A DNA stretch of 64,000 nucleotides, taken from assembly GCA_021732415.1 (NCBI GenBank), contig JAKFVC010000111.1:1-64000 (forward strand). Reading direction: 5' to 3'. Positions 1 through 64,000 of the stretch are shown here, in pieces. The notes beneath the pieces are model-generated. The model was not told where the DNA came from, ran no database searches, and saw only the letters and a program-made list of their open reading frames with translations. The translations under genes were made by a program, and so were the position numbers. The stretch is from Planctomycetaceae bacterium (GTDB taxonomy: Bacteria > Planctomycetota > Planctomycetia > Planctomycetales > Planctomycetaceae). Position 1 is the stretch's first letter. Every line of letters begins with the position of its first letter.

Positions 1-1
1 C

Positions 2-1486
2 GGGGATGGGTTGATCGATTTGTATATCGGGACCTTTCACAAGGGGAACAGTCCCGGCAACCTGTTCTTCCGGAATGCCGGCCCCAACTTTCGACTCGAC
101 GACCAGCCACAACTGCGGATTCCATCGCGAGCCACCGGGGCCTTGTTCGTCGACCTGGATAATGACGGCGATCTCGATCTGTATGTCTCGAGCATGCCGC
201 AGCCGAAAAATCAGATTCCGGGATGCTCGTTGTTTCAAAATGATGGAACGGGAAAGTTCACGAATATCTCGGAGAAGAACGGCGCGTGTCCGCAGGACTT
301 TGGCGGCCGTAGTGCGACAACACTCGATTTCGATGGAGACGGACTGCTCGACCTGCTCGTCGGCGAAGATCCGTTACCCGGCTACAACGGTTCGAAGACG
401 AAGAGCACACGATTGTTTCGCAACCTGGGTGACATGAAGTTCGAGGACGCCTCTCGCGCCGCTGGGTTGCCGGTCGATGTGCCAGGCTTGGGCGTCGCGG
501 CTGGAGACGTCAACAACGATGGCTGGCCCGACTTTTTTGTGGCCGCCCATAACGGCGGCAATCGGCTGCTGATGAACGACGGCACGGGCCAGTTTCGCGA
601 AGCCACCGGTTCGCGCGAGACCTTCCACTGGCCGGATTCTGGCGGCGACAATATGGTCTGCGGCGTCTGCTTCGGAGACGTCAATCGCGACGGCTGGCTG
701 GACATCGTACTGGGTCAGCATTTCGATTCTCCGTGGGTCAAGCCGGTCGCCTCACGGATTTATCTGCACCGCGGCCTGCGCAATGGCAGCCCGGTCTACA
801 CCGATGTCACCGAGACTGTTGGACTGGTGAAACTGTCCCTCAAGGCACCGCATGTCGAAGTGCAGGATTTCGACAATGATGGCTGGCCCGATATCTCGGT
901 CAGCATGGTCAAGTTCGTGGATGGGCAACCCCATCCGATCATCTTCCGCAATCAGGGGATTACCGACGGCCTGCCGCGATTCCAGGCCGATGCACTGGCC
1001 GTCAATGACTTTCCCCAGGAAGCCGATCAACAACTCAAACAGACCGGAAAGTTCTTTCTGAAAATGCTGGCCGACGAAAAGGTCATCTACACCGCCCCTG
1101 GGCCGACCGGTGACTTTGATAATGACGGCCGACTGGATATGTTCCTGCCCAGTTGGTGGCCCGAGCGACGATCTCTGTTGCTGCACAACGAAACTCGTGC
1201 AGGCAATTGGCTGCAGGTGCAATTGCTGGGATCAGCCGGAGTGAATGCGATGGGCATTGGCGCCCGGTTGAATGTGTACCCCGCCGGGAAGCTCGGCAAT
1301 CGAGCCGCATTGCTAGGTTGCCGAGAAATGGCCACGGGCTACGGGTACGCGTCGGCCCAGCCAGCCATCGCTCACTTTGGCTTGGGGACCATCGAACGTG
1401 TCGATCTGGAAATTATCTGGCCACACGGCAAGGGACGACTGGAACGACGAGATGTGGCGGTCAATCAACGTCTGAGTCTGAAGTAA
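2..1486 (+). CDS. FG-GAP/VCBS repeat protein with C-terminal ASPIC/UnbV-like domain, 5' truncated
   Basis: The frame is open to the left window edge. Bases 2-10 read Gly-Asp-Gly directly before L-I-D-L-Y, which is the middle of a calcium-loop repeat, so the true start lies outside the window and the first possible start codon (TTG at 11) is not the real one. At least six Asp-rich loops follow, for example DLDNDGDLDLYV, DFDGDGLLDLLVG, DVNNDGWPDFFVA, DVNRDGWLDIVLG and DFDNDGRLDMFLP, each typical of FG-GAP/VCBS beta-propeller blades that bind calcium. The last ~90 residues (GNWLQVQLLGS, then GIGARLNVY and FGLG) resemble the ASPIC/UnbV domain that closes such proteins. The family is usually exported; role here unknown. 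The next two genes on the same strand also encode exported proteins. Confidence 0.9.
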   Translation, partial: GDGLIDLYIGTFHKGNSPGNLFFRNAGPNFRLDDQPQLRIPSRATGALFVDLDNDGDLDLYVSSMPQPKNQIPGCSLFQNDGTGKFTNISEKNGACPQDFGGRSATTLDFDGDGLLDLLVGEDPLPGYNGSKTKSTRLFRNLGDMKFEDASRAAGLPVDVPGLGVAAGDVNNDGWPDFFVAAHNGGNRLLMNDGTGQFREATGSRETFHWPDSGGDNMVCGVCFGDVNRDGWLDIVLGQHFDSPWVKPVASRIYLHRGLRNGSPVYTDVTETVGLVKLSLKAPHVEVQDFDNDGWPDISVSMVKFVDGQPHPIIFRNQGITDGLPRFQADALAVNDFPQEADQQLKQTGKFFLKMLADEKVIYTAPGPTGDFDNDGRLDMFLPSWWPERRSLLLHNETRAGNWLQVQLLGSAGVNAMGIGARLNVYPAGKLGNRAALLGCREMATGYGYASAQPAIAHFGLGTIERVDLEIIWPHGKGRLERRDVAVNQRLSLK

Positions 1487-1568
1487 GGTCCCGTAGCCGA
1501 CCTCGGGGCTTACGCCGCCGGGCGCACCTAGTTGCTATTGTTTAACTTAGTATACAGGGAAATCCCCT

Positions 1569-2975
1569 ATGAGCCGACTCCTGCTCTGCGTTATCGTCAG
1601 CTTGTTATTTCAATCTGCAACACTCCTCGCCGCGCCACCAAAAACGGAAGCGAATACGAAGAAACCGGCTGCCAAGCCCCAAGCCAAGCCGGACAAGACG
1701 TCCAAAGAGACCGTCACGTTTCCTCCGCAGTTGCCGGATGGCCAACGATCTCTCACAGAGAGCTCGCCGAAGTTTCTGGACCCGCCCGAGACTCTGCGAG
1801 AGGGAGTGGCCATCGCCAAGACGCCACCCACTGTGGATTTTCTCTACTATCCTGGCCAAGACTATCCCGGCAAACCGTGGTCGAACTGGGGCGATAGCCT
1901 GGCGGTCGGCGGCAAGTACTATGCCTCGATCGGCGACCATCTGGCACCCGCCGGCAATGCGTTTGTGTACGAGTATGATCCGCAGGAAAAGTCCTTTCGG
2001 CAGCTGGCCAATCTGAGGGAACTACTCAATCTCCCCGAGGGACATTATATGCCGGGGAAGATTCACAGCCGATTAGACCTCGGCGATGACGGCTGGCTCT
2101 ATTTCTCTACACATCGAGGGTCCACTAAAGTCACCTCGGACGTCTACCATTACACGGGCGATTGGATCGTGCGTTGTCACCCAGGCACGGGCAAAGCCGA
2201 AGTCGTCGCCCGCGGACCTGTTTCCAAGCACTGCATCCCGACGAGCGTGCTCGATCCGAAGCGCCTGATTTACTACGGTGGCACTGCCGCCGGCGATGAT
2301 GCACCGGCGAAAGGTATTCAGTTCGTGGCGTATGACGTCAATGCAAAAAAGGTTCTCTACACAGGTCCCGAAGGCCCCTACCGCTATCTGATTTTTGCCG
2401 CGTCGACAGGCCGCGTTTACTACCTGGCCGGTGAAGGCGAAAAGGGACCGCTGATGCGATTTGATCCGGCAGTCAGCCAGGTCCCCGTCAAGATCGACGG
2501 TGAGATCGGTCTACGCTCGGCGACTCAAGAAACACCGCAAGGGATTGTCTATACGATCTCGTCCGGTCAAGGCAAGGGCGATGCCGTGCTGTGGTCATTC
2601 GATACGAAAACCGAGAAACCACAACTGATCGGCCCCGCCTCAGTCGGCAGCCAGGCCTATGTGGCCTCATTAGATGCCGACCCCACGGGCCGCTATCTGT
2701 ACTATGTCCCGGGTGCTCATGGCGGTAGCGAACAGGACCACGCAGCCGTCGTACAATACGACGTTCAGAAGCGAACGAAGAAAGTCATCGCCTGCCTGGG
2801 CCCGTATTATCAAGAGAAACTCGGCTGCACCTTAAAGGGGACCTACAGCACCGCAGTCGACCCCAAGGGTGATAAACTCTATATCACATGGAACGCCAGC
2901 CGATCCAGCAAGGTCTGGGATTGTTGTGCGTTGACTGTAATTCATATCCCCGAAAGTGAACGCCCACTGCAATAA
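1569..2975 (+). CDS. Exported protein of unknown function, probably beta-propeller-like
   Basis: The 468-residue product starts with a clear signal peptide (MSRLLLCVIVSLLFQSATLLAA) followed by a Lys/Pro/Ala-rich linker to about residue 50. The remainder has repeated aromatic/glycine strands such as YYPGQDYPGKPWSNWG, VYEYDPQEKSF, RYLYYVPGAHGG and DKLYITWN. These look like blades of a propeller that reads as a sequence of reporter-like strands, but I do not recognise a named family or a catalytic motif. The start is supported by an AGGGA ribosome-binding site at 1556-1560. The gap before it (1487-1568) contains a single arm resembling the family E palindrome. The following redoxin/copper monooxygenase gene begins 35 bases downstream, so the two are probably cotranscribed. 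Confidence 0.8.
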   Translation: MSRLLLCVIVSLLFQSATLLAAPPKTEANTKKPAAKPQAKPDKTSKETVTFPPQLPDGQRSLTESSPKFLDPPETLREGVAIAKTPPTVDFLYYPGQDYPGKPWSNWGDSLAVGGKYYASIGDHLAPAGNAFVYEYDPQEKSFRQLANLRELLNLPEGHYMPGKIHSRLDLGDDGWLYFSTHRGSTKVTSDVYHYTGDWIVRCHPGTGKAEVVARGPVSKHCIPTSVLDPKRLIYYGGTAAGDDAPAKGIQFVAYDVNAKKVLYTGPEGPYRYLIFAASTGRVYYLAGEGEKGPLMRFDPAVSQVPVKIDGEIGLRSATQETPQGIVYTISSGQGKGDAVLWSFDTKTEKPQLIGPASVGSQAYVASLDADPTGRYLYYVPGAHGGSEQDHAAVVQYDVQKRTKKVIACLGPYYQEKLGCTLKGTYSTAVDPKGDKLYITWNASRSSKVWDCCALTVIHIPESERPLQ

Positions 2976-3010
2976 GAGTGGCCGACCGCACTCGTTGCGA
3001 GGAATGCTTT

Positions 3011-4801
3011 ATGATTTGTTTTCGGCGACTTCTGATTGCCTTACTCGCCGTCTTGGGGCCAGCCCCTCTGTGGGCAGCAGATGCGGCGCGACCGCCCATC
3101 GGTACGGAGATCAAGTCGCTGCGTTTCAAAGATATCCGCTATCTGCCGCGGACTCTCGATGACCTGGGAGAACACAAGGCGACTGTCATCGTCTTTACAA
3201 ATACGACCTGCCCACTCGTGCAGAAATACTGGCCGAAGCTGAAGCGGCTTGACGCTGAGTATTCCAGCCAGCAGGTGCAATTTCTGAGTATCAATTCGAG
3301 TGCCGGCGACGAGATCGCCGAGATCGCTCAGCAAGCAATTGATTTTGGTGTCGAGTTCCCTGTCGTACGAGATACGGATGGGGGATGTGCCAAGGCATTG
3401 GGAGTCGAACGGACGCCAGAGGCCGTCATCTTGGACAAGGGGCGTCGCCTGCGCTACCGCGGACGCATCGACGATCAACATCGGCAGGGTGGTTCGCGAA
3501 CTGATGTCACTGAGGACGATCTCGTGCGGGCTCTGCACGAAGTGCTCAACGGAAGCGAGGTCACGCGGCCGGAGACCGCCGTCGATGGTTGCAAGCTGAC
3601 TCTGCCAGCACCGCCGAAGTTGGAAACTCCAGTCACTTATTACGATCACATCGCACCACTGATACAGCGGCACTGCGTCGAGTGTCACCGAACTCATGGC
3701 GACGCTCCGTTCGCGTTGGTAACACTGGAGGATGCCGTATCGCACTCCGAGATGATCGCCGAGGTCGTCGCGGACCGGCGGATGCCTCCCTGGTACGGCA
3801 GTCGGCGGCAACATTTCTTTAATGAACGGGGACTCACGTCTGCGGAGCGTGATCAGATCGTCGCCTGGAACTTAACCGGGCGTACGCCGGGCGATGCCGC
3901 CAAGGCCGTCCCCGCACGCAAATTCACCGACGGGCAATGGGAAATCGGCGAACCCGACATCGTGACGACCGCCGTGTTCCCGCACAAACTGCCGGCTGAC
4001 GGGTTTGTCGATTACAAGTATGTCCTGCTGCCGTATGTGTTCACTCAGGATACGTGGATCTCGGCGGCGGAGATCTCACCGTCAAACCCGGCGACCGTCC
4101 ATCATTGCAACATGGCCTACATGACACTGGGCGAAGAATTCCACGAACGCAACTTCATCACCGGCCGAGTCCCCGGCGGATCGGCGATGATCCTTGATGA
4201 GGGTGTCGCACTCAAGATTCCCAAGAATTCTGTGGTCGGATTGCAGATCCATTACACGACGACAGGCAAGATCGAATCAAACCGGATGTCAGTCGGGTTC
4301 CGCTTTCCGCGTGATGTCGTGCGGCGAGAATTGCACCACGCTCAGATCTCAAGATCGCGATTCGAAATCCCGCCAGGCGCGGCCGCCTTTCCAGTTCAAG
4401 CCACGCAAACCCTGCCCGCCAACGCCACAGGTATCGGCATGTTTGCCCACATGCATCTGCGAGGCAAGGACATGACCTTCCGAGCCCTGTATCCCGACGG
4501 CCAGCAGGAAACATTGTTGTCGATTCCCAACTACCATTACGACTGGCAGCACGCCTATCGCTGGAAACCGGATACAAAGAAGTTCCCCGAGGGGACGAAA
4601 ATCGAGGTCACCGCGCACTTCGATAACTCGCGCTTCAACCCCTTCAATCCCGATTCGACAATGGTGGTGAAGACTGGCCCGCAAACCATCCAGGAGATGA
4701 TGTTTGGGTTCTTTTTCTACACGCACGACGGTGAAGACTTGAACCTGACAGTCGATCCCAAGACGGGACATCGGTTGGTCCCTGCGAAGCAATCGAAGTA
4801 G
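3011..4801 (+). CDS. Exported redoxin / cytochrome-like / copper type II monooxygenase fusion
   Basis: I place the start at ATG 3011, which has a GAGGA site at 2999-3003 and gives a proper signal peptide (MICFRRLLIALLAVLG...). A GTG 33 bases upstream would add 11 residues in front of it. Three domains follow. First is a thioredoxin/AhpC-TSA fold (TNTTCPLVQKYWPKL), which keeps one Cys instead of CxxC. Next is a short segment with a c-type haem site, HCVECH, at roughly residues 220-225. Last is a region like the copper type II ascorbate-dependent monooxygenases, with copper-ligand candidates VHHCN, QIHYTTTG and FAHMHLRGKDM. The arrangement is known in planctomycetes; substrate unknown. It probably acts in the periplasm with electrons delivered through the haem segment (inference). 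Confidence 0.85.
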   Translation: MICFRRLLIALLAVLGPAPLWAADAARPPIGTEIKSLRFKDIRYLPRTLDDLGEHKATVIVFTNTTCPLVQKYWPKLKRLDAEYSSQQVQFLSINSSAGDEIAEIAQQAIDFGVEFPVVRDTDGGCAKALGVERTPEAVILDKGRRLRYRGRIDDQHRQGGSRTDVTEDDLVRALHEVLNGSEVTRPETAVDGCKLTLPAPPKLETPVTYYDHIAPLIQRHCVECHRTHGDAPFALVTLEDAVSHSEMIAEVVADRRMPPWYGSRRQHFFNERGLTSAERDQIVAWNLTGRTPGDAAKAVPARKFTDGQWEIGEPDIVTTAVFPHKLPADGFVDYKYVLLPYVFTQDTWISAAEISPSNPATVHHCNMAYMTLGEEFHERNFITGRVPGGSAMILDEGVALKIPKNSVVGLQIHYTTTGKIESNRMSVGFRFPRDVVRRELHHAQISRSRFEIPPGAAAFPVQATQTLPANATGIGMFAHMHLRGKDMTFRALYPDGQQETLLSIPNYHYDWQHAYRWKPDTKKFPEGTKIEVTAHFDNSRFNPFNPDSTMVVKTGPQTIQEMMFGFFFYTHDGEDLNLTVDPKTGHRLVPAKQSK

Positions 4802-4871
4802 GAAGAGCCTTTAAGATGGCCGCCCCGACCGTGACATCTCAGAGTGACCGCACGCGGGAAATCCACTGTCG

Positions 4872-4932
4872 CCGAAGTCGCCAAGACTTCGGAAACCATG
4901 GCGAATGCGGTCAGAACTCGTGGCGAGTTCTG
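4872..4932. repeat. Two short tandem hairpins in the 4802-5125 intergenic gap
   Basis: Two perfect stem-loops lie in a row. Bases 4872-4879 pair with 4885-4892 (8 bp, CCGAAGTC) and 4912-4920 pair with 4924-4932 (9 bp, CAGAACTCG). Neither is followed by a T tract, so they are not ordinary terminators. The rest of this 324-base gap shows no gene; reading frames inside it have no coding character. Confidence 0.6.
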
Positions 4933-5125
4933 CGACCAGCACCTACGGGTTCGCTCATTATTACTATTAATTCGCGAAACTTCTGATCAGCGATTGACAG
5001 GGGCCGGTTTTCCCATTGAAATCTGTCACGCGCCTGTTCACTTCTGGCAGCCTGCACCGGGCTCTGCGCCGAGTCACAAGTTGGGGGCAGAATGAGTGCA
5101 TTTTCTTCGTTTGGGGCCAAATCGT

Positions 5126-5803
5126 ATGTCGATCTCGGTACGTTGCACGTGCGGTAAAAAGTATCAGCTTAAGAATGACGCGGCGGGTAAGAAGTTCAAA
5201 TGTAAGGAATGCTCGGAGGTCGTCAAAGTCCCCGATGAGCAGATTGACGATCTGGAGGATGTTGACGACGAGGAAGATGAATGGGACGACGGGGAGGTGA
5301 AGCTGCCCGTTCGCAAGAAGAAGAAAAAGAAGGGTTCCAAGGCGGCCGCGATGGCGACGGGCATCGCCTGGGAGGCGGCCAAAGGGGCGCCGGGTCTCTT
5401 CGTGCGGATTGCAGGAATCTTCGTCGGAATCGTTGGTGCCCCGTGTGCGTTGTGGGCACTGTCGTTCACCGGATCCAGCTTGATCGCCACTTTCACGATG
5501 GGGAGCGGAATCGCTTTCATGATGTTCTGCTGGGGCTGTTTCATGACCGTGACCTGCTTGCTCGGCGTCAGGGCGAGCTTCGGATTTGGTCTCAAAGTTT
5601 CCGGTGAGTACATCTGGGAAGGAACGGGCAGCGTCATCGTGGGAATGATGATTGTTGGATTTTCGATCATTTGTATGGCAGTGACAGTTGTCGTGGTGAT
5701 GGGCGCCATACGAAATGCCAGAGGGGGATTTGCAGGGCCCAATTGGGCGCCGCCCCCCGCCGTCCGTCCATTCGGGCGTCCCGGGCAGCCAGCGGGGTTC
5801 TGA
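5126..5803 (+). CDS. Zinc-ribbon membrane protein of unknown function
   Basis: The start is taken at ATG 5126 (MSISVRCTCGKKY), where a zinc ribbon begins at once: Cys7 and Cys9, then Cys26 and Cys29 (CKEC). A GTG at 5096 is possible but would only add an unstructured leader. An acidic stretch (DDLEDVDDEEDEWDDGE) and a Lys-rich patch follow, then three to four hydrophobic segments (about residues 100-125, 130-160 and 175-205) and a Pro-rich tail. Ribbon proteins of this kind are common in planctomycetes and usually annotated as hypothetical. It shares the ribbon-plus-membrane plan with the gene at 7542-8774, though the sequences otherwise differ. Confidence 0.75.
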   Translation: MSISVRCTCGKKYQLKNDAAGKKFKCKECSEVVKVPDEQIDDLEDVDDEEDEWDDGEVKLPVRKKKKKKGSKAAAMATGIAWEAAKGAPGLFVRIAGIFVGIVGAPCALWALSFTGSSLIATFTMGSGIAFMMFCWGCFMTVTCLLGVRASFGFGLKVSGEYIWEGTGSVIVGMMIVGFSIICMAVTVVVVMGAIRNARGGFAGPNWAPPPAVRPFGRPGQPAGF

Positions 5804-6090
5804 CAACGATGGGCCACGCACCCTGTCTCGCGGGGACAATCATCGGCATCGCTCGAAAGCCGTAGCACGAACTCTTCAAAATCTACGTTCGAACAAATCA
5901 GCACGCAACGAGTTGCTTTGGGAGAGCCATGTACCGCGTTGAACCGTTCGCGAAAAAGTAGACGGCCGGGGCGGCCTTCCTACGGACTGGTTTGAAAAGT
6001 TCGTGCATTGGTGGTTGCGGTGCGTTAAACTAGGATCGATGAATTACGCGTTCGCGGACTCTGATCGATGTGATTGAGGTTTATTGAAAA

Positions 6091-7497
6091 ATGCCTCCCA
6101 TGAATCGTTGGATTGAACAGTTTCAACGCCGCGTGCTGCTGGGAGAATTTCTCCACCGGGCAGCCGATGCGCTGGCGATTTTTCTGTTTACGTTTGGGAC
6201 GATTGTCCTGACGGTGCGCCTGGCCGTGCCGCAGTTGTGGCCACACGTGTTGTGGTTGGCGGCCGGTGCGGTGCCCGTGGCGGCGGGCGCCTGGTGGCTG
6301 GCTCGGAAACGGCAGCAGTCGCGGCGCGAGACCATCGCCATGCTGGATCAGAAGTTGGCAGCGGGTGGGTTGTTGATGACTCTCGCGGAACGGCCCGATG
6401 AGGAATGGTCGACTCATCTGCCGACCATTCACACGTTGTGGCGGCAGGCCCTGCCCCGCATCTTCCCGAAACGATTTACGTCTTACCTCGCGATGCCCCT
6501 GCTGTTTGCCGTGGCGGCTTGCTTTGTGCCGTTGCGCGAAGCGAAGTCGACACCGATCGTCCCACAGGCTGTGGCGAAGAATGCAACGGAGCAGTTGGAA
6601 GAGTTGAAGGAATCGCTCGACCAGGCCGAGATCCTGAAAGAGGAAGAGAAGAAGGAATTTGAGGAAGAAGTTGCCAAGCTGCAGGAGGAGACTCAGGACA
6701 CGCCGCTCACCCATGAGAACTGGGAGACGGTCGATGCATTGACCGAACGCTTACAACTGCGCGTGGATGATGCAGCGGCTCTGAATTCGAAGTTCCAGGA
6801 AGCGGTAGCTCAACTGGCTAAGGCGGCCGGTGGGGACGGAGAGCAATTGTCCCCGGAAGCTCAGGAGCAGTTGGAGCGTGACGTCGCCGAGGCCATCGAA
6901 CAGTTGGCCAAGAAGGGAGCGAGCTCGGAGGAGATCGGTCCCGGGAAACCGGGTGCTGGGAGTAAGTCGATGGCAGAACGACTCCAGAAATTGATGAAGG
7001 ACGGCAAGGCCCGGCTGCCCACCGATCCCAAGGAACGCCAGGAGTTGCTCGACCAGTTGAAAGAGGAGCTCGAAAAGGAAAAGAAAAAGCTGTCCGAGCT
7101 GCGAAAGAAGTGCAAGGCGTGTTCGAAGTGCAACGGACAAGGTGAAGGGGAATGCGAGGGCGGCGGGCTGTCAGATCAGCCGGGCGCCAACAAGGATGGG
7201 AAGCCAGGCCGCGGCGGTATTAATCGTGGTCGAGGTGACGCGGACATGTCGTATGGCGACGAGGCCAGCGAGAACGGCGTGAAGTTTAAAGAGACGATCC
7301 TGCCGCCGGGATTCGCCGATAAACCCAAGGATGAGGTCGTGGGAACTCAACTGATTTCCCCGAACGAGGACCCCGCGGCGACCGCCGCCAAGGGGGCTCA
7401 GCGGGCGATTGATCCTTCGTCGGGTGATGCGACGTGGAGCCGGAAACTCAGCCCGAAACATCGCAATGTCGTGCGGAAGTTTTTTGACGCGAAGTAG
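6091..7497 (+). CDS. Coiled-coil membrane protein with Cys cluster, unknown function
   Basis: The product has 468 residues. Two hydrophobic segments lie near the N-terminus (about 22-45 and 49-68) and a third at about 130-148. Long Glu/Lys/Gln-rich coiled coils occupy roughly 150-240 and 300-340. From residue 341 comes a cysteine cluster, CKACSKCNGQGEGECEGG, reminiscent of a DnaJ-type Cx2CxGxG zinc motif, and then a Gly-rich stretch. Near the C-terminus the motif KLSPKHRNVVRKFFDAK resembles the tail of planctomycete proteins encoded beside MoxR/DUF58/DUF4175-type membrane complexes. That link is from memory of family organisation and no such partner is present here. A GAGG at 6075-6078 supports the start. 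Function unknown. Confidence 0.75.
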   Translation: MPPMNRWIEQFQRRVLLGEFLHRAADALAIFLFTFGTIVLTVRLAVPQLWPHVLWLAAGAVPVAAGAWWLARKRQQSRRETIAMLDQKLAAGGLLMTLAERPDEEWSTHLPTIHTLWRQALPRIFPKRFTSYLAMPLLFAVAACFVPLREAKSTPIVPQAVAKNATEQLEELKESLDQAEILKEEEKKEFEEEVAKLQEETQDTPLTHENWETVDALTERLQLRVDDAAALNSKFQEAVAQLAKAAGGDGEQLSPEAQEQLERDVAEAIEQLAKKGASSEEIGPGKPGAGSKSMAERLQKLMKDGKARLPTDPKERQELLDQLKEELEKEKKKLSELRKKCKACSKCNGQGEGECEGGGLSDQPGANKDGKPGRGGINRGRGDADMSYGDEASENGVKFKETILPPGFADKPKDEVVGTQLISPNEDPAATAAKGAQRAIDPSSGDATWSRKLSPKHRNVVRKFFDAK

Positions 7498-7541
7498 TGA
7501 GTGACTTTCCGCCACTGGGCTTGCCCCAGTGATTCGAAGCG

Positions 7542-8774
7542 CTACTCCGCGATAGCCGGTGCGAACGTGAAGTTCCAGACAATCGTGCCTGTGCCGGCGT
7601 AGTCGAACTCGGCGATTTCGAAGGCCAGTTTGCCGACTAGTTGGTCGGGGCGGTCGAAGTTTTCTTCCGCTGCCTGCCGCGCTTCCTCCGGTCCAGGATC
7701 GTCGGGGAGGCGGCCTTGATAGTGGGACAGGACAATCAATTGATACTTGGTGTCCTCGGGTAATTCGACCTGGAAATTTCCGTCGGCATCGGTAATTGCC
7801 AGTCGCCCCCCCTGCTCACGGAGGAGTTTCAGCGCCTGCCGTCGGGTCTTGGCTTCGTCATTCGGGCGCAAACCGGCGGACTGAAGTTTGGTCGTCCCGT
7901 TGCGTTTGGCCGGAAACAGGATCAGACAGGCGCCGGCATCAGGCTCAAGCTCTTTTTTGGCATTGATCGTGGTGATGCGGCCCTTGATCATGGGCTTACC
8001 GGCAGGCACGTCGAGATTGACTTCGTCAGACTCTTCAGCAGCCGCGTCGGGGGCCGCGTGCGGAGCAACTCCGGGCTGAGCAACGGGGACTCCACCTGAA
8101 TTGAACACGCGGCTCAGTCCAAAACCCAGACCGATTCCTGCCAGTCCACTGATCACGCTGGCCACAATCAGCCACTTGAGCGCATAGCCAACCGCGGCGG
8201 GCCGGGCGGGGGAAACTGTCGAGGCGACCACCTTGGCGGCCGGTGCCGGCCCTGCGATGCCGGCCACGATTTCTTCAGGTGAGGCGCCTGCCACCGGTGC
8301 AACTGCGGCCGCTTGATGACCACCGGCGGAGTTCGCTCGCTGGGGCACGGGCGGATTGACGACGACCATCGGTGGCAAGGGCTCCAGCGCGATGGCGTTG
8401 GACTGCGGCACAATCGGCCTGGGTGTCTGCACGATCGGCTTGGGCTTCACGATCACGGGCGGGGTGACCATTAATCCGCGGGTCGCCTCTCTGCTGTCCG
8501 AGGGCAGCTCATCCCTGGCCAATGGCGGCAGGTCGTGGGGTTCGGATTTGGGTTTCGCTTTGTCCCGACCGAGATCCGCGAGTTCGTCCAGGGCTCGCCG
8601 CAGACCGTCATCAGCCAGATCGAGACCGACGGCCGGAGGGGGATCGACCGTGCCATCTTTATTGGGGACTCGCAGCGTCCGGCCACACGTCGGGCAGTCG
8701 ACCAGGCTGCCCGCTTTGCTATGAGCGATCCCGATGAGCTGCCGGCAGTACTCGCATCGAAACTTAATCGGCAT
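7542..8774 (-). CDS. Zinc-ribbon membrane-anchored protein with possible carboxypeptidase-regulatory-like C-terminus
   Basis: The 410-residue product opens with a four-Cys ribbon (CEYCRQL near residue 8 and CPTCGR near residue 29), the form often annotated as a response-regulator-type or FHA-linked zinc ribbon in planctomycetes. A long Pro/Ala-rich linker follows to about residue 195, then one transmembrane helix (LKWLIVASVISGLAGIGLGF). The C-terminal half contains GKPMIKGRITTINAKKEL and ITDADGNFQVELPEDTKY, which look like a beta-sandwich of the carboxypeptidase-regulatory type. The likely topology is a cytosolic ribbon with an outer sandwich (inference). It lies convergent to the coiled-coil membrane gene, ending 45 bases from it, and is followed downstream by no partner on its own strand. 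Confidence 0.75.
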   Translation of the reverse strand: MPIKFRCEYCRQLIGIAHSKAGSLVDCPTCGRTLRVPNKDGTVDPPPAVGLDLADDGLRRALDELADLGRDKAKPKSEPHDLPPLARDELPSDSREATRGLMVTPPVIVKPKPIVQTPRPIVPQSNAIALEPLPPMVVVNPPVPQRANSAGGHQAAAVAPVAGASPEEIVAGIAGPAPAAKVVASTVSPARPAAVGYALKWLIVASVISGLAGIGLGFGLSRVFNSGGVPVAQPGVAPHAAPDAAAEESDEVNLDVPAGKPMIKGRITTINAKKELEPDAGACLILFPAKRNGTTKLQSAGLRPNDEAKTRRQALKLLREQGGRLAITDADGNFQVELPEDTKYQLIVLSHYQGRLPDDPGPEEARQAAEENFDRPDQLVGKLAFEIAEFDYAGTGTIVWNFTFAPAIAE

Positions 8775-8809
8775 GGATGAAACTCAGTCGCACGGACTTC
8801 AATTGGCTT

Positions 8810-8875
8810 GTAGCCACGTTCGCCAGAACGTGGGCTTATTGTCCTGCATTCCCACGCTCTGGCGAGCGTGGCTAC
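8810..8875. repeat. Inverted repeat, family L (GTAGCCACG...CGTGGCTAC)
   Basis: Arms 8810-8834 and 8851-8875 are 25 bp each with two mismatches. The element begins GTAGCC and ends GGCTAC, like family A, although the interior differs. It fills the gap between two genes on the minus strand, and its right end is only 9 bases from the stop codon of the small membrane protein. Confidence 0.85.
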
Positions 8876-8884
8876 AACGCACTC

Positions 8885-9133
8885 TCAGGAAAGTTCGGAC
8901 TCTTCGGACTCGAGTGCCTGTAATTGTAAGCGAGCCAGCAACACCACGAGCACGACCAGATTCAGCGCGACGACAATCCCACTGACAATGGCCAACACAC
9001 GGGCGACGACGGCCCCGAAATGATCACCCGCGAGCGACAGGATCCCCCACAAGCCCAACGCGAGCCCCCCGACAACCGCAAACACGGCCCCGATCCACAA
9101 GGTGGCTCGAATTCCATCCCGATAACTCAACAC
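8885..9133 (-). CDS. Small two-helix membrane protein, unknown function
   Basis: An 82-residue product with two clear hydrophobic helices (about residues 10-32 and 41-67) and an acidic tail (LESEESELS). There is no recognisable motif. It lies on the minus strand, upstream of the zinc-ribbon gene and separated from it by the family L palindrome. A real gene is likely because the hydrophobic periodicity and charge distribution are orderly and the gene fits neatly between two palindromes, but no family was recognised. Confidence 0.6.
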   Translation of the reverse strand: MLSYRDGIRATLWIGAVFAVVGGLALGLWGILSLAGDHFGAVVARVLAIVSGIVVALNLVVLVVLLARLQLQALESEESELS

Positions 9134-9158
9134 GGAACTCCATTCGACAAATGCAGGG

Positions 9159-9324
9159 GAATTCAGCCACAGAAGGACACAGAAGAAACACGGAAGGGAC
9201 TCGTTGTTGCCGACGTGTTTTTACGTAATCGGACCAACTAAAGGTCAATTCGAATATGCCTGATAGCCCCGCAGTCCATTGTCTTATTCTGTGTTTCTTC
9301 TGTGTCCTTCTGTGGCTAAATTCC
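9159..9324. repeat. Inverted repeat, family F (CCACAGAAGGACACAGAAG)
   Basis: Left arm 9165-9194 and right arm 9288-9317 are 30 bp with one mismatch. The pairing continues outward for about six more bases with one further mismatch. The loop is about 93 bases and holds no gene. A second copy is at 34861-34943, a related arm pair sits inside the element at 61249-61454, and a lone arm is at 49753-49783. Confidence 0.9.
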
Positions 9325-9349
9325 TCTTATCTCTAGTGCTCCCTAGCGC

Positions 9350-10297
9350 TCACTTCGATTTACCAAACCCCGCACTGGCCATTTCGTTCTGAATTTCGGC
9401 TTCGGCTTTCATGACGGTCTGGACGATCTTTTCGATCTCGGTCTTATCCGTGGCGGTGAGCTGTCGTTGCGGTGGCCGCGGCGGTCCGAAATCGAGACCC
9501 AATGTCGCCAGGGCGTGCTTCAACATGCTGATGTTGTAGCTGTCGCCGTCTTTTGCTCGGTAGTCTTCGATGGGCAGGATGTGTTGTTGCAGTTCCATCC
9601 CTTGCGCGAACTCTCCAGCAGCGAATGCGGCGTGCATCGCCAATGTCAGGTGCGGGCAGAGGTTGCCTGCGCCGGTCGTGAAGCCAGTTCCGCCTGCCAG
9701 CATATAATAAGGAGCAAACCGTTCGGCCGAACCGCACAGCCATTCGATCCGGCCTTGATCGGCAGTGACGACTTTGCGGAAGTCGTGCATGTTGTTTTCG
9801 GCATACTTCACACCGACGACCCACGGATGAGCGGCCAGTTCCAGCAGCAAGGCGTCGCTGGGAAACGGGCTCTTCTTGTAAACGAGGGCCGGCAGTTGGA
9901 CTCGGTCCAGAACTTCCAGGTAATAGTCACGAATGCCTGCCGTGCTGAGATACGGATGAGCAAACGGCATGAACATCACACCCGTCGCGCCGACTTCGCG
10001 GCAGCGGGTTCCGATCTCAATGGCGTGCCCAATCTGAAGTCCGACGGGGGCGAAAATCAGAGCATCGGGGCCCGAGGCTTCCCGCGTGACGCGGACGATA
10101 TCGACGATTTCGGTCGCCGACAAACTGTGGAATTCGCTCGTTCCGGCACCCGGCATGTAGACCCGGATCCCCGCCGCATACATCCGGCGAATATGCTGGG
10201 CCTGGGCGTCGAGATTCAGCTTTCCGTCGGCGCCGTACGCCGTCAGCGGCACCAGATGGACAGTTCGCAAGAGACGCGGATCGAGACCAGCTTTCAT
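9350..10297 (-). CDS. Dihydrodipicolinate synthase/N-acetylneuraminate lyase family aldolase
   Basis: The product has 315 residues, normal for the class I DapA/NanA aldolase family. The Schiff-base lysine is expected at VVGVKYAEN and the Tyr of the YxK region at PALVYKKSPFPSD. The glycine-rich pyruvate-binding loop corresponds to GAGTSEFHSLS in place of the usual GTTGE. The first strand LRTVHLVPLTAYGADGKLNLDA fits the family N-terminus. A TGAGG site precedes the ATG at 10297. The actual substrate cannot be told from sequence. No lysine or sialic acid genes are nearby, so a catabolic 2-keto-3-deoxy sugar acid or hydroxyproline-type role is at least as likely as lysine synthesis. Confidence 0.88.
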   Translation of the reverse strand: MKAGLDPRLLRTVHLVPLTAYGADGKLNLDAQAQHIRRMYAAGIRVYMPGAGTSEFHSLSATEIVDIVRVTREASGPDALIFAPVGLQIGHAIEIGTRCREVGATGVMFMPFAHPYLSTAGIRDYYLEVLDRVQLPALVYKKSPFPSDALLLELAAHPWVVGVKYAENNMHDFRKVVTADQGRIEWLCGSAERFAPYYMLAGGTGFTTGAGNLCPHLTLAMHAAFAAGEFAQGMELQQHILPIEDYRAKDGDSYNISMLKHALATLGLDFGPPRPPQRQLTATDKTEIEKIVQTVMKAEAEIQNEMASAGFGKSK

Positions 10298-10391
10298 GGA
10301 AATAACCTCAGGCGGGTGATGCGGAAGGATTCTGTCTCGATATTGGTTGTACGGGGCGGGTAGAGCGGGGTCAAGCGGAGCGGAGGGGAGG

Positions 10392-10569
10392 AATGACTAA
10401 TGTCTAATGACTAAATCTCTATTCGGCCAGTCCGACGTCGGTTGAGCTGTTCCCGTCCCGATAAGGAACGCGATTGCGTCGCCCGCCGGAATTTGAATTC
10501 AACCCGTTTTTTGAAAAACGACGGCTTCGGCATCCCCATTTAGACATTAGTCATTAGACATTCGTCATT
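10392..10569. repeat. Inverted repeat, family K, in a divergent promoter gap
   Basis: Left arm 10392-10414 (AATGACTAATGTCTAATGAC...) pairs with 10547-10569, 23 bp with one mismatch. Each arm is itself made of a near-repeated ATGACTAATG/ATGTCTAATG word. The element sits between divergently read genes (aldolase on the minus strand, thioredoxin-fold gene on the plus strand), so it lies in both 5' regions. The remaining 469-base gap holds no gene that I can support. Confidence 0.8.
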
Positions 10570-10766
10570 TTGATTTTCCTCCATACCTATCAAGAAACCC
10601 TGATGGGCTGTCCAAATCAAGTCAAATTTTGCTACCATCTGGAACGCTGCGCTGACTGAGGTCAATGAATTACGGACGGTGTGAGCGTGGCATTCCACCC
10701 GCGCCGTTGCGGCAATTGGGCGGAACTCGAAACTTTTCCTGCGAATTAAGACGCGGAGTATTAACT

Positions 10767-12134
10767 GTGAATGGACTACTGCTGGCCCTGTTGCCGTGCT
10801 TGAGCTTGGTTTCTCCCTTGGATGAAGGAGCGGCCGTCGAATTGCGCTACACCGGGTCGCTGGTGAAGATTTCCCGCGATGCCGAGAGCCCGCCAGTGAA
10901 GCGTTTCAGTTTGTACTGCCTCGTTAAGAAGAACGATGGTGGCGGTCGCGACATTGCCTACCTGATGGACGAACGCGGCGGTGGAACGTGGCCCTGGCCG
11001 GAACGTTTTGGTCAGATTTCCTTGAACTCCAAACTGCTGCCCAGCAATGTGGCCCAATTGCGATTGTTGCAGGAGCATAACGGCACCAACCAGTCGATTC
11101 GCGTCCCGCGACCGGTGTTTGAGTTCGTCGATAAGCTGGCGGCGGGAGCGACCTGGAATAACGAATCGAGCGCTTTCGAAGTCAAACGGGCCGCGAAGGT
11201 CCAGGATCGAGACTGCTGGCAGGTCGATGTGTCGACGAACTTCGGCCGCAAACGCTCGCTGTGGGTGCAGAAGGATAGCCCGCTGGTCGTCGAGCTCGAG
11301 GAACGCCTGTTTATGGGCCAGGGGGATGAATTCTCGCTGCGCATGAAGCTGGATTCGCTGGAAACTCTCGATGCGGCGAAACTCGCCAAGGTCGAAGGGC
11401 CGCTGGCATTGTTGCTCAAACTGCAGACAGATTTGGCCCGTCCCGATAACGAACAAAACCCCGAACTGACGGACGAACAACAGGCCAAGGTCGCCGCTGC
11501 TGCTGAGAAAATTGAGCAGTCTGCCGAGGGGACGCCCTTCAGCCGACTGGCGGGGATCATCACGCGTGATGTCCAAGGGCAGCAACAACGCACGGGCGAG
11601 TTGGCTCAATTGGCCAAGAAGTTTTTGGGTCAGTCGGCACCCGAATTCACCATTCAGTCGATTGAAGGGAAGCCGGTGACCCCCGCTGACCGGGCTGGAA
11701 AAATCACCGTGCTGCACTTTTGGGAATATCAGGGAGAACCGCTGGTCGAACCCTACGGACAAGTGGGCTACCTCGATTTCCTCTACAGCCGTCGCCGCAA
11801 GCTGGGAGTCCAGGTCTACGGTGTTGCGGTCGACGCCCGGTTTGCTGATAAGGCCCAGACTCAGCAGGCTCATCGCTCAGTCAACAAGTTGAAGAGCTTT
11901 ATGAATCTCGCCTATCCGTTGGCTGCCGACGATGGCGAATTGATTGCTCAGTTCGGTGATCCTCGTCGCGTCGGCGCCAAGTTGCCGCTGTGGGTGGTGA
12001 TTGGTGCGGATGGCAAGGTGGCGCATTACAGTGCCGGGTTCTACAAGATCAACCCCGACGAAGGCCTGCGTGAACTCGATGAAGTCATCGTCAAAGAGAT
12101 TCAAAAGGCGAAGAAGGCCAGCGACGGGAAGTAG
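10767..12134 (+). CDS. Exported thioredoxin-fold (redoxin) protein lacking the CxxC active site
   Basis: The start is taken as GTG 10767 because it has a GGAG site at 10755-10758 and begins a signal peptide (VNGLLLALLPCLSLVSP). A frame continues 102 bases upstream without signal character. The product is about 455 residues. An N-terminal region of unknown fold spans to about 290. A thioredoxin/AhpC-like domain follows (FLGQSAPEFTIQSIEGKPV, then ITVLHFWEYQGEPLVEPYG, then YGVAVDARF). The position where TlpA-like proteins have WCxxC reads FWEYQGEPL, so both catalytic cysteines are missing. It may be a binding or structural domain rather than a redox enzyme (inference). Confidence 0.8.
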   Translation: MNGLLLALLPCLSLVSPLDEGAAVELRYTGSLVKISRDAESPPVKRFSLYCLVKKNDGGGRDIAYLMDERGGGTWPWPERFGQISLNSKLLPSNVAQLRLLQEHNGTNQSIRVPRPVFEFVDKLAAGATWNNESSAFEVKRAAKVQDRDCWQVDVSTNFGRKRSLWVQKDSPLVVELEERLFMGQGDEFSLRMKLDSLETLDAAKLAKVEGPLALLLKLQTDLARPDNEQNPELTDEQQAKVAAAAEKIEQSAEGTPFSRLAGIITRDVQGQQQRTGELAQLAKKFLGQSAPEFTIQSIEGKPVTPADRAGKITVLHFWEYQGEPLVEPYGQVGYLDFLYSRRRKLGVQVYGVAVDARFADKAQTQQAHRSVNKLKSFMNLAYPLAADDGELIAQFGDPRRVGAKLPLWVVIGADGKVAHYSAGFYKINPDEGLRELDEVIVKEIQKAKKASDGK

Positions 12135-12169
12135 GTTGAGATTCGAGCCTTGCTTCGCGGACAGATCAC

Positions 12170-12255
12170 ATGGGAGGGTGAGGCTCCTGCCGAACCGGAT
12201 AGTCTGGCGATAACCAATTGACGCTTGCGGTTCGGCAGGAGCCTCACCCTCCCAT
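12170..12255. repeat. Inverted repeat, family B (GGGAGGGTGAGGCTCCTGCC)
   Basis: Perfect 26-bp arms at 12170-12195 and 12230-12255 with a 34-base loop. The second copy is at 48361-48491. A partial arm (GTGAGGCTCC) occurs at 18541-18550. It lies between two genes transcribed in the same direction, 24 bases before the start of the second. Confidence 0.92.
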
Positions 12256-12278
12256 CAGCCCGAATCTGGAAGCCCTCC

Positions 12279-13016
12279 ATGCGTTTGCAATTCCTCGGCA
12301 CCGGCGGCTATCACCCGAATGAGCGCCGGCATACGGCGTGTTTGTGGCTACCGGAAACGGGAGTCGTATTCGACGCGGGGTCGGCGGCCTTTCGCATCCA
12401 GCCGCGGTTGCGGACGACAAGCGAACTCGACATCTTCCTGACGCACGCTCATCTGGACCATGTGAGTGGCCTGACGAACTTCATCGTGCCATTCATCATC
12501 AAGCAACTGACACGGGCGACCGTGCATGCTCGGGAACCCTATTTGACCGACGTCCAGAAGTGCCTGTTTTCGCAGCCGCTGTTTCCGGTGAATCCCGGGT
12601 TCGAATACCGCGAACTGGCAGCGGAAGTTGCGTTGCGAGACGGCGGGAAGCTCACCCATATCCCCTTGGTTCATCCCGGCGGATCGACGGGATTTCGGAT
12701 CGACTGGCCTGGAAAGAGTTTCGCGTATATCACGGATACGACCGCGAGTCCCGACTATCTGGAGTTCATCCGCGGAGTCGATCTGCTGATCCATGAGTGC
12801 AACTTTTCAGACGCCATGGCGCAGTGGTCGGCCACATCGGGACACAGCAATACGACCCCGGTGGCTGAACTGGCGCGGGATGCTCAAGTCAAGCGGCTGT
12901 ATTTGACGCATATCGATCCGCAGCATCCCGAAGATGATCCAATTGGAATCGAGACGGCCCGCGCCATCTTTCCGGCGACCGAAATTGCCGAAGATTTGAT
13001 GGAAGTGGAGTTCTAA
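12279..13016 (+). CDS. MBL-fold metallo-hydrolase (RNase Z-like/beta-lactamase fold)
   Basis: I use ATG 12279, since the longer frame begins inside the right arm of the family B palindrome. The 245-residue product starts MRLQFLGTGGYHPNERRHTAC, as RNase Z-like and phosphonate-hydrolase-like members do. The metal-binding motif is THAHLDHVSG at about residues 62-71 (HxHxDH). Later ligands are the His of VHPGGSTG, the Asp of YITDTTASP and the His of LTHIDPQHPEDD. A two-zinc hydrolase is therefore likely. Substrate is unknown: it lacks the long exosite arm of tRNase Z. Genes on either side do not suggest a pathway. Confidence 0.85.
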   Translation: MRLQFLGTGGYHPNERRHTACLWLPETGVVFDAGSAAFRIQPRLRTTSELDIFLTHAHLDHVSGLTNFIVPFIIKQLTRATVHAREPYLTDVQKCLFSQPLFPVNPGFEYRELAAEVALRDGGKLTHIPLVHPGGSTGFRIDWPGKSFAYITDTTASPDYLEFIRGVDLLIHECNFSDAMAQWSATSGHSNTTPVAELARDAQVKRLYLTHIDPQHPEDDPIGIETARAIFPATEIAEDLMEVEF

Positions 13017-13126
13017 ACGGTGAGGTACAGATTCTCGCCGCTGCCGAAAGGGAATTTCACTTAGAATGCCTATCAAGTCCTGAAACTCGTAGCTCGTCAA
13101 CTATTGAGCAAGCTGAGATATTTTTT

Positions 13127-13246
13127 AACCACGAATGAGCCGAATAACACGAATTTGGAAGAATTGAATCATTTCGGAGACGAACTGCTACTTTTCCGAA
13201 TGAAGTTCTAAGATTCAGATTCGTGTCATTTGTGTCATTCGTGGTT
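13127..13246. repeat. Inverted repeat, family G (AACCACGAAT...ATTCGTGGTT)
   Basis: Left arm 13127-13154 and right arm 13219-13246, 28 bp with about five mismatches; the outer 12 bp match perfectly. The loop is AT-rich. The rest of the 365-base gap (13017-13381) shows no gene. Confidence 0.78.
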
Positions 13247-13381
13247 CAAACTCTGATAATCAGCAGAATGTTTTCTTAGGCGTTCTTACAATCATGGACT
13301 TTCAGACGTAATAAGTCGGGGGATGAGTATTGATGTCTGTCCCCATTGATTGTTTTCACGCTTGGTCAATGACACGTATTC

Positions 13382-14329
13382 ATGCTAGCTCGCTCCGAAT
13401 TTCTGCAATCGTTGATTGATCCCGAAACTGGCACGCCGCTGGTTTGGGATGCCGCGGCCAATGTCCTGTGGAACCCGACGACTCAGGTCCGATTCCCGTT
13501 GGTCAACGGCATCCCCCGCTTCGTCGAACAGGCCCATCTGGCAAGTTTTGGATTGCAGTGGAACAAATACGAGGTGGCTCATGATGATGAGGACCGCGCG
13601 ACCTTTCAGGCCAAGACGGGGGTCTTACTCAGCGAACTAAAGGGCCTGCGAATTCTGGATGCCGGGTGCGGTGGCGGGCGCTACAGCAAGGTCGCGGGGG
13701 AAGCCGGGGCCGACGTCATTGGGGCCGACCACAGTGCTGCGGTCGACAAGGCATCTCAGTTGTGTGGCCACCTGCCCAACGTGCATTTTCTGCAGGGGGA
13801 CCTCAAGCATTTGCCTCTGCAGCCGGCGTCGTTTGACTTTGTCTTTTCCATTGGCGTGATGCATCACGATGCCAACACGCGAGCCGTGTTCGATGCGGTA
13901 TCGCGGCTGGTCAAGCCGGGCGGGCGGATGGCCGTGTGGCTCTATCGACGCAATCAATGGTGGCAGGAGATCATCAACTCAGGCTTGCGTCGACGCACGG
14001 TGCAGATGCCCCCGGAACGACTCGAACGCTGGTGCCGTTGGGGAGCGTGGTTGGGGGGCATTCCGGTTGCCAACAAGACGCTCAACAAGATCGTCAACTT
14101 CAGCGCGCACCCGAATTGGGAGAACCGTGTCTGTGATACGTTCGACTGGTTTGCTCCGCAGTACCAGTACCATCACACGGTGCAGGAATTGACCGAGTGG
14201 TATCACGCTGCGGGCTTTGGTGATTTGCGTGTGCTGCCGCCGGAAAAAACGGGCAAGATCTATCGCTGGACCTACGAGCACAATTTGTTGATTGGGAGTG
14301 GAGTGAACGTGATCGGGACCAAGCATTAG
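13382..14329 (+). CDS. Class I SAM-dependent methyltransferase
   Basis: The 315-residue product has an N-terminal Trm112-like segment (about 1-50, including LIDPETGTPLVW and FPLVNGIPRFVE) but without the usual cysteines. The Rossmann methyltransferase core follows: motif I LRILDAGCGGGRYSKVAGEAG, the acidic residue of strand 2 in VIGADHS, and motif IV FDFVFSIGVMHH. A C-terminal extension (WYHAAGFGDLRVLPPEKTG) is typical of the Methyltransf_11/25 group. The His pair in the post-IV loop is common in members acting on small acceptors. Substrate unknown. It is followed directly, on the opposite strand, by the HExxH membrane protein gene, leaving only 12 bases between the stop codons. Confidence 0.88.
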   Translation: MLARSEFLQSLIDPETGTPLVWDAAANVLWNPTTQVRFPLVNGIPRFVEQAHLASFGLQWNKYEVAHDDEDRATFQAKTGVLLSELKGLRILDAGCGGGRYSKVAGEAGADVIGADHSAAVDKASQLCGHLPNVHFLQGDLKHLPLQPASFDFVFSIGVMHHDANTRAVFDAVSRLVKPGGRMAVWLYRRNQWWQEIINSGLRRRTVQMPPERLERWCRWGAWLGGIPVANKTLNKIVNFSAHPNWENRVCDTFDWFAPQYQYHHTVQELTEWYHAAGFGDLRVLPPEKTGKIYRWTYEHNLLIGSGVNVIGTKH

Positions 14330-14341
14330 CTGCGGAACGGA

Positions 14342-14743
14342 TCACGGATACAAATCGTACGCTTCGACCTCAAACGGATTGTCGAGGTAGGGATTGCGGC
14401 CGCGGCACCACAGGACCACCGAACACAGCAAATAGGCCGGAATGAAGAACGGTCCCCAACGGCAGTATTGACCGACATGGATGTGTTCGTGATCTCGGGT
14501 GTCATCCAAATCATGGGGCGACAAACCGAGTATCGTATGCCCTAAGGTCATCGCGCGAGCGCGAATCCACAGACGAGAAAGGGACCAGGCAACGGCTCCT
14601 CCATGGAACTCTAAAGCACCGCGCCGGAACTGATATCCGCCGCCCGTCAGCAGGCCCAAGGTACCCACACAAACCCCAATCAGGCTGGCAGGGCTCGCCC
14701 AGAGATAGGCGAGAGGCATGACGACAAAGCGCTGCAGGGACAT
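14342..14743 (-). CDS. Small membrane protein with HExxH motif
   Basis: 133 residues with hydrophobic segments at about 8-35 and 95-115. His85-Glu86-His87-Ile88-His89 forms a HExxH zinc-protease-type motif in DTRDHEHIHVGQY, followed by RWGPFFIPAYLL. I have seen similar proteins annotated as hypothetical in planctomycetes and cyanobacteria; whether they cleave peptides is not known to me. It lies 39 bases from the start of no partner: the next gene on its strand (sensor kinase) ends at 14783, and both could share a transcript with the kinase first. Confidence 0.7.
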   Translation of the reverse strand: MSLQRFVVMPLAYLWASPASLIGVCVGTLGLLTGGGYQFRRGALEFHGGAVAWSLSRLWIRARAMTLGHTILGLSPHDLDDTRDHEHIHVGQYCRWGPFFIPAYLLCSVVLWCRGRNPYLDNPFEVEAYDLYP

Positions 14744-14782
14744 GGTGACTACATCACGAGTTGATTGAGCTTAAGATCGGCA

Positions 14783-16462
14783 TCACTTCGCCGCGGACAG
14801 CCGCGTGAGATCTAACCGGCGAAGCTTGCTGAGCTCCAGGCTATGTTGCTGCAACGGGTCCTCGGGCAGGGGCAACTGTTCGCGGATCTGAAACGGCAGA
14901 CGGACGGTAAAGGTACTCCCCTTACCAATCTCGCTTTGCAGTTTGACCTCGCCACCGAGCAGTTTCGACAATTCTTTGACAATCGACAAACCCAGACCGG
15001 TACCGGCAAACTCGCGAGTCAGGGCACTGTTCCCGCCCGGTGTGAGGTTCCCCTGCCGGAACTTTTCGAAGATCGTTTCCTGCTCTTCCAGTGCAATGCC
15101 GACTCCCGTGTCTTCGCAGATGATTTCGAAATACTCGGCATCGACTCGGCGGGCCAGCACGCGGACGCGGCCCCCTTCGGGTGTGAACTTGATCGCGTTC
15201 GACAACAGGTTATAAAGGATCTGCTGGAGCTTACCCGTATCCTGCTTCAACAACGGGATCGACGGGTCGACTTCACCCACGAGGTCGATGTTCTTCTTTT
15301 CGGCCAACGGACGCACCATCCCCAGCAGCCGTTCAATCAGGTCCATCAAGGACAGCTCGATCACATGCAGTTCCATCTTGCCGCTCTCGATCTTGGCCAG
15401 ATCGAGAATGTCATTGATGAGTGTCAGCAGGTCCTTACCTGAGGTCTGGATGTTGCGCACATAACGGTGCTGGCGATCGTCGAGATTCCCCGCTCCGCCC
15501 AGCACATCGCTGAATCCCAGGATGCTGTTGAGCGGTGTTCGCAGTTCGTGGCTCATGGTCGCGAGGAACTGACTCTTGAGGTTGTTCGTTTCAAACAACG
15601 CCAGGTTAACCTTGGCCAGTTCATCGACCTTCGTATCAAGATCATGGTTGACCTGCCGCAGCTCTTCCTGCACGGCGACAAGATGCCGCAACATGCGATT
15701 GAACGCATGACTGAGTTCTTCGAATTCATCGCCCGTCCGGATATCGGCCCGCAGATCGAGATTGCCCTTGGCGATTGAGTCGCTGACGTCCTTCAAGTGG
15801 AGGACCGGCTTCACGACGACGTACCGCACAATGGCATAAGCCGCCAGCATCGCGAGAAACGCCGTCCCGATAGCGGTCGCCAGCAAAATGGCGTTGTTCC
15901 ACGCCAGCGAACGTTTCGTCTCCTGCATGGAGAACGAGACCTTCGCCATGCCAATCAAATCACCTTCTTTCACATTAGGCGTCTGATGGTAATGGCACTC
16001 GAGGCACGTCTTGCTGGCTTTGATTGCCCCGTAATAAACGTATTCGCTCTTCTCTGCGTCAAAATGCGAGTATTCAGAGAGCCCCTGCCGTAGCTTGTCG
16101 AGCGCATCATATCCCGCAGCGTCGCTCGGACGAAGCAGAGCATCGGTTGTATCGGGATCGGCCTTAAACAACTCCCAACTGTTCTTGAGCGTCCCCGCCT
16201 TCAACTCGGCGAGCATGTCATCCTGTTGTTTGCGGAAGGTCTCGCTTTCTTCGCGATATTTCCAGTGCTTGAAGAGAATAATGGGAACAGTCGACAGCCG
16301 CCCATTGACGAGGTTTTGCTTTTCAACGAGATCCGCGGTAAGGCGTCCGTACAAATAAAAGCTGGCCGTAATCAATAGCAGCAGGCCACTCCCGAACAGG
16401 AAGCGACACTTCCGTTCGAGACTGGTTTCGCCCAGCAGTTTTTTGAATGTTTTGTAGGACAT
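14783..16462 (-). CDS. Membrane sensor histidine kinase with Tll0287-like (DUF3365) haem-binding sensor
   Basis: The 559-residue product has a transmembrane helix at about 20-40, a periplasmic sensor region to about 185 carrying a c-type haem motif CLECH (Cys153 to His157), and a second helix at about 188-212. HAMP follows (about 212-265), then HisKA with phosphoacceptor His305 in MSHELRTPLNS. HATPase_c has N box NLLSNAIKF, G1 DTGVGI, F box IFEKFRQ and G2 GTGLGLSIVKELS. The sensor matches the DUF3365/Tll0287-like group that binds haem and is thought to sense redox state or gases. No response regulator is adjacent, so the partner is elsewhere. Divergent from the ABC permease gene. Confidence 0.93.
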   Translation of the reverse strand: MSYKTFKKLLGETSLERKCRFLFGSGLLLLITASFYLYGRLTADLVEKQNLVNGRLSTVPIILFKHWKYREESETFRKQQDDMLAELKAGTLKNSWELFKADPDTTDALLRPSDAAGYDALDKLRQGLSEYSHFDAEKSEYVYYGAIKASKTCLECHYHQTPNVKEGDLIGMAKVSFSMQETKRSLAWNNAILLATAIGTAFLAMLAAYAIVRYVVVKPVLHLKDVSDSIAKGNLDLRADIRTGDEFEELSHAFNRMLRHLVAVQEELRQVNHDLDTKVDELAKVNLALFETNNLKSQFLATMSHELRTPLNSILGFSDVLGGAGNLDDRQHRYVRNIQTSGKDLLTLINDILDLAKIESGKMELHVIELSLMDLIERLLGMVRPLAEKKNIDLVGEVDPSIPLLKQDTGKLQQILYNLLSNAIKFTPEGGRVRVLARRVDAEYFEIICEDTGVGIALEEQETIFEKFRQGNLTPGGNSALTREFAGTGLGLSIVKELSKLLGGEVKLQSEIGKGSTFTVRLPFQIREQLPLPEDPLQQHSLELSKLRRLDLTRLSAAK

Positions 16463-16553
16463 AACGGAGGAAAATAGGCCCTGTAGGAGTCAGCCAAGTA
16501 TCTTACCAGCGCGTTGCGAGGGCGCGATAGTGTAGGTTGGGAATGACAAACCA

Positions 16554-16615
16554 TAGCCTGACTCTCTGAGTCGAGTGTACTCGATGAGGAGTACCCGACT
16601 CAGAGAGTCGGGCTA
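16554..16615. repeat. Inverted repeat, family A copy 1 (TAGCCTGACTCTCTGAGTCG)
   Basis: Arms of 27-29 bp with a 5-base loop and two or three mismatches: a nearly closed hairpin. It lies between the divergent sensor kinase and ABC permease genes and is the only family A copy that is not at a gene end. Confidence 0.9.
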
Positions 16616-16703
16616 CGCGAGATTCGTCATTCGGATTTCGACGGACATCATTTCCTTGCTACACTGTACAACATCCAAACTCAGCACCATATCGATTCTC
16701 GAC

Positions 16704-18533
16704 ATGCCCCCATCAACCACGCCACTTGATGTAACTAAGACTCCGCTGCCGTCCTCGGGTGGCGGGCTGGGTTCAATGCGTGCCTGGGACCTGCCGCTGT
16801 TGATGAAAGAACTGCAGGAGCTGGCGGCTCGACCGCGTACGTATCAATTGCGGGTTGGCTATGCCGTCGCCCTGCTGGTGATCAGCTTTGGCGTCCTGAT
16901 GGCCAATGTGCCTCGAGCCGGAACGTCCACCGTGAGCGGCCTGGGTTATGGAGCCCCCGTGCTGACATCCCTGAATCTGCTGCAGGAACTAGGGATCTAT
17001 CTGGTTCTGCCCGCCCTCGCCTGCAGCACGTTGACGGTCGAGAAAGAACGCAAAACGCTGGACTTGCTGCTGATTACGAAGTTGGGCCCCTGGACCATCA
17101 TCTTCGAGAAATTCCTCAGCCAGGTCGTCGCGGCGGTGAATCTTCTGCTCCTGTCGTTGCCCTTGCTGGCATTCAGTTATTCCTTGGGAGGAATCTCACC
17201 CGAGCACTTATGGATGGCCCTGCTGGGACTATTCCTGACCATCATCCGCCTGGCCGCAGTCGGCATCTTTTGTTCGGCCGCATTTCAGACGACGACTCGC
17301 GCGCTGCTGGGAACCTATGCGTTTATCGCCCTGGCCTGCGTGATCGAACAGTCCATCCAATTCTCACTGATTCCCACCCTCAACTGGTGTCTCCGGCCAA
17401 ACTTAGGGCTCGATGTTCCCCCGTTGCTGAATATGCTGTTCGAGTCACCCGGGATCCTCACCTTGTTCAGATCGAATCTGATTCTGTCCTATCCGGCCGA
17501 CTTCTCAATCGTGATGCGGCTGGTGTTTGGAATTTTGCCCTCGTTGTCCTGCAGTTTTGTTTTTATCGCGCTGGCGCGCAGGTGCCTGGTCCCTCCAGTG
17601 AATGCCTCATTCGGATGGTTGTTGCAACCGCGGGGGTTTTCCTTTCGGAGATCGCGCAGACCCCGTGGAGAACACGATGTGCCGACGGATAATCCCATTG
17701 AATGGCGCGAAGGGCCTCGTGGAAATCTCAACTGGTGGTGGGCCAGGAATATCTGCATGGCTGCCCTACCGCTCGGTGTGTTTTTAATGGCGCTAGGTTT
17801 GTGCTTGGACAAGATGATCTCGGGCCAGTGCATTGTCTTAACGTATTTTGTCGTTTGGCTGACAATCACCGTTCGACTTTGTGCTCATTCAGCAACTCTA
17901 TTCATTCCAGAACGGGTTCAGCAAACGCTCGACTTGCTGTGTTGTTCGCCGATGACGGGCGAAGATATGGTGCGACAGAAAATGTGCAGCGTCTGGCGCC
18001 TAATAGCGATCTGCCGTGTCCCGCTGATCGTCTGCGTGATTGCACGGACGGTATTTTTCCCCAGTGTGATTTATCTGGCCCTGTCGGCCATCGTGATCGG
18101 GCTGTACCCGCCACTCATTGCTTGCCAGGCCGCAAGTGGTGGACTGCGGATGAAAAATGGTGCCGGAGCGATTGTCAAAGCGTTGCTAGTCACCGCGGCC
18201 TGGTGTTTTCTGCCGTTCCTGGCACTCTCATTCATCATGCCCATTATTGTGATGTCGGGCAGCGGTGGCAGCGGTGTGTTCTTCATACCGGTGCTCATCA
18301 GTTCAACCAGCCCTTTGACGTTAATGGTGGTGACCGAGCTATTCCCTGAGGCTGCAAATGACCTTGGGAGATCTGGCAACAGTGAAGCAATTGTTTGGCT
18401 TATGTTGTTGATAATCATCACGATCATCGGTCACGGAATGCGACTCGCGTTCCTTTCAGAGTGGCTAAAAACTGAGGCAAATACGGTGCTGCGCGGGAAA
18501 TCCGAGCGAGAGTGGGCCAAGCCAGTCGGTTAA
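16704..18533 (+). CDS. ABC-2 type transporter permease
   Basis: The start is taken at ATG 16704 (MPPSTTPLDVT), because the longer frame would begin inside the family A palindrome and adds a segment unlike a protein N-terminus. The product is about 609 residues. Hydrophobic helices occur at about 55-75, 90-115, 145-170, 178-200, 210-235 and in a second set after residue 370. Motifs such as LARPRTYQLR, TVEKERKTLDLLLITKLG and IPERVQQTLDLLCCSPMTGEDM are typical of the two halves of ABC-2 permeases, where the EKE-like coupling helix precedes a helix that contacts the ATPase. It is probably a duplication of one half. No ATPase gene adjoins it. The exported substrate is unknown. Confidence 0.83.
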   Translation: MPPSTTPLDVTKTPLPSSGGGLGSMRAWDLPLLMKELQELAARPRTYQLRVGYAVALLVISFGVLMANVPRAGTSTVSGLGYGAPVLTSLNLLQELGIYLVLPALACSTLTVEKERKTLDLLLITKLGPWTIIFEKFLSQVVAAVNLLLLSLPLLAFSYSLGGISPEHLWMALLGLFLTIIRLAAVGIFCSAAFQTTTRALLGTYAFIALACVIEQSIQFSLIPTLNWCLRPNLGLDVPPLLNMLFESPGILTLFRSNLILSYPADFSIVMRLVFGILPSLSCSFVFIALARRCLVPPVNASFGWLLQPRGFSFRRSRRPRGEHDVPTDNPIEWREGPRGNLNWWWARNICMAALPLGVFLMALGLCLDKMISGQCIVLTYFVVWLTITVRLCAHSATLFIPERVQQTLDLLCCSPMTGEDMVRQKMCSVWRLIAICRVPLIVCVIARTVFFPSVIYLALSAIVIGLYPPLIACQAASGGLRMKNGAGAIVKALLVTAAWCFLPFLALSFIMPIIVMSGSGGSGVFFIPVLISSTSPLTLMVVTELFPEAANDLGRSGNSEAIVWLMLLIIITIIGHGMRLAFLSEWLKTEANTVLRGKSEREWAKPVG

Positions 18534-18560
18534 TGCGAAGGTGAGGCTCCTCGGATGCTT

Positions 18561-18669
18561 GTAGGATGGCCGCCGCGGCCGTCTTGCATTGGATTGGACG
18601 GCCACTATCAGCCCAACGCCATGCGTCGTCGTGACCTGAAGAATACGACGGCCGAGGCGGCCATCCTAC
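18561..18669. repeat. Inverted repeat, family D (GTAGGATGGCC...GGCCATCCTAC)
   Basis: Arms 18561-18583 and 18647-18669 are 23 bp with one mismatch. The element begins GTAG and ends CTAC. It occupies the junction where the ABC permease and rho genes converge. Confidence 0.88.
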
Positions 18670-18689
18670 AGGCTACAAAAATGTTACGG

Positions 18690-18718
18690 GATCGGACGGG
18701 CCTGGAGACCCGTCCTAC
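18690..18718. repeat. Single arm of family C (GACGGGCCTGGAGACCCGTC)
   Basis: One arm of the palindrome that is complete at 54430-54579. The arm is itself imperfectly self-complementary (GACGGG...CCCGTC), so it can still form a short hairpin. It sits directly between family D and the rho terminator. Confidence 0.75.
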
Positions 18719-18735
18719 GGTGCCGCTACAAAAGA

Positions 18736-18769
18736 AAAGCCCGGCTGTCGCAAGCAACAGCCGGGCTTT
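18736..18769 (-). terminator. Rho-independent terminator for the rho gene
   Basis: A perfect 13-bp stem (AAAGCCCGGCTGT at 18736-18748 with ACAGCCGGGCTTT at 18757-18769) and an 8-base loop. Read on the minus strand, it lies 29 bases beyond the rho stop codon and is followed by a T-rich run (CTTTTCTTTTG). On the plus strand the T run is weaker. Confidence 0.85.
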
Positions 18770-18797
18770 GTTATCAATCTCGTCGACGTTCGATCGA

Positions 18798-20834
18798 TTA
18801 CAGAATCGACCGGATCTTGCCGAGGAACTCTTTGTTCGACGCATACTTTTGCAGGATGCGAGTCAGTTGTTCCATGCCCTCGACGGGGCTCAGGGACAAC
18901 AGGCTGCGACGCAGCATCGTCACACCTTCCAGAGTTTCGGGTGAGAGGATCTTTTCCTCGCGTCGCGTGCCGGACTGCTGGATGTCGATCGACGGCCAGA
19001 TACGGCGGTCGGCCAGATTGCGGCTGAGCACCATTTCCATGTTGCCCGTGCCTTTGAACTCTTGAAAAATCACATCGTCCATGCGGCTGCCGGTTTCGAT
19101 CAGGGCGGTCGCTGCAATGGTCAGTGAGCCACCTTCATCGAACAGACGAGCGGTACCGAACATCTTCTTGGGGATGTCCAACGCCTTGACGTCCAAACCA
19201 CCCGACGTCGTCCGGCCACTGCTGCCCACCCACTTGTTGAAGGCGCGGGCCGTACGCGTAATTGAATCGAGCAGAATGAAGACCTCGCCACCTGATTCGG
19301 CGATCCGCTTGCCGCGTTCGATAATCAGTTGCGAGATGCGGACGTGGCTTTCGACATCGCGATCCATCGAGGACGCGATGACTTCACCACGCACGTTGCG
19401 TCGCATTTCGGTGACTTCTTCGGGCCGCTCGTCGATGAGCAACACGATCAAGTACATCTCCGGATGATTCTTGCTGACCGAGTTCGCAATGTCCTGCAGG
19501 AGCATCGTCTTACCGGTTCGCGGCGGAGCCACGATCAGGGCACGTTGTCCCTTGCCGATCGGACAAAGCAAATCCATGACGCGCATCGTGATCGGCATCG
19601 GACCCGTTTCGAGCTTGATTTGCTCGTGCGGGTTGATGGCGGTCAGCGTGTCGAACGTCTTGATCTTCTGGTACTCTTCGACCGTCCGGCCTTCGACTGA
19701 TTCAACACTCTTCAGACGCGGCCCTTGTCCCTTGGGACCAGGAATCGCTTCACCCTTAATCAACACGCCTTCACGCAGATTGCAGCGTTCGATCAACGTG
19801 CCCGACACAAACGCGTCGGTCTTGGATGAAGCGTAGTTGTTAGAAGGATCTCGCAGGAAGCCGTAGCCCTTGGGATGCAGTTCCAGGACGCCCGACACTT
19901 CCGTGCCGGGGATATCGGCCATGGCCTGTTCGGACATCGTGTTGCGGTCACGGAAGTTATCACGCGGACCACCGTTGTTGCCGCCCGAACGATTGCTGTC
20001 CCGGTTGTAGCCACGATCGCGTTGCTGTCCACCGGCGTTGCCGCCGCCCCCCCCACCTTGATTGGGGAATCGCCCACCGCCGCCACTACGTTGCGGGCGA
20101 CCGCGCTGCACGTTCGAGCCACCACCATTATTCATGTGACGTCCACCACCACCGCCACCCTGCGAATTCGATCGCGGCGGATTCTGGCGTGGAGCGCCTG
20201 TATTACTCTGTGCGTTGGGTGGGCCACCTTCGACACGGCCATTGCGAGAACGACGGCGACGGCGACGGCGGCGTTGGAATTCGCCACCTTCTCCGTTGTC
20301 GACACCCCCTTCGCCACCCTCGCCCCCTTCGACAAATGAACCTTCTTCGCCGCCGTCACCTTGGTTGTCGCCACCATGAGTGTCGCCAAAGTCGCCGCGA
20401 CCCTCATTGGAACGGTCGTTTTCGTAGCGATCAGTACGGTTCTCGGTGCGGCCCTCTGAGCGTTCTGCTCGGGCCGGAGGTGCTTCTTCCACCACGGGCG
20501 CCGGTCGTTCACGCGGCGTTTCGACAGACGCTGCACGCGGACGGCGTTCGCGGACGGGACGTTCCGGTCGCTCAGGACGTTCTTCAACGGCGGGAGGCAG
20601 GAATTCTTCGGGATCAAATCCGAACGAATCAGAGACTTGTTCCGGTTCCGGGCGGCGGGCGGGAGCCCGGCGTCGCGTCGGCCGGGGGGCCGCTTCGGGC
20701 TCGGGAGTCGAAGCGACGGGTTCTACCCGTTCAACTTCTGCCGGAGCCGCATCCGTTTTCTTCTTGACGGTACGCCGCCGTCGTGGCGGGGCCTCGGGAT
20801 CGCTGTCCGTCGAACCGGAGCTATTCACTGCCAT
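18798..20834 (-). CDS. rho: Transcription termination factor Rho with long Arg/Gly-rich N-terminal extension
   Basis: The start is placed at ATG 20834 (MAVNSSGSTDSDPEAPP); an upstream ATG would add 29 residues unlike Rho. The product has about 678 residues, against about 420 for E. coli Rho. Residues 1 to about 300 are low-complexity, with Arg/Pro/Glu first, then a Gly/Arg/Asn-rich stretch. The conserved core follows: RNA-binding OB fold (VSGVLELHPKGYGFLRDP), Walker A APPRTGKT, ERPEEVTEMRR, and the C-terminal Q/R-loop region with GGSLTIAATALIETGSRMDD and GTGNMEMVLSR. It is an RNA helicase that ends transcription at C-rich sites. The extension is probably disordered and adds RNA binding (inference). 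Confidence 0.97.
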   Translation of the reverse strand: MAVNSSGSTDSDPEAPPRRRRTVKKKTDAAPAEVERVEPVASTPEPEAAPRPTRRRAPARRPEPEQVSDSFGFDPEEFLPPAVEERPERPERPVRERRPRAASVETPRERPAPVVEEAPPARAERSEGRTENRTDRYENDRSNEGRGDFGDTHGGDNQGDGGEEGSFVEGGEGGEGGVDNGEGGEFQRRRRRRRRSRNGRVEGGPPNAQSNTGAPRQNPPRSNSQGGGGGGRHMNNGGGSNVQRGRPQRSGGGGRFPNQGGGGGGNAGGQQRDRGYNRDSNRSGGNNGGPRDNFRDRNTMSEQAMADIPGTEVSGVLELHPKGYGFLRDPSNNYASSKTDAFVSGTLIERCNLREGVLIKGEAIPGPKGQGPRLKSVESVEGRTVEEYQKIKTFDTLTAINPHEQIKLETGPMPITMRVMDLLCPIGKGQRALIVAPPRTGKTMLLQDIANSVSKNHPEMYLIVLLIDERPEEVTEMRRNVRGEVIASSMDRDVESHVRISQLIIERGKRIAESGGEVFILLDSITRTARAFNKWVGSSGRTTSGGLDVKALDIPKKMFGTARLFDEGGSLTIAATALIETGSRMDDVIFQEFKGTGNMEMVLSRNLADRRIWPSIDIQQSGTRREEKILSPETLEGVTMLRRSLLSLSPVEGMEQLTRILQKYASNKEFLGKIRSIL

Positions 20835-22295
20835 GCTGTTCTTCCAACTCAGAAACGAAAATCCAAACACAAAACAAACAGAACTCGGCACATCCGTGAC
20901 GGATACTGACAGTATCCGCACCGACGTTGCCTGCTAGGCTGCAACGATGATCTCTGCGCCGATCTCCGGCACCAAGTCGCAGCCCACATACTACTGAGCC
21001 AGCACTCAGGACTTCACAACGCCGGCTGCAAAACCTCTTCCAGAAAACCCGACTTCCAGCAGCGCGATGGCAACTCAGACTGAGCGTTATCGCACCAGTG
21101 CACAGGTTTTGAGACAGGCTAACCAGCTAAGGGTGAAATCCACTCCTGCGGCCAAAAAAGTACACACGAACTTTACTCGTCGTCAGCACCTGGCTGCACG
21201 ACAAACCGGGTCTCGTAGCGTCGATACCCCATCACAGCGGGCCTATCAGAGGGTCAATTGCAAATCGGCTTCCGAAACGCATCGAACTCAAATATTGCCC
21301 CGAATTGCTCAACGTTTTCCCGAATGAATCTCTTCGCTGGGGAATCCCTACTCTGGCTCGAGCCAACGTCTACTGGGGTGATTCATCAGAACCACAATTT
21401 ACCGGGGTGGCTCAGGAGAACCACTATGTCTATTGCCACTCGGTACACCGCGACTCGTGCCAGCGAGTGGCCCGATATCATCGGGAGCGACCTGGGGTTC
21501 GTGACCAGACAAACCCCAATCGCCAACTTGCTTCAGAAACCCTTAGTCTTAATCAGGGTCGTGACACTGCAGCAGTTTCATCAGTTACGACAGCAGGTTC
21601 TATACCCACTTTTCGCAAATGACGCACCGCAGATAGAAATGCTCGCCAAGAGATTCGATTCCGGTGACAAATTCTCTGCCGGTGATAAAAATCACAGCAC
21701 CGCACGACCGGTTTCAAATCCAACGTCTCCCACATTTCTGACAGTCTTAAGGGGTCCTTAAAACCTGAGGGATCCGCGAGCAGCCACTTTGCTTATCGTG
21801 TTCGCGTCGATTCGGAACGATTACCGGATGACTCTTCAAGTGGAAAACGCCACACACTTATTGGGCAGCTAGCAAAAAACGGCAAAACGAGCCGCTTAAG
21901 ATTTAGCTCACTTACCCGTGCTGAGCCTTGAAGAGTATCGCTCAAACCGTCCCCAATTGGGCCGCGTTCAGCGCAATCACTAGTCCTATCATATCTTTTG
22001 ACGAGAATGTGTCAATTCATTCCGGACGGCTAGCAACATTTTTCGACTGGATTCTGTTCTAGTATCGGCTTCCCGGCACTGTTAAGCTGAAGACTCTGTA
22101 ACGGATATGGCGGTTTTCGAGCGAATTTCCACCTGTGATCAGGGCCATTCGCTCCGAGTAAGCTGGACAATCTTGTCCGGCTGTTCGACCCGCCGCGCGA
22201 CGGACAGGATTGTCCGTCCTACAAAAAGACCTCGCCAGCAGCCCCGCGACGACTCATCACTCGAAATTGACATCAACTGACCGGGCCCTTCGCGT
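20835..22295. other. 1.46-kb intergenic stretch upstream of rho and the amidohydrolase gene
   Basis: Long non-coding gap between divergent genes. Frames within it (for example 21067-21327 and 21258-21761 on the plus strand) show no domain and no clear codon bias. I found no tRNA, tmRNA, RNase P or SRP signature. The half nearest rho (20835-21000) may be its 5' leader, as rho genes in other bacteria have long autoregulatory leaders. A family M palindrome occupies 22165-22215. Confidence 0.55.
22165..22215. repeat. Inverted repeat, family M (GGACAATCTTGTCCG)
   Basis: Arms 22165-22179 and 22201-22215, 15 bp with one mismatch, loop 21 bases rich in CG. Each arm is also self-complementary (GGACAA...TTGTCC). 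The sequence just after the right arm, GTCCTAC, matches the ends of families C and D. It is about 80 bases upstream of the amidohydrolase start. Confidence 0.7.
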
Positions 22296-25200
22296 ATGAC
22301 CACGCCTCTCGAGCACAATCTCTCGCCATCAACCCTAAAACTCAAGCCTGCTGCGGACGCTTTGCATCCACCGACCAAGCGTTTTCGGGGTCGTATCAAC
22401 TCCTATTATACGCTCGCGGCGCTGTGTGCGGGGTTGATTTGCGGAATTGACCTGATTGGCCATGTCGAACCCGCGCGCGCCGCAGAGTTCGAGCCCCGGG
22501 CTGTCGCCATCACCCAGGCCACGATCGTCACGGCCCCCGGTCAGCAGATTGAAAACGGGCGCGTCATCCTGCGAGATGGTCTGATTGTCGCCGTGGGAGC
22601 CGATATTCCTATTCCCGCAGACGCCGAAGTCATCGAAGTTCCAGGACACGTGGTCTACGCCGGTTTTATCGATGCCGCCACGTCAGCACTGCTGAACCCG
22701 GATCAGGCCGCACAGCCGGCCGCCCCGGCTCCTATCGACGTCAGCCGTTACGCCCTGGCTGCCACACGGGTCGACAACCGCAAGAGCCTGACACCCGAAT
22801 ACGAGGCCGCCGAGCACCTGAGGCTCGACAACGACACCTTGGAGAAACGCCGGCAACTCGGCTTCACGACTCTGCACATCGTCCCCAGCGGCCGATTGGC
22901 GAGCGGTCGCGGCACACTGATCACGACGCGCGGCGTCACGCTGCGAGAATGCCTGTTGCAATCTCCGACCATGTCGCAGTTCCGAGTCTTCGGGCCGCGT
23001 GAAGAAGGCTACCCGCACACCCTGATGGGCGGCACGGCACATCTGCGTCAGATCTTTCTGGATGCTCGCCGCTATGCCCAACAACAGACGCTGTTCAAAG
23101 CCGGCATCCCACAGATTCCGCGGCCGTTGCAAGATGCGGTTCTCGAGGGACTGCAGCCGGTCATCACCAAGCAACTCCCAGTCTGGTTTACGGCCAACAC
23201 GCGCGACGAGATCGAGCGGGCTCTCAATTTCGCCACCGAACAAGAACTCGGCCTGACCTTGTGGGGCGGTCGAGACGCCGAACGTTCGCTCGCTCGCCTG
23301 CAGGAAAAACAGGTCAGCGTGGTGCTCACTCTGGACTACGGCGACGAGCCCAAAGCCGAACCGAAACCAGTACCCGACAAACTCACAGCCGATCTCCAGG
23401 ATCCGCTTCGGTCACTCGAAGACGTCCGCGACCGCTGGCGATTGCAAGTGGCCGGGCCGAAAGCGCTCAAGGCCGCTGGCCTGAAATTGGCCGCCGGTTC
23501 GCAAGGTTTGAATGAGCCTGCCGACTTTTTCAAAGGGCTGCGGCAGATCATCCAAGCCGGTCTCCCGCGAGACGCCGCCCTGGCCGCAATCACCACCGAA
23601 GCCGCAACGATTCTCGGTCAGGAACAACGACTCGGATCAATCACGCCGGGCAAACTGGGTCACGTCGTCGTCCTGACCGGTCCCTTCGATGATGAACGCA
23701 GCCAGGTCCGATTCCTGTTCGTCGACGGCAAGAAATATGAATACAAGAAGGACGCTCAGCCCGTCCCGAAGGACTCCGGCTCACCGGGACTCGAACTGGC
23801 AGGCCGCTGGAAGCTCGACATCGAAGCGGCCGACGGGCCCGTCCATTGCGACCTCGTCCTCACGCAAACCGGGACGCGGTTGAATGGCACATTCAAGAGC
23901 CCCCAGGGAGACGGCAAGCTCACCAGCGGCAAGGTCGAAAAGGATAAGGCCGAGTGGGTCGTGTCGATCGGCGCCGGCGACCGTGAGATCGAACTGAAGT
24001 TCTCGGTCCAGGGGCTGATGGGGACACCGCCGCAACTGAAGGGAATCCTCAAATCGGCCTTCGGTGCGCAGACGAACTTCACCGCCCAGCGTGAGATGTC
24101 CCCTCCCATGCCGCCGAACGCGGTCGAGATCAAAGGGATCGAACCCGACGACGCCAAACCTGCCACCGCGACAAAAGCTGGGATCACCGAGTTGCCGGTG
24201 GAACTCGACGCCGATCGCCTCAAGCGAACCCTGCCAACGGGCGGCAACGTCTTCATTCAGAAAGCCACGGTATTAAATGGTAAGGGAGAAACACTCCCCG
24301 AGACCTCCATCTTCATCAAGGCGGGCAAGATTGCGGCGATTGGCAAGGACCTGACGCCAGAAGCGGGCGTCGTGGTCATTGATGCCGCGGGCAAATTTGT
24401 GATGCCGGGGATCATTGATACCCACAGTCACATCATGATTGGCGATGGACTGGATAGCGTGAATGAAGCCACGCTCTCCATCGTCCCGGAAGTCCGCGTG
24501 AAAGATGCTGTTTCGACCAGCGATGTCTCGGCGTATCGAGCACTCGCGGGCGGTGTCACAACCGCCAGGCTGTTCCACGGTTCCGCCAACGTGATTGGCG
24601 GACAGGATGCTGTCGTCAAGATGAAGTATGGCGAGCCGGCATCCAAACAAATCCTGGCCGACGCCCCGCAAGGGGTGAAGTTTGCCCTAGGTGAAAACGT
24701 CAAGTTCCAGCGAAACCGCTTCCCCAACACGCGTATGGGGGTCGAAGCAACCCTCAACCGAGCCTTCATGGAAGCGCTCGATTACCGCCGCCAGTGGCTG
24801 GAATACCAACAAGCCATCCAAGCCGCGCCCGACAAGGCCACACAACTGCTGCCACCCCGCCGCGACCTGCGGTTGGAAGCCTTGATGGACATCGTGAACC
24901 AAACGAAATTTATTCACAGCCATTGCTACCGGGCTGATGAAATCCTGATGCTGCTACGAGTGGCCACCGGACTGGGTGTCCGCGTCTGGTCGCTGCAGCA
25001 TGTTCTGGAAGGCTACAAAGTCGCTCCCGAAATTGCGGCTCACGGAGCCAGTTGCAGTACGTTCGCCGACTGGTGGGCGTATAAGGTCGAGGCGTATGAC
25101 GCCACCCCCTTCAATGCCGCCCTGCTCCACCAGGCGGGGATCAACACGGTCGTCAAAAGCGACGATTGGGAACTGATCCGGCATCTCTATCTCGAAGCGG

Positions 25201-26741
25201 CGAAAACCATCCGCTACGGCGGGCTGGCCCCCGAGCACGCCCTGCAAACAATTACGTTGAATCCTGCCAAAGAACTCGGTCTGCAGGACCGCATCGGCTC
25301 ACTGGAAGTCGGCAAAGACGGGGATGTGGCGATCTTCAACGGACATCCGCTGCATGCCTTTTCCCGATGCGAGATGACACTTGTCGAAGGCGAAGTCTAC
25401 TTCAACCGGGCCGCTCAACCGACCGCGATGACCCCCGCCGGTGCTGCCCGGCAACAGGCTTCGGCCAGCTTGCCGATCTCGCCTCCAGAGATCCGCGCTC
25501 GCGTCGTCGATTTCACCGAAGCCGCTAATGGCCAATATGCACTGGTGGGTGCCACGGTCCATCCGGTGGATGCCGCCGACATTGATAAAGGCACCATCTT
25601 AATTGCGGGTGGCAAGATCACCGCTCTCGGCAAAGATCTGCCCATCCCCGCTGATACCAAGACGCTTGACCTCACGGGACTGCATCTCTATCCCGGAATC
25701 ATCGACGCGGGCACGACGCTCGGGCTGATTGAGATTGGCAAGGTCTCGGAGACTCACGACTACGCCGAAGCGGGCCAGTTCCAACCTGACTTGCGGTCGG
25801 GAGTCGCCGTGAATCCTGATTCCGAATTGATCCCTGTGGCACGTGCGGGAGGCATCACCACAGTGCTGGCAATTCCCTCCGGCGGCACCATCTCCGGGCA
25901 GGCCTCGGCGGTGAAATTGGGAGGCTGGACGGTCCCCGACATGCTGCTCGACCTGGAAGTCGGCCTGGTGATCCGCTGGCCGGGGGCACTCCACAAACCG
26001 ACCATCAAAAAGCCGGACTGGGAAGAAGCTCAAAAGAAACGTCAGGAACAACTCGACAATCTCAAAGAGTTCCTCAAACAGGGCCGGCTCTATAACAAGC
26101 TGAAGACCGATGCGGTGGCGGCGAAGCAATCTCCCCCACTGGCCGACCCGCGCTACGATGCCTTGAAACCGTATCTCGCAGGCGAGAAGCCCATCTTCAT
26201 TGAAGCCAACCAGCGTCAGGAAATTGCCGAAGTTCTACTGTTCGCTGAGGAAGAAAAGCTGAAGATTGTTCTGCTGGGAGGGACTGACGCCTGGAAGCTG
26301 GCGGGTGAACTGAAGACCCGCAACGTGCCGGTCATAATCGGTCCCGTGATGACACGTCCCACCGCGGATTACGACCCGTTCGATGCGCCTTATGCGAACC
26401 CCGGACGACTGTTCGAAGCCGGCATCAATTTCTGTATTCGCTCAGATGACGCCTCGAACAGCCGCAATACGACATTTGAAGCGGCCCAGGCGGTGGCGTA
26501 TGGCTTGCCCGCTGAGGAAGGGCTGAAAAGCATCACGCTGAACGCCGCCAAGATCTTGGGAATCGACAAGCAAGTCGGGTCGCTGACTGCGGGCAAGCTG
26601 GCCCACATCGTGATCGCTGACGGCAATCCCCTGTTGCAGACCACGCAGATTAAGGGAACGTTCGTGGACGGCAGGCCCTATAACGCGGAAACGCGCCAGA
26701 CGCGGTTCTACGAAAAGTATCGCCAGCGGTTGAAGAAGTAG
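22296..26741 (+). CDS. Exported three-domain amidohydrolase
   Basis: The 1481-residue product has a signal-like hydrophobic stretch at about residues 38-65 (SYYTLAALCAGLICGIDLIGH). Three imidazolonepropionase-type amidohydrolase domains follow. The first (about 65-480) lacks the HxH, reading YAGFIDAATSALL. The second (about 650-1045) has an intact GIIDTHSHI (His710, His712), a later HSHCYRADE metal loop and KSDDWELI. The third (about 1080-1480) reads PGIIDAGTTLGLI and has no HxH. A beta-rich segment of about 100 residues (near 495-610, WKLDIEAADGPVHCDLVLTQ) separates domains 1 and 2. Only the middle domain should be catalytic. Its TAG stop (26739-26741) lies in a family A palindrome. Substrate unknown. 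Confidence 0.88.
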   Translation: MTTPLEHNLSPSTLKLKPAADALHPPTKRFRGRINSYYTLAALCAGLICGIDLIGHVEPARAAEFEPRAVAITQATIVTAPGQQIENGRVILRDGLIVAVGADIPIPADAEVIEVPGHVVYAGFIDAATSALLNPDQAAQPAAPAPIDVSRYALAATRVDNRKSLTPEYEAAEHLRLDNDTLEKRRQLGFTTLHIVPSGRLASGRGTLITTRGVTLRECLLQSPTMSQFRVFGPREEGYPHTLMGGTAHLRQIFLDARRYAQQQTLFKAGIPQIPRPLQDAVLEGLQPVITKQLPVWFTANTRDEIERALNFATEQELGLTLWGGRDAERSLARLQEKQVSVVLTLDYGDEPKAEPKPVPDKLTADLQDPLRSLEDVRDRWRLQVAGPKALKAAGLKLAAGSQGLNEPADFFKGLRQIIQAGLPRDAALAAITTEAATILGQEQRLGSITPGKLGHVVVLTGPFDDERSQVRFLFVDGKKYEYKKDAQPVPKDSGSPGLELAGRWKLDIEAADGPVHCDLVLTQTGTRLNGTFKSPQGDGKLTSGKVEKDKAEWVVSIGAGDREIELKFSVQGLMGTPPQLKGILKSAFGAQTNFTAQREMSPPMPPNAVEIKGIEPDDAKPATATKAGITELPVELDADRLKRTLPTGGNVFIQKATVLNGKGETLPETSIFIKAGKIAAIGKDLTPEAGVVVIDAAGKFVMPGIIDTHSHIMIGDGLDSVNEATLSIVPEVRVKDAVSTSDVSAYRALAGGVTTARLFHGSANVIGGQDAVVKMKYGEPASKQILADAPQGVKFALGENVKFQRNRFPNTRMGVEATLNRAFMEALDYRRQWLEYQQAIQAAPDKATQLLPPRRDLRLEALMDIVNQTKFIHSHCYRADEILMLLRVATGLGVRVWSLQHVLEGYKVAPEIAAHGASCSTFADWWAYKVEAYDATPFNAALLHQAGINTVVKSDDWELIRHLYLEAAKTIRYGGLAPEHALQTITLNPAKELGLQDRIGSLEVGKDGDVAIFNGHPLHAFSRCEMTLVEGEVYFNRAAQPTAMTPAGAARQQASASLPISPPEIRARVVDFTEAANGQYALVGATVHPVDAADIDKGTILIAGGKITALGKDLPIPADTKTLDLTGLHLYPGIIDAGTTLGLIEIGKVSETHDYAEAGQFQPDLRSGVAVNPDSELIPVARAGGITTVLAIPSGGTISGQASAVKLGGWTVPDMLLDLEVGLVIRWPGALHKPTIKKPDWEEAQKKRQEQLDNLKEFLKQGRLYNKLKTDAVAAKQSPPLADPRYDALKPYLAGEKPIFIEANQRQEIAEVLLFAEEEKLKIVLLGGTDAWKLAGELKTRNVPVIIGPVMTRPTADYDPFDAPYANPGRLFEAGINFCIRSDDASNSRNTTFEAAQAVAYGLPAEEGLKSITLNAAKILGIDKQVGSLTAGKLAHIVIADGNPLLQTTQIKGTFVDGRPYNAETRQTRFYEKYRQRLKK

Positions 26742-26786
26742 CCCGACTCTCTGAGTCGGGAGTTCCGACTCGGAGAGTCGGGCTAC
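26738..26786. repeat. Inverted repeat, family A copy 2
   Basis: Begins GTAGCCCGACTCTCTGAG, ends GGCTAC; arms of about 22 bp with one mismatch and a 5-base loop. The TAG in its first four bases is the stop codon of the amidohydrolase gene. Confidence 0.93.
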
Positions 26787-26793
26787 GTACAAT

Positions 26794-26818
26794 AACCCGG
26801 CGCACAAGCGGGGTTTTT
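26794..26818 (+). terminator. Possible weak terminator after the amidohydrolase gene
   Basis: An imperfect stem (AACCCGGC with GCGGGGTT) followed by TTTT. It sits directly after family A copy 2. Confidence 0.4.
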
Positions 26819-26877
26819 GCAGATACCCCCCAATCTCATGCGTCGGGCTAGCACTTACGTCTTGCACTCAACCGCGA

Positions 26878-27447
26878 TTAAGCACAGTTGAAGTGGTCCT
26901 TCATGAATTTGCCGAAAGCGTTCGTGACCGCCTGATAAGACGGCAGCGACGACATGTTCGGCATCTGCGGCATTTGATTCTGCAAGTTGTGCAGGTGGTT
27001 CTGCATCTGGTTCAGATGGCTCTGCAGCATCGATTGAGGAGTGGGCTTGGAACGAAATACCATTTCCAGCGCTAAACCCGCAGCCACGCCGACGGCGAAT
27101 GTCACTAGCAGTGATTCGACCGGCCGTGCCTGGACCATCTTGCCAGTCTGTTCGGTGCATGTCTCAATGGACTCGCGGGCGTATTTCACCCCGTCCTGAA
27201 CTTGCTGGCTACCGGCCTGCACCGCCTCGCTGGCTCGTCCGTACCAGTCATAGGCCATCTCGGTGCCGTGATCGATGAACTCATTGATCTTCTCACGGCT
27301 TTCACCGGTCATGCGTTGAATGATACTGACCAGCTTGTCCTTGCTCTCTTTACCCTGTTCAAGAATATGGTCGGTCAAATGAGACCATTTGCCCCGAACG
27401 CGGTCTTTCAGATCGCTCCAGCTTTCTGTCATGGTTTCAGTAGTCAT
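26878..27447 (-). CDS. CsbD-like / DUF883 (ElaB-YqjD-like) membrane-anchored stress protein
   Basis: 189 residues. The N-terminus SWSDLKDRVRGKWSHLTDHIL resembles the CsbD stress-response family. The middle (about 50-115) is a long amphipathic helix region. VQARPVESLLVTFAVGVAAGLALE (about 106-130) matches the C-terminal membrane anchor of ElaB/YqjD-like (DUF883) proteins, which tether ribosomes to the inner membrane in enterobacteria. A Gln/Met/Asn/His-rich tail follows, including repeats of NHLHNLQNQM. The N-terminal CsbD likeness plus YqjD anchor suggests a stress- or stationary-phase-induced membrane protein (inference). It stands alone on the minus strand. Confidence 0.7.
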   Translation of the reverse strand: MTTETMTESWSDLKDRVRGKWSHLTDHILEQGKESKDKLVSIIQRMTGESREKINEFIDHGTEMAYDWYGRASEAVQAGSQQVQDGVKYARESIETCTEQTGKMVQARPVESLLVTFAVGVAAGLALEMVFRSKPTPQSMLQSHLNQMQNHLHNLQNQMPQMPNMSSLPSYQAVTNAFGKFMKDHFNCA

Positions 27448-28214
27448 GATTAGCTTCCTGTTGCAAAAATCGAGAATTCGCCACCGGAAGACTCATCCGT
27501 GTGGAGTTTGTTTTTCCTGTTTGTCCCCCCAGAATCAAGTCAATGGGTGACTGGATTGGATCGTTACGCAATCGGTATGCCTCGGCCCACCGAAAGTCAC
27601 ATTGAACCCAAAGAACCGAGCCCAGGAAACATGAAACCTTGACTTATCTCGACGAGGATTTGAGCGTAAGTCGCGGTGCACACCCGGCCTTATCTGGCAT
27701 AACCAATGAATCACAAAACATTACAACAGCTATTGTTACGCCGCATCCATCAAGTAGATTTCATCCAACTGTGACGCTGCAATTGCTCTATCTCAGTTCG
27801 ACTTCGGAGATCTTAGATTCGTCGCCGATCGGAATTGCCACACCTGCAGAAAAAAGAGGATCTGGACGGTAACAAATCAAATTGCACGACGATCCGTCAT
27901 CGATCGATGTCTCGTGAAAGTTGCCCACATTTGGCAATGGATTGGCTCAGGCGTCGCCGGCCGCAGATCCACGAGTTCAATGGGACAAATGGGACTTATG
28001 GGAATCTCTTCATCCCCATCCACCTTTTGATGTACGTTGTCGCGAAGATCTGACACTTGGGCAGATTTGGACTGTTTCACCAAGGATGACGCCGGGCGGA
28101 TACTTCCTGTTCAAACTAGAGCCAAAGACGAAATCACTCTTGTTGATTTTTGATTTTGGACGATAGAATAGCGGACGCGGCGACTGTGCCGGAAATTCAC
28201 CCTCGGGTTCGAAC
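27448..28214. other. Intergenic gap of 767 bases without a supported gene
   Basis: Lower GC than its surroundings. The frame at 27639-27872 has no domain or start signal and is not called. A single arm of the family J word (ATGGGACTTATGGGAAT) lies at about 27979-28006. I see no RNA gene. Confidence 0.5.
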
Positions 28215-28679
28215 ATGTTTCGACGTGGCAGACTGCAACGTAGCCTGATCACATTGCTGGCGTTACTCATTGTGACGCCGCAAGTGCTCCTACGTCCCTG
28301 CTGCTGTGCCCAGGAACGAATCGCCGTGGCGCAATCCGCCAAGCAGCCGGCCGAGAATCACGCTCTGCCCCCCTGCTGTCTGAAGCGGCTACAAGCAGCC
28401 CAAAAAGCCGCTGTTTCCCCCACGCCGGCCACAGAATCCCGGCCGGGGATTCATGATTCTGGGCGTTGCGGCTGCCGAGTCGCCAATCAGGTGGCCCGCA
28501 CCAATCGCACTACATTCAATGGAATCGTGCTGCGCCACTTCGTCGTGTGGATGTCTCAGCACATCGAAAACATCGCTGCCGGTGAACTCACACCATCTCA
28601 AGTGTTGACCGCCGCCTACTCAGCCTTCCCGGATTCGGGGCCTGAGTCCTGCGCCCGCCTGTGCCGCTGGGTGGTCTAA
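28215..28679 (+). CDS. Exported Cys-rich protein, unknown function
   Basis: 154 residues beginning with a signal peptide (RSLITLLALLIVTPQVLL) immediately followed by RPCCCAQ, where a cysteine could act as a lipoprotein attachment site. Further cysteines are at PPCCLKRL, GRCGCR and ESCARLC. There is no recognised domain. Cys pairs in an exported small protein suggest metal binding or disulfide-locked structure (inference). It precedes the YHS-like gene on the same strand, but a hairpin at 28893-28933 separates the two. Confidence 0.55.
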   Translation: MFRRGRLQRSLITLLALLIVTPQVLLRPCCCAQERIAVAQSAKQPAENHALPPCCLKRLQAAQKAAVSPTPATESRPGIHDSGRCGCRVANQVARTNRTTFNGIVLRHFVVWMSQHIENIAAGELTPSQVLTAAYSAFPDSGPESCARLCRWVV

Positions 28680-28892
28680 GACCACTCCAACTTCTTCATA
28701 TTGGCTCAGTTTTTCTCAGTGAATTGTCTCATTGTTCGTCTCTGCCGTGCCGCCTTGGACGAAAGCAGTGGACGAAATCAGAATCAACCGACCGAGTTCT
28801 CGATTCGTAATCGATAGCGGTCAAATCAGTTCCCAAGGATTCGCGAACAACGGGTTCGCAACGTCACGTGAACTGACCAGCAGAACGTCACT

Positions 28893-28933
28893 GGACCATA
28901 AACCCGCCTGTTCGCGGGGGCTTTTTATGGTCC
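28893..28933 (+). terminator. Palindrome with internal terminator-like stem
   Basis: GGACCATAAA at the left pairs with TTTATGGTCC at the right, around a GC stem (CCCGC...GCGGG) that is followed by CTTTTT. It lies 214 bases after the Cys-rich gene and 43 bases before the YHS-like gene. It is probably the terminator of the upstream transcript, or a control element of the YHS-like gene. Confidence 0.6.
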
Positions 28934-28975
28934 TCTCAACCGTATGGTTTTTAGTTCAAACTCAGGAGCAGAAAC

Positions 28976-29428
28976 ATGTTGCGTCGCGTTTCGTTAGTTG
29001 CGTCAATCGCTTTGTTCGCCTTCGTTTCGTCGATCATTGCCGAAGATGCCAAGAAGGAATTCAAGGCCATGTGCCCCGTCGCCAAGACGAAGGCCGCCAA
29101 GGAAGACAAGAGCGTCGAGTACAAGGGTGCCAAGGTTTACTTCTGCTGTGGTGGCTGCCCGGAAGCCTTCAAGAAGGACACCGCCAAGTTCGCCGCTCGT
29201 GCCAACATGCAGTTGGTCGAAACCAAGCAAGCCAAGGAAGTCAAATGCCCGTTGTCGGGTGCTGACTTGAACACCGCCACCAAGATCAAGGTTGGCGATG
29301 TCGACGTTTGCTTCTGCTGCGACAAGTGCAAAGCCAAGACCGAAGCCCTCAAGGGTGACGAGCAAATCGAACTCGTCTTCAACGACAAGGCTTTCGACAA
29401 GGGTTTCAAGGTCGAAGCCAAGAAGTAA
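28976..29428 (+). CDS. Exported protein with two YHS/TRASH-like metal-binding modules
   Basis: 150 residues with a signal peptide (MLRRVSLVASIALFAFVSSIIA). Two similar modules follow. The first has Cys33-Pro and then YFCCGGCPEAF (Cys57, Cys58, Cys61). The second has Cys91-Pro and then CFCCDKCKAK (Cys112, Cys114, Cys115, Cys118). The CP...CCxxC arrangement with a basic C-terminal helix matches YHS/TRASH domains, which bind metal ions such as copper. The Lys content and AAG-biased codons suggest high expression, and there is a good terminator after the gene. Likely periplasmic metal binding. It is monocistronic. Confidence 0.8.
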   Translation: MLRRVSLVASIALFAFVSSIIAEDAKKEFKAMCPVAKTKAAKEDKSVEYKGAKVYFCCGGCPEAFKKDTAKFAARANMQLVETKQAKEVKCPLSGADLNTATKIKVGDVDVCFCCDKCKAKTEALKGDEQIELVFNDKAFDKGFKVEAKK

Positions 29429-29455
29429 TTTGACCTGAGACAGAGTAGAATTCGC

Positions 29456-29490
29456 AGCCCGGTTGTTTGTAAAAACAGCCGGGCTGTTTT
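29456..29490 (+). terminator. Rho-independent terminator after the YHS-like gene
   Basis: A stem of 13 bp with one mismatch (AGCCCGGTTGTTT with AAACAGCCGGGCT), a 4-base loop, then TTTT. It is 27 bases past the stop codon. Confidence 0.85.
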
Positions 29491-29540
29491 CGTTGAATAG
29501 CCGGTCGCTGGACTGCTTCAAGGGGAAATGCAAGCCAACA

Positions 29541-30554
29541 ATGTCTGTCCTGGGGTTCGATATCGGCGGAGCCAATCTGAAAGCGGCCAATTCTGAAGGC
29601 CGTTGTGCTTCACGCCCTTTCGCCATCTGGAAGACCCCTGATGCGTTGGCAGATGAACTGCGCGGATTGGAAAGCCTGCTCCCTGGAGCCTGCGAAATCG
29701 CGGTCACGATGACCGCCGAACTGGCCGACTGCTACGAAACCAAAGCCGCAGGAGTCGCCCAGATCCTGGCCGCCGTGCAAGAGGTTGCCGGTCCACGACC
29801 CGTTCATGTTTGGTTGACGACGGGCAAGTTCGTCACGCCCGCCGAAGCGATTGCTCAGCCACTCGCGGCTGCCGCTTCAAACTGGCAGGCACTCGCCACC
29901 TGGACTGCTCGTTGGACGCAGAGCCTGCCTGCCCTGTTGATTGACATCGGGACCACGACGACCGACTTGATCCCCATCGACGCCGGACTTCCCTCCACGA
30001 TCGGACTCACCGACGCCACGCGGATGATGGCCGGCGAGCTGGTTTACACGGGCGTCCGCAGAACGCCGCTGTGTGCGTTGGCTCCGTCCGTTCCGTTTCA
30101 GGGCACGATGTGTCCTCTCGCCGCAGAGTGGTTTGCGACGACGTTGGATGTCTGGCTGTGGCTGGGAAAAATTCCCGAAGATGCCCACGACACCGAGACA
30201 GCCAACGGCCGACCAGCCACGCGGCTCGCAGCTCATGATCGTCTGGCGCGGCAACTCTGCTGTGATCGACTGGAATTGGATGCCGCAGCCGCAACCGTCG
30301 TTGCACAATATCTCGCCAACCGCCAAATCGAACAGATCTCAACGGCACTTGAGAAAGTCCTCATCGATCGTGAGCCACGCCAGACGGTGATCATTTCGGG
30401 TTCAGGAAGCTTCCTTGCTCGACAGATTGTTGAGACGCATCCGCGTCTTGGTGGGGTCAAAATCGTGGATCTCTCTGCACAACTGAGCGCAGACCTCGCA
30501 AGCGCCGCCTGTGCATACGCAGTGGCGATGTTAGCCCGTAGCCCGACTCGCTGA
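29541..30554 (+). CDS. Hydantoinase/oxoprolinase-like protein of the tetrahydromethanopterin C1 pathway
   Basis: Start at ATG 29541 (MSVLGFDIGGANLKAAN); an earlier GTG/ATG-like start would lie in the terminator. 337 residues with an ASKHA-type fold: DIGGANLK for the first phosphate loop, MTAELADCY, and ALLIDIGTTTTDLIPI for the second. This pattern is characteristic of the conserved open reading frames (orfY type) linked to tetrahydromethanopterin-dependent one-carbon metabolism in methylotrophs and planctomycetes. The last residues SPTR are encoded by a family A palindrome whose TGA (30552-30554) is the stop. It converges with the sulfatase-like gene, whose stop lies in the same element. No other C1 gene is in the window. 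Confidence 0.78.
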   Translation: MSVLGFDIGGANLKAANSEGRCASRPFAIWKTPDALADELRGLESLLPGACEIAVTMTAELADCYETKAAGVAQILAAVQEVAGPRPVHVWLTTGKFVTPAEAIAQPLAAAASNWQALATWTARWTQSLPALLIDIGTTTTDLIPIDAGLPSTIGLTDATRMMAGELVYTGVRRTPLCALAPSVPFQGTMCPLAAEWFATTLDVWLWLGKIPEDAHDTETANGRPATRLAAHDRLARQLCCDRLELDAAAATVVAQYLANRQIEQISTALEKVLIDREPRQTVIISGSGSFLARQIVETHPRLGGVKIVDLSAQLSADLASAACAYAVAMLARSPTR

Positions 30555-30564
30555 GTCGGGCTAC
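30538..30564. repeat. Inverted repeat, family A copy 3, shared stop-codon element
   Basis: The shortest copy: a 27-base perfect palindrome (GTAGCCCGACTCG / CTGAGTCGGGCTAC with central overlap), beginning GTAGCC and ending GGCTAC. It holds the TGA stop of the plus-strand C1 gene (30552-30554) and, on the other strand, the TAG stop of the sulfatase-like gene (30561-30563). Confidence 0.93.
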
Positions 30565-31871
30565 GCGTTGGCTCGCGTCTGAATCGCGGCCACAAACTCA
30601 CGCCATTTCAGGCTGAGCTCATCTGCCGCATCAATAAATTGCCGCAACCCGCTATCAGCATCCCACCGGTCATCGGGCTTCACAAAGATCAGCTCTTGAG
30701 GTTCCAACCCCGTCGGTTGTAGTTGCTGGCGATAGTAATAGTCGCTCGTGCGAACTCCCGCGTGGGCCGAGTCACCCACATAGACGGTGTCTCGGAGGAG
30801 GGGCTGATCGTCACGAATCACAGGCAGCAGCGATTGACCATCGAGTGTTGCTCCGTCTGGAACCGCAACTTCGAACCAGTCGAGCAACGTCGCGGCCAGA
30901 TCGACCGACTGACTGAGGGCCAGACGTCTGCCCGACAGGGCTTCGTCCAGGGGCACTTCAATGACTAACGGCACGTGGATCTGTTCTTCAAACAGGTCCG
31001 GTGAAGGCTCGATGCTGGCATGTTCGCCCAGATGTTCTCCCGCCCCAGCCGTGAAGGCCAGCAGTACCGGTGCCGTCTGACGTAACGCTGTCACCGCGTG
31101 TAGAATTCGTCCGATCCAAGCATCCCACTGAGTCACCTGCCCCGAATAGAGGTCTCGACGCCGACGCCAATCCACCTGACTGGAGACTCCCGTCTTCGTA
31201 CTCCAACCCGTGCCTCGCAAATTGGCATCGGCCAGCTCGCGCGGAGAGGAGCGTTTGCGTCGCCAGAAACGGGGCGGAAAATCAGGGTTCTCTTCTTCCT
31301 CGTCGGAATCACCTGCACCAGCGCTCGTCGATTTGCCAGCCGGTGATCCGCTTGAATCATCGCCGTAGAGTTCGTCGCAGGCGAGGCTGGGTTCGTCAAC
31401 GGGTAGTCCGCCCACATGGATCCACAGCAACTCCGAGGTCTCTGGATGCTGTGCCATTTGCTTAATCCGCGCAATGGCGGCCCGTGCAAAGCGCGGAACG
31501 TCACGCTCGTAATGGAGGCCCGGAACATCATCCAGCGGAACTGCTCGCGAGACGGCAAATTGCTCGCGATTCAGCGGCAACTGCGCAGCGGGGTCATAGA
31601 GCAACGTCGTCTCAATCCGTCGCTCGGTGAGCCAGGGTAGCCAAGTCGGCTCGCGATCCTGTTGCTCGGCGGCGAGAGGAAATTGGAAGCGACCGGTCCA
31701 CCACGCATGCTGGGCCGCAGCCGGTGTCAGGTTCTCGGCGAAGTGTTGATCGAAAACCGTCGCTCGCAGAGCCAACTGATCCAGGTGAGGGGTATCCACC
31801 CACGGGTTACCCTGACAACCGAGAAATCCACAATGCCACTTGTCGAACGTGATGACCACTGCCTTACTCAA
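30561..31871 (-). CDS. Sulfatase-fold protein without the catalytic Cys motif
   Basis: 436 residues. The start MSKAVVITFDKWHCGFLGCQG and WVDTPHLDQLALRATVFDQHF align with the sulfatase N-terminus, where the metal ligand Asp10 is kept but the second Asp is Lys. The position of the CxPxR site that becomes formylglycine reads PAAAQHAWWTG, so Cys and Arg are missing (residues 50-60). The C-terminal region has FTAGAGEHLGEH, where sulfatases have FTSDHG, and LATSVDLAATLLDW-like SVDLAATLLDWFE. It therefore belongs to the alkaline phosphatase/sulfatase superfamily but is probably not a sulfatase; a phosphoesterase or inactive role is possible. No signal peptide, unlike the sulfatase at 35993. Confidence 0.75.
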   Translation of the reverse strand: MSKAVVITFDKWHCGFLGCQGNPWVDTPHLDQLALRATVFDQHFAENLTPAAAQHAWWTGRFQFPLAAEQQDREPTWLPWLTERRIETTLLYDPAAQLPLNREQFAVSRAVPLDDVPGLHYERDVPRFARAAIARIKQMAQHPETSELLWIHVGGLPVDEPSLACDELYGDDSSGSPAGKSTSAGAGDSDEEEENPDFPPRFWRRKRSSPRELADANLRGTGWSTKTGVSSQVDWRRRRDLYSGQVTQWDAWIGRILHAVTALRQTAPVLLAFTAGAGEHLGEHASIEPSPDLFEEQIHVPLVIEVPLDEALSGRRLALSQSVDLAATLLDWFEVAVPDGATLDGQSLLPVIRDDQPLLRDTVYVGDSAHAGVRTSDYYYRQQLQPTGLEPQELIFVKPDDRWDADSGLRQFIDAADELSLKWREFVAAIQTRANA

Positions 31872-31907
31872 ACCGAACTCCTTGTGACTTGTTGCGCGTG
31901 GTCAATC

Positions 31908-33458
31908 CTACTCTTTATCGTCGGGGTCTGCATCCGCCTGGGCTTTGCGGCGGTTGGTGAATTCTTCCAACACGCGGGTGCCTCGCAGGCCGCGCCATTC
32001 GGCGATCCGCGCACTATCCGCTGGTGCCGATCGAACGAGCACTTGAAACGTCTGGCCGGATCCCGATCCACCGGCCCCTCCCAAACGCTGATTCGCCGCC
32101 TGAGCCGCCAGCGGAACCGTCTTCCCGATTTCCACTTTGTCGTGAAACCAGAGGGCAAAACTTCCATCGTCGGTGAGCACCATCACCAGGAAACTCATCG
32201 GCCGCAGCGGAGACTGGTTGAACAACTGCCCCTCGACCCGCAAAATGCCGTTCCCTTTGATGGCCGTCATCGTCACTTTTCCCAAGTTCGACTCCGTCAC
32301 CGACAGGCCGCGCGGCTTGGGAGGGTCGCCTGTGAACTTCTGCTTTTTGATCGCCTGCTCCAGAATCTGGGGAAACTCGCGCTCCATTTCGCCCATCGGC
32401 TTCTTGAACGCTTCGGCGAAATCAGCCTTCCGCTCTTCCGCACTGTCGTCCCCTAAGGTCGGCTTTTGAGACAACCGTTTGAGATACTTGTTGTATTCCG
32501 GCTTGTACTTCGTAATCAGCAGCCAATGTAAACCCCAGGCTTGGCCATAGGCCTCAGAAACCAGCACGTCGCCGCGGAACGTCTGGTCGTGGATGTGCAT
32601 ATCCTCCCAGCTCATGTTGTCCTCCACGAGCGACTGACGAGCATACCGGGGGCTGATCTTGATGGGATGCGAGACGACCTTGCCATTCACTCCTTCAAAT
32701 CCCGTCGCGATCCCTTCGTGAAACCATTTGGGAACCGGAGACAACCGTTGCGTCAGACCACAATTATAAACTTGCTGGTGGATGGCCTCGTGAAACGGCG
32801 TCTCGAACGAGCTGCATTCTTCCAGGCGGATCGCCAGGTGATTGGTGATCGGCGAATAGAATCCGGCAATCCTGGCCACCAGCGCTCCGCGCTGATTCGT
32901 AATCCGTTCCGCATACTTTTCGAACTCGATATCGGTTTCGAAGATCAGCATGACCTGCGGATACTTGGGCTTGTTCGACGTAATCTTTGCCTCTTTCAAG
33001 AAGGTCGCGAATGCCGTTTCGACCTTCTTCATAAAGCCAGTCGCACGGTCAAGGACCTTTTTGATTCGCGGTTCAGAAGTCTTCGGCAAGGGCGTCGCTA
33101 AGACCATTCCGACGACGTAATTGCCCAGGACGTCATAGCGAAACAAATCCGGCCCATATTCCAGTTGCAGCTCTTCCGCCACTTCCTGAGGTGTCAGTGG
33201 AGTCGGCCCTTCCTTCGGCACGCGTTTGCGAACGGCTGCCTGAGGGACCAGTTTGTACTGCCCATCCGCCATCGCCAGCGCGTGCCACTGATCATCACTG
33301 CCAACCAGTTCCGCCTCGAAGGTCGATTCCTGACCTTGCTCATCAATGATGGTGAACTCATCCGCGCGACATGACGCCCCGGCCCCGAACAAATTCAGCC
33401 CGAACAGAAAAACACCACAAAACAGTGAACACACCAACTGCGACTGAACGCGCCCCAT
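31908..33458 (-). CDS. Exported DUF1570 protein, probable gluzincin-type metallopeptidase
   Basis: 516 residues with a signal peptide (LVCSLFCGVFLFGLNLFG). An SLA1-like N-terminal part spans about 35-80. A DUF1570-like region holds HEAIHQQV (His223-Glu224, His227) and then WFHEGIATGFEG (Glu248), a HExxH...E arrangement for one zinc ion. The C-terminal part after about 400 has beta-sandwich strands (GKVTMTAIKGNGILRVEGQLFNQSPLRPMSF). Planctomycete DUF1570 proteins are abundant and exported, and their substrate is not known. It lies upstream of the sulfatase-like gene on the same strand, 36 bases away, so the two are likely cotranscribed. Confidence 0.83.
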   Translation of the reverse strand: MGRVQSQLVCSLFCGVFLFGLNLFGAGASCRADEFTIIDEQGQESTFEAELVGSDDQWHALAMADGQYKLVPQAAVRKRVPKEGPTPLTPQEVAEELQLEYGPDLFRYDVLGNYVVGMVLATPLPKTSEPRIKKVLDRATGFMKKVETAFATFLKEAKITSNKPKYPQVMLIFETDIEFEKYAERITNQRGALVARIAGFYSPITNHLAIRLEECSSFETPFHEAIHQQVYNCGLTQRLSPVPKWFHEGIATGFEGVNGKVVSHPIKISPRYARQSLVEDNMSWEDMHIHDQTFRGDVLVSEAYGQAWGLHWLLITKYKPEYNKYLKRLSQKPTLGDDSAEERKADFAEAFKKPMGEMEREFPQILEQAIKKQKFTGDPPKPRGLSVTESNLGKVTMTAIKGNGILRVEGQLFNQSPLRPMSFLVMVLTDDGSFALWFHDKVEIGKTVPLAAQAANQRLGGAGGSGSGQTFQVLVRSAPADSARIAEWRGLRGTRVLEEFTNRRKAQADADPDDKE

Positions 33459-33745
33459 GGGAAACGGCCCCCACTAATGGATCAAGAATGAGCCAATAAG
33501 ACTAGAAAGACATGTACATCGATAATACACCCCCGGTAGTGAGGTTGCCACGTGGAAAGAGTGCTGAATTCGTCATTCCCACACTCCCTTCCCCGTTGCT
33601 TGGACGACTCGCGCCGCACACGATATCCTTCGTAACTACGGGCCCCCGCGATCCGTGTTGCAGTTCCCGGGTCTCATCATTGTCTTCGGTCGTAAATTCC
33701 GAGCCGACTGCCTACGTCGATTCACTCTCTTGGAAGGATGCTCGC

Positions 33746-34786
33746 ATGCGAAACTTGTCGCGTCGTTCGTGGTTACTTTCGACACTCAGCCTGGCCCTGC
33801 TGTCACTGGGCCTGGCAAATGCAGCAACTGCTGAGGATGCTCCCTTGAAAGCTGGCGACCGGGTTGTCTTTTTGGGCGATTCCATCACTCAGGCCGGTGA
33901 CGGCCCGCTGGGCTATGTGACGTTAATTAAGAAAGACGTCACCGAAAAGCTCGGGGAGAAAAAAGTCTTCATCCACGGAGCGGGAATCAGCGGCAACAAA
34001 GTCCCCGACATCGAGAAGCGACTGGAGAAGGACGTCCTCGGCGAAAAGCCCACGATCGTCGTGATCTATATTGGCATCAACGACGTGTGGCATTCCAAGA
34101 ACGGCAAAGGGACCCCGAAAGACGAATTCGAAGGGGGCCTGCGACGGATCATTAAGCAGATCAACGATGCCGGCGCCCGCGTGATCCTGACCACCCCCAG
34201 CGTCATTGGCGAAAAGACCAACGAAGGCAACCCGCTCGACGAAATGCTCGGGATTTACTGTGAAATCAGCCGTAAAGTGGCCAAGGACACCAAGTCCCAA
34301 TTGCTCGACCTACGGAAACAGTTCGTCGAGTACCTGAAGGCGAAGAACAAATTCGACGACGAAAAGGGAATCCTGACCACCGACGGGGTCCATCTCAATG
34401 ACAAGGGAAATCGCTTCGTGGCCGATCGCATGCTGGAAGCCTTGGGTGTCAACACGGCCGCACCGGCCGCGTCCGCAAGTGCCAAGAAGCTACGGCACTT
34501 CGTCCTCTTCAAGTTCAAGGACGACGCCAAACCGGAACAAGTCAAGGAAGTCGTCGACGCATTCTCCGCATTGCCGGGGAAGATCAAGGAAATCATCGAT
34601 TTCGAGACCGGAACCGACGTCAGCGTGGAAATGAAGGCGGATGGCTTCACGCACGGATTCATGGTCACCTTCGCGGACGAAAAAGGCCGCGAGATCTATT
34701 TGCCGCACCCCGCACACCAGGAGTTCGTGAAACTGGTCGGGCCGGTGATTGACAAGGTATTAGTATTCGATTACTGGACGAAATAA
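33746..34786 (+). CDS. Exported SGNH/GDSL hydrolase fused to a Dabb (A/B barrel) domain
   Basis: ATG 33746 starts a Tat-like signal peptide (MRNLSRRSWLLSTLSLALLSLGLA with RRSWLL). SGNH blocks are clear: VVFLGDSITQ (catalytic Ser), AGISGNKVP (Gly region), YIGIND (Asn), and DGVHLND (Asp/His pair). Thus this is a secreted esterase or lipase of about 215 residues. The last ~95 residues (LRHFVLFKFKDDAKPEQVKEVVDAF ... HGFMVTFADEKGREIYLPHPAHQEFV) form a stress-responsive A/B barrel domain normally found as a separate small protein. The fusion to an exported SGNH hydrolase is unusual to me. The upstream gap 33459-33745 shows no gene. Confidence 0.88.
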   Translation: MRNLSRRSWLLSTLSLALLSLGLANAATAEDAPLKAGDRVVFLGDSITQAGDGPLGYVTLIKKDVTEKLGEKKVFIHGAGISGNKVPDIEKRLEKDVLGEKPTIVVIYIGINDVWHSKNGKGTPKDEFEGGLRRIIKQINDAGARVILTTPSVIGEKTNEGNPLDEMLGIYCEISRKVAKDTKSQLLDLRKQFVEYLKAKNKFDDEKGILTTDGVHLNDKGNRFVADRMLEALGVNTAAPAASASAKKLRHFVLFKFKDDAKPEQVKEVVDAFSALPGKIKEIIDFETGTDVSVEMKADGFTHGFMVTFADEKGREIYLPHPAHQEFVKLVGPVIDKVLVFDYWTK

Positions 34787-34860
34787 TTTCTATAGCGGTG
34801 AAATGACTATTTCAGACCAGTAATCAGCGACCTTGAAACTATCTCAAGTGGGCCAATTTT

Positions 34861-34943
34861 GCCACAGAATGACACAGAAACGCACGGAAATGGAAGGAGA
34901 CTGCCTGCTCTTTTTCCGTGTTTCTTCTGTGTTATTCTGTGGC
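34861..34943. repeat. Inverted repeat, family F copy 2
   Basis: Left arm about 34861-34890 (GCCACAGAATGACACAG...) and right arm about 34913-34943, roughly 30 bp with one small gap and two mismatches. The right arm ends 65 bases upstream of the esterase start, inside its promoter region. Confidence 0.82.
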
Positions 34944-35007
34944 TCAAATCATCAACAACGACTCGCGAGTCAACCTCTCTGACCTTCATTCCTTGAGAAC
35001 TCCGATC

Positions 35008-35904
35008 ATGCTGAATATCCTTCGGAATCACTTCCTTCAACTGACTCTTTCACTCATCCTGTGCGGCAATCTCGCGGTCTCCGCCGCCGAGCCCAAATTT
35101 AAACTGGGCCCCGAATCTGAGCGACAAGAAGGCGTGCCGCAGGGGAAAGTCACCGAGCACTCCTGGACTAGCAAGGTATTCGAAGGCACCACGCGGAAAT
35201 ACTGGATCTACGTCCCAGCTCAGTATGACGCAGCGCAGCCGACCAACGTCATGGTCTTTCAGGACGGCCACGCGTACGTCGGCGAAAAGGGCCAGTTTCG
35301 CGCTACGATTGTGTTCGACAACTTGATTCACAAGAAAGAGATGCCGGTCACTATTGGGATCTTTATCAACCCCGGTCACAAGGGAGACCCGTCTCCGGAA
35401 ATTGCCTGGAGCGCGAACAATCGCAGCTTCGAATATGACACCGTCAGCGATCAGTACGCCAAGTTTCTGCTCGAAGAAATCCTGCCCGAGGTCGGCAAGT
35501 CCTACAAGCTGACCGAAGACCCCGAAGGTCGAGCAATCTGCGGGATTTCCTCTGGTGGAATTTGTGCCTTCACCGTGGCCTGGCAGCGGCCCGATGCCTT
35601 TCGCAAGGTGCTCAGTCACGTGGGCAGCTTCACCGACATTCGCGGCGGGTACGTCTATCCCACCTTGATCCGCAAGACCGAAGCCAAGCCGTTGCGCGTC
35701 TGTCTGCAGGGTGGTTCGAATGACGTCGACAATCAGTTTGGCAACTGGTGGCTGGCCAATCTGGAGATGGAGAAGGCCTTGCTATTCAAGAAGTACGATC
35801 TGAAGTTCGTGGGAGGCGACGGAGGCCACAACGGCGAACATGGCGGGGCCGTGTTGCCAGAGACGCTGAAGTGGTTGTGGCGAGTCGAAAAGAAAGCCGA
35901 ATAA
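35008..35904 (+). CDS. Exported alpha/beta-hydrolase esterase (Fes/IroE-like)
   Basis: ATG 35008 opens a signal peptide (LTLSLILCGNLAVSA). 298 residues. KVFEGTTRKYWIYVPAQYDAAQPTNVMVFQDG is the start of the esterase-family alpha/beta-hydrolase that includes enterochelin esterases. The nucleophile is in GRAICGISSGG (GxSxG). Asp/His candidates are in GGDGGHNGEHGG near the C-terminus. Such exported planctomycete esterases often sit beside sulfatases, as here (sulfatase next, same strand). Cleavage of ester groups from polysaccharides or siderophores is possible; no siderophore genes are visible. Confidence 0.85.
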   Translation: MLNILRNHFLQLTLSLILCGNLAVSAAEPKFKLGPESERQEGVPQGKVTEHSWTSKVFEGTTRKYWIYVPAQYDAAQPTNVMVFQDGHAYVGEKGQFRATIVFDNLIHKKEMPVTIGIFINPGHKGDPSPEIAWSANNRSFEYDTVSDQYAKFLLEEILPEVGKSYKLTEDPEGRAICGISSGGICAFTVAWQRPDAFRKVLSHVGSFTDIRGGYVYPTLIRKTEAKPLRVCLQGGSNDVDNQFGNWWLANLEMEKALLFKKYDLKFVGGDGGHNGEHGGAVLPETLKWLWRVEKKAE

Positions 35905-35992
35905 GGCGAGCGTCCGGCGTCAGCCGGATGGTTGTTCGCGACGTTCGGTCACATTCCGGTGGATTCAAATTACGAAGCACCAAATCCTCCTC

Positions 35993-37831
35993 ATGGATAT
36001 CCCGATGCGCTCCTCACCATTTCAACGGTTTCTCAGTTGTGTCGTTGGCGGTCTCCTGGCCTGGGGCTCTAGCGATTCACAAACCATCGCCGCAGATACC
36101 AAGCCCAATGTCGTGCTGATCCTCGCCGATGATCTGGGCTGGGCGGACTTGGGATGCTACGGCAGTAAGTTCCATCAGACTCCGAACCTCGATCGCATGG
36201 CCGCCGAGGGTGTACGATTTACCCATGCGTACTCCGCCTGTCCGGTCTGTTCGCCGACGCGTGCGGCTGTCCTTACAGGCAAGTATCCGCAACGTTTCAA
36301 CCTGACCGACTGGCTGCCCGGACGCGGTGATTTACCGGCACAACGACTCAAGCGACCTGTCATTCGCCAGGAGCTTCCGCTGGAAGCCGTGACTCTCGCG
36401 GAGATCCTGAAAGATGCTGGGTACGTCACGGGACATATCGGCAAATGGCATCTCGGAGGCGCTGGATTTGGTCCCTTGCAACAGGGATTCCTTAGCAATA
36501 TCGCCGGCGATCACACGGGCACTCCGCTCAGCTATTTTGCTCCCTTCCAACGCAACGGCCAATTCATGCCCGGGTTGGAAAATGCTCCGGAAGGCGAGTA
36601 CCTCACCGACCGTTACGCTGCCGAGGCCGAGAAATTCCTCGAGAAGAACCACGACAAGCCATTCTTCTTATACCTGCCTCACAATGCCGTCCACACGCCG
36701 CTGAAGGCTCCTTCTGAAGCAACGGCACGCTTCGCTCCCGCGGCGGAGAAGCTGGGCGTGGGAACACAACGTAATCCAGTCTATGCAGCCATGCTGGCCA
36801 GTCTGGATGGGGCCGTCGGGCGTGTCCTCAAGAAGCTCGACGACCTGAAATTATCCGATAACACGGTGGTGATCTTCACGTCAGACAATGGCGGACTTGC
36901 CACGCTGGAAGGGATGCCGGCCGCGGCCACAATCAACTCGCCGCTACGTGAAGGAAAGGGTTATCTGTATGAGGGTGGCATCCGAGTCCCCCTGCTCGTC
37001 AAATGGCCCGGACGCATCAAGCCAGCGATCAACACGGCCGCCGTCTGCAGCATTGATCTTGTCCCCACGGTCACGGAATTATGCCTGGGGAAACCGGCCG
37101 CAGATGTTGACGGAGTCAGTCTGTCGCCCATTCTCCAACAGTCCGGAGAGATCGCCGCACGCGACTTGTACTGGCACTATCCGCATTATGCGAATCAAGG
37201 CAGCCGCCCCGGTGCCGCCGTGCGTTCGGGCAATTTCAAGCTGATCGAATTCTACGAAACGGGCCGCCGTGAATTGTTCAACGTCGCACAGGACGTGGGC
37301 GAATCGCGAAACCTGACGGCCGACCAGCCAGCCCTGGTGGAAGAGCTGGCGAAGAAACTCGACGCGTGGCGGAAGCAGGTTGATGCCCAGATGATGACGG
37401 TCAATCCCGACTATGTTCCGAACCCTCAAGCGGCCGATGGCACGATCACGCTCCCTGCGTCGCGAGCAGACGTGTTTGGGATCATGCTGCGATTTGAGCC
37501 GCTGCCGCACAAAAACACGCTCGGCTACTGGGTCCGGCCCGAAGATTGGGCCAGCTGGGAATTCCAGGTCACCAAGCCGGGCATGTTTGAAATCGAGGCT
37601 CTCCAAGGCTGTGGAACCGGCAGCGGCAACAGCGAAGTCGAGTTCGCCGTGGGAGACCAGAAAGTCGTGATGACAGTCCAGGACACGGGACATTTTCAGA
37701 ACTTTGTCCCACGCAATATTGGCGTCATCGAGATCAAAACTGCGGGCCGGCACACTCTGACCGTCAAGCCACTCAAGAAGCCGGGAGTGGCCGTGATGGA
37801 CCTGCGGCAAGTGAAGTTGTCGTTGAAATAG
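35993..37831 (+). CDS. Exported arylsulfatase-A-type sulfatase with C-terminal carbohydrate-binding-like domain
   Basis: 612 residues. ATG 35993 gives MDIPMRSSPFQRFLSCVVGGLLAW; ATG 36005 would give a cleaner signal peptide, so the exact start is uncertain. The catalytic motif CSPTR (Cys86 to Arg90) with TGKYPQRFNLTDWLPG is the formylglycine site. Metal ligands are ADDLGWADLG (Asp46, Asp47) and FTSDNGG. HIGKWHLGG is the second signature. Residues about 480-612 (YWVRPEDWASWEFQVTKPG..., GDQKVVMTVQDTGH) form a beta-sandwich that resembles a carbohydrate-binding module. This fits desulfation of sulfated polysaccharide outside the cytoplasm, a common planctomycete trait. A formylglycine-generating enzyme is not in the window. 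Confidence 0.92.
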   Translation: MDIPMRSSPFQRFLSCVVGGLLAWGSSDSQTIAADTKPNVVLILADDLGWADLGCYGSKFHQTPNLDRMAAEGVRFTHAYSACPVCSPTRAAVLTGKYPQRFNLTDWLPGRGDLPAQRLKRPVIRQELPLEAVTLAEILKDAGYVTGHIGKWHLGGAGFGPLQQGFLSNIAGDHTGTPLSYFAPFQRNGQFMPGLENAPEGEYLTDRYAAEAEKFLEKNHDKPFFLYLPHNAVHTPLKAPSEATARFAPAAEKLGVGTQRNPVYAAMLASLDGAVGRVLKKLDDLKLSDNTVVIFTSDNGGLATLEGMPAAATINSPLREGKGYLYEGGIRVPLLVKWPGRIKPAINTAAVCSIDLVPTVTELCLGKPAADVDGVSLSPILQQSGEIAARDLYWHYPHYANQGSRPGAAVRSGNFKLIEFYETGRRELFNVAQDVGESRNLTADQPALVEELAKKLDAWRKQVDAQMMTVNPDYVPNPQAADGTITLPASRADVFGIMLRFEPLPHKNTLGYWVRPEDWASWEFQVTKPGMFEIEALQGCGTGSGNSEVEFAVGDQKVVMTVQDTGHFQNFVPRNIGVIEIKTAGRHTLTVKPLKKPGVAVMDLRQVKLSLK

Positions 37832-37835
37832 CGCG

Positions 37836-38098
37836 TATCGTGGGACGGGTTGTCGTGGGATGGGACTCCAGTCCCGTCTGAGGCCCGTAACGACCTGCCT
37901 AACATAGGGAAACGCCTCGCGAACTTCGCGTAGCGCACGGCGTCCTTTGTCCAAAGAGTCACGAGTTTCTCGGAGCGCTGATAGTGATGGAAACCTGGCG
38001 CTCCGCGAAGCTCGCGAGGGATTGATTCTATATCAAGTCAAATGTTACGGGCTCAGACGGGACTGGAGTCCCATCCCACGACAACCTGTCCCACGATA
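37836..38098. repeat. Long nested inverted repeat, family C copy (47-bp outer arms)
   Basis: Outer arms 37836-37882 and 38052-38098 are 47 bp with one mismatch, and the pairing runs on through CCCGTAAC/GTTACGGG with one bulged base. A second, inner pair near 37911-37932 and 38001-38030 (CCTCGCGAACTTCGCGTAGC and its complement) adds about 22 bp with two mismatches. The outer arms contain repeated words (GTGGGACGGGT, GTGGGATGGGA). The whole 263-base element fills the gap between the sulfatase and thioredoxin-like genes, which converge, and it ends three bases from the latter's stop codon. Confidence 0.92.
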
Positions 38099-38100
38099 CA

Positions 38101-38661
38101 TCAATCCCCGTGCAGCTTCCGTAACCGGCCGCTGGTCCTCAAGATGAGCTGAATCCGTTCGAACTCATTGAGCCAATCTTGCACGACCGCCGCCAGGACA
38201 TCCGCGGCTGGCGGGGCGATGCCAGTCGGACATGCGGCACCCTGCAATTCACCCGCCACTTGACGATAGCGTGACAGCGTGCGGTCTCCATAGCGTCCGC
38301 ACGATTGACCGTCTTCACTGAGGAACACCAGTGAAGGGACTCGCGGAGCCCCGCAGACTGCCAATTCCTGGGCCAGTTCGGGATGGGCATCGCGGTCGAA
38401 GAATCGCAATTGAATGTGGGGCGTCGCAGCGGCAAAGTGAGCAAAGATCGGACACTGATTGACGCAGTCACCGCACCAAGCCCCCGCCACGCACAACACC
38501 TTCATGTCGCGTTTGAAACTCGCCAACAGTTCGGTCTGCGACGCGGTCAAATGGACCTCATCAAAGACGCCCTTCCAACGCCGCTGCTGTTCCTCGTTGC
38601 CATACATGCTGAGAAACTCGGCATAGGTTGAACCTTCTTCGAATTTGGCGGAAAAGTCCAT
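38101..38661 (-). CDS. Thioredoxin-family protein with CGDC active site
   Basis: 186 residues, no signal peptide. VLCVAGAWCGDCVNQCPIF places a CxxC at Cys63/Cys66, matching cytosolic thioredoxin-like proteins of the Thioredoxin_9 (TrxA-like, YbbN-neighbour) type. APRVPSLVFLSEDG contains the cis-Pro. A further Cys70 follows within one helix. A GGAG site is 8 bases before the start at 38661. The C-terminal ~50 residues are helical and unrecognised. The usual role is reduction of protein disulfides or transfer of electrons. Position gives no pathway hint. Confidence 0.85.
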   Translation of the reverse strand: MDFSAKFEEGSTYAEFLSMYGNEEQQRRWKGVFDEVHLTASQTELLASFKRDMKVLCVAGAWCGDCVNQCPIFAHFAAATPHIQLRFFDRDAHPELAQELAVCGAPRVPSLVFLSEDGQSCGRYGDRTLSRYRQVAGELQGAACPTGIAPPAADVLAAVVQDWLNEFERIQLILRTSGRLRKLHGD

Positions 38662-38941
38662 TGGTCACTCCGTAAAGGTCTGCAAGTACGTCGCCTGGCA
38701 ATCTGAGGCATCCCGGGAACTTGGGTGACTCGCTAAAACAGCAGAATCGTACCGAAAACGCCCGAGAAGGCACCATCATCTATAAACTCTTATTAATCCT
38801 CAACCCGACTTGACCTAACTTCCCTAATTTCTATACTGCCCGTTACGTAGAAACGCCCATGATACATTGGTATAGGCCAGTGAGTCTGTGGGGAACGCAA
38901 CTGCCAGAAGGATTTGGCAGGTTTGACGAAAGTCGCAATTC

Positions 38942-40081
38942 ATGGATGGCTTGTTGATTGGTAAGACGCTGGTTCTCGTCGGCATCGCCGTCGGTGGAAC
39001 CACCCTGCTGACTCGCTGCGCCCGCTGGATTGCTCCACGTCTGGGCTTTGTAGACAACCCGGACGGCCGCCGCAAATTGCATAAGCAACCGACCCCTTTG
39101 CTGGGTGGTGTCGCCGTATTTGTGGGCTTGGTGCTGACAGTCCTGTATGCCAGTTTCGCCTGCGATTTGAACTTGTTCGATCTCTCTGGCGATCTCTTTA
39201 TTACCTGGTCGCTGGCGACTGCCAGTATTTTCTGCATGATTGGCGTCTACGACGATCGTTGGCCGCTACGACCGCGGACGAAGTTCCTGTTGCAAGTTCT
39301 AGCTTGTATCCCCTTCACCGTGTGGGGACGCACGGCGACGGAGATCGACCTCCTGGGAATCGACATCCAATTAGGAATGTGGAGTGTTCCTTTCACCATT
39401 TTCTGGTTGGTGGCCTGCGTCAACGCATTCAATCTGTTGGACGGACTGGATGGTCAGGCCACGGGCCTGGGCATCGTGAGCTGCCTGGCATTTGCCGGAC
39501 TCGCCATTTTCCGTGGCGATTTCCAGACGGTGTTGCTCGCCCTGCTGGTGGTGGGAAATCTCCTGGGATTCCTGTGGTACAACAAGCCGCCGGCCCGGAT
39601 TTTCCTGGGTGATGCCGGCAGCCTGATGATTGGTTTCCTGGCCGGTTCGCTGGCATTGGAAACGTCGCTGTCTGGTGCCGGTCAATTTTCGATCGTGCTG
39701 CCTTGTGTCGCGTTGGCCATACCGTTGTTCGACACCTGCATGGCCATCGTGCGTCGCAGATTGAAGGGACGTGGAATCGGCGAAGCGGACCGCGAGCACA
39801 TCCACCATTGCCTGCAGGATCAAGGATTTTCACGCGTGCAATCGCTGTTGATTGTCCTGGCGTGCGGCCTGGTTCTCGCTGGCTTCGTGCTAAGCGCCGC
39901 AGTCCTGCGGAGCGAACCATTAGCCGTCACCGGATTGATCCTGACAGTCGGCGCATTGCTCTCCGGTCGGCTGTTCGGTCATCGCGAACTGGCGTTGGTG
40001 GCGCTGCGACTGCAAGATCTGCGGGCGCGCCTGCAATCGTTGCGTCAACGACCGAATCCGCTGGAATGGCTGGCGTTTTAG
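38942..40081 (+). CDS. Undecaprenyl-phosphate glycosyl-phosphate transferase, WecA/MraY family
   Basis: 379 residues with about ten hydrophobic helices. Family motifs are present: GVYDDRWPLRPRTKF (cytosolic Asp-rich loop), NAFNLLDGLDGQATGLG (catalytic Asp region), FLGDAGSLMIGFL and REHIHHCLQDQG (HIHH-like). The PNPDGRRKLHKQPTPLLGG N-terminal motif is the classic WecA/TagO/RfbN signature. It should transfer a sugar-1-phosphate (probably GlcNAc-1-P) from UDP-sugar to undecaprenyl phosphate to begin a surface polysaccharide. It lies alone, so the polymer is not identified. MraY is less likely because the N-terminal LHKQPTPLLGG type is of the WecA branch. Confidence 0.9.
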   Translation: MDGLLIGKTLVLVGIAVGGTTLLTRCARWIAPRLGFVDNPDGRRKLHKQPTPLLGGVAVFVGLVLTVLYASFACDLNLFDLSGDLFITWSLATASIFCMIGVYDDRWPLRPRTKFLLQVLACIPFTVWGRTATEIDLLGIDIQLGMWSVPFTIFWLVACVNAFNLLDGLDGQATGLGIVSCLAFAGLAIFRGDFQTVLLALLVVGNLLGFLWYNKPPARIFLGDAGSLMIGFLAGSLALETSLSGAGQFSIVLPCVALAIPLFDTCMAIVRRRLKGRGIGEADREHIHHCLQDQGFSRVQSLLIVLACGLVLAGFVLSAAVLRSEPLAVTGLILTVGALLSGRLFGHRELALVALRLQDLRARLQSLRQRPNPLEWLAF

Positions 40082-40093
40082 CTAGTTTTAGGA

Positions 40094-40184
40094 ATGGGAC
40101 TGATGGGACACATGGGACTTATGGGACCGATGGGATCAATGCAGTCATAAGTCCCATCCGTCCCATAAGTCCTATAAGTCCCAT
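40094..40184. repeat. Inverted repeat, family J (TGGGAC-rich quasi-tandem words)
   Basis: The left part (40094-40134) repeats an ATGGGAC-type word about five times at 9-10 base spacing. The right part (40146-40184) repeats the complement (GTCCCAT) about four times, so the two can pair in more than one register. It lies between convergent genes (WecA-type transferase and ABC ATPase). Related copies: 57133-57205 and one arm at 27979-28006. Confidence 0.85.
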
Positions 40185-40225
40185 CAATTGAACGTCGATC
40201 GTCAGTGTACGGTCCGCGCGTCCCA

Positions 40226-40894
40226 TCAAACCACGGGCGCCAGCTTCCCGTCTCGAATCGGCAGCACATGGTCATCCGGTTGAATGTAGCTGCGATCGTG
40301 CGTCACGATGATGACTGTTGATTGATGCTCGTCCTTCAGTTCGCGCAGGTAGCGAAAAATCTCCGCTCCGCTGGCGCTGTCGAGTTCCCCCGTCGGTTCG
40401 TCTGCCAGCACCAGCAATGGTCGCTTGAGCAAAGCTCGCACCAGGGCAATCCGCTGCTGCTCCCCCCCCGACAACTGATTGGGGCGATGATCCAAGCGGT
40501 CCCCTAAACCAACACGCCGCAGCAAAGATTCGGCTTCTGAACGCTTTTTACGAGCCTCGCCGGTGGGCAGGTACGGGATGAGGACGTTCTCCACGGCAGT
40601 CAGATTGTTCAACAGGTTGAAGTTCTGAAAGACGAACCCCACCTTGTGCCGCCGGTAGAGATCGCGCTGGGTCCGAGAAAACTGCGAGAGCCGCTGCCCC
40701 TCGACAATGATGTCACCGCGGGTCGGTTCATCCAGGGCTCCGATCAGATACAGCAGGCTGCTCTTGCCGCTGCCGGAGGGGCCAATAATAAACGTGAATT
40801 TGTGCTCGGGAATCTCACACGTCACGCCCCGCAGAGCATGTACCTCAGCCTGTCCCCGCCTGTGGGTTTTGGCGACATCTATCAGCTGAATCAT
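40226..40894 (-). CDS. ABC transporter ATP-binding protein, LolD/MacB-like
   Basis: About 222 residues from ATG 40894; a TTG nine bases upstream is the only alternative. Walker A is GPSGSGKSS, the signature LSGGEQQR, Walker B LLVLADEPTGELD and the H-loop THDRS. ALRGVTCEIPEHKFTFIIGPSG matches the MacB/LolD/FtsE type. No permease gene is adjacent; the next gene on the strand is an MFS exporter, which is unlikely to use it. It may serve an FtsX-like permease elsewhere. Read as orphan. Confidence 0.93.
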   Translation of the reverse strand: MIQLIDVAKTHRRGQAEVHALRGVTCEIPEHKFTFIIGPSGSGKSSLLYLIGALDEPTRGDIIVEGQRLSQFSRTQRDLYRRHKVGFVFQNFNLLNNLTAVENVLIPYLPTGEARKKRSEAESLLRRVGLGDRLDHRPNQLSGGEQQRIALVRALLKRPLLVLADEPTGELDSASGAEIFRYLRELKDEHQSTVIIVTHDRSYIQPDDHVLPIRDGKLAPVV

Positions 40895-40974
40895 GCGGAC
40901 CAACCCTGAGTGAGAGACGCGATCGCAGTCACAACAACATCATAGCGAACTGGGCGAACGTGTGGCGGAAATCC

Positions 40975-42294
40975 TCAAGGGACTGGGGTCTCCGGCTTCA
41001 CTTCTGGTGCGTGCGGGGTTCCATCCAGTCGCCCATAACTGCGAACTCCCGGGAACCACTTCGCAATAATGAGCACCACCAGCAGAGTGCCGATTCCGCC
41101 GCTGACAACGGACACCGTCGGACCGTAAGTGATGTCGTCCTGCCGTTCGAACAATGAGGCCACCAAGCCCGATTCTGCCCCACCGAGCTCATTCGATGCG
41201 CCAATAAAGATGCCGTTCACAGCAGCGACACGACCGCGCATTTCATCAGGGGTCAGCAGTTGCACCAAGGTCTGACGGACTTGCACACTGACGTTGTCGA
41301 ACACCCCGGTCAGGAACAACATGAACAGTGATAGCGGATAGTTCCGAGAGAAACCGAACACAATTGTGGCGACTCCAAACCCAGCGACCGACCACAGCAG
41401 CGTCCGGCCGGCACGGCGGAACGGAGGCAGATGGGCGACGGCAATCGACGTGCAGATGGCCCCTATGGCGGGCATCGTTCGCATATACCCATATCCAGAC
41501 GCTCCTACATGCAGGATGCTCATGGCATAAACGGGCAGGAGCGTAATGGCACCTCCTAGTAACACGGCAAACAAATCCAGACTGATCGTCCCGAGGATGA
41601 TCTTCTGACTCCAGACAAAACGCACGCCATCCAGCAGTTCGTTCCAAGTCGCGGCTCGGCGAGAAATGACCTGCGGACGCGTCTTCACGCCCGGCAACAA
41701 CAGCAGAAACACGACCGAACTGAGAGCCTCCAACAAAAAGATCAGTGCAGGCAGGTTCCACATCGCCAGCAACGACCCAGCGAGACTGGGGCCCAGGACC
41801 GTTGCCAGCTCAAACGTGCTGCTGTTCCAAGTCACGGCGCTGACAAATCGATCTTTCGGCACCAGCAAGGGAAGCATCGCCCCCTTGGCAGGTTGCATGA
41901 TGGCCTTGGCCGAACCGTTGATCAGCAAAAACAGATACATCCATCCAATGGGAGCCTGAGTCCAGGAAATCCAACCCAGTCCCAACGATCCCAGCACCAG
42001 GAAACCTACGCCAAAACTCAGAATGATCTTGCGAGGCAACCGGTCGGCCAGTTGCCCGGCTGGAATCCCCAGGATCAATACCGGCAAGAACTGCAAAAAG
42101 GCAACCAGGCCCAGTTGCGCCGTCGAATTGGTCCGGGTGTAGACTTCCCAGCCGACTGCGATGGACTGCATCTGCATTCCGAGCAGCGCCAGGAAATTCC
42201 CTGATAGATAGCGTCGATAACCAGGAATCCGCAGTGCCGCATACGGATCGTGTCCGCTGAGCGGTGGCGGTTCATCATTAAGGTCAGAGGACAT
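40975..42294 (-). CDS. MFS exporter, EntS/MFS_3-like
   Basis: 439 residues from ATG 42294, which follows a GGGA; an upstream TTG adds two residues. Twelve hydrophobic helices are apparent. The loop GQLADRLPRKIIL carries the A-motif GxLaDrxgRkxxl. RIPGYRRYLSGNFLALLGMQMQSIAVGWEVY is the standard start of the MFS_3/EntS branch. Substrates in this branch include enterobactin and other lipophilic compounds; none is indicated here. The C-terminal tail is Pro/Glu-rich. It is upstream of the ABC ATPase on the same strand (81 bases), so the two may be cotranscribed without being one transporter. Confidence 0.88.
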   Translation of the reverse strand: MSSDLNDEPPPLSGHDPYAALRIPGYRRYLSGNFLALLGMQMQSIAVGWEVYTRTNSTAQLGLVAFLQFLPVLILGIPAGQLADRLPRKIILSFGVGFLVLGSLGLGWISWTQAPIGWMYLFLLINGSAKAIMQPAKGAMLPLLVPKDRFVSAVTWNSSTFELATVLGPSLAGSLLAMWNLPALIFLLEALSSVVFLLLLPGVKTRPQVISRRAATWNELLDGVRFVWSQKIILGTISLDLFAVLLGGAITLLPVYAMSILHVGASGYGYMRTMPAIGAICTSIAVAHLPPFRRAGRTLLWSVAGFGVATIVFGFSRNYPLSLFMLFLTGVFDNVSVQVRQTLVQLLTPDEMRGRVAAVNGIFIGASNELGGAESGLVASLFERQDDITYGPTVSVVSGGIGTLLVVLIIAKWFPGVRSYGRLDGTPHAPEVKPETPVP

Positions 42295-42422
42295 TCCCAA
42301 ACGCCCGACTGAAGAGAGAAATCAGATCGCAGGGTATGTTAGCAACCCATTCAAGAATCGATCAGGGGTCGGGTCTACGATTTTTGAAATTGGCCACCTG
42401 AAGCGGCAGTCGTGCTGCCGGG

Positions 42423-42557
42423 CCCCGTGGCCGACGCTGCTAGCGTCGGTGTCTGAATCTCTCAGACTCAATTGACTAAAGAAGCCTCGACGGAGGGGTT
42501 TCGCCCGTAGACGAACAATCGACATCGTCACAGACGCTGGCAGCGTCTGCCACGGGG
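42423..42557. repeat. Inverted repeat, family N (CCCCGTGGC...GCCACGGGG)
   Basis: Arms 42423-42449 and 42531-42557, 27 bp with about four mismatches. Arms include an internal GACGCTGCTAGCGTC palindrome. It lies between two minus-strand genes (DUF2617 upstream, MFS downstream), two bases before the DUF2617 stop codon. Bases 42360-42394 just to the left carry a word similar to that near 51272-51306 (GATCAGGGGTYGRGTCTAC). Confidence 0.78.
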
Positions 42558-42558
42558 G

Positions 42559-43122
42559 TCAAATCATCTTCCGCACCGGCTGAAACTCGAACCGCGACTG
42601 CACTTTCACCACTGCGAAATTATCCGGAAAGGTGTGAAAGGTGTGGACTTGCAGGCTGTCGGCAGTTGCTTCCAATTGCACGAAACTTAGCGGGGTCGGA
42701 TTCAACCGCGTTTTGGTGGCAAAATGGTAGGCCACCGGCGACCGCAAGCTGTCAGCCAGCAATTCTTCGTGGTAATTGGCAAACACTTCCGGCTCAAGCT
42801 CATCCAGATCGAAGCTGACGTGGTAGGTGATGTCATCCCGGCAACGGAGCGAATCCTGGCGGTGCCCCTTGAGCTTGTGCGAAAAAATCCGGTAATGCTT
42901 GGGGAGCAACGTCGCACGGATCGTGGCAACTTCGGTGATCACGGATTCCTGGTGCGCCACGGTTAACACATGTCCGGCGTCGCAGAGTTGCACTTTGACG
43001 GTGCAGGCGGAATGCTGCCATTCAGCTTGAGCGTGAATCGTTAACAGTTCCGGATGGACGGAGCGCTCGAAGACCTCGAGCACCAGGTCGGCGACATCCG
43101 GACGCACAGAACTCACCGCCAT
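42559..43122 (-). CDS. DUF2617 family protein
   Basis: 187 residues. RPDVADLVLEVFERSVHPELL, EWQHSACTVKVQLCDAGHVLTV and the closing QSRFEFQP are familiar in DUF2617, a small family seen in planctomycetes and actinobacteria with no known function. LFERSVHPELLTIHA may form the dimer interface (inference). A GAGGGG site is about eight bases before the start. It is soluble and has no membrane segments. Placed upstream of the MFS gene on the same strand. Confidence 0.75.
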   Translation of the reverse strand: MAVSSVRPDVADLVLEVFERSVHPELLTIHAQAEWQHSACTVKVQLCDAGHVLTVAHQESVITEVATIRATLLPKHYRIFSHKLKGHRQDSLRCRDDITYHVSFDLDELEPEVFANYHEELLADSLRSPVAYHFATKTRLNPTPLSFVQLEATADSLQVHTFHTFPDNFAVVKVQSRFEFQPVRKMI

Positions 43123-43658
43123 ATCATTTCCCCTCGTACCGCGGACGCCTGGGTTCGCAGCCCACGCGTGAACATGTTAAGGAGTCTTACCGAACTGTGA
43201 CAGCACTGGACAACAGGATGACAGAAATTGCAGAAGTTGTACTCGAACACATCTACAAACCGTTGTCCAGACCCGAGCCTCCAATTTTTGGCCGTGCCTC
43301 CCAGCAGATCTCGCTGACAAGCTGCCTTATTTTATCGGCGGCGAGGATTTGGGGAATGGGTGAATCGTTAAGAACCATTTACTCCCGCGAGTGTCCTACC
43401 GTCGCAACCCATTCCGGGGTGCGATAGAATCTGGCAGCGCAGTGGGACGGGTCTCCGGGCCCGTCCGTCAAGAAACCAACTCTGCCCAATGTGGCACATG
43501 ACGCCACGTTTTGCAGTTCGCAAATCAGCCGCCGGGCACTAGCCCACGGTTCAGAGCAACAATCGACGCGATAGCCAGAACCGGACGCTAACGCGTTCCG
43601 GCTGATGGGTTGGGACAGGACTTCAGATCGCTGGGATTCCAGTTCGGAAAGGGATGGC
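43123..43658. other. 536-base intergenic gap with repeat fragments
   Basis: Holds a single arm of family C (GTGGGACGGGTCTCCGGGCC near 43442-43468) and, at 43573-43604, an AGCCAGAACCGG...GTTCCGGCT hairpin (9-bp arms, one mismatch), plus a GCCGGGCACTAGCCC word near 43532. No gene is supported. The frame at 43197-43427 has no domain. Confidence 0.55.
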
Positions 43659-44483
43659 GTGCAGGGGTTAGCGGCAAAAATTCAAGAGGCGGCAAATTCA
43701 ATTCGGGCCCGTTGGGCAGTCACTCCGCGGGTGGGATTGATCCTGGGAACGGGTCTCGGTGGTCTGGCAGCCCAGATCCAGCAGGCAGCCGTCATTCCCT
43801 ACGGTGAGATCCCTCACATGCCCGAGTCCACCGTGGAATCCCACACGGGGCAACTCGTGTGCGGTACGCTGGCGGGACAGCCCATCGTCGCCATGGAAGG
43901 ACGCTTCCATTACTACGAAGGCTACTCGATGCAGGAGGTGACCTTCCCGGTGCGCGTGATGAAGGCCCTCGGCGCGGAGATTCTGATCGTCACCAACGCG
44001 GCCGGGGGAATGAACCACCAGTACCAGCTGGCCGATGTGTCGATCATCGAAGATCACATCAACCTGATGGGCGACAATCCCTTACGTGGCCGCAACGACG
44101 ACACGCTGGGCCCCCGTTTCCCCGACATGTGCCGCCCTTACGATCTCAAATTGATGGAACTGGCCGAGTCCACCGCGTTGGAGCTGGGCATCCCGCATCA
44201 TCGCTCAGTATTTGTCGCGGTGACCGGGCCGAATCTGGAGACGCGTGCCGAGTACCGCTTCCTGAAGGGGATTGGTGCCGACATGGTCGGAATGTCGACC
44301 GTTCCGGAAGTCCTGGTTGCGGCCCACGCGGGAATGCGGGTCCTCGGATTTTCGATCGTCACGGACCTGTGCTTGCCGGATTGTCTCGAGCCAGTCGAGT
44401 TACCGAAGATTCTGGCGGTGGCGGCTAAGGGTGGCGAGCGGTTGTCACGGCTGATTCCGAAGGTGCTGGAACGGTTGGGATGA
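43659..44483 (+). CDS. punA: Purine nucleoside phosphorylase
   Basis: I prefer GTG 43659, with GGAAAGGGA upstream, because the ATG at 43605 lies in a hairpin repeat. About 274 residues, normal for the trimeric class [16 protein letters not shown] is the phosphate loop, [12 protein letters not shown] and EGRFHYYEG the active site, TNAAGGMN the base site with Asn, and [12 protein letters not shown] the family signature; [13 protein letters not shown] closes the pocket. It splits inosine, guanosine and deoxy forms with phosphate. The gene is followed by a family E palindrome and then ileS. Nothing in the window ties it to a purine operon. Confidence 0.95.
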
Positions 44484-44568
44484 GCCAGGCCTAGCCCGCA
44501 ACATTTAAGACGCAGGGGTTAGCAGTCCTGAACTGACTGCTATTATTTAGACTTGCCTAGCAAGATAA

Positions 44569-44661
44569 GGCGAGCCGGGTGGCGTGAGCCCCCGGATTCT
44601 TCATTTGCTGCTTAAGAGCATTTCAAAAAGGAATCCGGGAGCCCACGCCACCCGGCTCGCC
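44569..44661. repeat. Inverted repeat, family E (GGCGAGCCGGGTGGCGTGAG)
   Basis: Arms 44569-44599 and 44631-44661, 31 bp with two mismatches and a 31-base loop. It lies between the PNP and ileS genes, both on the plus strand. The other complete copy is at 61249-61454 and a lone degenerate arm lies at about 1494-1530. Confidence 0.9.
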
Positions 44662-44744
44662 CAGACTTTTCCAAATACGTGACGTCAAAGACAGCTCGGC
44701 CGACGACCAGCGTCGCCAATTGACAACACAGGATGCAGTGAAAA

Positions 44745-48350
<3,606 letters not shown>

Positions 48351-48360
48351 GTCAAACAAA

Positions 48361-48491
48361 ATGGGAGGGCGAGGCTCCCGCCGAGCCTAACACGACCGCA
48401 GGTCGGCGACGGCCGGAGGCCATGTTCGATGCCTCCGGCGGTCGCCGAGCTAAAGCTCGTATTAGGCTCGGCGGGAGCCTCGCCCTCCCAT
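48361..48491. repeat. Inverted repeat, family B copy 2
   Basis: Perfect 30-bp arms at 48361-48390 and 48462-48491. The loop holds a second partly complementary pair (GGTCGGCGACGGCCGGAGGC with GCCTCCGGCGGTCGCC). It fills the gap between the convergent ileS and phytase-like genes. Confidence 0.93.
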
Positions 48492-48504
48492 TTGCCTTCG
48501 CAGC

Positions 48505-49731
48505 TCACGGACCAAACTTCTGCGGCACGTAATCTGGAAGTTCATCAGCCGAAATCGTGAATATCTGAAACGTGCTTGCGTTCTCCCGGACGAAATCGTT
48601 GTCGCTGACGGCGATCAAGGTGATGAGCTTGCCTTGCCGCGGACCGAAACAGATTCCTTCATGCTTCTCTGGGAATTTCTGGCCTTTCAAACCGAACTTC
48701 GCGTCAAGCAAGTCCAGTAAGACCTCTTTCTTGACATGATGAACTCCGTCGGGGAGCTTCTTATCGGGCAGGCTTTCGACGTGGCTCACGTCCGTCGCCA
48801 GTTCCCCCGGTTTACGGAAGAGATCAATATGCATGATCTTTTTGAAGGCAGCTTTGTCTCCTTCTTCGCTGTCCCGCTCGATCGTCAAGAATTCGTGGTC
48901 ATTGATCGCAACGATTTCGCTGACGCCGTTCTGTAAGCTGTCTAGTCGATAGACGAACTCGCGCGTTTTGCCACCATTCAGCGGAATCTCGACGATTCGC
49001 AAGTTCTCGCCATGATCCCTTTTTCCATGGTCCTGAATCAAAGCCCGTTGCAAGACCGCATAGAGACGACTGCCGTCTGGCGAGATCGCCAACCCTTCGG
49101 GGCCGGCATTCGGCTGGCGGCCTGAAGTATTCGTCCCCTCGGACGCCGGACTGGCACTGTGGACCTTGATGCCAAACCGCGCCGGCAGGGCAAACTGCTG
49201 CAATCGCTTTCCCTCTTGATTGAACTGCGCGACTTGTGGAGCGTATTCCTCAGACAGAAAGAGCGACCCGTCACGACCAAGACGCAACCCTTCCGGATCG
49301 AAACGCAACGCCTGTAAAGGATGCTCCGAACTAAAGTCGGTCGCCGAACCCACCAGTTGCTGGCCTGCAGGATCGGTCAGCAACACCGTTTCCAGCAATT
49401 CGGGATGAAACGGCTTGGCGGCCGTGGGCAGGGCGATCTTGAACTTGTGCACGCGGCAGGAGAATTTTGTCGCTCCGTCCGCAGGCCCACGATCCGACAA
49501 CAGCCAGTAAATGTCATCCCGGCCGCTATAGGCGATCGCCGAGAATCCTCCCAACTGGTTATGAGGGATATCCCCAGCCAATGTGCCGCTGAGACCCGAT
49601 TTATCGGCTGCGTCACCCGGTAGGTGGGCTTTCGCCTGCAGCTTGATTTCCGCGTGACATCGCGCTGGATCGAGGCCCACGCCCAACAGCAGCAAGGCTA
49701 TTGCAACAAATCGAAAACGCAGGGTTTGCAT
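48505..49731 (-). CDS. Exported phytase-like esterase-domain protein
   Basis: 408 residues with a signal peptide (FVAIALLLLGVGLDPARCHA). GGFSAIAYSGRDDIYWLLSDRGP, DPEGLRLGRDGSLFLSEEYAPQVAQF and GPEGLAISPDGSRLYAVLQ are strands of a beta-propeller of the phytase-like esterase-activity family (pfam13449). Acidic residues such as DRGP and SEEY are often near the metal site in these propellers. Real phytase activity is unproven for most members. It stands alone on the minus strand. A family F-like arm (49753-49783) lies upstream. Confidence 0.83.
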   Translation of the reverse strand: MQTLRFRFVAIALLLLGVGLDPARCHAEIKLQAKAHLPGDAADKSGLSGTLAGDIPHNQLGGFSAIAYSGRDDIYWLLSDRGPADGATKFSCRVHKFKIALPTAAKPFHPELLETVLLTDPAGQQLVGSATDFSSEHPLQALRFDPEGLRLGRDGSLFLSEEYAPQVAQFNQEGKRLQQFALPARFGIKVHSASPASEGTNTSGRQPNAGPEGLAISPDGSRLYAVLQRALIQDHGKRDHGENLRIVEIPLNGGKTREFVYRLDSLQNGVSEIVAINDHEFLTIERDSEEGDKAAFKKIMHIDLFRKPGELATDVSHVESLPDKKLPDGVHHVKKEVLLDLLDAKFGLKGQKFPEKHEGICFGPRQGKLITLIAVSDNDFVRENASTFQIFTISADELPDYVPQKFGP

Positions 49732-50033
49732 GGTGCTTCTCTAGGATTTTTGCCACGGATTGACACGGATGAAACACGGATTGGATCATCGTCTGCGTCG
49801 TCACCCCGGGAAGGGTGAAGACAGCATGCGGCGGCCATACCATGGGCCATTTCTGCACGGAAGTCAAGCAGCCGGACGATCCCCAAACCGCCTCTTCACA
49901 CTCGGTCCGCGTGACGACGCCTCCCGGGCACGATATCATGTGGAAAACGTCCTCAGCGACACGCCCAGCCGTCGAACGGCACCTGGCGTTCAGTGATTGT
50001 CCATCAGTTTAGAAGCGAGCACAGGCGATTATC
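49732..50033. other. 302-base divergent gap upstream of argG
   Basis: Contains a single family F-like arm (GCCACGGATTGACACGGATG near 49753-49783). No gene or palindrome is complete. The region must hold the promoters of the phytase-like gene and argG. No arginine-repressor box was recognised by eye. Confidence 0.5.
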
Positions 50034-51257
50034 GTGGCAGCAAAAGAAAAAGTGGTTCTGGCATATAGCGGCGGTCTGGATACGTCCGTCATCATTGGCT
50101 GGTTGCAGGATGAAGGCTACGAAGTCCACTGCTTGTACGTGGATCTCGGGCAGCCGTGTGAGGACCGCCCGGCCATTCTGCAGAAGGCCCTCAATGTCGG
50201 AGCGGCTTCGTCGATTGCCGTCGATTGCACAGAGGAACTGTGCCGCGATTTCGCGTTCCCCGTACTGCAGTGGCAGGCGAAGTATGAAAATATCTACCTG
50301 CTGGGAACCTCAATCGCCCGGCCGCTGATCGCCAAGAAATGCGTGCAGCGAGCCCGTGAGATTGGCGCGACCGGGTTTGCTCACGGAGCCACTGGCAAGG
50401 GGAACGACCAATGCCGGTTCCAGTTGGCGGCTGAAGCCCTGGATCCGAATGTCAAAATCATCGCCCCGTGGCGTCTGGAACGGTATCGCAAACTGTTCCC
50501 CGGTCGGCAGGAAATGATCGCTTACTGTGCCGCGAAGAATATCCCCGTGAAGGCCAGCTCAACCAAACCCTACTCCAGCGACGAGAACTGCCTGCATATC
50601 AGCTACGAAGCGGGCAAGCTGGAAGACCCCGCCGTTGACGGGATTCCGATTATCGACTTCGGCATGACGGTCTCTCCGCAGTCGGCTCCGGACAAGGAAG
50701 AGTTCGTCAAAATCGGCTTTGAGTCAGGCGTGCCTGTCTCGGTCGATGGCAAAAAGCTGTCCGCTTTCGGGATCGTCGATGCACTCAACAAGATCGGCGG
50801 CCGCAATGGTGTCGGTCGAATCGATATCGTCGAGAACCGTTTCGTCGGCATGAAAAGCCGCGGGGTGTACGAAGCTCCCGGTATGACGATTCTCTATGCC
50901 GCCCATCAGGGCCTGGAGCAACTGACACTCGACCGCGACCTGACACACCTGCGAGACCGCATTTCGCCAGAAGTGGCCGAGATGGTGTATTACGGCTTCT
51001 GGTATTGTGCCAAGATGGATGCGTTGATGGCCTTCCTGAAGGAGACCGAAAAGCCCGTCACCGGCGAGGTCACCGTGGGCCTCTATAAAGGCAACGTCCG
51101 CGTCACAAGCCGCGTAAGTCCCTACAGCCTGTACGACGACGCGATCGCCAGTATGGAAGCCGGCGGCAGTTACAATCAAACCGACGCCGAAGGTTTTTTG
51201 AGGATCATGGGCCTGCCCGGCCGTGTCCAAGGTGTGAATCGCAAACGCGAGTTTTAA
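50034..51257 (+). CDS. argG: Argininosuccinate synthase
   Basis: 407 residues, the normal length. Start GTG 50034 gives MAAKEKVVLAYSGGLDTSVI with the PP-loop ATP pyrophosphatase motif SGGLDTS. GATGKGNDQCRFQL and SPQSAPDKEEFVKIGFE, then VGRIDIVENRFVGMKSRGVYEAPG, are typical of ArgG. It joins citrulline and aspartate, with ATP cleaved to AMP. argC is about 9 kb downstream on the other strand, with other arginine genes absent. The downstream junction has palindrome families H and I. Confidence 0.97.
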   Translation: MAAKEKVVLAYSGGLDTSVIIGWLQDEGYEVHCLYVDLGQPCEDRPAILQKALNVGAASSIAVDCTEELCRDFAFPVLQWQAKYENIYLLGTSIARPLIAKKCVQRAREIGATGFAHGATGKGNDQCRFQLAAEALDPNVKIIAPWRLERYRKLFPGRQEMIAYCAAKNIPVKASSTKPYSSDENCLHISYEAGKLEDPAVDGIPIIDFGMTVSPQSAPDKEEFVKIGFESGVPVSVDGKKLSAFGIVDALNKIGGRNGVGRIDIVENRFVGMKSRGVYEAPGMTILYAAHQGLEQLTLDRDLTHLRDRISPEVAEMVYYGFWYCAKMDALMAFLKETEKPVTGEVTVGLYKGNVRVTSRVSPYSLYDDAIASMEAGGSYNQTDAEGFLRIMGLPGRVQGVNRKREF

Positions 51258-51421
51258 GCGCACCACACTTCGATCAGGGGTTGAGTCTACAAGTATTTCA
51301 ATTATTGCCGAGGTGACTCGGTTGGCGACGTCCTCTTGGGGCGCCCAATTTCGAAAACTCGTACGCCCGCCGTCCCGTGCGCGCATTTGACATGGAATTG
51401 GATTTGACGGAGAGTTTTTTT

Positions 51422-51539
51422 GAACACTAATCTTCGCTAATCTACACTAATAAAGACAGACTCGCATCGTGTGACTATGCGTCTCAAGTCAATGCTTTAC
51501 AAGTTCTTGATTAGTGTAGATTAGCGAAGATTAGTGTTC
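51422..51539. repeat. Inverted repeat, family H (GAACACTAATCTTCGCTAAT)
   Basis: Perfect 30-bp arms at 51422-51451 and 51510-51539, loop 58 bases. Low GC compared with flanking genes. Lies between the convergent argG and DUF1549/DUF1553 genes. The rest of the gap 51258-51421 has a single arm like family I near 51343-51368. Confidence 0.93.
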
Positions 51540-51593
51540 CAAGAATTCTTTCTCTCCAAATCTCCCACAATTGATCGTCGCCAGAACACCCGG

Positions 51594-51689
51594 GTGTCGG
51601 GCGTACGACTTTTCGATATTGGCCGATTGAGATTGAACTGCGAAGTAACTCGTTTGACGGCCAATTTCGAAAACTCGTACGCCCGACAC
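51594..51689. repeat. Inverted repeat, family I (GTGTCGGGCGTACGACTTTT)
   Basis: Arms 51594-51624 and 51659-51689, 31 bp with two mismatches. It directly follows family H, and the DUF1549/DUF1553 terminator follows it, so three hairpins lie in tandem. A lone arm of the same family is near 51343-51368. Confidence 0.9.
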
Positions 51690-51705
51690 TTCATCGATAG
51701 GAATG

Positions 51706-51737
51706 CAAACGGCCCGACGTTGCCGTCGGGCCGTTTG
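51706..51737 (-). terminator. Probable terminator of the DUF1549/DUF1553 gene
   Basis: Perfect 14-bp stem (CAAACGGCCCGACG with CGTCGGGCCGTTTG) and 4-base loop, 26 bases past the stop codon on the minus strand. There is no long T tract beyond the TTTG in the stem. Confidence 0.7.
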
Positions 51738-51763
51738 GATATTCACAGTATCCTCCCCAGCGA

Positions 51764-54208
51764 TTAGTGCTGGAACAGAAATTCTTTCGAGTTCAGAATC
51801 GCCCAACCCACGTCTTCCAACGCGAGGCGGCGATCAGCAGCGGCAGTGATGTGCTTCACGGCGGCTGTCATTTCACCTTCGACCGGCTTGCGGCTGAGGG
51901 CTGACATGTAGAGTTCCGTGATGATTTCTTCGTTCGTCTTCATCGCGGTAATCAACTGAGCGATCCGGCCGTTGTTATCACGCAGCTTGTTATGCACAAC
52001 CGGGCCGTTGATCATCTGCAATGCCTGCGACAGGTTCGATTCGCTCGACCGTTCGCACTGGCAAGCCATTTCACGTTGCGGCTGACCGAAGATCTTCAAG
52101 AAGTAGTGATCGGTCGGGGGATCGGGCAGTTCCGTCGCCCGCGTGCCAACTGGCAGACCGGGGAACGCTTCGGGGACATTGGTCACCGCACAAATCGCGT
52201 CGAGCAACTGTTCGGCCGACAGCAACCGAGTCGTTCCGTGCGACGCATAGATCTCGTCGTCAGCGTTGAACTGATTCTTGCGCGAACTCAGTTGGTACGT
52301 CCGACTCTTCATGATCGTCTTCACAGCCCACTTCATCGAGAACTTGTTGGCCACGAATTCCTGAGCCAACTTGTCCAACAACGGAGCATTGGAGGGGGGA
52401 TTGGAATCACGGAAGTCGTCAACCGGTTCGACGATTCCACGACCGAGCAAATGGCCCCAGATGCGGTTGATCGTCGCCTTGGCGAAGAACGGATTGTCGG
52501 GAGCCGTCAACCAGGCGGCAAACACTTCACGACGATCCTGACCTTCGGGCACATCGACGTCACCCTTCAACAGCAGGTGGGTCTTCATCGTCTTGCCGGT
52601 ACGGGGCTGAGTCACCTCGCCACCCGCATTGACGAAAATCACTTCTTCATTGGCGTCGGCCGTCGGCTTGCGACCAACTCGGACGAAGGCGGCACCGATG
52701 CCGTAGTAATTGTCCTGGGTCCAGCGTTCGAACGGATGGTTGTGGCACTTCGCACATTGAATACGAATGCCGAGGAACAACTGGGCGGTCGTTTCGGTCG
52801 CGTCTTGAGGATCACGGCTGGCTCGCCAATAGTTGGCGGCGGGGTTCTCGTAAGCACTTCCCTTGGCGGTCAGCAATTCACGAGCAAACTGGTCGAACGG
52901 TTTGTCGTCGCGGATGCTTTCGTAGATCCACAAGCGGAACTTGTGAACTCCGGTGGCATTGAGCTTCTTCGAATTCGACCGCAACACGTCGGCCCACTTC
53001 AAGGTCCAGAACGAGGCGAAGTCATCACTCTCGACCAGTTGGTCAACGAGTTGATCACGCTTGGTCGGAGCCGTGTTGGCGAGGTAGGCTTGGGTCTCAG
53101 CAACGGTCGGCAGGCGGCCGGTCGTGTCGAGATAGGCCCGGCGGAGGAATTCTTCGTCGGTGCAGACGTCCGAGGGGAGAATCTGCAGTTGCTTGAGCTT
53201 GGCGAAGACCAAACCATCCACGAAACCGTTTTCAGCAGGATTGTTCCAGGCAAACCCGGGAACTTGCTCCAGGAACGTAATGTAGCTGGTGGCCATCTTG
53301 TCGAGGTAACGGGCGAGAATGGCGGTCTCACCGCGTGAGTTCTTATTGACGAGGCCGTTTTCATCCACCTTGGCGACAGTCTCATTTGACGAGGTGAAGA
53401 CGGTCAGCGGAGTGACGTCTCGCACGCTGCCATCGCTGAAGGTCGCCATGGCGATCATCTGTTGACGGCCGGCGGCCTGCTGGAAGGTGCGGGACTCGGG
53501 CAGCAATTGAATTTTGACGACTTCGGGTTCCGTGGCCGGATCGAGTCGCAGGCCTTCAGAAACCCAGTCGTACATCACGCGGTGCGGGGGATCATTCTTC
53601 TTCAGACGGCGACCGCCACCGTGGGCGACTTCCATCAACGGCTTCTTCAGCAACAAGCTTTCGGCCGGTTCGAGGGCATTCGTCCGTCGACCGTAGAACT
53701 CGGTCCGCAGGGTCATGATGTCGAGGGCCGGGTCGTAACCCCGCAACGACAAGCGGAACCCACCCTTGCCCGACGGCGAACCGTGGCAGGCACCCATGTT
53801 ACAGCCGGCCTTAGACAAGGCGGCAATCGTTTGATTCTTGAAGCTGACGGGGGTCGGCTGAGCCATGTTCTTGATCGTGGCGTCGGCAACGGCTTTCAAG
53901 GCACCGACCGTCGCCGTGATCTGCGCCGAACCATCGGCAACAGGCTTCACCAGCGACTTATCAATCTTCGAGATCGCGTCGGCCGACGACGTCAAGACCG
54001 CCACCGAAGTCAGGTCACGCATTTCACCGTTGGCGTATTTGCCGGTAACGATGATTTGCTGCTGAGCCCGCGATCCATTCAATTCGAACTTCGCCGGTTC
54101 AACGGTGATCTCGGTCGGAGTTCCAACATCAATTGCCGGTTCGGCAGCCAACAAGAGACCGGGACCTGTGCAGGCCAGGGTCAACGATAACAGGATCCAG
54201 CGTCGCAT
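51764..54208 (-). CDS. Exported BIG2 / DUF1549 / DUF1553 protein
   Basis: Starting at ATG 54208 (MRRWILLSLTLACTGPGLLLAAEPA), the product is 814 residues with a signal peptide. An N-terminal bacterial Ig-like (BIG2) segment (about 25-120) is followed by a c-type-cytochrome-like stretch with SKAGCNMGACHGSPSG (CNMGACH, CxxxCH). DUF1549 follows (PTVAETQAYLANTAPTKRDQLVDQLVE). Then comes RIQCAKCHNHPFERW with CAKCH, a haem-type site. DUF1553 closes it (DLRDSNPPSNAPLLDKLA and QMINGPVVHNKLR). Proteins of this set are abundant in planctomycetes and usually paired with DUF1501, absent here. Their role is unknown; haem sites suggest electron transfer or an oxidative step. Confidence 0.9.
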   Translation of the reverse strand: MRRWILLSLTLACTGPGLLLAAEPAIDVGTPTEITVEPAKFELNGSRAQQQIIVTGKYANGEMRDLTSVAVLTSSADAISKIDKSLVKPVADGSAQITATVGALKAVADATIKNMAQPTPVSFKNQTIAALSKAGCNMGACHGSPSGKGGFRLSLRGYDPALDIMTLRTEFYGRRTNALEPAESLLLKKPLMEVAHGGGRRLKKNDPPHRVMYDWVSEGLRLDPATEPEVVKIQLLPESRTFQQAAGRQQMIAMATFSDGSVRDVTPLTVFTSSNETVAKVDENGLVNKNSRGETAILARYLDKMATSYITFLEQVPGFAWNNPAENGFVDGLVFAKLKQLQILPSDVCTDEEFLRRAYLDTTGRLPTVAETQAYLANTAPTKRDQLVDQLVESDDFASFWTLKWADVLRSNSKKLNATGVHKFRLWIYESIRDDKPFDQFARELLTAKGSAYENPAANYWRASRDPQDATETTAQLFLGIRIQCAKCHNHPFERWTQDNYYGIGAAFVRVGRKPTADANEEVIFVNAGGEVTQPRTGKTMKTHLLLKGDVDVPEGQDRREVFAAWLTAPDNPFFAKATINRIWGHLLGRGIVEPVDDFRDSNPPSNAPLLDKLAQEFVANKFSMKWAVKTIMKSRTYQLSSRKNQFNADDEIYASHGTTRLLSAEQLLDAICAVTNVPEAFPGLPVGTRATELPDPPTDHYFLKIFGQPQREMACQCERSSESNLSQALQMINGPVVHNKLRDNNGRIAQLITAMKTNEEIITELYMSALSRKPVEGEMTAAVKHITAAADRRLALEDVGWAILNSKEFLFQH

Positions 54209-54429
54209 AGGTGGATGTCTCCGTCTGGGGTGGGAGTGACGCTTACAAGGCGGCTTCGTAAGGTGGGACCGACAACAGGGTCGGCCTAGGATTGTATACA
54301 ACCTGATTCTGATTGCGATGCAAATTCAAGAATCTGGATTCGTTTATTCTTCTGAGCTTAACACAGATCAATCTTCGCTTAAATGGTATTCCGGGCTTCG
54401 TCGGCAAATTTGAAGGAATCGAAAGCGTC

Positions 54430-54579
54430 CGTGGGACGGGTCTCCAGGCCCGTCAGTCCCTCAATTGTGCCTCGTTGGAACAGCGACATCATCCAGTGCG
54501 GGTGATTTGGACAACGCGAAGCGTGTCCGTATTTAATCGCGCTGCAGAGTGACGGACGGGCCTGGAGACCCGTCCCACG
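54430..54579. repeat. Inverted repeat, family C (GTGGGACGGGTCTCCAGGCC)
   Basis: Perfect 25-bp arms 54430-54454 and 54555-54579, loop 100 bases. It occupies the gap between the DUF1549/DUF1553 gene and the PPC gene, both minus strand. Nothing else is in the 380-base gap. Relatives: a lone arm at 18690-18718, another at 43442-43468, and the longer element at 37836-38098. Confidence 0.93.
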
Positions 54580-54588
54580 ATACCCCAA

Positions 54589-56889
54589 TTACTCCACGAT
54601 CAACTTTGCATTGGCGGCAGTTTCGGCGAACTTTTGGTTGGCCGCGGTTCCCTCTCCCTTGATGCTCAGGTTCTCAATCGTCCCAACCTGGGCATCGGCT
54701 GCGGCGGTGAGGGTGATTTCGACCTCGGATTTCCCTTCTGGGATCGTCGCCTCGGCCGCCGTCACTCCCTTGGGAAGATTCGCGAATGTCAGCACAATCG
54801 GCCCGTTGTACGCAGGGTTGCGTTCGGCGATGACTTTGCCCTTCAACATCGCACCTTTAACGATTTTGGCGGCACCCAAGTCCACCTTGAGTACGAACGG
54901 AACCCGCAACGACAGACGAACCGCGGGGGCCGCCTGGACGACAGTGTCGTTCCCCTTTTTGCCGGTGCCGATCAGAACTCCGCTAAAGCTACCCAACGGT
55001 GCCGTGGGGTTGGCCGTGAAGACGATCTCGACTTCGTTCTTGTCTTTGTCGATCGGCTTCACCGCGGCCGTGATGCCAGCCGGTAACCCATTTGCCGGGG
55101 GGTCGACCGCCAAAGTAATCGCCTCGGGGAAATCAGCCGCCCGAATGGACTTGATCTTCACGGTGGCAGTCAGATTCTTACCAAACACGATTTCGGCCGG
55201 TTCGGTTCGCAACACGAAGAACGGCTGCGGATTGGTCCCCAGGGCCAGCGCCTTCGATACAACCTGCGGCGGCAGCGGGGTCGCAGCGAACGCCACCTTC
55301 TGAGCGGCAGAAACCGTCGCCTGACTGGTTACTTCGACTTCGCCAACCTTGGCCTTGCCCAGCACTTTGACTTGATAAATCTTGCCGTCGGGTGCGGCGC
55401 CGTTATTCAGAATGGTCAAGACAGTGGTGGTCTGACCGGGGCCGATGACGGCTCCCGTTCCAGCCACCGGGGCCGGTGCATCCACCAAACTCAACTCGAT
55501 CGGGCCGTCGTAGCCACGGCGAACAGCGGTCACTGAAATCCGCGCCGTTCCCTGCAATGGCACGTTAAGCGTATCCGAAGATGCCGCCAGATCGAATCCC
55601 GCCTGGAACGGTTCCACATTGATCCGGTAGGCAAAATCGGGCCCGCCGCGTTTGACGAGTTCTTCCACAACCAGCGTGTAATCGCCATCAGCCGGAGCGT
55701 TGAAATCAACCACCCCTTCATTGGCGCCACTGTCATCGGCCGCGACCACCTGACCACCGTCGGCCTTCAAGACTCGCATAAAGAGGTCGGCCGGTGAACC
55801 CTGCGTCCGGGTGACACCGGAAAACAGGAACCGCTGGCCCATCTTGGCTGTGAAAATGAAGCGATCGACGTCGCCCGGTTTGTCAAATCGGCCGTTGATG
55901 CTGGCCCCCAGGTTGATGCGGGTCGCCATCGCTTGCTCATCGTTGGGTTCGACTTCCAGGACTTCTTCGCCGGCCCCGACAGACAGGCTGCCGAAACCAC
56001 TGGCGGTTCCGTTCGGCAGCTTGACCCCGATATTCACCCAATTCGCCGGGTTTTCATTCGGAATGTTCACAGTCACCGGGGCGGCCCCATCCAGACGCGA
56101 GCCGGCAAATGCCAGTTGCGCCGGGCCGCCCTTCTTGATCCCCAGCGGATAAGGGGTTGTCACACAGGGAAAATCACCAATTCGCAGGCGGTAAGTAAAA
56201 TTGGCACCACCCTGGAAGCGAATGTCGCGGACTTCTACCAGATACTCGCCGGCCGTTTTAAAGGTGTAAGTCAGCCGCGAATCGCCCCCCAGACCGGGTG
56301 AGTCATCGCTGTAGGCCAATTCACGACCTTGCAGATCCAAAATTCGCAGCATCGGATCGAGAGGTGAGCCCAACCTCCGGGCCACGACTTCAAACGACAG
56401 CGTCTGCCCCGCGGCAGCGGTCAGCTTGTAATAGCCGCGGGATAGGCTATCTACATTTCCGTCGACACCGACTGGTACCGTCAAAGCTTGAGGGGTGGCG
56501 GCAGTCTGATTGGGTTTCACCTGAGCAATCGACGGCAGATCATCCACCATCATCAGCCACAGGTTGGAAATCCCCGTCGGATTGGCAATCCGCAGTCCGT
56601 GTACGCCAACGGGAGCATCGGCCGGGACTTTGAAGGCGAACGTCACTTCGGCAGCATTCTTGCCGTTGTCGGGAACATCGGCGGCCAGAGTCGGTTCGGC
56701 CGGGAAGCTTGACCAGATTTGGGTCGCGCCCGCCAGGCCACCACCTCGTATTTTGACGGCCAGCGTCTGCCCGGGAATCACGGCTTGGGGAGAAGTACTG
56801 GTGATCGCGGGGATCTGCGCCCAGGCAGCACTCCCCGTCACACAACACGCTACGCCTACCAAGATCTGCAGGGTTCTGGCCAATCTCAT
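54589..56889 (-). CDS. Exported protein with pre-peptidase C-terminal (PPC) domains
   Basis: From ATG 56889 (MRLARTLQILVGVACCVTGSAAWA) the product is 766 residues with a signal peptide. Two PPC-type beta-sandwiches are clear. The first is near 150-245 (YYKLTAAAGQTLSFEVVARR, then SDDSPGLGGDSRLTYTFKTAGEYLVEVRD). The second is near 305-415 (EVEPNDEQAMATRINLG, DVDRFIFTAKMGQRF, ADGDYTLVVEE). Ig-like strands lie in the C-terminal half. Planctomycete proteins with this order are co-encoded with DUF1549/DUF1553 proteins, as here. The gene precedes that one in transcription, although the family C element separates them. Binding or scaffold role likely. Confidence 0.87.
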   Translation of the reverse strand: MRLARTLQILVGVACCVTGSAAWAQIPAITSTSPQAVIPGQTLAVKIRGGGLAGATQIWSSFPAEPTLAADVPDNGKNAAEVTFAFKVPADAPVGVHGLRIANPTGISNLWLMMVDDLPSIAQVKPNQTAATPQALTVPVGVDGNVDSLSRGYYKLTAAAGQTLSFEVVARRLGSPLDPMLRILDLQGRELAYSDDSPGLGGDSRLTYTFKTAGEYLVEVRDIRFQGGANFTYRLRIGDFPCVTTPYPLGIKKGGPAQLAFAGSRLDGAAPVTVNIPNENPANWVNIGVKLPNGTASGFGSLSVGAGEEVLEVEPNDEQAMATRINLGASINGRFDKPGDVDRFIFTAKMGQRFLFSGVTRTQGSPADLFMRVLKADGGQVVAADDSGANEGVVDFNAPADGDYTLVVEELVKRGGPDFAYRINVEPFQAGFDLAASSDTLNVPLQGTARISVTAVRRGYDGPIELSLVDAPAPVAGTGAVIGPGQTTTVLTILNNGAAPDGKIYQVKVLGKAKVGEVEVTSQATVSAAQKVAFAATPLPPQVVSKALALGTNPQPFFVLRTEPAEIVFGKNLTATVKIKSIRAADFPEAITLAVDPPANGLPAGITAAVKPIDKDKNEVEIVFTANPTAPLGSFSGVLIGTGKKGNDTVVQAAPAVRLSLRVPFVLKVDLGAAKIVKGAMLKGKVIAERNPAYNGPIVLTFANLPKGVTAAEATIPEGKSEVEITLTAAADAQVGTIENLSIKGEGTAANQKFAETAANAKLIVE

Positions 56890-57132
56890 CAGTCGTCTCC
56901 TGAATCCTGTGCTCGGTCTCAACACCGGTGCTGGACCGTGAACGCACAAACGAACTTTTATATTCCCGCCATAATAAGCCACAGTTCCGGCGCCGGTCAA
57001 AGGCAAAGCCCCGTCACAGCCGGTCGAGGCCGCAAAAACCCCCTACAACCCGCACGACAGGACTGACCAGAAAAAGGGACGTACAGGAAAGGGCACTTTG
57101 AACGTAAGTGCAACCTCGATAAGCCTTTTGCA

Positions 57133-57205
57133 ATTGATCCCATAAGTCCCATTGGTCCCATCCGTCCCATAAATCCCATGGAAACTCATGGACCAATGGG
57201 ACTTG
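57133..57205. repeat. Inverted repeat, family J copy 2
   Basis: Left part 57133-57150 (AAGTCCCATTGGTCCCAT) pairs with about 57188-57205 over 17-18 bp with one mismatch. Between them the CCCAT word recurs several times. It is in the divergent gap (56890-57502) upstream of the SirB1-like gene. A small GCATTC hairpin lies near 57270-57330. No gene supported in this gap. Confidence 0.75.
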
Positions 57206-57520
57206 GCATTTCACATGTTTGCCAAGTGTCGGAACGAATTGTTGATCGCCCCTGATGTTGATCGTTGCCCGCATTCCAGTGAATGCGATCGCTCCCTGCG
57301 CTGTCCGTAGCATTCCATTACGGACATTGGACTTCCGTGGTGTTCGGCAGACCGGGCGCCGCAGCAAATGATCTTAAATGACTCTGCAGTCAAGGGGAGA
57401 CCGCTATAGGAGTAGTCGCGGCTCAAACCTATAATTCGATATTGGATCACTCAAATCCTGGAAATCTGGCTCATTCCAATCAGCCATCACAGAGCAGGGA
57501 CGATGCAGATGGGGCACATC

Positions 57521-58360
57521 ATGTTGACCGACTTTGACTTTGCGAACGATGCAGAGTTCACCAAGTTGCTAGCCCGGCGGGACGATGTGGATCTGACAAC
57601 TGCGGCCTTGGAGCTCGCCCGAGATGCCTATCCGCAACTCGATTTTTCTGTGACACAGAGTTGGATTGCCCGGCGGGCCAGCGAGATTGCGTCGGGCATC
57701 CTGCAAGCTCCCGATGAAGAACAGGGCTTGGGATTGCTGGCGGAGTGCCTCGCCGTGAAACACGGTTTGACGGGCAGCCGCGGAGCTTATCTGCAGGCTG
57801 ATGGCAGTTTCCTGAATCGCGTCATCGAGACCGGTCACGGGATTCCGATCAGCCTGTCGGTCATCTATATGGCCGTGGCCAATCAAGCCGGCTTGGGACT
57901 GCACGGCGTCGCCGCACCAGGCCATTTTATGACGCGTTACGAGGCCGTCGATGGCCCGCTGTTTATAGACGCATTTGCGGACGGCGAAATCTTGAACCTC
58001 GACCAGATGCTGCTGCGGGTCACCTTAACGACCGGATTTTCGGAAGAGCGTGCGCTCACGGTTCTCGAGCCGGCTTCGTCCCGCACGATTATTATTCGCA
58101 TGCTGAATAACCTGAAGTCGCTGTATTTTCAGCAGGAGAATTGGAACGCCGCCTGGAAAGTCCAGCACCGCCTGACAGCTCTGCAGCCGGGTTCTTATGA
58201 AGAGCGGCGGGATCTGGGGCTGATCTCCGTGAAGGCCAATCGTCCGGGACCGGCTGTTGATATCCTGGAGACGTGCTTGAAATCGGCCACCAAGGGTGAT
58301 GCGACGGCGATTGAATTCCAGTTGGCCGAAGCGCGGCGGCAGCTCTCTGAGTGGAACTGA
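57521..58360 (+). CDS. SirB1/transglutaminase-like protein with TPR-type C-terminus
   Basis: From ATG 57521 (MLTDFDFANDAEF) the product has about 279 residues; ATG 57503 would add six. The middle matches SirB1-type transglutaminase-like proteins: LAECLAVKHGLTGSRGAYLQADGSFLNRVIETGHGIPISLSVIYMAVANQAGLGLHGVAAPGHF, which lacks the catalytic Cys expected near the start of the helix, and then FIDAFADGEIL. The C-terminal ~90 residues form helical TPR-like repeats (YFQQENWNAAWKVQHRLTALQPG). Function unknown; proteins of this family are linked to protein quality or cell-envelope control in other bacteria. Confidence 0.8.
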   Translation: MLTDFDFANDAEFTKLLARRDDVDLTTAALELARDAYPQLDFSVTQSWIARRASEIASGILQAPDEEQGLGLLAECLAVKHGLTGSRGAYLQADGSFLNRVIETGHGIPISLSVIYMAVANQAGLGLHGVAAPGHFMTRYEAVDGPLFIDAFADGEILNLDQMLLRVTLTTGFSEERALTVLEPASSRTIIIRMLNNLKSLYFQQENWNAAWKVQHRLTALQPGSYEERRDLGLISVKANRPGPAVDILETCLKSATKGDATAIEFQLAEARRQLSEWN

Positions 58361-58374
58361 TCGCTCCGCGATCC

Positions 58375-58440
58375 GTAGCCCGACTCTCTGAGTCGGGTGT
58401 ATGGGGCGTCGAACGGACCCGACTCAGAGAGTCGGGCTAC
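58375..58440. repeat. Inverted repeat, family A copy 4
   Basis: Begins GTAGCCCGACTCTCTGAG and ends GAGTCGGGCTAC; arms of about 23 bp, perfect, loop about 20 bases. The stop codon of the minus-strand cobA-hemD gene (58424-58426) lies in the right arm, so its last residues SPTL are encoded by the repeat. Confidence 0.92.
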
Positions 58441-59962
58441 AGGTCGCTTCACGACCCCTAACTATCGCCTCCAAAATCCCCTCCCACGTAAATACCTTCG
58501 CCTCGGCAGAAATCGGCAAGCCGACTTCCAGCGCGGCGGCTGTCGTGACGGGGCTGATGCTCGCCAGCTTCACTTCTTGACCCAGGCGTGCTCGTGCGGC
58601 AGGAGTCAACTTATCCGCCAAGTTACGGGCGATCGACGGGCTGCTCAGGCCAATCCAGTGCAACTTGCCTTGTTCGATATCGGACAATATAGAGGCCGGC
58701 AAGGCCTCGACGTCGACGTTCTGATAGACGACCAACTCATCGAGGATCGCACCAGCCGCACGCAGTTCGGTCGGCAGGACATCTCGCCCACGGCTGGCTC
58801 GAGCCCACAAGACACGTTTCCCGACGACCAGCGGTTTCAGAGCATCGGCAAGTGCTTCCGCCCGGAATGATTCGGGAACCAGATCGGCATGCAGACGGAA
58901 TTCTTCCAGCGCAGCAGCCGTACTGGAACCAATCGCAGCCAGCTTTGCTCGGCCGAGACGGCGGGCATCTCCTCCTTGGGACCACAGGCGATCGAAAAAC
59001 TGACGGACACCATTCGCGCTGGTAAACACGATCCAGTCATAGTCATCCAGATGTCGCTGGCAGGCATCCACTCCGCTCCAGTCGTCTGGCGGCAGAATGG
59101 CGATCGTCGGCAGCATCACCGGGTCACCACCCAATTCCACCACTCGGTCGATGACCTCAAACGCCTGTCCCTCAGCCCGCGTAATCCCGATCCGCAAACC
59201 AAACAGGGCCCGCTGTTCGAACCACTGCAGGGAATCACGCAGCCGGACACATTCCCCCACAATAATCAGCGAAGGTGCATGCAGTTCTGCAGAGCGAACG
59301 CGTGCGGCAATGTCGGCCAATGTGCCGGTGACAGTTCTCTGTTGCGGCCATGTGCCGCGACTGATCACCGCAGCCAGCGTTTCTGCCGGTTTGCCGGCTT
59401 GAACCAACGCCTTGGTGATCACTTCCAAGCGATGCAGCCCCATGTAAAACACGAGTGTCCCGGGGAAGTGCGAGAGAGCGTCGTAATCGAGATGGCTTTC
59501 CGTCTTCGTCGGGTCTTCGTGGCCCGTAATCAGTGCCACGGCTGAAGAGATCTCACGATGAGTCAACGACATGCCCGCGTAGACACTGGCGGCGAGTGCC
59601 GCTGAAACCCCTGGCACCACTTCATAGGGAATGCCCGCTGCGACCAGGGCGGCCGCTTCTTCGGTGCCTCGTCCAAATAGATAGGGATCGCCTCCCTTGA
59701 GCCGGACGACCGTCTTCCCCGACATTGCCGCTTCCACGAGATGCCGGTTGATCTCATCTTGCGGCAAAGCCCGTCCGTCGATCGAATTGACCCGGCAAGT
59801 CCGTTCGGCACTCGCTGATGTGTAACGGAGCAACAGCGGATTAACGAGCCCGTCGTAGAAGACGAGATCCGCACGCCTCAGGCATTCCACAGCGCGAACC
59901 GTAATCAGCCCGGGGTCCCCCGAGCCTGCTCCGACCAGATAAACTTTGCCCACTGACGACAC
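58424..59962 (-). CDS. cobA-hemD: Uroporphyrinogen-III C-methyltransferase/uroporphyrinogen-III synthase fusion
   Basis: 512 residues. GTG 59962 begins MSSVGKVYLVGAGSGDPGLITVRAVE, the SUMT N-terminus; GTG 59953 is a possible alternative. SUMT motifs include VVRLKGGDPYLFGRG, VPGVSAALAAS and PTKTESHLDYDALSHFPGTLVFYM. From about residue 260 a HemD domain follows (LRIGITRAEGQAFEVIDRVVELGG and IVFTSANGVRQF). The enzyme makes uroporphyrinogen III from hydroxymethylbilane and methylates it twice to precorrin-2, the branch point to sirohaem and cobalamin. The C-terminal stop lies in the family A palindrome. Fits sulfite/nitrite reductase cofactor supply. Confidence 0.93.
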   Translation of the reverse strand: MSSVGKVYLVGAGSGDPGLITVRAVECLRRADLVFYDGLVNPLLLRYTSASAERTCRVNSIDGRALPQDEINRHLVEAAMSGKTVVRLKGGDPYLFGRGTEEAAALVAAGIPYEVVPGVSAALAASVYAGMSLTHREISSAVALITGHEDPTKTESHLDYDALSHFPGTLVFYMGLHRLEVITKALVQAGKPAETLAAVISRGTWPQQRTVTGTLADIAARVRSAELHAPSLIIVGECVRLRDSLQWFEQRALFGLRIGITRAEGQAFEVIDRVVELGGDPVMLPTIAILPPDDWSGVDACQRHLDDYDWIVFTSANGVRQFFDRLWSQGGDARRLGRAKLAAIGSSTAAALEEFRLHADLVPESFRAEALADALKPLVVGKRVLWARASRGRDVLPTELRAAGAILDELVVYQNVDVEALPASILSDIEQGKLHWIGLSSPSIARNLADKLTPAARARLGQEVKLASISPVTTAAALEVGLPISAEAKVFTWEGILEAIVRGREATCSPTL

Positions 59963-59981
59963 GGGGGAAGCTCGCTCTCCG

Positions 59982-60048
59982 TAGCCTGACTCTCCAGAGT
60001 CGGGCGAATGTATTCAACTCCAGCGCCCGACTCTGGAGAGTCAGGCTA
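59982..60048. repeat. Inverted repeat, family A copy 5 (variant)
   Basis: Begins TAGCCTGACTCTCCAGAGTC and ends AGAGTCAGGCTA, so it differs from the other copies at two central bases of each arm. Compensating changes keep the arms paired (about 25 bp, one or no mismatch). It lies between the argC end and the cobA-hemD start, both on the minus strand, 5 bases from the argC stop codon. Confidence 0.9.
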
Positions 60049-60052
60049 TATC

Positions 60053-61066
60053 TCAGACCAACAACCCCGTGGTTTCCGGGAATCCATACATCAAATTGAA
60101 ATTCTGCACGGCGACTCCCGCCGCACCTTTAATCAAGTTATCCAGACACGCGACAATCACCGGCTGCTGCCGATTCATCCGCACCGTCACATCGAAGTAG
60201 TTCGTAAATGCCGAATCCTTCGTCGTGGGGAGATGATCGCAAACCCGGACGAACGGCTTTCCGGCATAAAACTCACGATAGACAGCAAGTAAGTCGCCCT
60301 GCGTGGCCTGTCCTGTCAGTCGCGGGTAAATTGTGGCCAGGATGCCTCGATCCATCGGCACCAGATGCGGCGTAAAGGTCACTTCGACATTCTGACCGGA
60401 GACATCGCCCAGGATTTGCTCGATCTCCGGCTGATGACGATGCGTGCCAATTCCATAGGCGCTGAAACTCTCGTTGCATTCCGAGAACAAAGTATTGAGC
60501 TTCGGAGCCCGCCCTGCTCCGCTGACTCCGCTCTTCGCATCGACCACAATCCCGGTCGGTTCAATCAGCCCACGAGCAATCAGCGGCGCCAGTGCGAGAA
60601 TCGACGTACTGGTATAACACCCCGGATTGGCAATCAGATTCGCGGTGACAATCCGTTCGGCGCCAAGTTCCGGCAATCCATAAACCGCGGTTTTCAGTCG
60701 TTCCACATCGGTATGGACATGGCCGTACCATTTTTCGTAGACCGCGGGATCTCGCAAGCGGTAGTCGGCACTCAGATCGACGACGCGCGTCCCTCCGGCC
60801 AGCAAATCGGGGACGACGGCCATGCTGGCGACATGTGGCAGAGCACAAAATACAGCATCGGCGCGTTCGCAAACCTGTTTTGCGTTGAGATCTTCACAAT
60901 TCAGCTGGAGGCGACCGTACAGGCTGGGATGGACTTGATGGATCGGCGGTGAGCCGTCCTGACGGCTGGTTAAGGCAGTGATTTCAACGTGCGGATGCCG
61001 CAGCAGAATTTTGATCAATTCGAGCGCGGCATATCCCGACGCTCCCAGCACAGCAACCCGGACCAT
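60053..61066 (-). CDS. argC: N-acetyl-gamma-glutamyl-phosphate reductase
   Basis: 337 residues, normal length. [21 protein letters not shown] is the Rossmann nucleotide loop (GASGYAA). [18 protein letters not shown] contains the catalytic Cys (NPGCY). [17 protein letters not shown] carries the family His. It reduces N-acetylglutamyl phosphate to the semialdehyde with NADPH in arginine synthesis. A GGAA site lies upstream. It is transcribed towards cobA-hemD, with family A copy 5 between them. argG is 9 kb away on the other strand. Confidence 0.96.
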
Positions 61067-61248
61067 GATTTCGCGTTTCCTGTCTCAATACGTCAGTGAC
61101 TTTAACAGCTTCACCATTTTAGAGTCTTGGTCCGCCGGATGCACCTGTGGTGTTGATCGCTCAGCGATACGTACGACGTCGCGACGAGAGAAGGACACTG
61201 ATATCGGATCGCCGGTTCTACGAATTCAGCGACACCCCAAAGTCGCCC

Positions 61249-61454
61249 AGGCGAGCCGGGCGGCGTCAGCCCCCGGATTCTTCTTTGACGCAGTAATTTC
61301 AACGGAATTCAATCGTTCTGAAACTCTGATAGACAGTAACTTCTGCCTTTCTTCGTGTCCTTTGTGACCTTCTGTTCAAAACAATATTGGAACAGAAGGT
61401 CACAAAGGACACGAAGGACGAAGAATCCGGGGGCTTACGCCGCCCGGCTCGCCT
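61249..61454. repeat. Composite nested inverted repeat: family E outside, family F-like inside
   Basis: Outer arms 61249-61282 and 61421-61454, 34 bp with one mismatch (family E). Inside them a second, perfect 27-bp pair lies at 61351-61377 and 61390-61416 (CTTCGTGTCCTTTGTGACCT...), of the same wording as family F. The element is in the divergent gap between argC and the FAH-family gene. Nothing else in the gap (61067-61605) is supported as a gene. Confidence 0.92.
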
Positions 61455-61605
61455 AAAGATGTCTGTTGGGCGTCATCAAAAGTGTTTGATCCGAGTTCAA
61501 ACTGCGGTTGAGACGCCGCTGAACTGGTATGCGATCCGGCCAACTGGTAAGCTCGCAAAACTGTCGGTTCGGCCATCAAATCATCAGATATTGAGGAACA
61601 CCATC

Positions 61606-62478
61606 GTGCGGCTCGCAACATTGGAAACGGCATCCGGGAAAAAAGTCACTGGCGTGGGGACAAGCTCTGCGGCCGGAAAATATGTCGATCTGCACGCGGC
61701 CGATGCCAGCCTGCCCACCTGCCCCAAGGCGTTGCTCGCCCTGCCCGACGGTCTGACCCGGGCTGCCGCGGCACTCAAGACGGCTCAAGAGGCTGGAAAA
61801 TTCATCGAAGGCCGGTTGCTCTCCCCGATTCCCGTTCCCGGTAAGGTCATCTGTATCGGCCTGAATTACCGCGACCACGCCGAAGAAAGTGGTCAGCCAA
61901 TCCCCACCGAACCGATCTGCTTCAGCAAGTTTTCCAGCGCCGTGATCGGCCCCGAAACACCCATTCAATTGCCAAGTGTCGCTCATAAAGTGGATTACGA
62001 AGCCGAACTCGTCGTGGTCATCGGCAAGCGCGGGAAGAATATTCCCCGTGACCAGGCCCTGAGCTACGTCGCCGGCTACACCAACGGCAACGACATCTCC
62101 GCTCGCGATTGGCAAATCGGCCGACCGGGCGGACAGTGGCTGATCGGCAAGACCCCGGACACGTTCGCTCCGATGGGCCCCTATCTCGTCACCACCGACG
62201 AAATTGCCGATCCCCACCAGTTGCAGATTCAACTCCGTCTGAATGGAGAAACCCTGCAGAATTCCAGCACCAAAGAGCTGATCTTCAAGGTCGACGAGCT
62301 GATCGCACACCTCTCACAGTTCATCACCCTGGAACCCGGCGACGTGATCTTCACCGGAACTCCCCCGGGAGTCGGCGCGGCACGCAAGCCGCCGATCTTC
62401 ATCAAGCCGGGCGATGTCACCGAAGTCGAAATCGCCGGCCTTGGCGTGCTGAAGAATTCAGTCGTCGCAGGAGCATAG
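61606..62478 (+). CDS. Fumarylacetoacetate hydrolase-family protein
   Basis: The start is GTG 61606 with GAGGA at 61593-61597; the longer frame would read through the composite palindrome. About 290 residues. IGLNYRDHAEESG is the family signature, KVDYEAELVVVIG the Glu metal ligands, and YTNGNDISARDWQ carries Asp and the catalytic His region. VIFTGTPPGVGAARKPPIFIKPGD closes the barrel. FAH-family members hydrolyse or decarboxylate 2-keto acids, for example acylpyruvates. Specific substrate unknown. Not near tyrosine or homoprotocatechuate genes. Confidence 0.88.
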   Translation: MRLATLETASGKKVTGVGTSSAAGKYVDLHAADASLPTCPKALLALPDGLTRAAAALKTAQEAGKFIEGRLLSPIPVPGKVICIGLNYRDHAEESGQPIPTEPICFSKFSSAVIGPETPIQLPSVAHKVDYEAELVVVIGKRGKNIPRDQALSYVAGYTNGNDISARDWQIGRPGGQWLIGKTPDTFAPMGPYLVTTDEIADPHQLQIQLRLNGETLQNSSTKELIFKVDELIAHLSQFITLEPGDVIFTGTPPGVGAARKPPIFIKPGDVTEVEIAGLGVLKNSVVAGA

Positions 62479-62499
62479 CGGCCAAGAGAGTCCCCGACA

Positions 62500-63741
62500 C
62501 TAGGGCTTCAACCGGTACAACATCTCACCCGCTTTGCGAACCAAGAGGACGCCGTCGTCCTCGCGGTTCGCAAAGTCTTCGATGTTGATCGTCGCTGGAT
62601 CGCGATAGCCCAGGTTGATTCGTTCGCACACTTCCGGCGGAATTTGCGAAGCCAGCGTCACCCTCACACGGCAGTTCTCGACGCCGTTCTCGAACGTTCC
62701 GGCACCTCGCACGTGAGTGGAATGCGCCAGTACGCCACGAGGAAACTCCGTGAATTTCGCCATCTGCTCGGTGAAATACGGCCGGCAGTGATAACCGATC
62801 TGTTCAATCAATGTGCCATGCGTCACCGAGATATGGGCGAGGTGCGGGGCAAAAATAATCAGCTCGCCGCCATCAGCCACGACCGGTTCCAGCTTATACA
62901 TGCATTTGCCGGCGACCCATAGTTCGTCGTACATCAAGGGGGCACACGACAGGACCTGTTGATACGGCTTGTCGCACCATTGGATGTGAACCTGCGAGGA
63001 CAAATCAGAAGCCTCGTTCCACGCCGCTTCCGGAGTTCCGTAAAACAAACCGTGCAGATTGCCGTCCTTCGCCACCACAAATGCCAGGCAACGGCGGGTG
63101 GCGGGAATCATTTTTGCGGCACGATCGACGACCGCCCGCACCGGCGTATGCTTGATCCCGATGATGCCGACGTTGCTGATCAAGGCCCCCAGCCAATGGA
63201 AGAAATTGAGGATCTCGGCCCCGGCAATTCCCGGAAAGAAATACTTGTTGCCGCCCGAGAATCCGACGACTTCATGCGGAAAAACCGGGCCCAGCACGAG
63301 CAGCGTGTCATAGTCGTTCACGAGCTTGTTGATCGTCACCGGGACGTCTTCTTCCATCAGGCCGTTCGAGATCTCGAATGTATCGGCCTTAGTCAGCGTG
63401 CCCACTTGGACCAGTGCATCGGGATTGTCCCAATCGTGGTTGAAGAATTGCACGTTGGCAAACAGCCCACCGCGTTCTTTCGGTGTAATCCCCAACATTT
63501 CAGAGATCGCCACATCCGACATCGGGGGATGAGTCCCGAGTGCGACCAGGACGTCCAACTGCTTGACGGTGGAACGCAGCGTCTGGAATACGGCATCAAA
63601 CAACAGTGGCAACGGGGCGGTACGCGTGTTATCCGGAATGATCAGCAATACACGTTGGTCGCGATATTCGCCGGGCGTCAGCGATTGAGCGATGATTTGC
63701 CGGACAGCGTCTTTGGAAAGAGTGGGAAGCGTATCGGCCAT
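62500..63741 (-). CDS. LarA-family protein (nickel-pincer lactate racemase-like)
   Basis: 413 residues. LIIPDNTRTAPLPLLFDAV and VALGTHPPMSDVAISEMLG form the N-terminal region, with His of GTHPPM as ligand. VVGFSGGNKYFFPGIAGAEIL corresponds to the glycine-rich GFSGGxKxxxPGI stretch of LarA, in which Lys binds the cofactor. GIKHTPVRAVVDRAAKM follows. LarA racemises lactate with a pyridinium-type nickel pincer cofactor made by LarB, LarC and LarE; none is here, so substrate and cofactor are assumed. The family also has members active on malate or sugar acids. A GGAA site precedes the ATG. cysC lies just upstream on the strand. Confidence 0.8.
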   Translation of the reverse strand: MADTLPTLSKDAVRQIIAQSLTPGEYRDQRVLLIIPDNTRTAPLPLLFDAVFQTLRSTVKQLDVLVALGTHPPMSDVAISEMLGITPKERGGLFANVQFFNHDWDNPDALVQVGTLTKADTFEISNGLMEEDVPVTINKLVNDYDTLLVLGPVFPHEVVGFSGGNKYFFPGIAGAEILNFFHWLGALISNVGIIGIKHTPVRAVVDRAAKMIPATRRCLAFVVAKDGNLHGLFYGTPEAAWNEASDLSSQVHIQWCDKPYQQVLSCAPLMYDELWVAGKCMYKLEPVVADGGELIIFAPHLAHISVTHGTLIEQIGYHCRPYFTEQMAKFTEFPRGVLAHSTHVRGAGTFENGVENCRVRVTLASQIPPEVCERINLGYRDPATINIEDFANREDDGVLLVRKAGEMLYRLKP

Positions 63742-63792
63742 GCTGAATTCCTGCCGTCGCCCGCCTCACGGAGTCGGGCGACATGATATGCA

Positions 63793-63822
63793 ACAACCCG
63801 GCCAGAAAATTGACCGGGTTGT
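63793..63822 (-). terminator. Possible terminator between cysC and the LarA-family gene
   Basis: A 9-bp perfect stem (ACAACCCGG with CCGGGTTGT) around a 12-base loop, about 33 bases past the cysC stop codon on the minus strand. The T tract is weak. Confidence 0.55.
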
Positions 63823-63854
63823 AGAGACAACGATTGTGAGCTAACCAGCCTGAC

Positions 63855-64000
63855 TTAGGCCTTCAACACACCCTTGGATTCCAAGTAGGCCAACACTTCG
63901 TTGGTCAACTCTTCGATGCCCTTGGTGTTGGCGTCGAGAACCAATTCGGCCTTCTCCGGAGCTTCGTACGGATCGGAAATGCCAGTGAAATTCTTGATTT
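63855..64000 (-). CDS. cysC: Adenylylsulfate kinase, C-terminal part (cut by window edge)
   Basis: The final 48 residues read on the minus strand: KNFTGISDPYEAPEKAELV then NEVLAYLESKGVLKA and stop. FTGISDPYEAP is the adenylylsulfate kinase signature. The enzyme phosphorylates adenylyl sulfate to PAPS in sulfate assimilation. It could be the C-terminal domain of a CysN-CysC fusion, which the window cannot decide. The N-terminus lies beyond 64000. Confidence 0.9.
   Translation of the reverse strand, partial: IKNFTGISDPYEAPEKAELVLDANTKGIEELTNEVLAYLESKGVLKA

Follow-up and report, generated by a model that had tools for sequence, protein, structure and literature searches.

Single pseudoenzyme subunits are already known in the amidohydrolase superfamily; one example is the dihydroorotase in the dodecamer of aspartate transcarbamoylase, which is inactive. 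Dihydroorotase has the amidohydrolase fold, and its active partner in the dodecamer is an unrelated transcarbamoylase. The closest solved relative of the M domain described here is a Thermotoga maritima amidohydrolase (PDB code: 3ooq; E 1.7e-47). This 396-aa protein has a single domain, in which the motifs are intact, and no partner domains; we take it to be the product of locus TM0814. A literature search under this locus name found no function in print. In a paralogue from planctomycetes and Bacteroidota (dM-dC), an active and a degenerate amidohydrolase are fused or lie side by side. The metallo bile salt hydrolases of Bilophila are large, secreted amidohydrolases with an extra C-terminal domain, the removal of which costs about four-fold activity (PMC13081902). 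They are YtcJ-type (Amidohydro_3) enzymes with one catalytic domain, and the description consulted does not present the extra domain as a dead amidohydrolase.

The protein described here contains three amidohydrolase domains, N, M and C. M matches 3ooq in sequence and fold and keeps all metal ligands, and the aligned residues of 3ooq carry the HxH and GEN motifs. The trio resembles the transcarbamoylase dodecamer by analogy only, in possessing an inactive partner; its putative active member is a paralogous amidohydrolase, and it has two inactive copies and exported-looking proteins. Like the Bilophila enzymes, it would be a large secreted amidohydrolase with additional domains. Unlike the trio, the dM-dC paralogue has no N domain, both of its halves fall in their own clades, and Leu replaces Gly at the fifth ligand in 5/6. 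No earlier account of an N-M-C trio was found in the literature searched, most subscription journals being outside its reach. We consider it likely that the protein unites in one chain the three parts of a metal-dependent and probably exported amidohydrolase, in which M is catalytic and N and C are obligate pseudoenzyme partners.

Domain organization of the fused protein

The window is a 64,000-nucleotide stretch of planctomycete DNA, and all features given below lie on its + strand. A single ORF of 1481 aa (22296–26741) encodes the fused N-M-C protein and can be aligned end to end with its relatives. The reading frame is kept at full length in same-genus relatives from two genomes (90 and 93% identity) and the trio recurs across phyla, which indicates that the ORF is neither a chance nor a frame artefact. 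Pfam Amidohydro_1 (PF01979) matches three stretches (E 5.4e-37; best 701–1022), and its score of 128.3 bits passes the curated cut-off of 25 for superfamily membership.

Ahead of the N domain lies a probable signal peptide, read from a hydrophobic stretch that ends near ARAAEF (residues 36–64; 22401–22487). Most relatives have a similar stretch ahead of the first domain (89/96 NM, 87/94 C, 21/22 N, 19/21 MC and 2/6 M genes), from which we infer that the NMC protein is probably exported. The N domain (residues 65–493; 22488–23774) was delimited by a profile match, after removal of a 5-residue offset, and by the model. A small all-β domain of ~100 aa (residues ~501–603; 23796–24104) lies between N and M, as indicated by profile B and by the strands in the model. 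It is followed by the M domain (residues 647–1039; 24234–25412) and the C domain (residues 1079–1479; 25530–26732), both located by profile matches. The C-terminal tail RQTRFYEKYRQRLKK (26694–26738) is modeled as a helix; a loose pattern for it, chosen after inspection of the tails, fits 159/170 C domains, and a narrower first version fits 106/170. The β domain, the probable signal peptide and the family-wide degeneracy of the outer domains go beyond the preliminary description.

AlphaFold models were obtained for M-C (pLDDT 93.5, pTM 0.91) and N-M (pLDDT 89.8, pTM 0.85), and adjacent domains are confidently placed in both. Models and VIA-align comparison with 3ooq assign a TIM barrel with a composite β-sandwich to M (Z 40.7) and C (Z 47.9, rmsd 2.3 over 371 aligned residues); for N, profile homology and secondary structure are the only basis for this assignment. 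Among the matches listed in the comparison with solved chains, only M or C is matched, and N and the small β domain, both barely covered, have no fold match.

Metal ligands of the three domains

The six metal ligands are complete in 163/163 non-redundant M domains, and in 0/159 N and 0/151 C domains. In the present protein, the M ligands are His710 and His712 of the HxH motif (IIDTHSHIMI at 706; 24423–24431), Glu800, His876, His902 and Asp956. N reads FIDAATSALL (residue 124; 22665–22694) and C reads IIDAGTTLGL (residue 1135; 25698–25727) at the aligned position of HxH. Neither has the full set, and C retains the ligand Asp; the maximum retained is 2/6 ligands in any N and 3/6 in any C domain. 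The preliminary description had proposed one catalytic and two degenerate domains with HxH in the middle one, and this holds throughout the family; its β-sandwich and barrel-start motifs are also in place (ITQATIVTAPG at 72, FIQKATVLNGKG at 653 and ALVGATVHPV at 1082). Metal ligands regained elsewhere in the outer domains, which it had named as the observation that would contradict it, were not seen in sequence. M would be the sole catalytic unit of the trio, with an activity predicted from its residues.

Loop 1 of the M and C domains

Loop 1, which follows HxH and extends to Glu724 in M (24432–24467), is shortened in M domains to a median of 8 residues (11 in the present M), compared with 16 in active single-domain relatives. 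The C loop (25725–25775) is 16–17 residues long and keeps Glu1146 (149/155), Asp1155 (155/155) and Glu1158 (145/155). Asp1155 is the ancestral loop Asp, which nearly all M domains have lost. A free-form DxxE/D motif occurs in 64/132 M, 133/135 C, 4/4 single-domain, 6/6 dM and 5/6 dC sequences; this motif is less strict than the column count and distinguishes M from C less clearly.

The retention of Asp1155 in C and its loss in nearly all M domains suggest that C may help to complete the active site of M. A stronger form of this idea, which we put forward only tentatively, is a split active site: the full ancestral loop of C would insert into the M pocket, M would keep the metals and lack half of loop 1 together with its Asp, neither domain would be complete alone, and N would be a second, structural dead subunit. 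The C loop with Asp1155 and Glu1158 lies at the mouth of the barrel, and dead enzymes often retain ligand pockets. N and C could accordingly be modules without a structural role that bind the substrate or its polymer carrier and feed M; binding of substrates by the outer copies was also offered in the preliminary description. The corresponding loop of N is poorly conserved, with a length of 11–48 residues and an NE column of mixed Asp, His, Tyr and Ala, and we regard substrate capture by both outer domains as rather unlikely.

None of the 25 matches listed of 73 reaches the cut-off of an NCBIfam equivalog with a named substrate (best 133.7 bits against 500). Among the 112 of 132 nearest flanking ORFs that were scanned, from 82 loci, no Pfam family is common to more than 5, and these neighbours give no shared pointer to a substrate. 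In Qipengyuania, a single case, a peptide transporter adjoins M and C.

Gene layouts and co-occurrence

The trio is present in many phyla, with a single copy each of N, M and C, and wherever the parts lie together their order is N-M-C. Four layouts were found: NMC, as in the present protein, NM+C, N+MC and N+M+C. The preliminary description had called a fusion of three uncommon. This agrees with the named-genome scan, in which 0/80 loci are fully fused, but not with the planctomycetes, where 33/98 M-bearing genomes carry the fused form. The N+M+C layout was found in 10/12 selected Bacteroidota regions, and the remaining two hold the M'+C' paralogue.

M, C and N occur in identical 98/197 planctomycete genomes, and M and C in identical 84/148 Bacteroidota genomes. 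The Fisher values for co-occurrence (8.8e-59 and 1.6e-43) are overstated because the genomes share descent. C thus accompanies M in every M-bearing genome of both samples (98/98 and 84/84), which indicates that M is not a stand-alone enzyme like 3ooq. M and C are distant on one contig in five genomes (G224, G279, G287, G428 and G444), and on separate contigs in 8 further Bacteroidota genomes, where draft contigs do not prove distance. For each of the 10 named-genome loci without a nearby C, the genome carries a C gene at another site. N was not found in the flanks of two sphingomonad M + C loci, so N is not universal.

Co-occurrence and adjacency are equally typical of proteins that share a pathway, and N, M and C might be separate proteins, encoded by genes that move as a group and in some cases fuse, with no need for contact. 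However, the three share a homologous amidohydrolase fold, of which two copies are without the metal site; M and C persist together even when far apart, all four layouts exist, and the models place neighbouring domains confidently. Mere pathway partnership is therefore improbable.

Conservation and evolution of the outer domains

In the family alignment, no His or Cys column is conserved above 50% among the N domains. Three such columns exist in C (His1089, His1130 and Cys1380), and all three lie away from the ligand positions. His1089 (139/155), His1130 (113/155) and the acidic residues of C would be candidates for catalysis by another route, either with the metal bound elsewhere or without any metal. 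His1130 is not specific to C, since M also has His there (112/172). With the six-ligand set in no N or C domain and no such column in N, catalysis by the outer domains is very unlikely.

In the tree, N, C and dC lie on one side of a single branch (SH-aLRT 96), a grouping that long-branch attraction may also yield. The tree was first read as two independent ligand losses, including that of the dM-dC paralogue, and this reading was dropped in view of the shared branch side. One ancient loss fits as well.

The dN/dS values are 0.033–0.091 for N, 0.043–0.060 for C and 0.019–0.037 for M, with dS saturated in many pairs. Purifying selection acts on N and C, which evolve faster than M. Their lost ligands and faster evolution might mark them as functionless, decaying remnants of a tandem duplication, but dN/dS far below 1, retention across phyla and the presence of C in every M-bearing genome of two phylum samples make this hardly credible.

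Discussion

A set of one live and two dead copies, kept in the same order across many phyla whether fused or separate, suggests that dead copies serve as partner subunits that the live one requires. Computation supports the three-part enzyme through the ligand pattern, the constant gene order, the existence of both fused and split genes, joint presence in genomes, purifying selection and confident two-domain models. The metal site of the M barrel (HxH, Glu, His, His, Asp) would hydrolyse the C–N bond of a small amide. N and C would be ancient paralogues, pseudoenzyme subunits that are retained as obligate partners after loss of their metal site and pack against M to hold or shape it; C would probably contribute residues or a wall beside the M pocket. 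Where the parts are encoded separately, we infer that they form a physical complex. The shape-holding or partner role that the preliminary description had offered for the outer copies is compatible with the joint occurrence of the genes, their fused and split forms, the purifying selection on them and the two-domain models.

One live and two dead paralogues, in many phyla and in four states of fusion, form a natural series in which to ask when and why dead copies become indispensable. Many proteins annotated as 'amidohydrolase family protein' may be subunits that are inactive alone, which is relevant to their expression for substrate screens.

Domain composition and metal ligands of the fused protein

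The three amidohydrolase domains claimed in the preliminary description (N, M and C) are present in a single ORF on the plus strand (22296–26741; 1481 aa), and every motif named there was found at its position. N and M are separated by a small all-beta domain, and the N-terminus reads, by its sequence, as a putative signal peptide. The source genome comprises 9.87 Mb in 350 contigs and probably belongs to a planctomycete, judged from the named Planctomycetota records that stand with it in the domain tree described below. Upstream, on the minus strand, the ORF at 18798–20921, which we take to resemble the transcription terminator Rho, has a long, charged, Gly-rich N-terminal extension.

Six columns, which correspond to His710, His712, Glu800, His876, His902 and Asp956 of M, were scored; we take them to be the metal ligands from the known pattern of the amidohydrolase superfamily. 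The comparison set contained 172 M, 163 N and 155 C domains from the collected loci, after domains with <80% profile coverage and truncated versions of loci also present in full had been left out, and near copies (>95% identity) were removed before the final counts. With domain type assigned by profile, which agrees with position (the order is N, M, C wherever all three occur together), all six ligands are found in 163/163 M, 0/159 N and 0/151 C non-redundant domains. N retains at most two and C at most three of the six, and Gly occupies the His902 column in 136/159 N and 144/151 C domains. Four relatives in Bacillota and Actinomycetota that consist of one such domain also have all six. M is expected to act as a metal-dependent hydrolase on an amide-like bond.

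Gene layouts and co-occurrence

Planctomycete trios are fused, as in the window, or arranged as N + M-C or N-M + C (plus signs denote separate genes). A scan of named genomes, from which the best 80 loci of a longer list were kept, recovered Planctomycetota, Bacteroidota, Verrucomicrobiota, Acidobacteriota, Armatimonadota, several candidate phyla and some Beta- and Gammaproteobacteria. These 80 loci comprise 65 NM + C, 2 N + MC, 3 M + C truncated at the start of the contig, and 10 NM with no flanking C; a C gene lies elsewhere in the genome for all ten, as found by searching nine genomes and one control and then the tenth, whose locus ended at the contig end. Twelve Bacteroidota regions were selected, ten because their M lay within a short ORF and the other two because they were paralogues; ten of the twelve carry N, M and C as three separate genes with HxH only in M, and two carry a paralogous pair of an active and a degenerate domain (M'+C'). 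Two sphingomonad plasmid loci contain M and a degenerate C, and no N domain was found in their flanks.

Several individual loci were also recorded. On a Qipengyuania plasmid (L117; 2111–3709, 3815–6600), a peptide MFS transporter gene precedes the M and C genes, which hints weakly at peptide substrates. On a Hymenobacter volaticus plasmid (L116; 3152–6202), the N-M frame is split into several ORFs, while most of the C frame is still open. In a Bacteroidota genome, a 2531-aa open frame contains a partial M-like match (G393:C2:1912785–1913540).

Among 197 planctomycete genomes (completeness at least 95), M (E ≤1e-140) and C (E ≤1e-80) occur in the identical 98 genomes at cut-offs chosen after the lists were seen; the M list drops from 8e-145 to 2e-106, and the C list has a narrow gap (7e-106, then 3.4e-87 for a copy truncated at the edge of its contig, with paralogues from 2.8e-78). 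N occurs in the same 98 genomes, the weakest N (3.6e-49, genome G356) falling within the range of C cross-hits and being accepted because it lies upstream of M. Inspection of their positions by eye shows M and C fused in 33 of these genomes and adjacent in 61; in 3 (G224, G279, G287) they share a contig but lie far apart, and in 1 a contig end cuts them. M and C likewise share the identical 84/148 Bacteroidota genomes (M drops from 9e-141 to 2e-99; weakest C 6e-105). Here, again by eye, they are far apart on one contig in 2 (G428, G444), and lie on different contigs in 8/84, which in drafts are not necessarily distant. The Fisher values (8.8e-59 and 1.6e-43 for planctomycetes and Bacteroidota, respectively) are too small because the genomes are related.

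Structure models and the loop of the degenerate C domain

The AlphaFold models of N-M (pLDDT 89.8, pTM 0.85) and M-C (pLDDT 93.5, pTM 0.91) both place the predicted domain pairs with confidence. Compared with the single-domain Thermotoga maritima amidohydrolase (PDB code: 3ooq), the modelled M gives Z 40.7 and rmsd 1.9 over 372 aligned residues, and C gives Z 47.9 and rmsd 2.3 over 371.

In the active single-domain relatives, 16 residues separate the second His from the NE motif (loop 1), with an Asp three before the Glu (4/4). The M loop has a median of 8 residues and keeps the Glu (172/172), but the Asp in only 4/172, with Gly instead in 149, whereas the C loop has 16–17 residues with Asp in 155/155 and Glu in 145/155. 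These opposite trends in M and C suggest that C assists M; the C loop would reach into the M pocket. Two sphingomonad pairs have a longer loop in M and Ala at the Glu position in C. The window's M loop has 11 residues, with an Asp one place further off, so the case is slightly weaker for this protein, its loop exceeding the typical length. The degenerate half of the two-part dM-dC paralogue also keeps the loop although its partner dM has it as well (Asp 5/6, Glu 6/6); loop retention in a dead domain alone is thus no proof of help in trans.

Three of these ~900-aa paralogues (L203, L206, L217) carry a Cys-Cys motif near the last residue (CCLSF, CCAAF and CCLGF, respectively). At another locus (L220; G052:C4:105000–112000), the degenerate C profile matches four ORFs lying side by side, none of them with HxH, which judged from these matches may form a cluster of dead amidohydrolases.

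Selection, descent and precedents

Over seven within-genus pairs, dN/dS (NG86) is 0.033–0.091 for N, 0.043–0.060 for C and 0.019–0.037 for M, the ranges being limited to pairs with estimable dS; many dS values are saturated. In a quick ML tree built from 117 domains, limited by midpoint rooting and long branches, one branch sets off N and another sets off M (SH-aLRT 99). C is split into two groups that neighbour each other, the single-domain active relatives are placed next to M, and a single branch (SH-aLRT 96) has all degenerate domains on one side.

None of the papers listed by the literature searches seems to cover the trio. The nearest precedent, as excerpted from its source, is an inactive dihydroorotase needed for assembly of a transcarbamoylase (PMC4581275); an excerpt on bile salt hydrolases describes an extra domain that increases the activity of a secreted amidohydrolase (PMC13081902). 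The N-M-C trio, fused in the window, is genuine: an ancient, widely distributed set in which an enzyme is accompanied by two related pseudoenzymes.

Follow-up and report, generated by a model that had tools for sequence, protein, structure and literature searches.

REPINs were described in Pseudomonas fluorescens as inverted doublets of REP words that form hairpins in intergenic regions, are associated with specific RAYT genes and show paired changes on both sides of the hairpin (Bertels and Rainey 2011, PMC3116915). The GTAG-tagged REPs and REPtrons are tagged palindromes that lie downstream of genes and, at convergent junctions, near both stop codons (Di Nocera et al. 2013, PMC3733652); such REPs have been reported in Planctomycetes, and REP dimers within palindromes are known from Anabaena variabilis and Halothiobacillus neapolitanus (PMC3733652). 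GTGG and GTAG are a recognised REP foot (PMC6006769), and both in the TnpA-REP subclasses carrying this GT[A/G]G foot (PMC6006769) and in the E. coli TnpA-REP/REP system (PMC8266576) a HuH/Y1 protein is found beside tagged REP words. In the TIRtrons, or TIRYT, a tyrosine transposase gene lies between inverted repeats (PMC3733652). Published already, then, are REPINs, RAYTs, tagged REPs of Planctomycetes, REP dimers in palindromes and REP-targeting insertion sequences (PMC3116915, PMC3733652, PMC6006769, PMC8266576, PMC1525189), while our literature search found no paper on nested REPINs. The family described here, from a Planctomycetaceae bacterium, resembles each of these systems in the features just listed. 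However, unlike the P. fluorescens REPINs (PMC3116915), its doublets measure 107-481 bp, have in their type 2 a conserved inner arm pair, and in many cases enclose other hairpin families. Its proteins are longer than those of the TnpA-REP systems (about 230 aa aligned) and form two sister pairs with their words in one genome (compare PMC6006769, PMC8266576), and the repeats around its transposase genes are tagged REP words rather than the unrelated inverted repeats of TIRtrons (PMC3733652). Furthermore, the palindromes around the published REP dimers were not demonstrated to be another REPIN (PMC3733652), whereas in the present genome the ends that surround a doublet correspond to a further REPIN type, which has a RAYT of its own.

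The window, a stretch of 64,000 nucleotides from contig JAKFVC010000111.1 of this bacterium, holds a long hairpin between two convergent genes. We consider it probable, at roughly 0.78, that this hairpin is a type-2 REPIN, namely an inverted doublet of GT[A/G]G-tagged REP words with inner arms, which was moved by a RAYT and lies inside the remnant ends of an older doublet. The hairpin would be a non-autonomous mobile doublet of two inverted, tagged REP words. The RAYT, a HuH/Y1 single-strand transposase, would recognise tagged REP hairpins in single-stranded form and copy or move the doublet without target duplication. The type-2 copy would have gone into an older doublet that lay between the two genes before it, or taken the place of its central part, and the outermost 18-bp ends of this older doublet would survive around the newcomer. 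Here we infer both the passage through single-stranded DNA and the precise succession of events between the two genes.

The hairpin has 51-nt arms (37835-37885 and 38049-38099) that are 96% complementary and spaced 163 nt apart, and a bulged segment separates them from inner arms at 37913-37936 and 37998-38019. Its RNA minimum free energy of -181.5 kcal/mol compares with a mean of -94.0 for shuffled sequences (z -17.9), folding as DNA gives a z of -16.7, and no shuffle folded as well. The nested-looking structure proposed by the sequence-only reading is real in its outer and inner arms, and the 47-bp outer arms claimed there, also real, lengthen to 51 bp if two mismatches are allowed. The sulfatase gene (35993-37831, plus strand; PF00884, 213 bits) ends toward the hairpin with its stop codon at 37829-37831, and the convergent thioredoxin-like gene (Thioredoxin_9, 38101-38661, minus strand; PF14595, 80.8 bits) ends toward it from the other side with its stop codon at 38101-38103. 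Between the measured arms and these codons there are only 3 bases at the left end and 1 at the right, so that the hairpin fills the junction, just as that reading had it. Rfam gave no family match in the window at gathering score.

Within the hairpin, the left outer word GTATCGTGGGACGGGTTG (37835-37852, plus strand) lies outside a 229-bp core and is putatively a remnant end of the older doublet, its first 16 nt matching the left end of a type-1 doublet at the same junction in the sister species G003. It runs directly into TCGTGGGATGGG, which starts at 37853 and begins the left outer REP word of the type-2 REPIN (37853-37891, plus strand), a word with a GTGG tag, a GACGGG/CCCGTC-like stem and a TGAGGCCCGTAAC extension, as delimited by an alignment of 20 copies and by its genome matches. 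The left inner arm, or I word (37913-37936, plus strand), and its inverted counterpart (37998-38019, minus strand) were placed by the copy alignment and by genome matches of the inner word; between them lies a variable, strandless loop (37937-37997), in which other copies enclose another hairpin. The right side mirrors the left, with the inverted outer REP word of the type-2 REPIN at 38044-38081 (minus strand; copy alignment and genome word matches) and the word CAACCTGTCCCACGATAC at 38082-38099 (minus strand; copy alignment and comparison with the G003 junction), the putative right remnant of the older doublet. The two versions of a word in tandem in each arm, which had been noticed from the letters, are thus present.

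The 229-bp core (37853-38081) is one member of a family with many copies in the same genome. Of the other genomes searched, 2 of the 3 congeneric ones have relatives and none of the 55 from beyond the genus does. An end-to-end alignment of 20 full copies (14 of this genome, 6 of G003) shows a shared architecture of an outer word TCGTGGGAYGGGTCTCCAGGCCCGTCTGAGCCCGTAAC, an inner word CCCTCGCGARCTTCGCGCAGCGCACG, a variable loop, and then both words inverted; about 41 copies in the surveyed sequence have this identical O-I-loop-I'-O' order, with sampled copies partly picked by similarity to the window. The 24-nt outer REP-like word GTGG-GAYGGGNCTCCAGNCCCGTC, which contains the palindrome GACGGG-NCTCCAGN-CCCGTC, has 607 matches in the genome at up to 2 mismatches and the inner word 155 at up to 3, with 0 for the control in each case. 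In the surveyed stretches, 180 outer-word matches resolve into 85 inverted pairs with their tags outward plus 10 unpaired words, and 168 of 170 arms carry a GTGG or GTAG tag. The genome has about 300 doublets of this kind. All 82 inner-arm matches lie within 200 nt of an outer word. Since the inner word is always near an outer word and the order is shared, outer and inner arms form one unit, and the division of the hairpin into a 47-bp and a 22-bp element, one nested in the other, was rejected by the very test that the sequence-only reading had set for it. A search for partial forms, which that reading had suggested, gave a one-sided answer in that the inner word never occurs apart in the surveyed sequence and the outer word does occur without an inner arm.

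Indeed, the doublets come in two sister types. Type 1 ends in ...CCCGTCCGTCC and has no inner word; type 2 ends in ...CCCGTCTGAGCCCGTAAC and has the conserved inner arm. The window core is type 2, and the same window holds a short type-1-like doublet without an inner arm at 54429-54580, about 8 bp from a stop codon. A few hybrids (L249:18926-19186 and L091:4935-5160) join a type-1 left arm to a type-2 right arm, and the site of the former is occupied by a pure type-2 doublet in G003. An arm of a type-2 copy matches its partner arm better than the arms of other copies (0 of 2000 shuffles); no such excess was seen for type-1 arms, because they hardly vary.

Each type also flanks its own RAYT gene. 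RAYT-1 (L142 = L078, G000:C40), one of 13 Y1_Tnp matches in the genome, sits between type-1 words, and RAYT-2 (L147, G000:C9), 65% identical to it, sits between type-2 words with part of the inner arm kept on its 3' side. The remaining 12 Y1 matches showed neither word in their immediate flanks, and several carry their own palindromes, such as GTAGCCCGACTCTCTGAGTCGGG at L077 and GTAGGATGGCCGCCCCGGCCGTC at L075. Tagged palindromes of the GTAGCCCGACTCTCTGAGTCGGG kind, the words flanking the RAYT-like gene at L077, also occur in the window at 16551, 26736, 30536 and 58373. Six of six aligned RAYT-like proteins contain the NHVH motif and five of six QYIGRN; all six match the NCBIfam REP_Tyr_transpos profile at scores below its curated cut-off, with RAYT-1 reaching 59.9 bits (E 2.4e-16) against the 80-bit cut-off of NF047646 and 21.3 bits in Pfam, narrowly under the 23-bit cut-off. 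A sequence search of the PDB with RAYT-1 gave no useful match, and no close RAYT homolog was found in the 87% complete genome of G003, which has the elements. Because the two types each flank their own RAYT gene, we read this as a REPIN/RAYT system in a Planctomycetaceae bacterium; the flanked RAYTs, the HuH and tyrosine motifs, the profile matches and the recognised GT[A/G]G foot are why we file the element as a REPIN of that system. The doublets would then be moved by these RAYTs.

Orthologous sites in G003, searched with the flanks of 14 elements, suggest that the doublets are mobile as a unit. Four sites are empty there, with 11-39 nt in place of about 250-380, and none of the four shows a target duplication, as expected for HuH/Y1 single-strand transposition. 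At seven sites (the window junction, L094, L111, L245:3308, L245:8324, L249:16395 and L249:18926) another hairpin occupies the same place, and L249:3255, L249:8528, L245:5455 and, by position, L090 are conserved; L105:3108, a decayed half copy in G003, was left out of these classes together with L114 and L106:4698, and the comparison as a whole leans mostly on this one sister species. The long, near-perfect inverted repeats and many copies of a 229-bp unit might also bring to mind a MITE with terminal inverted repeats moved by a DDE transposase. We regard that explanation as very improbable and rejected it, given the lack of target-site duplication at the four empty sites and the RAYT genes flanked by the same words. 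An insertion that is MITE-like looks different: the G003 copy of L245:5455-5717 (L250, G003:C917) carries in its right outer word about 190 bp with inverted ends TTGGGATTACCCTACTTT... and a flanking direct repeat CCAAGAGACC.

The placement of the elements raises another explanation, that the hairpin serves mainly at 3' ends, as a two-way transcription terminator or a stabiliser of RNA that selection has maintained where genes converge. In about 0.8 Mb of surveyed stretches, with genes called by a simple codon-pair method, facing stop codons lie within 25 nt in 78 of 93 cases, of the 41 elements in gaps between same-direction genes 36 are no more than 25 nt from the upstream stop, where 12.4 were expected, and convergent gaps are mildly enriched (26/83 vs 61/332, p 0.015). 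However, ordinary REPs have the same position bias (PMC3733652), and the sites are often empty in G003. Moreover, a T-run follows the element at 3 of 170 ends compared with 5 of 170 in the control, and no terminator-like site was found; a canonical intrinsic terminator was rejected on these grounds, the stem having no U-tract. A primarily functional role therefore seems improbable to us. In our reading the element is a mobile repeat that the host tolerates, one that may affect RNA ends as a by-product but is no dedicated terminator.

The copy at this junction has a tandem word at each end. In G003 the same junction reads GCGTATCGTGGGACGGGTCTCCAGGCCCGTCCGTCCC...GGGACGGACAGGCCTGGAGACCCATCCCACGATGCGTCAATC, a type-1 doublet with another hairpin enclosed. 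The outermost ends GCGTATCGTGGGACGGGT...ACCCATCCCACGATGCGTCAATC are common to both junctions and the interiors differ, and since G003 has these same ends around a type-1 interior, the ends would be older than the type-2 core. The outermost 18-bp words thus look like remnants of an older element, whose type is read from G003 alone. In the simplest history, a type-1 doublet in the ancestor collapsed or was cut through its middle, and a type-2 doublet now lies between the surviving 18-bp ends; because the remnants are symmetric, the insertion target may have been a short palindrome left by such a collapse. Since no usable outgroup is at hand (the G002 hairpin is unrelated and G001 is not syntenic), the polarity of this change is also something we infer. 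The orthologous sulfatase/thioredoxin-like junction of G002 (L048) holds a hairpin of an unrelated family, GTGCCACTGCTTTGCCGCTG....

The main rival to insertion into an older element is a local duplication, in which the end word was doubled on one arm and copied to the other by template switching in the hairpin. The two 18-bp words are almost perfectly symmetric, the TTG/CAA joint included, other copies (L080, L091) have one-sided extra words, and type-2 arms are matched within copies, all of which would fit such a copying step. But the G003 junction, with one word per arm, a type-1 interior and the same outermost flanks as the window, speaks against it, and we judge duplication rather unlikely. 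On the preferred reading, insertion into an older doublet, the first suspicion that one element had inserted into another or duplicated within itself was misplaced at the 47/22-bp split; nesting seems real at the 18-bp boundary marked by the tandem word. L111 is a second remnant of this kind, and additional tag words are found immediately beyond the ends of 9 of 85 elements compared with 1 of 85 displaced controls (p 0.018).

Layering is also seen in the interiors of the doublets. By a strict inverted-repeat test, 16 of 43 type-1 doublets enclose a hairpin compared with 7 of 172 control segments (Fisher p 4e-8), as do 17 of 40 type-2 loops; a count based on RNA folding was dropped, as 65% of random control segments also passed it. 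The type-1 interior hairpins fall into seven clusters, and every one used as a query also occurs at least once elsewhere than in these doublets. The same GTGCCACTGGC hairpin sits within about 15 type-2 copies, whose spacers align, so that this composite was probably amplified as one unit. Families are stacked inside one another to an unusual degree in this genome. Further hairpins lie in the window itself. At 61249-61454, outer arms GGCGAGCCGGGCGGCG... surround a perfect CTTCGTGTCCTTTGTGACCTTCTGTT hairpin that recurs inside type-1 doublets. At 18557-18720, a GTAGGATGGCCGCC...GGCGGCCATCCTAC doublet, its words resembling those around the RAYT gene at L075/L149, directly adjoins a solitary right arm of type 2 (18680-18719); here one doublet may have inserted into another. 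Hairpins are also formed by nine-base tandem words (ATGGGACTT / AAGTCCCAT) at 40094-40186 and 57123-57188, and this word family is also found inside the type-1 doublet L116:13460.

A tentative extension, which we hold to be possible but doubtful, is that RAYT doublets of this genus have a preference for existing hairpins, entering them or overwriting their middle, and that enclosed foreign hairpins are then amplified as layered composites, the sites acting as slots with exchangeable content. The roughly 15 aligned GTGCCACTGGC composites and the seven swapped orthologous sites would support this reading. What weighs against a preference is that no obvious palindrome is seen at most of the four empty sites, and that hairpins are so numerous in each genome that sites might often be shared by chance.

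Compared with the published systems, three things seem to be new: a conserved pair of inner arms, two sister RAYT/REPIN pairs coexisting in one genome, and the degree to which nesting is layered and sites are swapped. The mechanism by which REPINs spread is unsolved. With two RAYT/REPIN pairs, about 300 doublets, empty and swapped sites, and layered composites, this genome offers natural before-and-after pairs that are useful for the study of insertion, cargo capture and RAYT-REP specificity.
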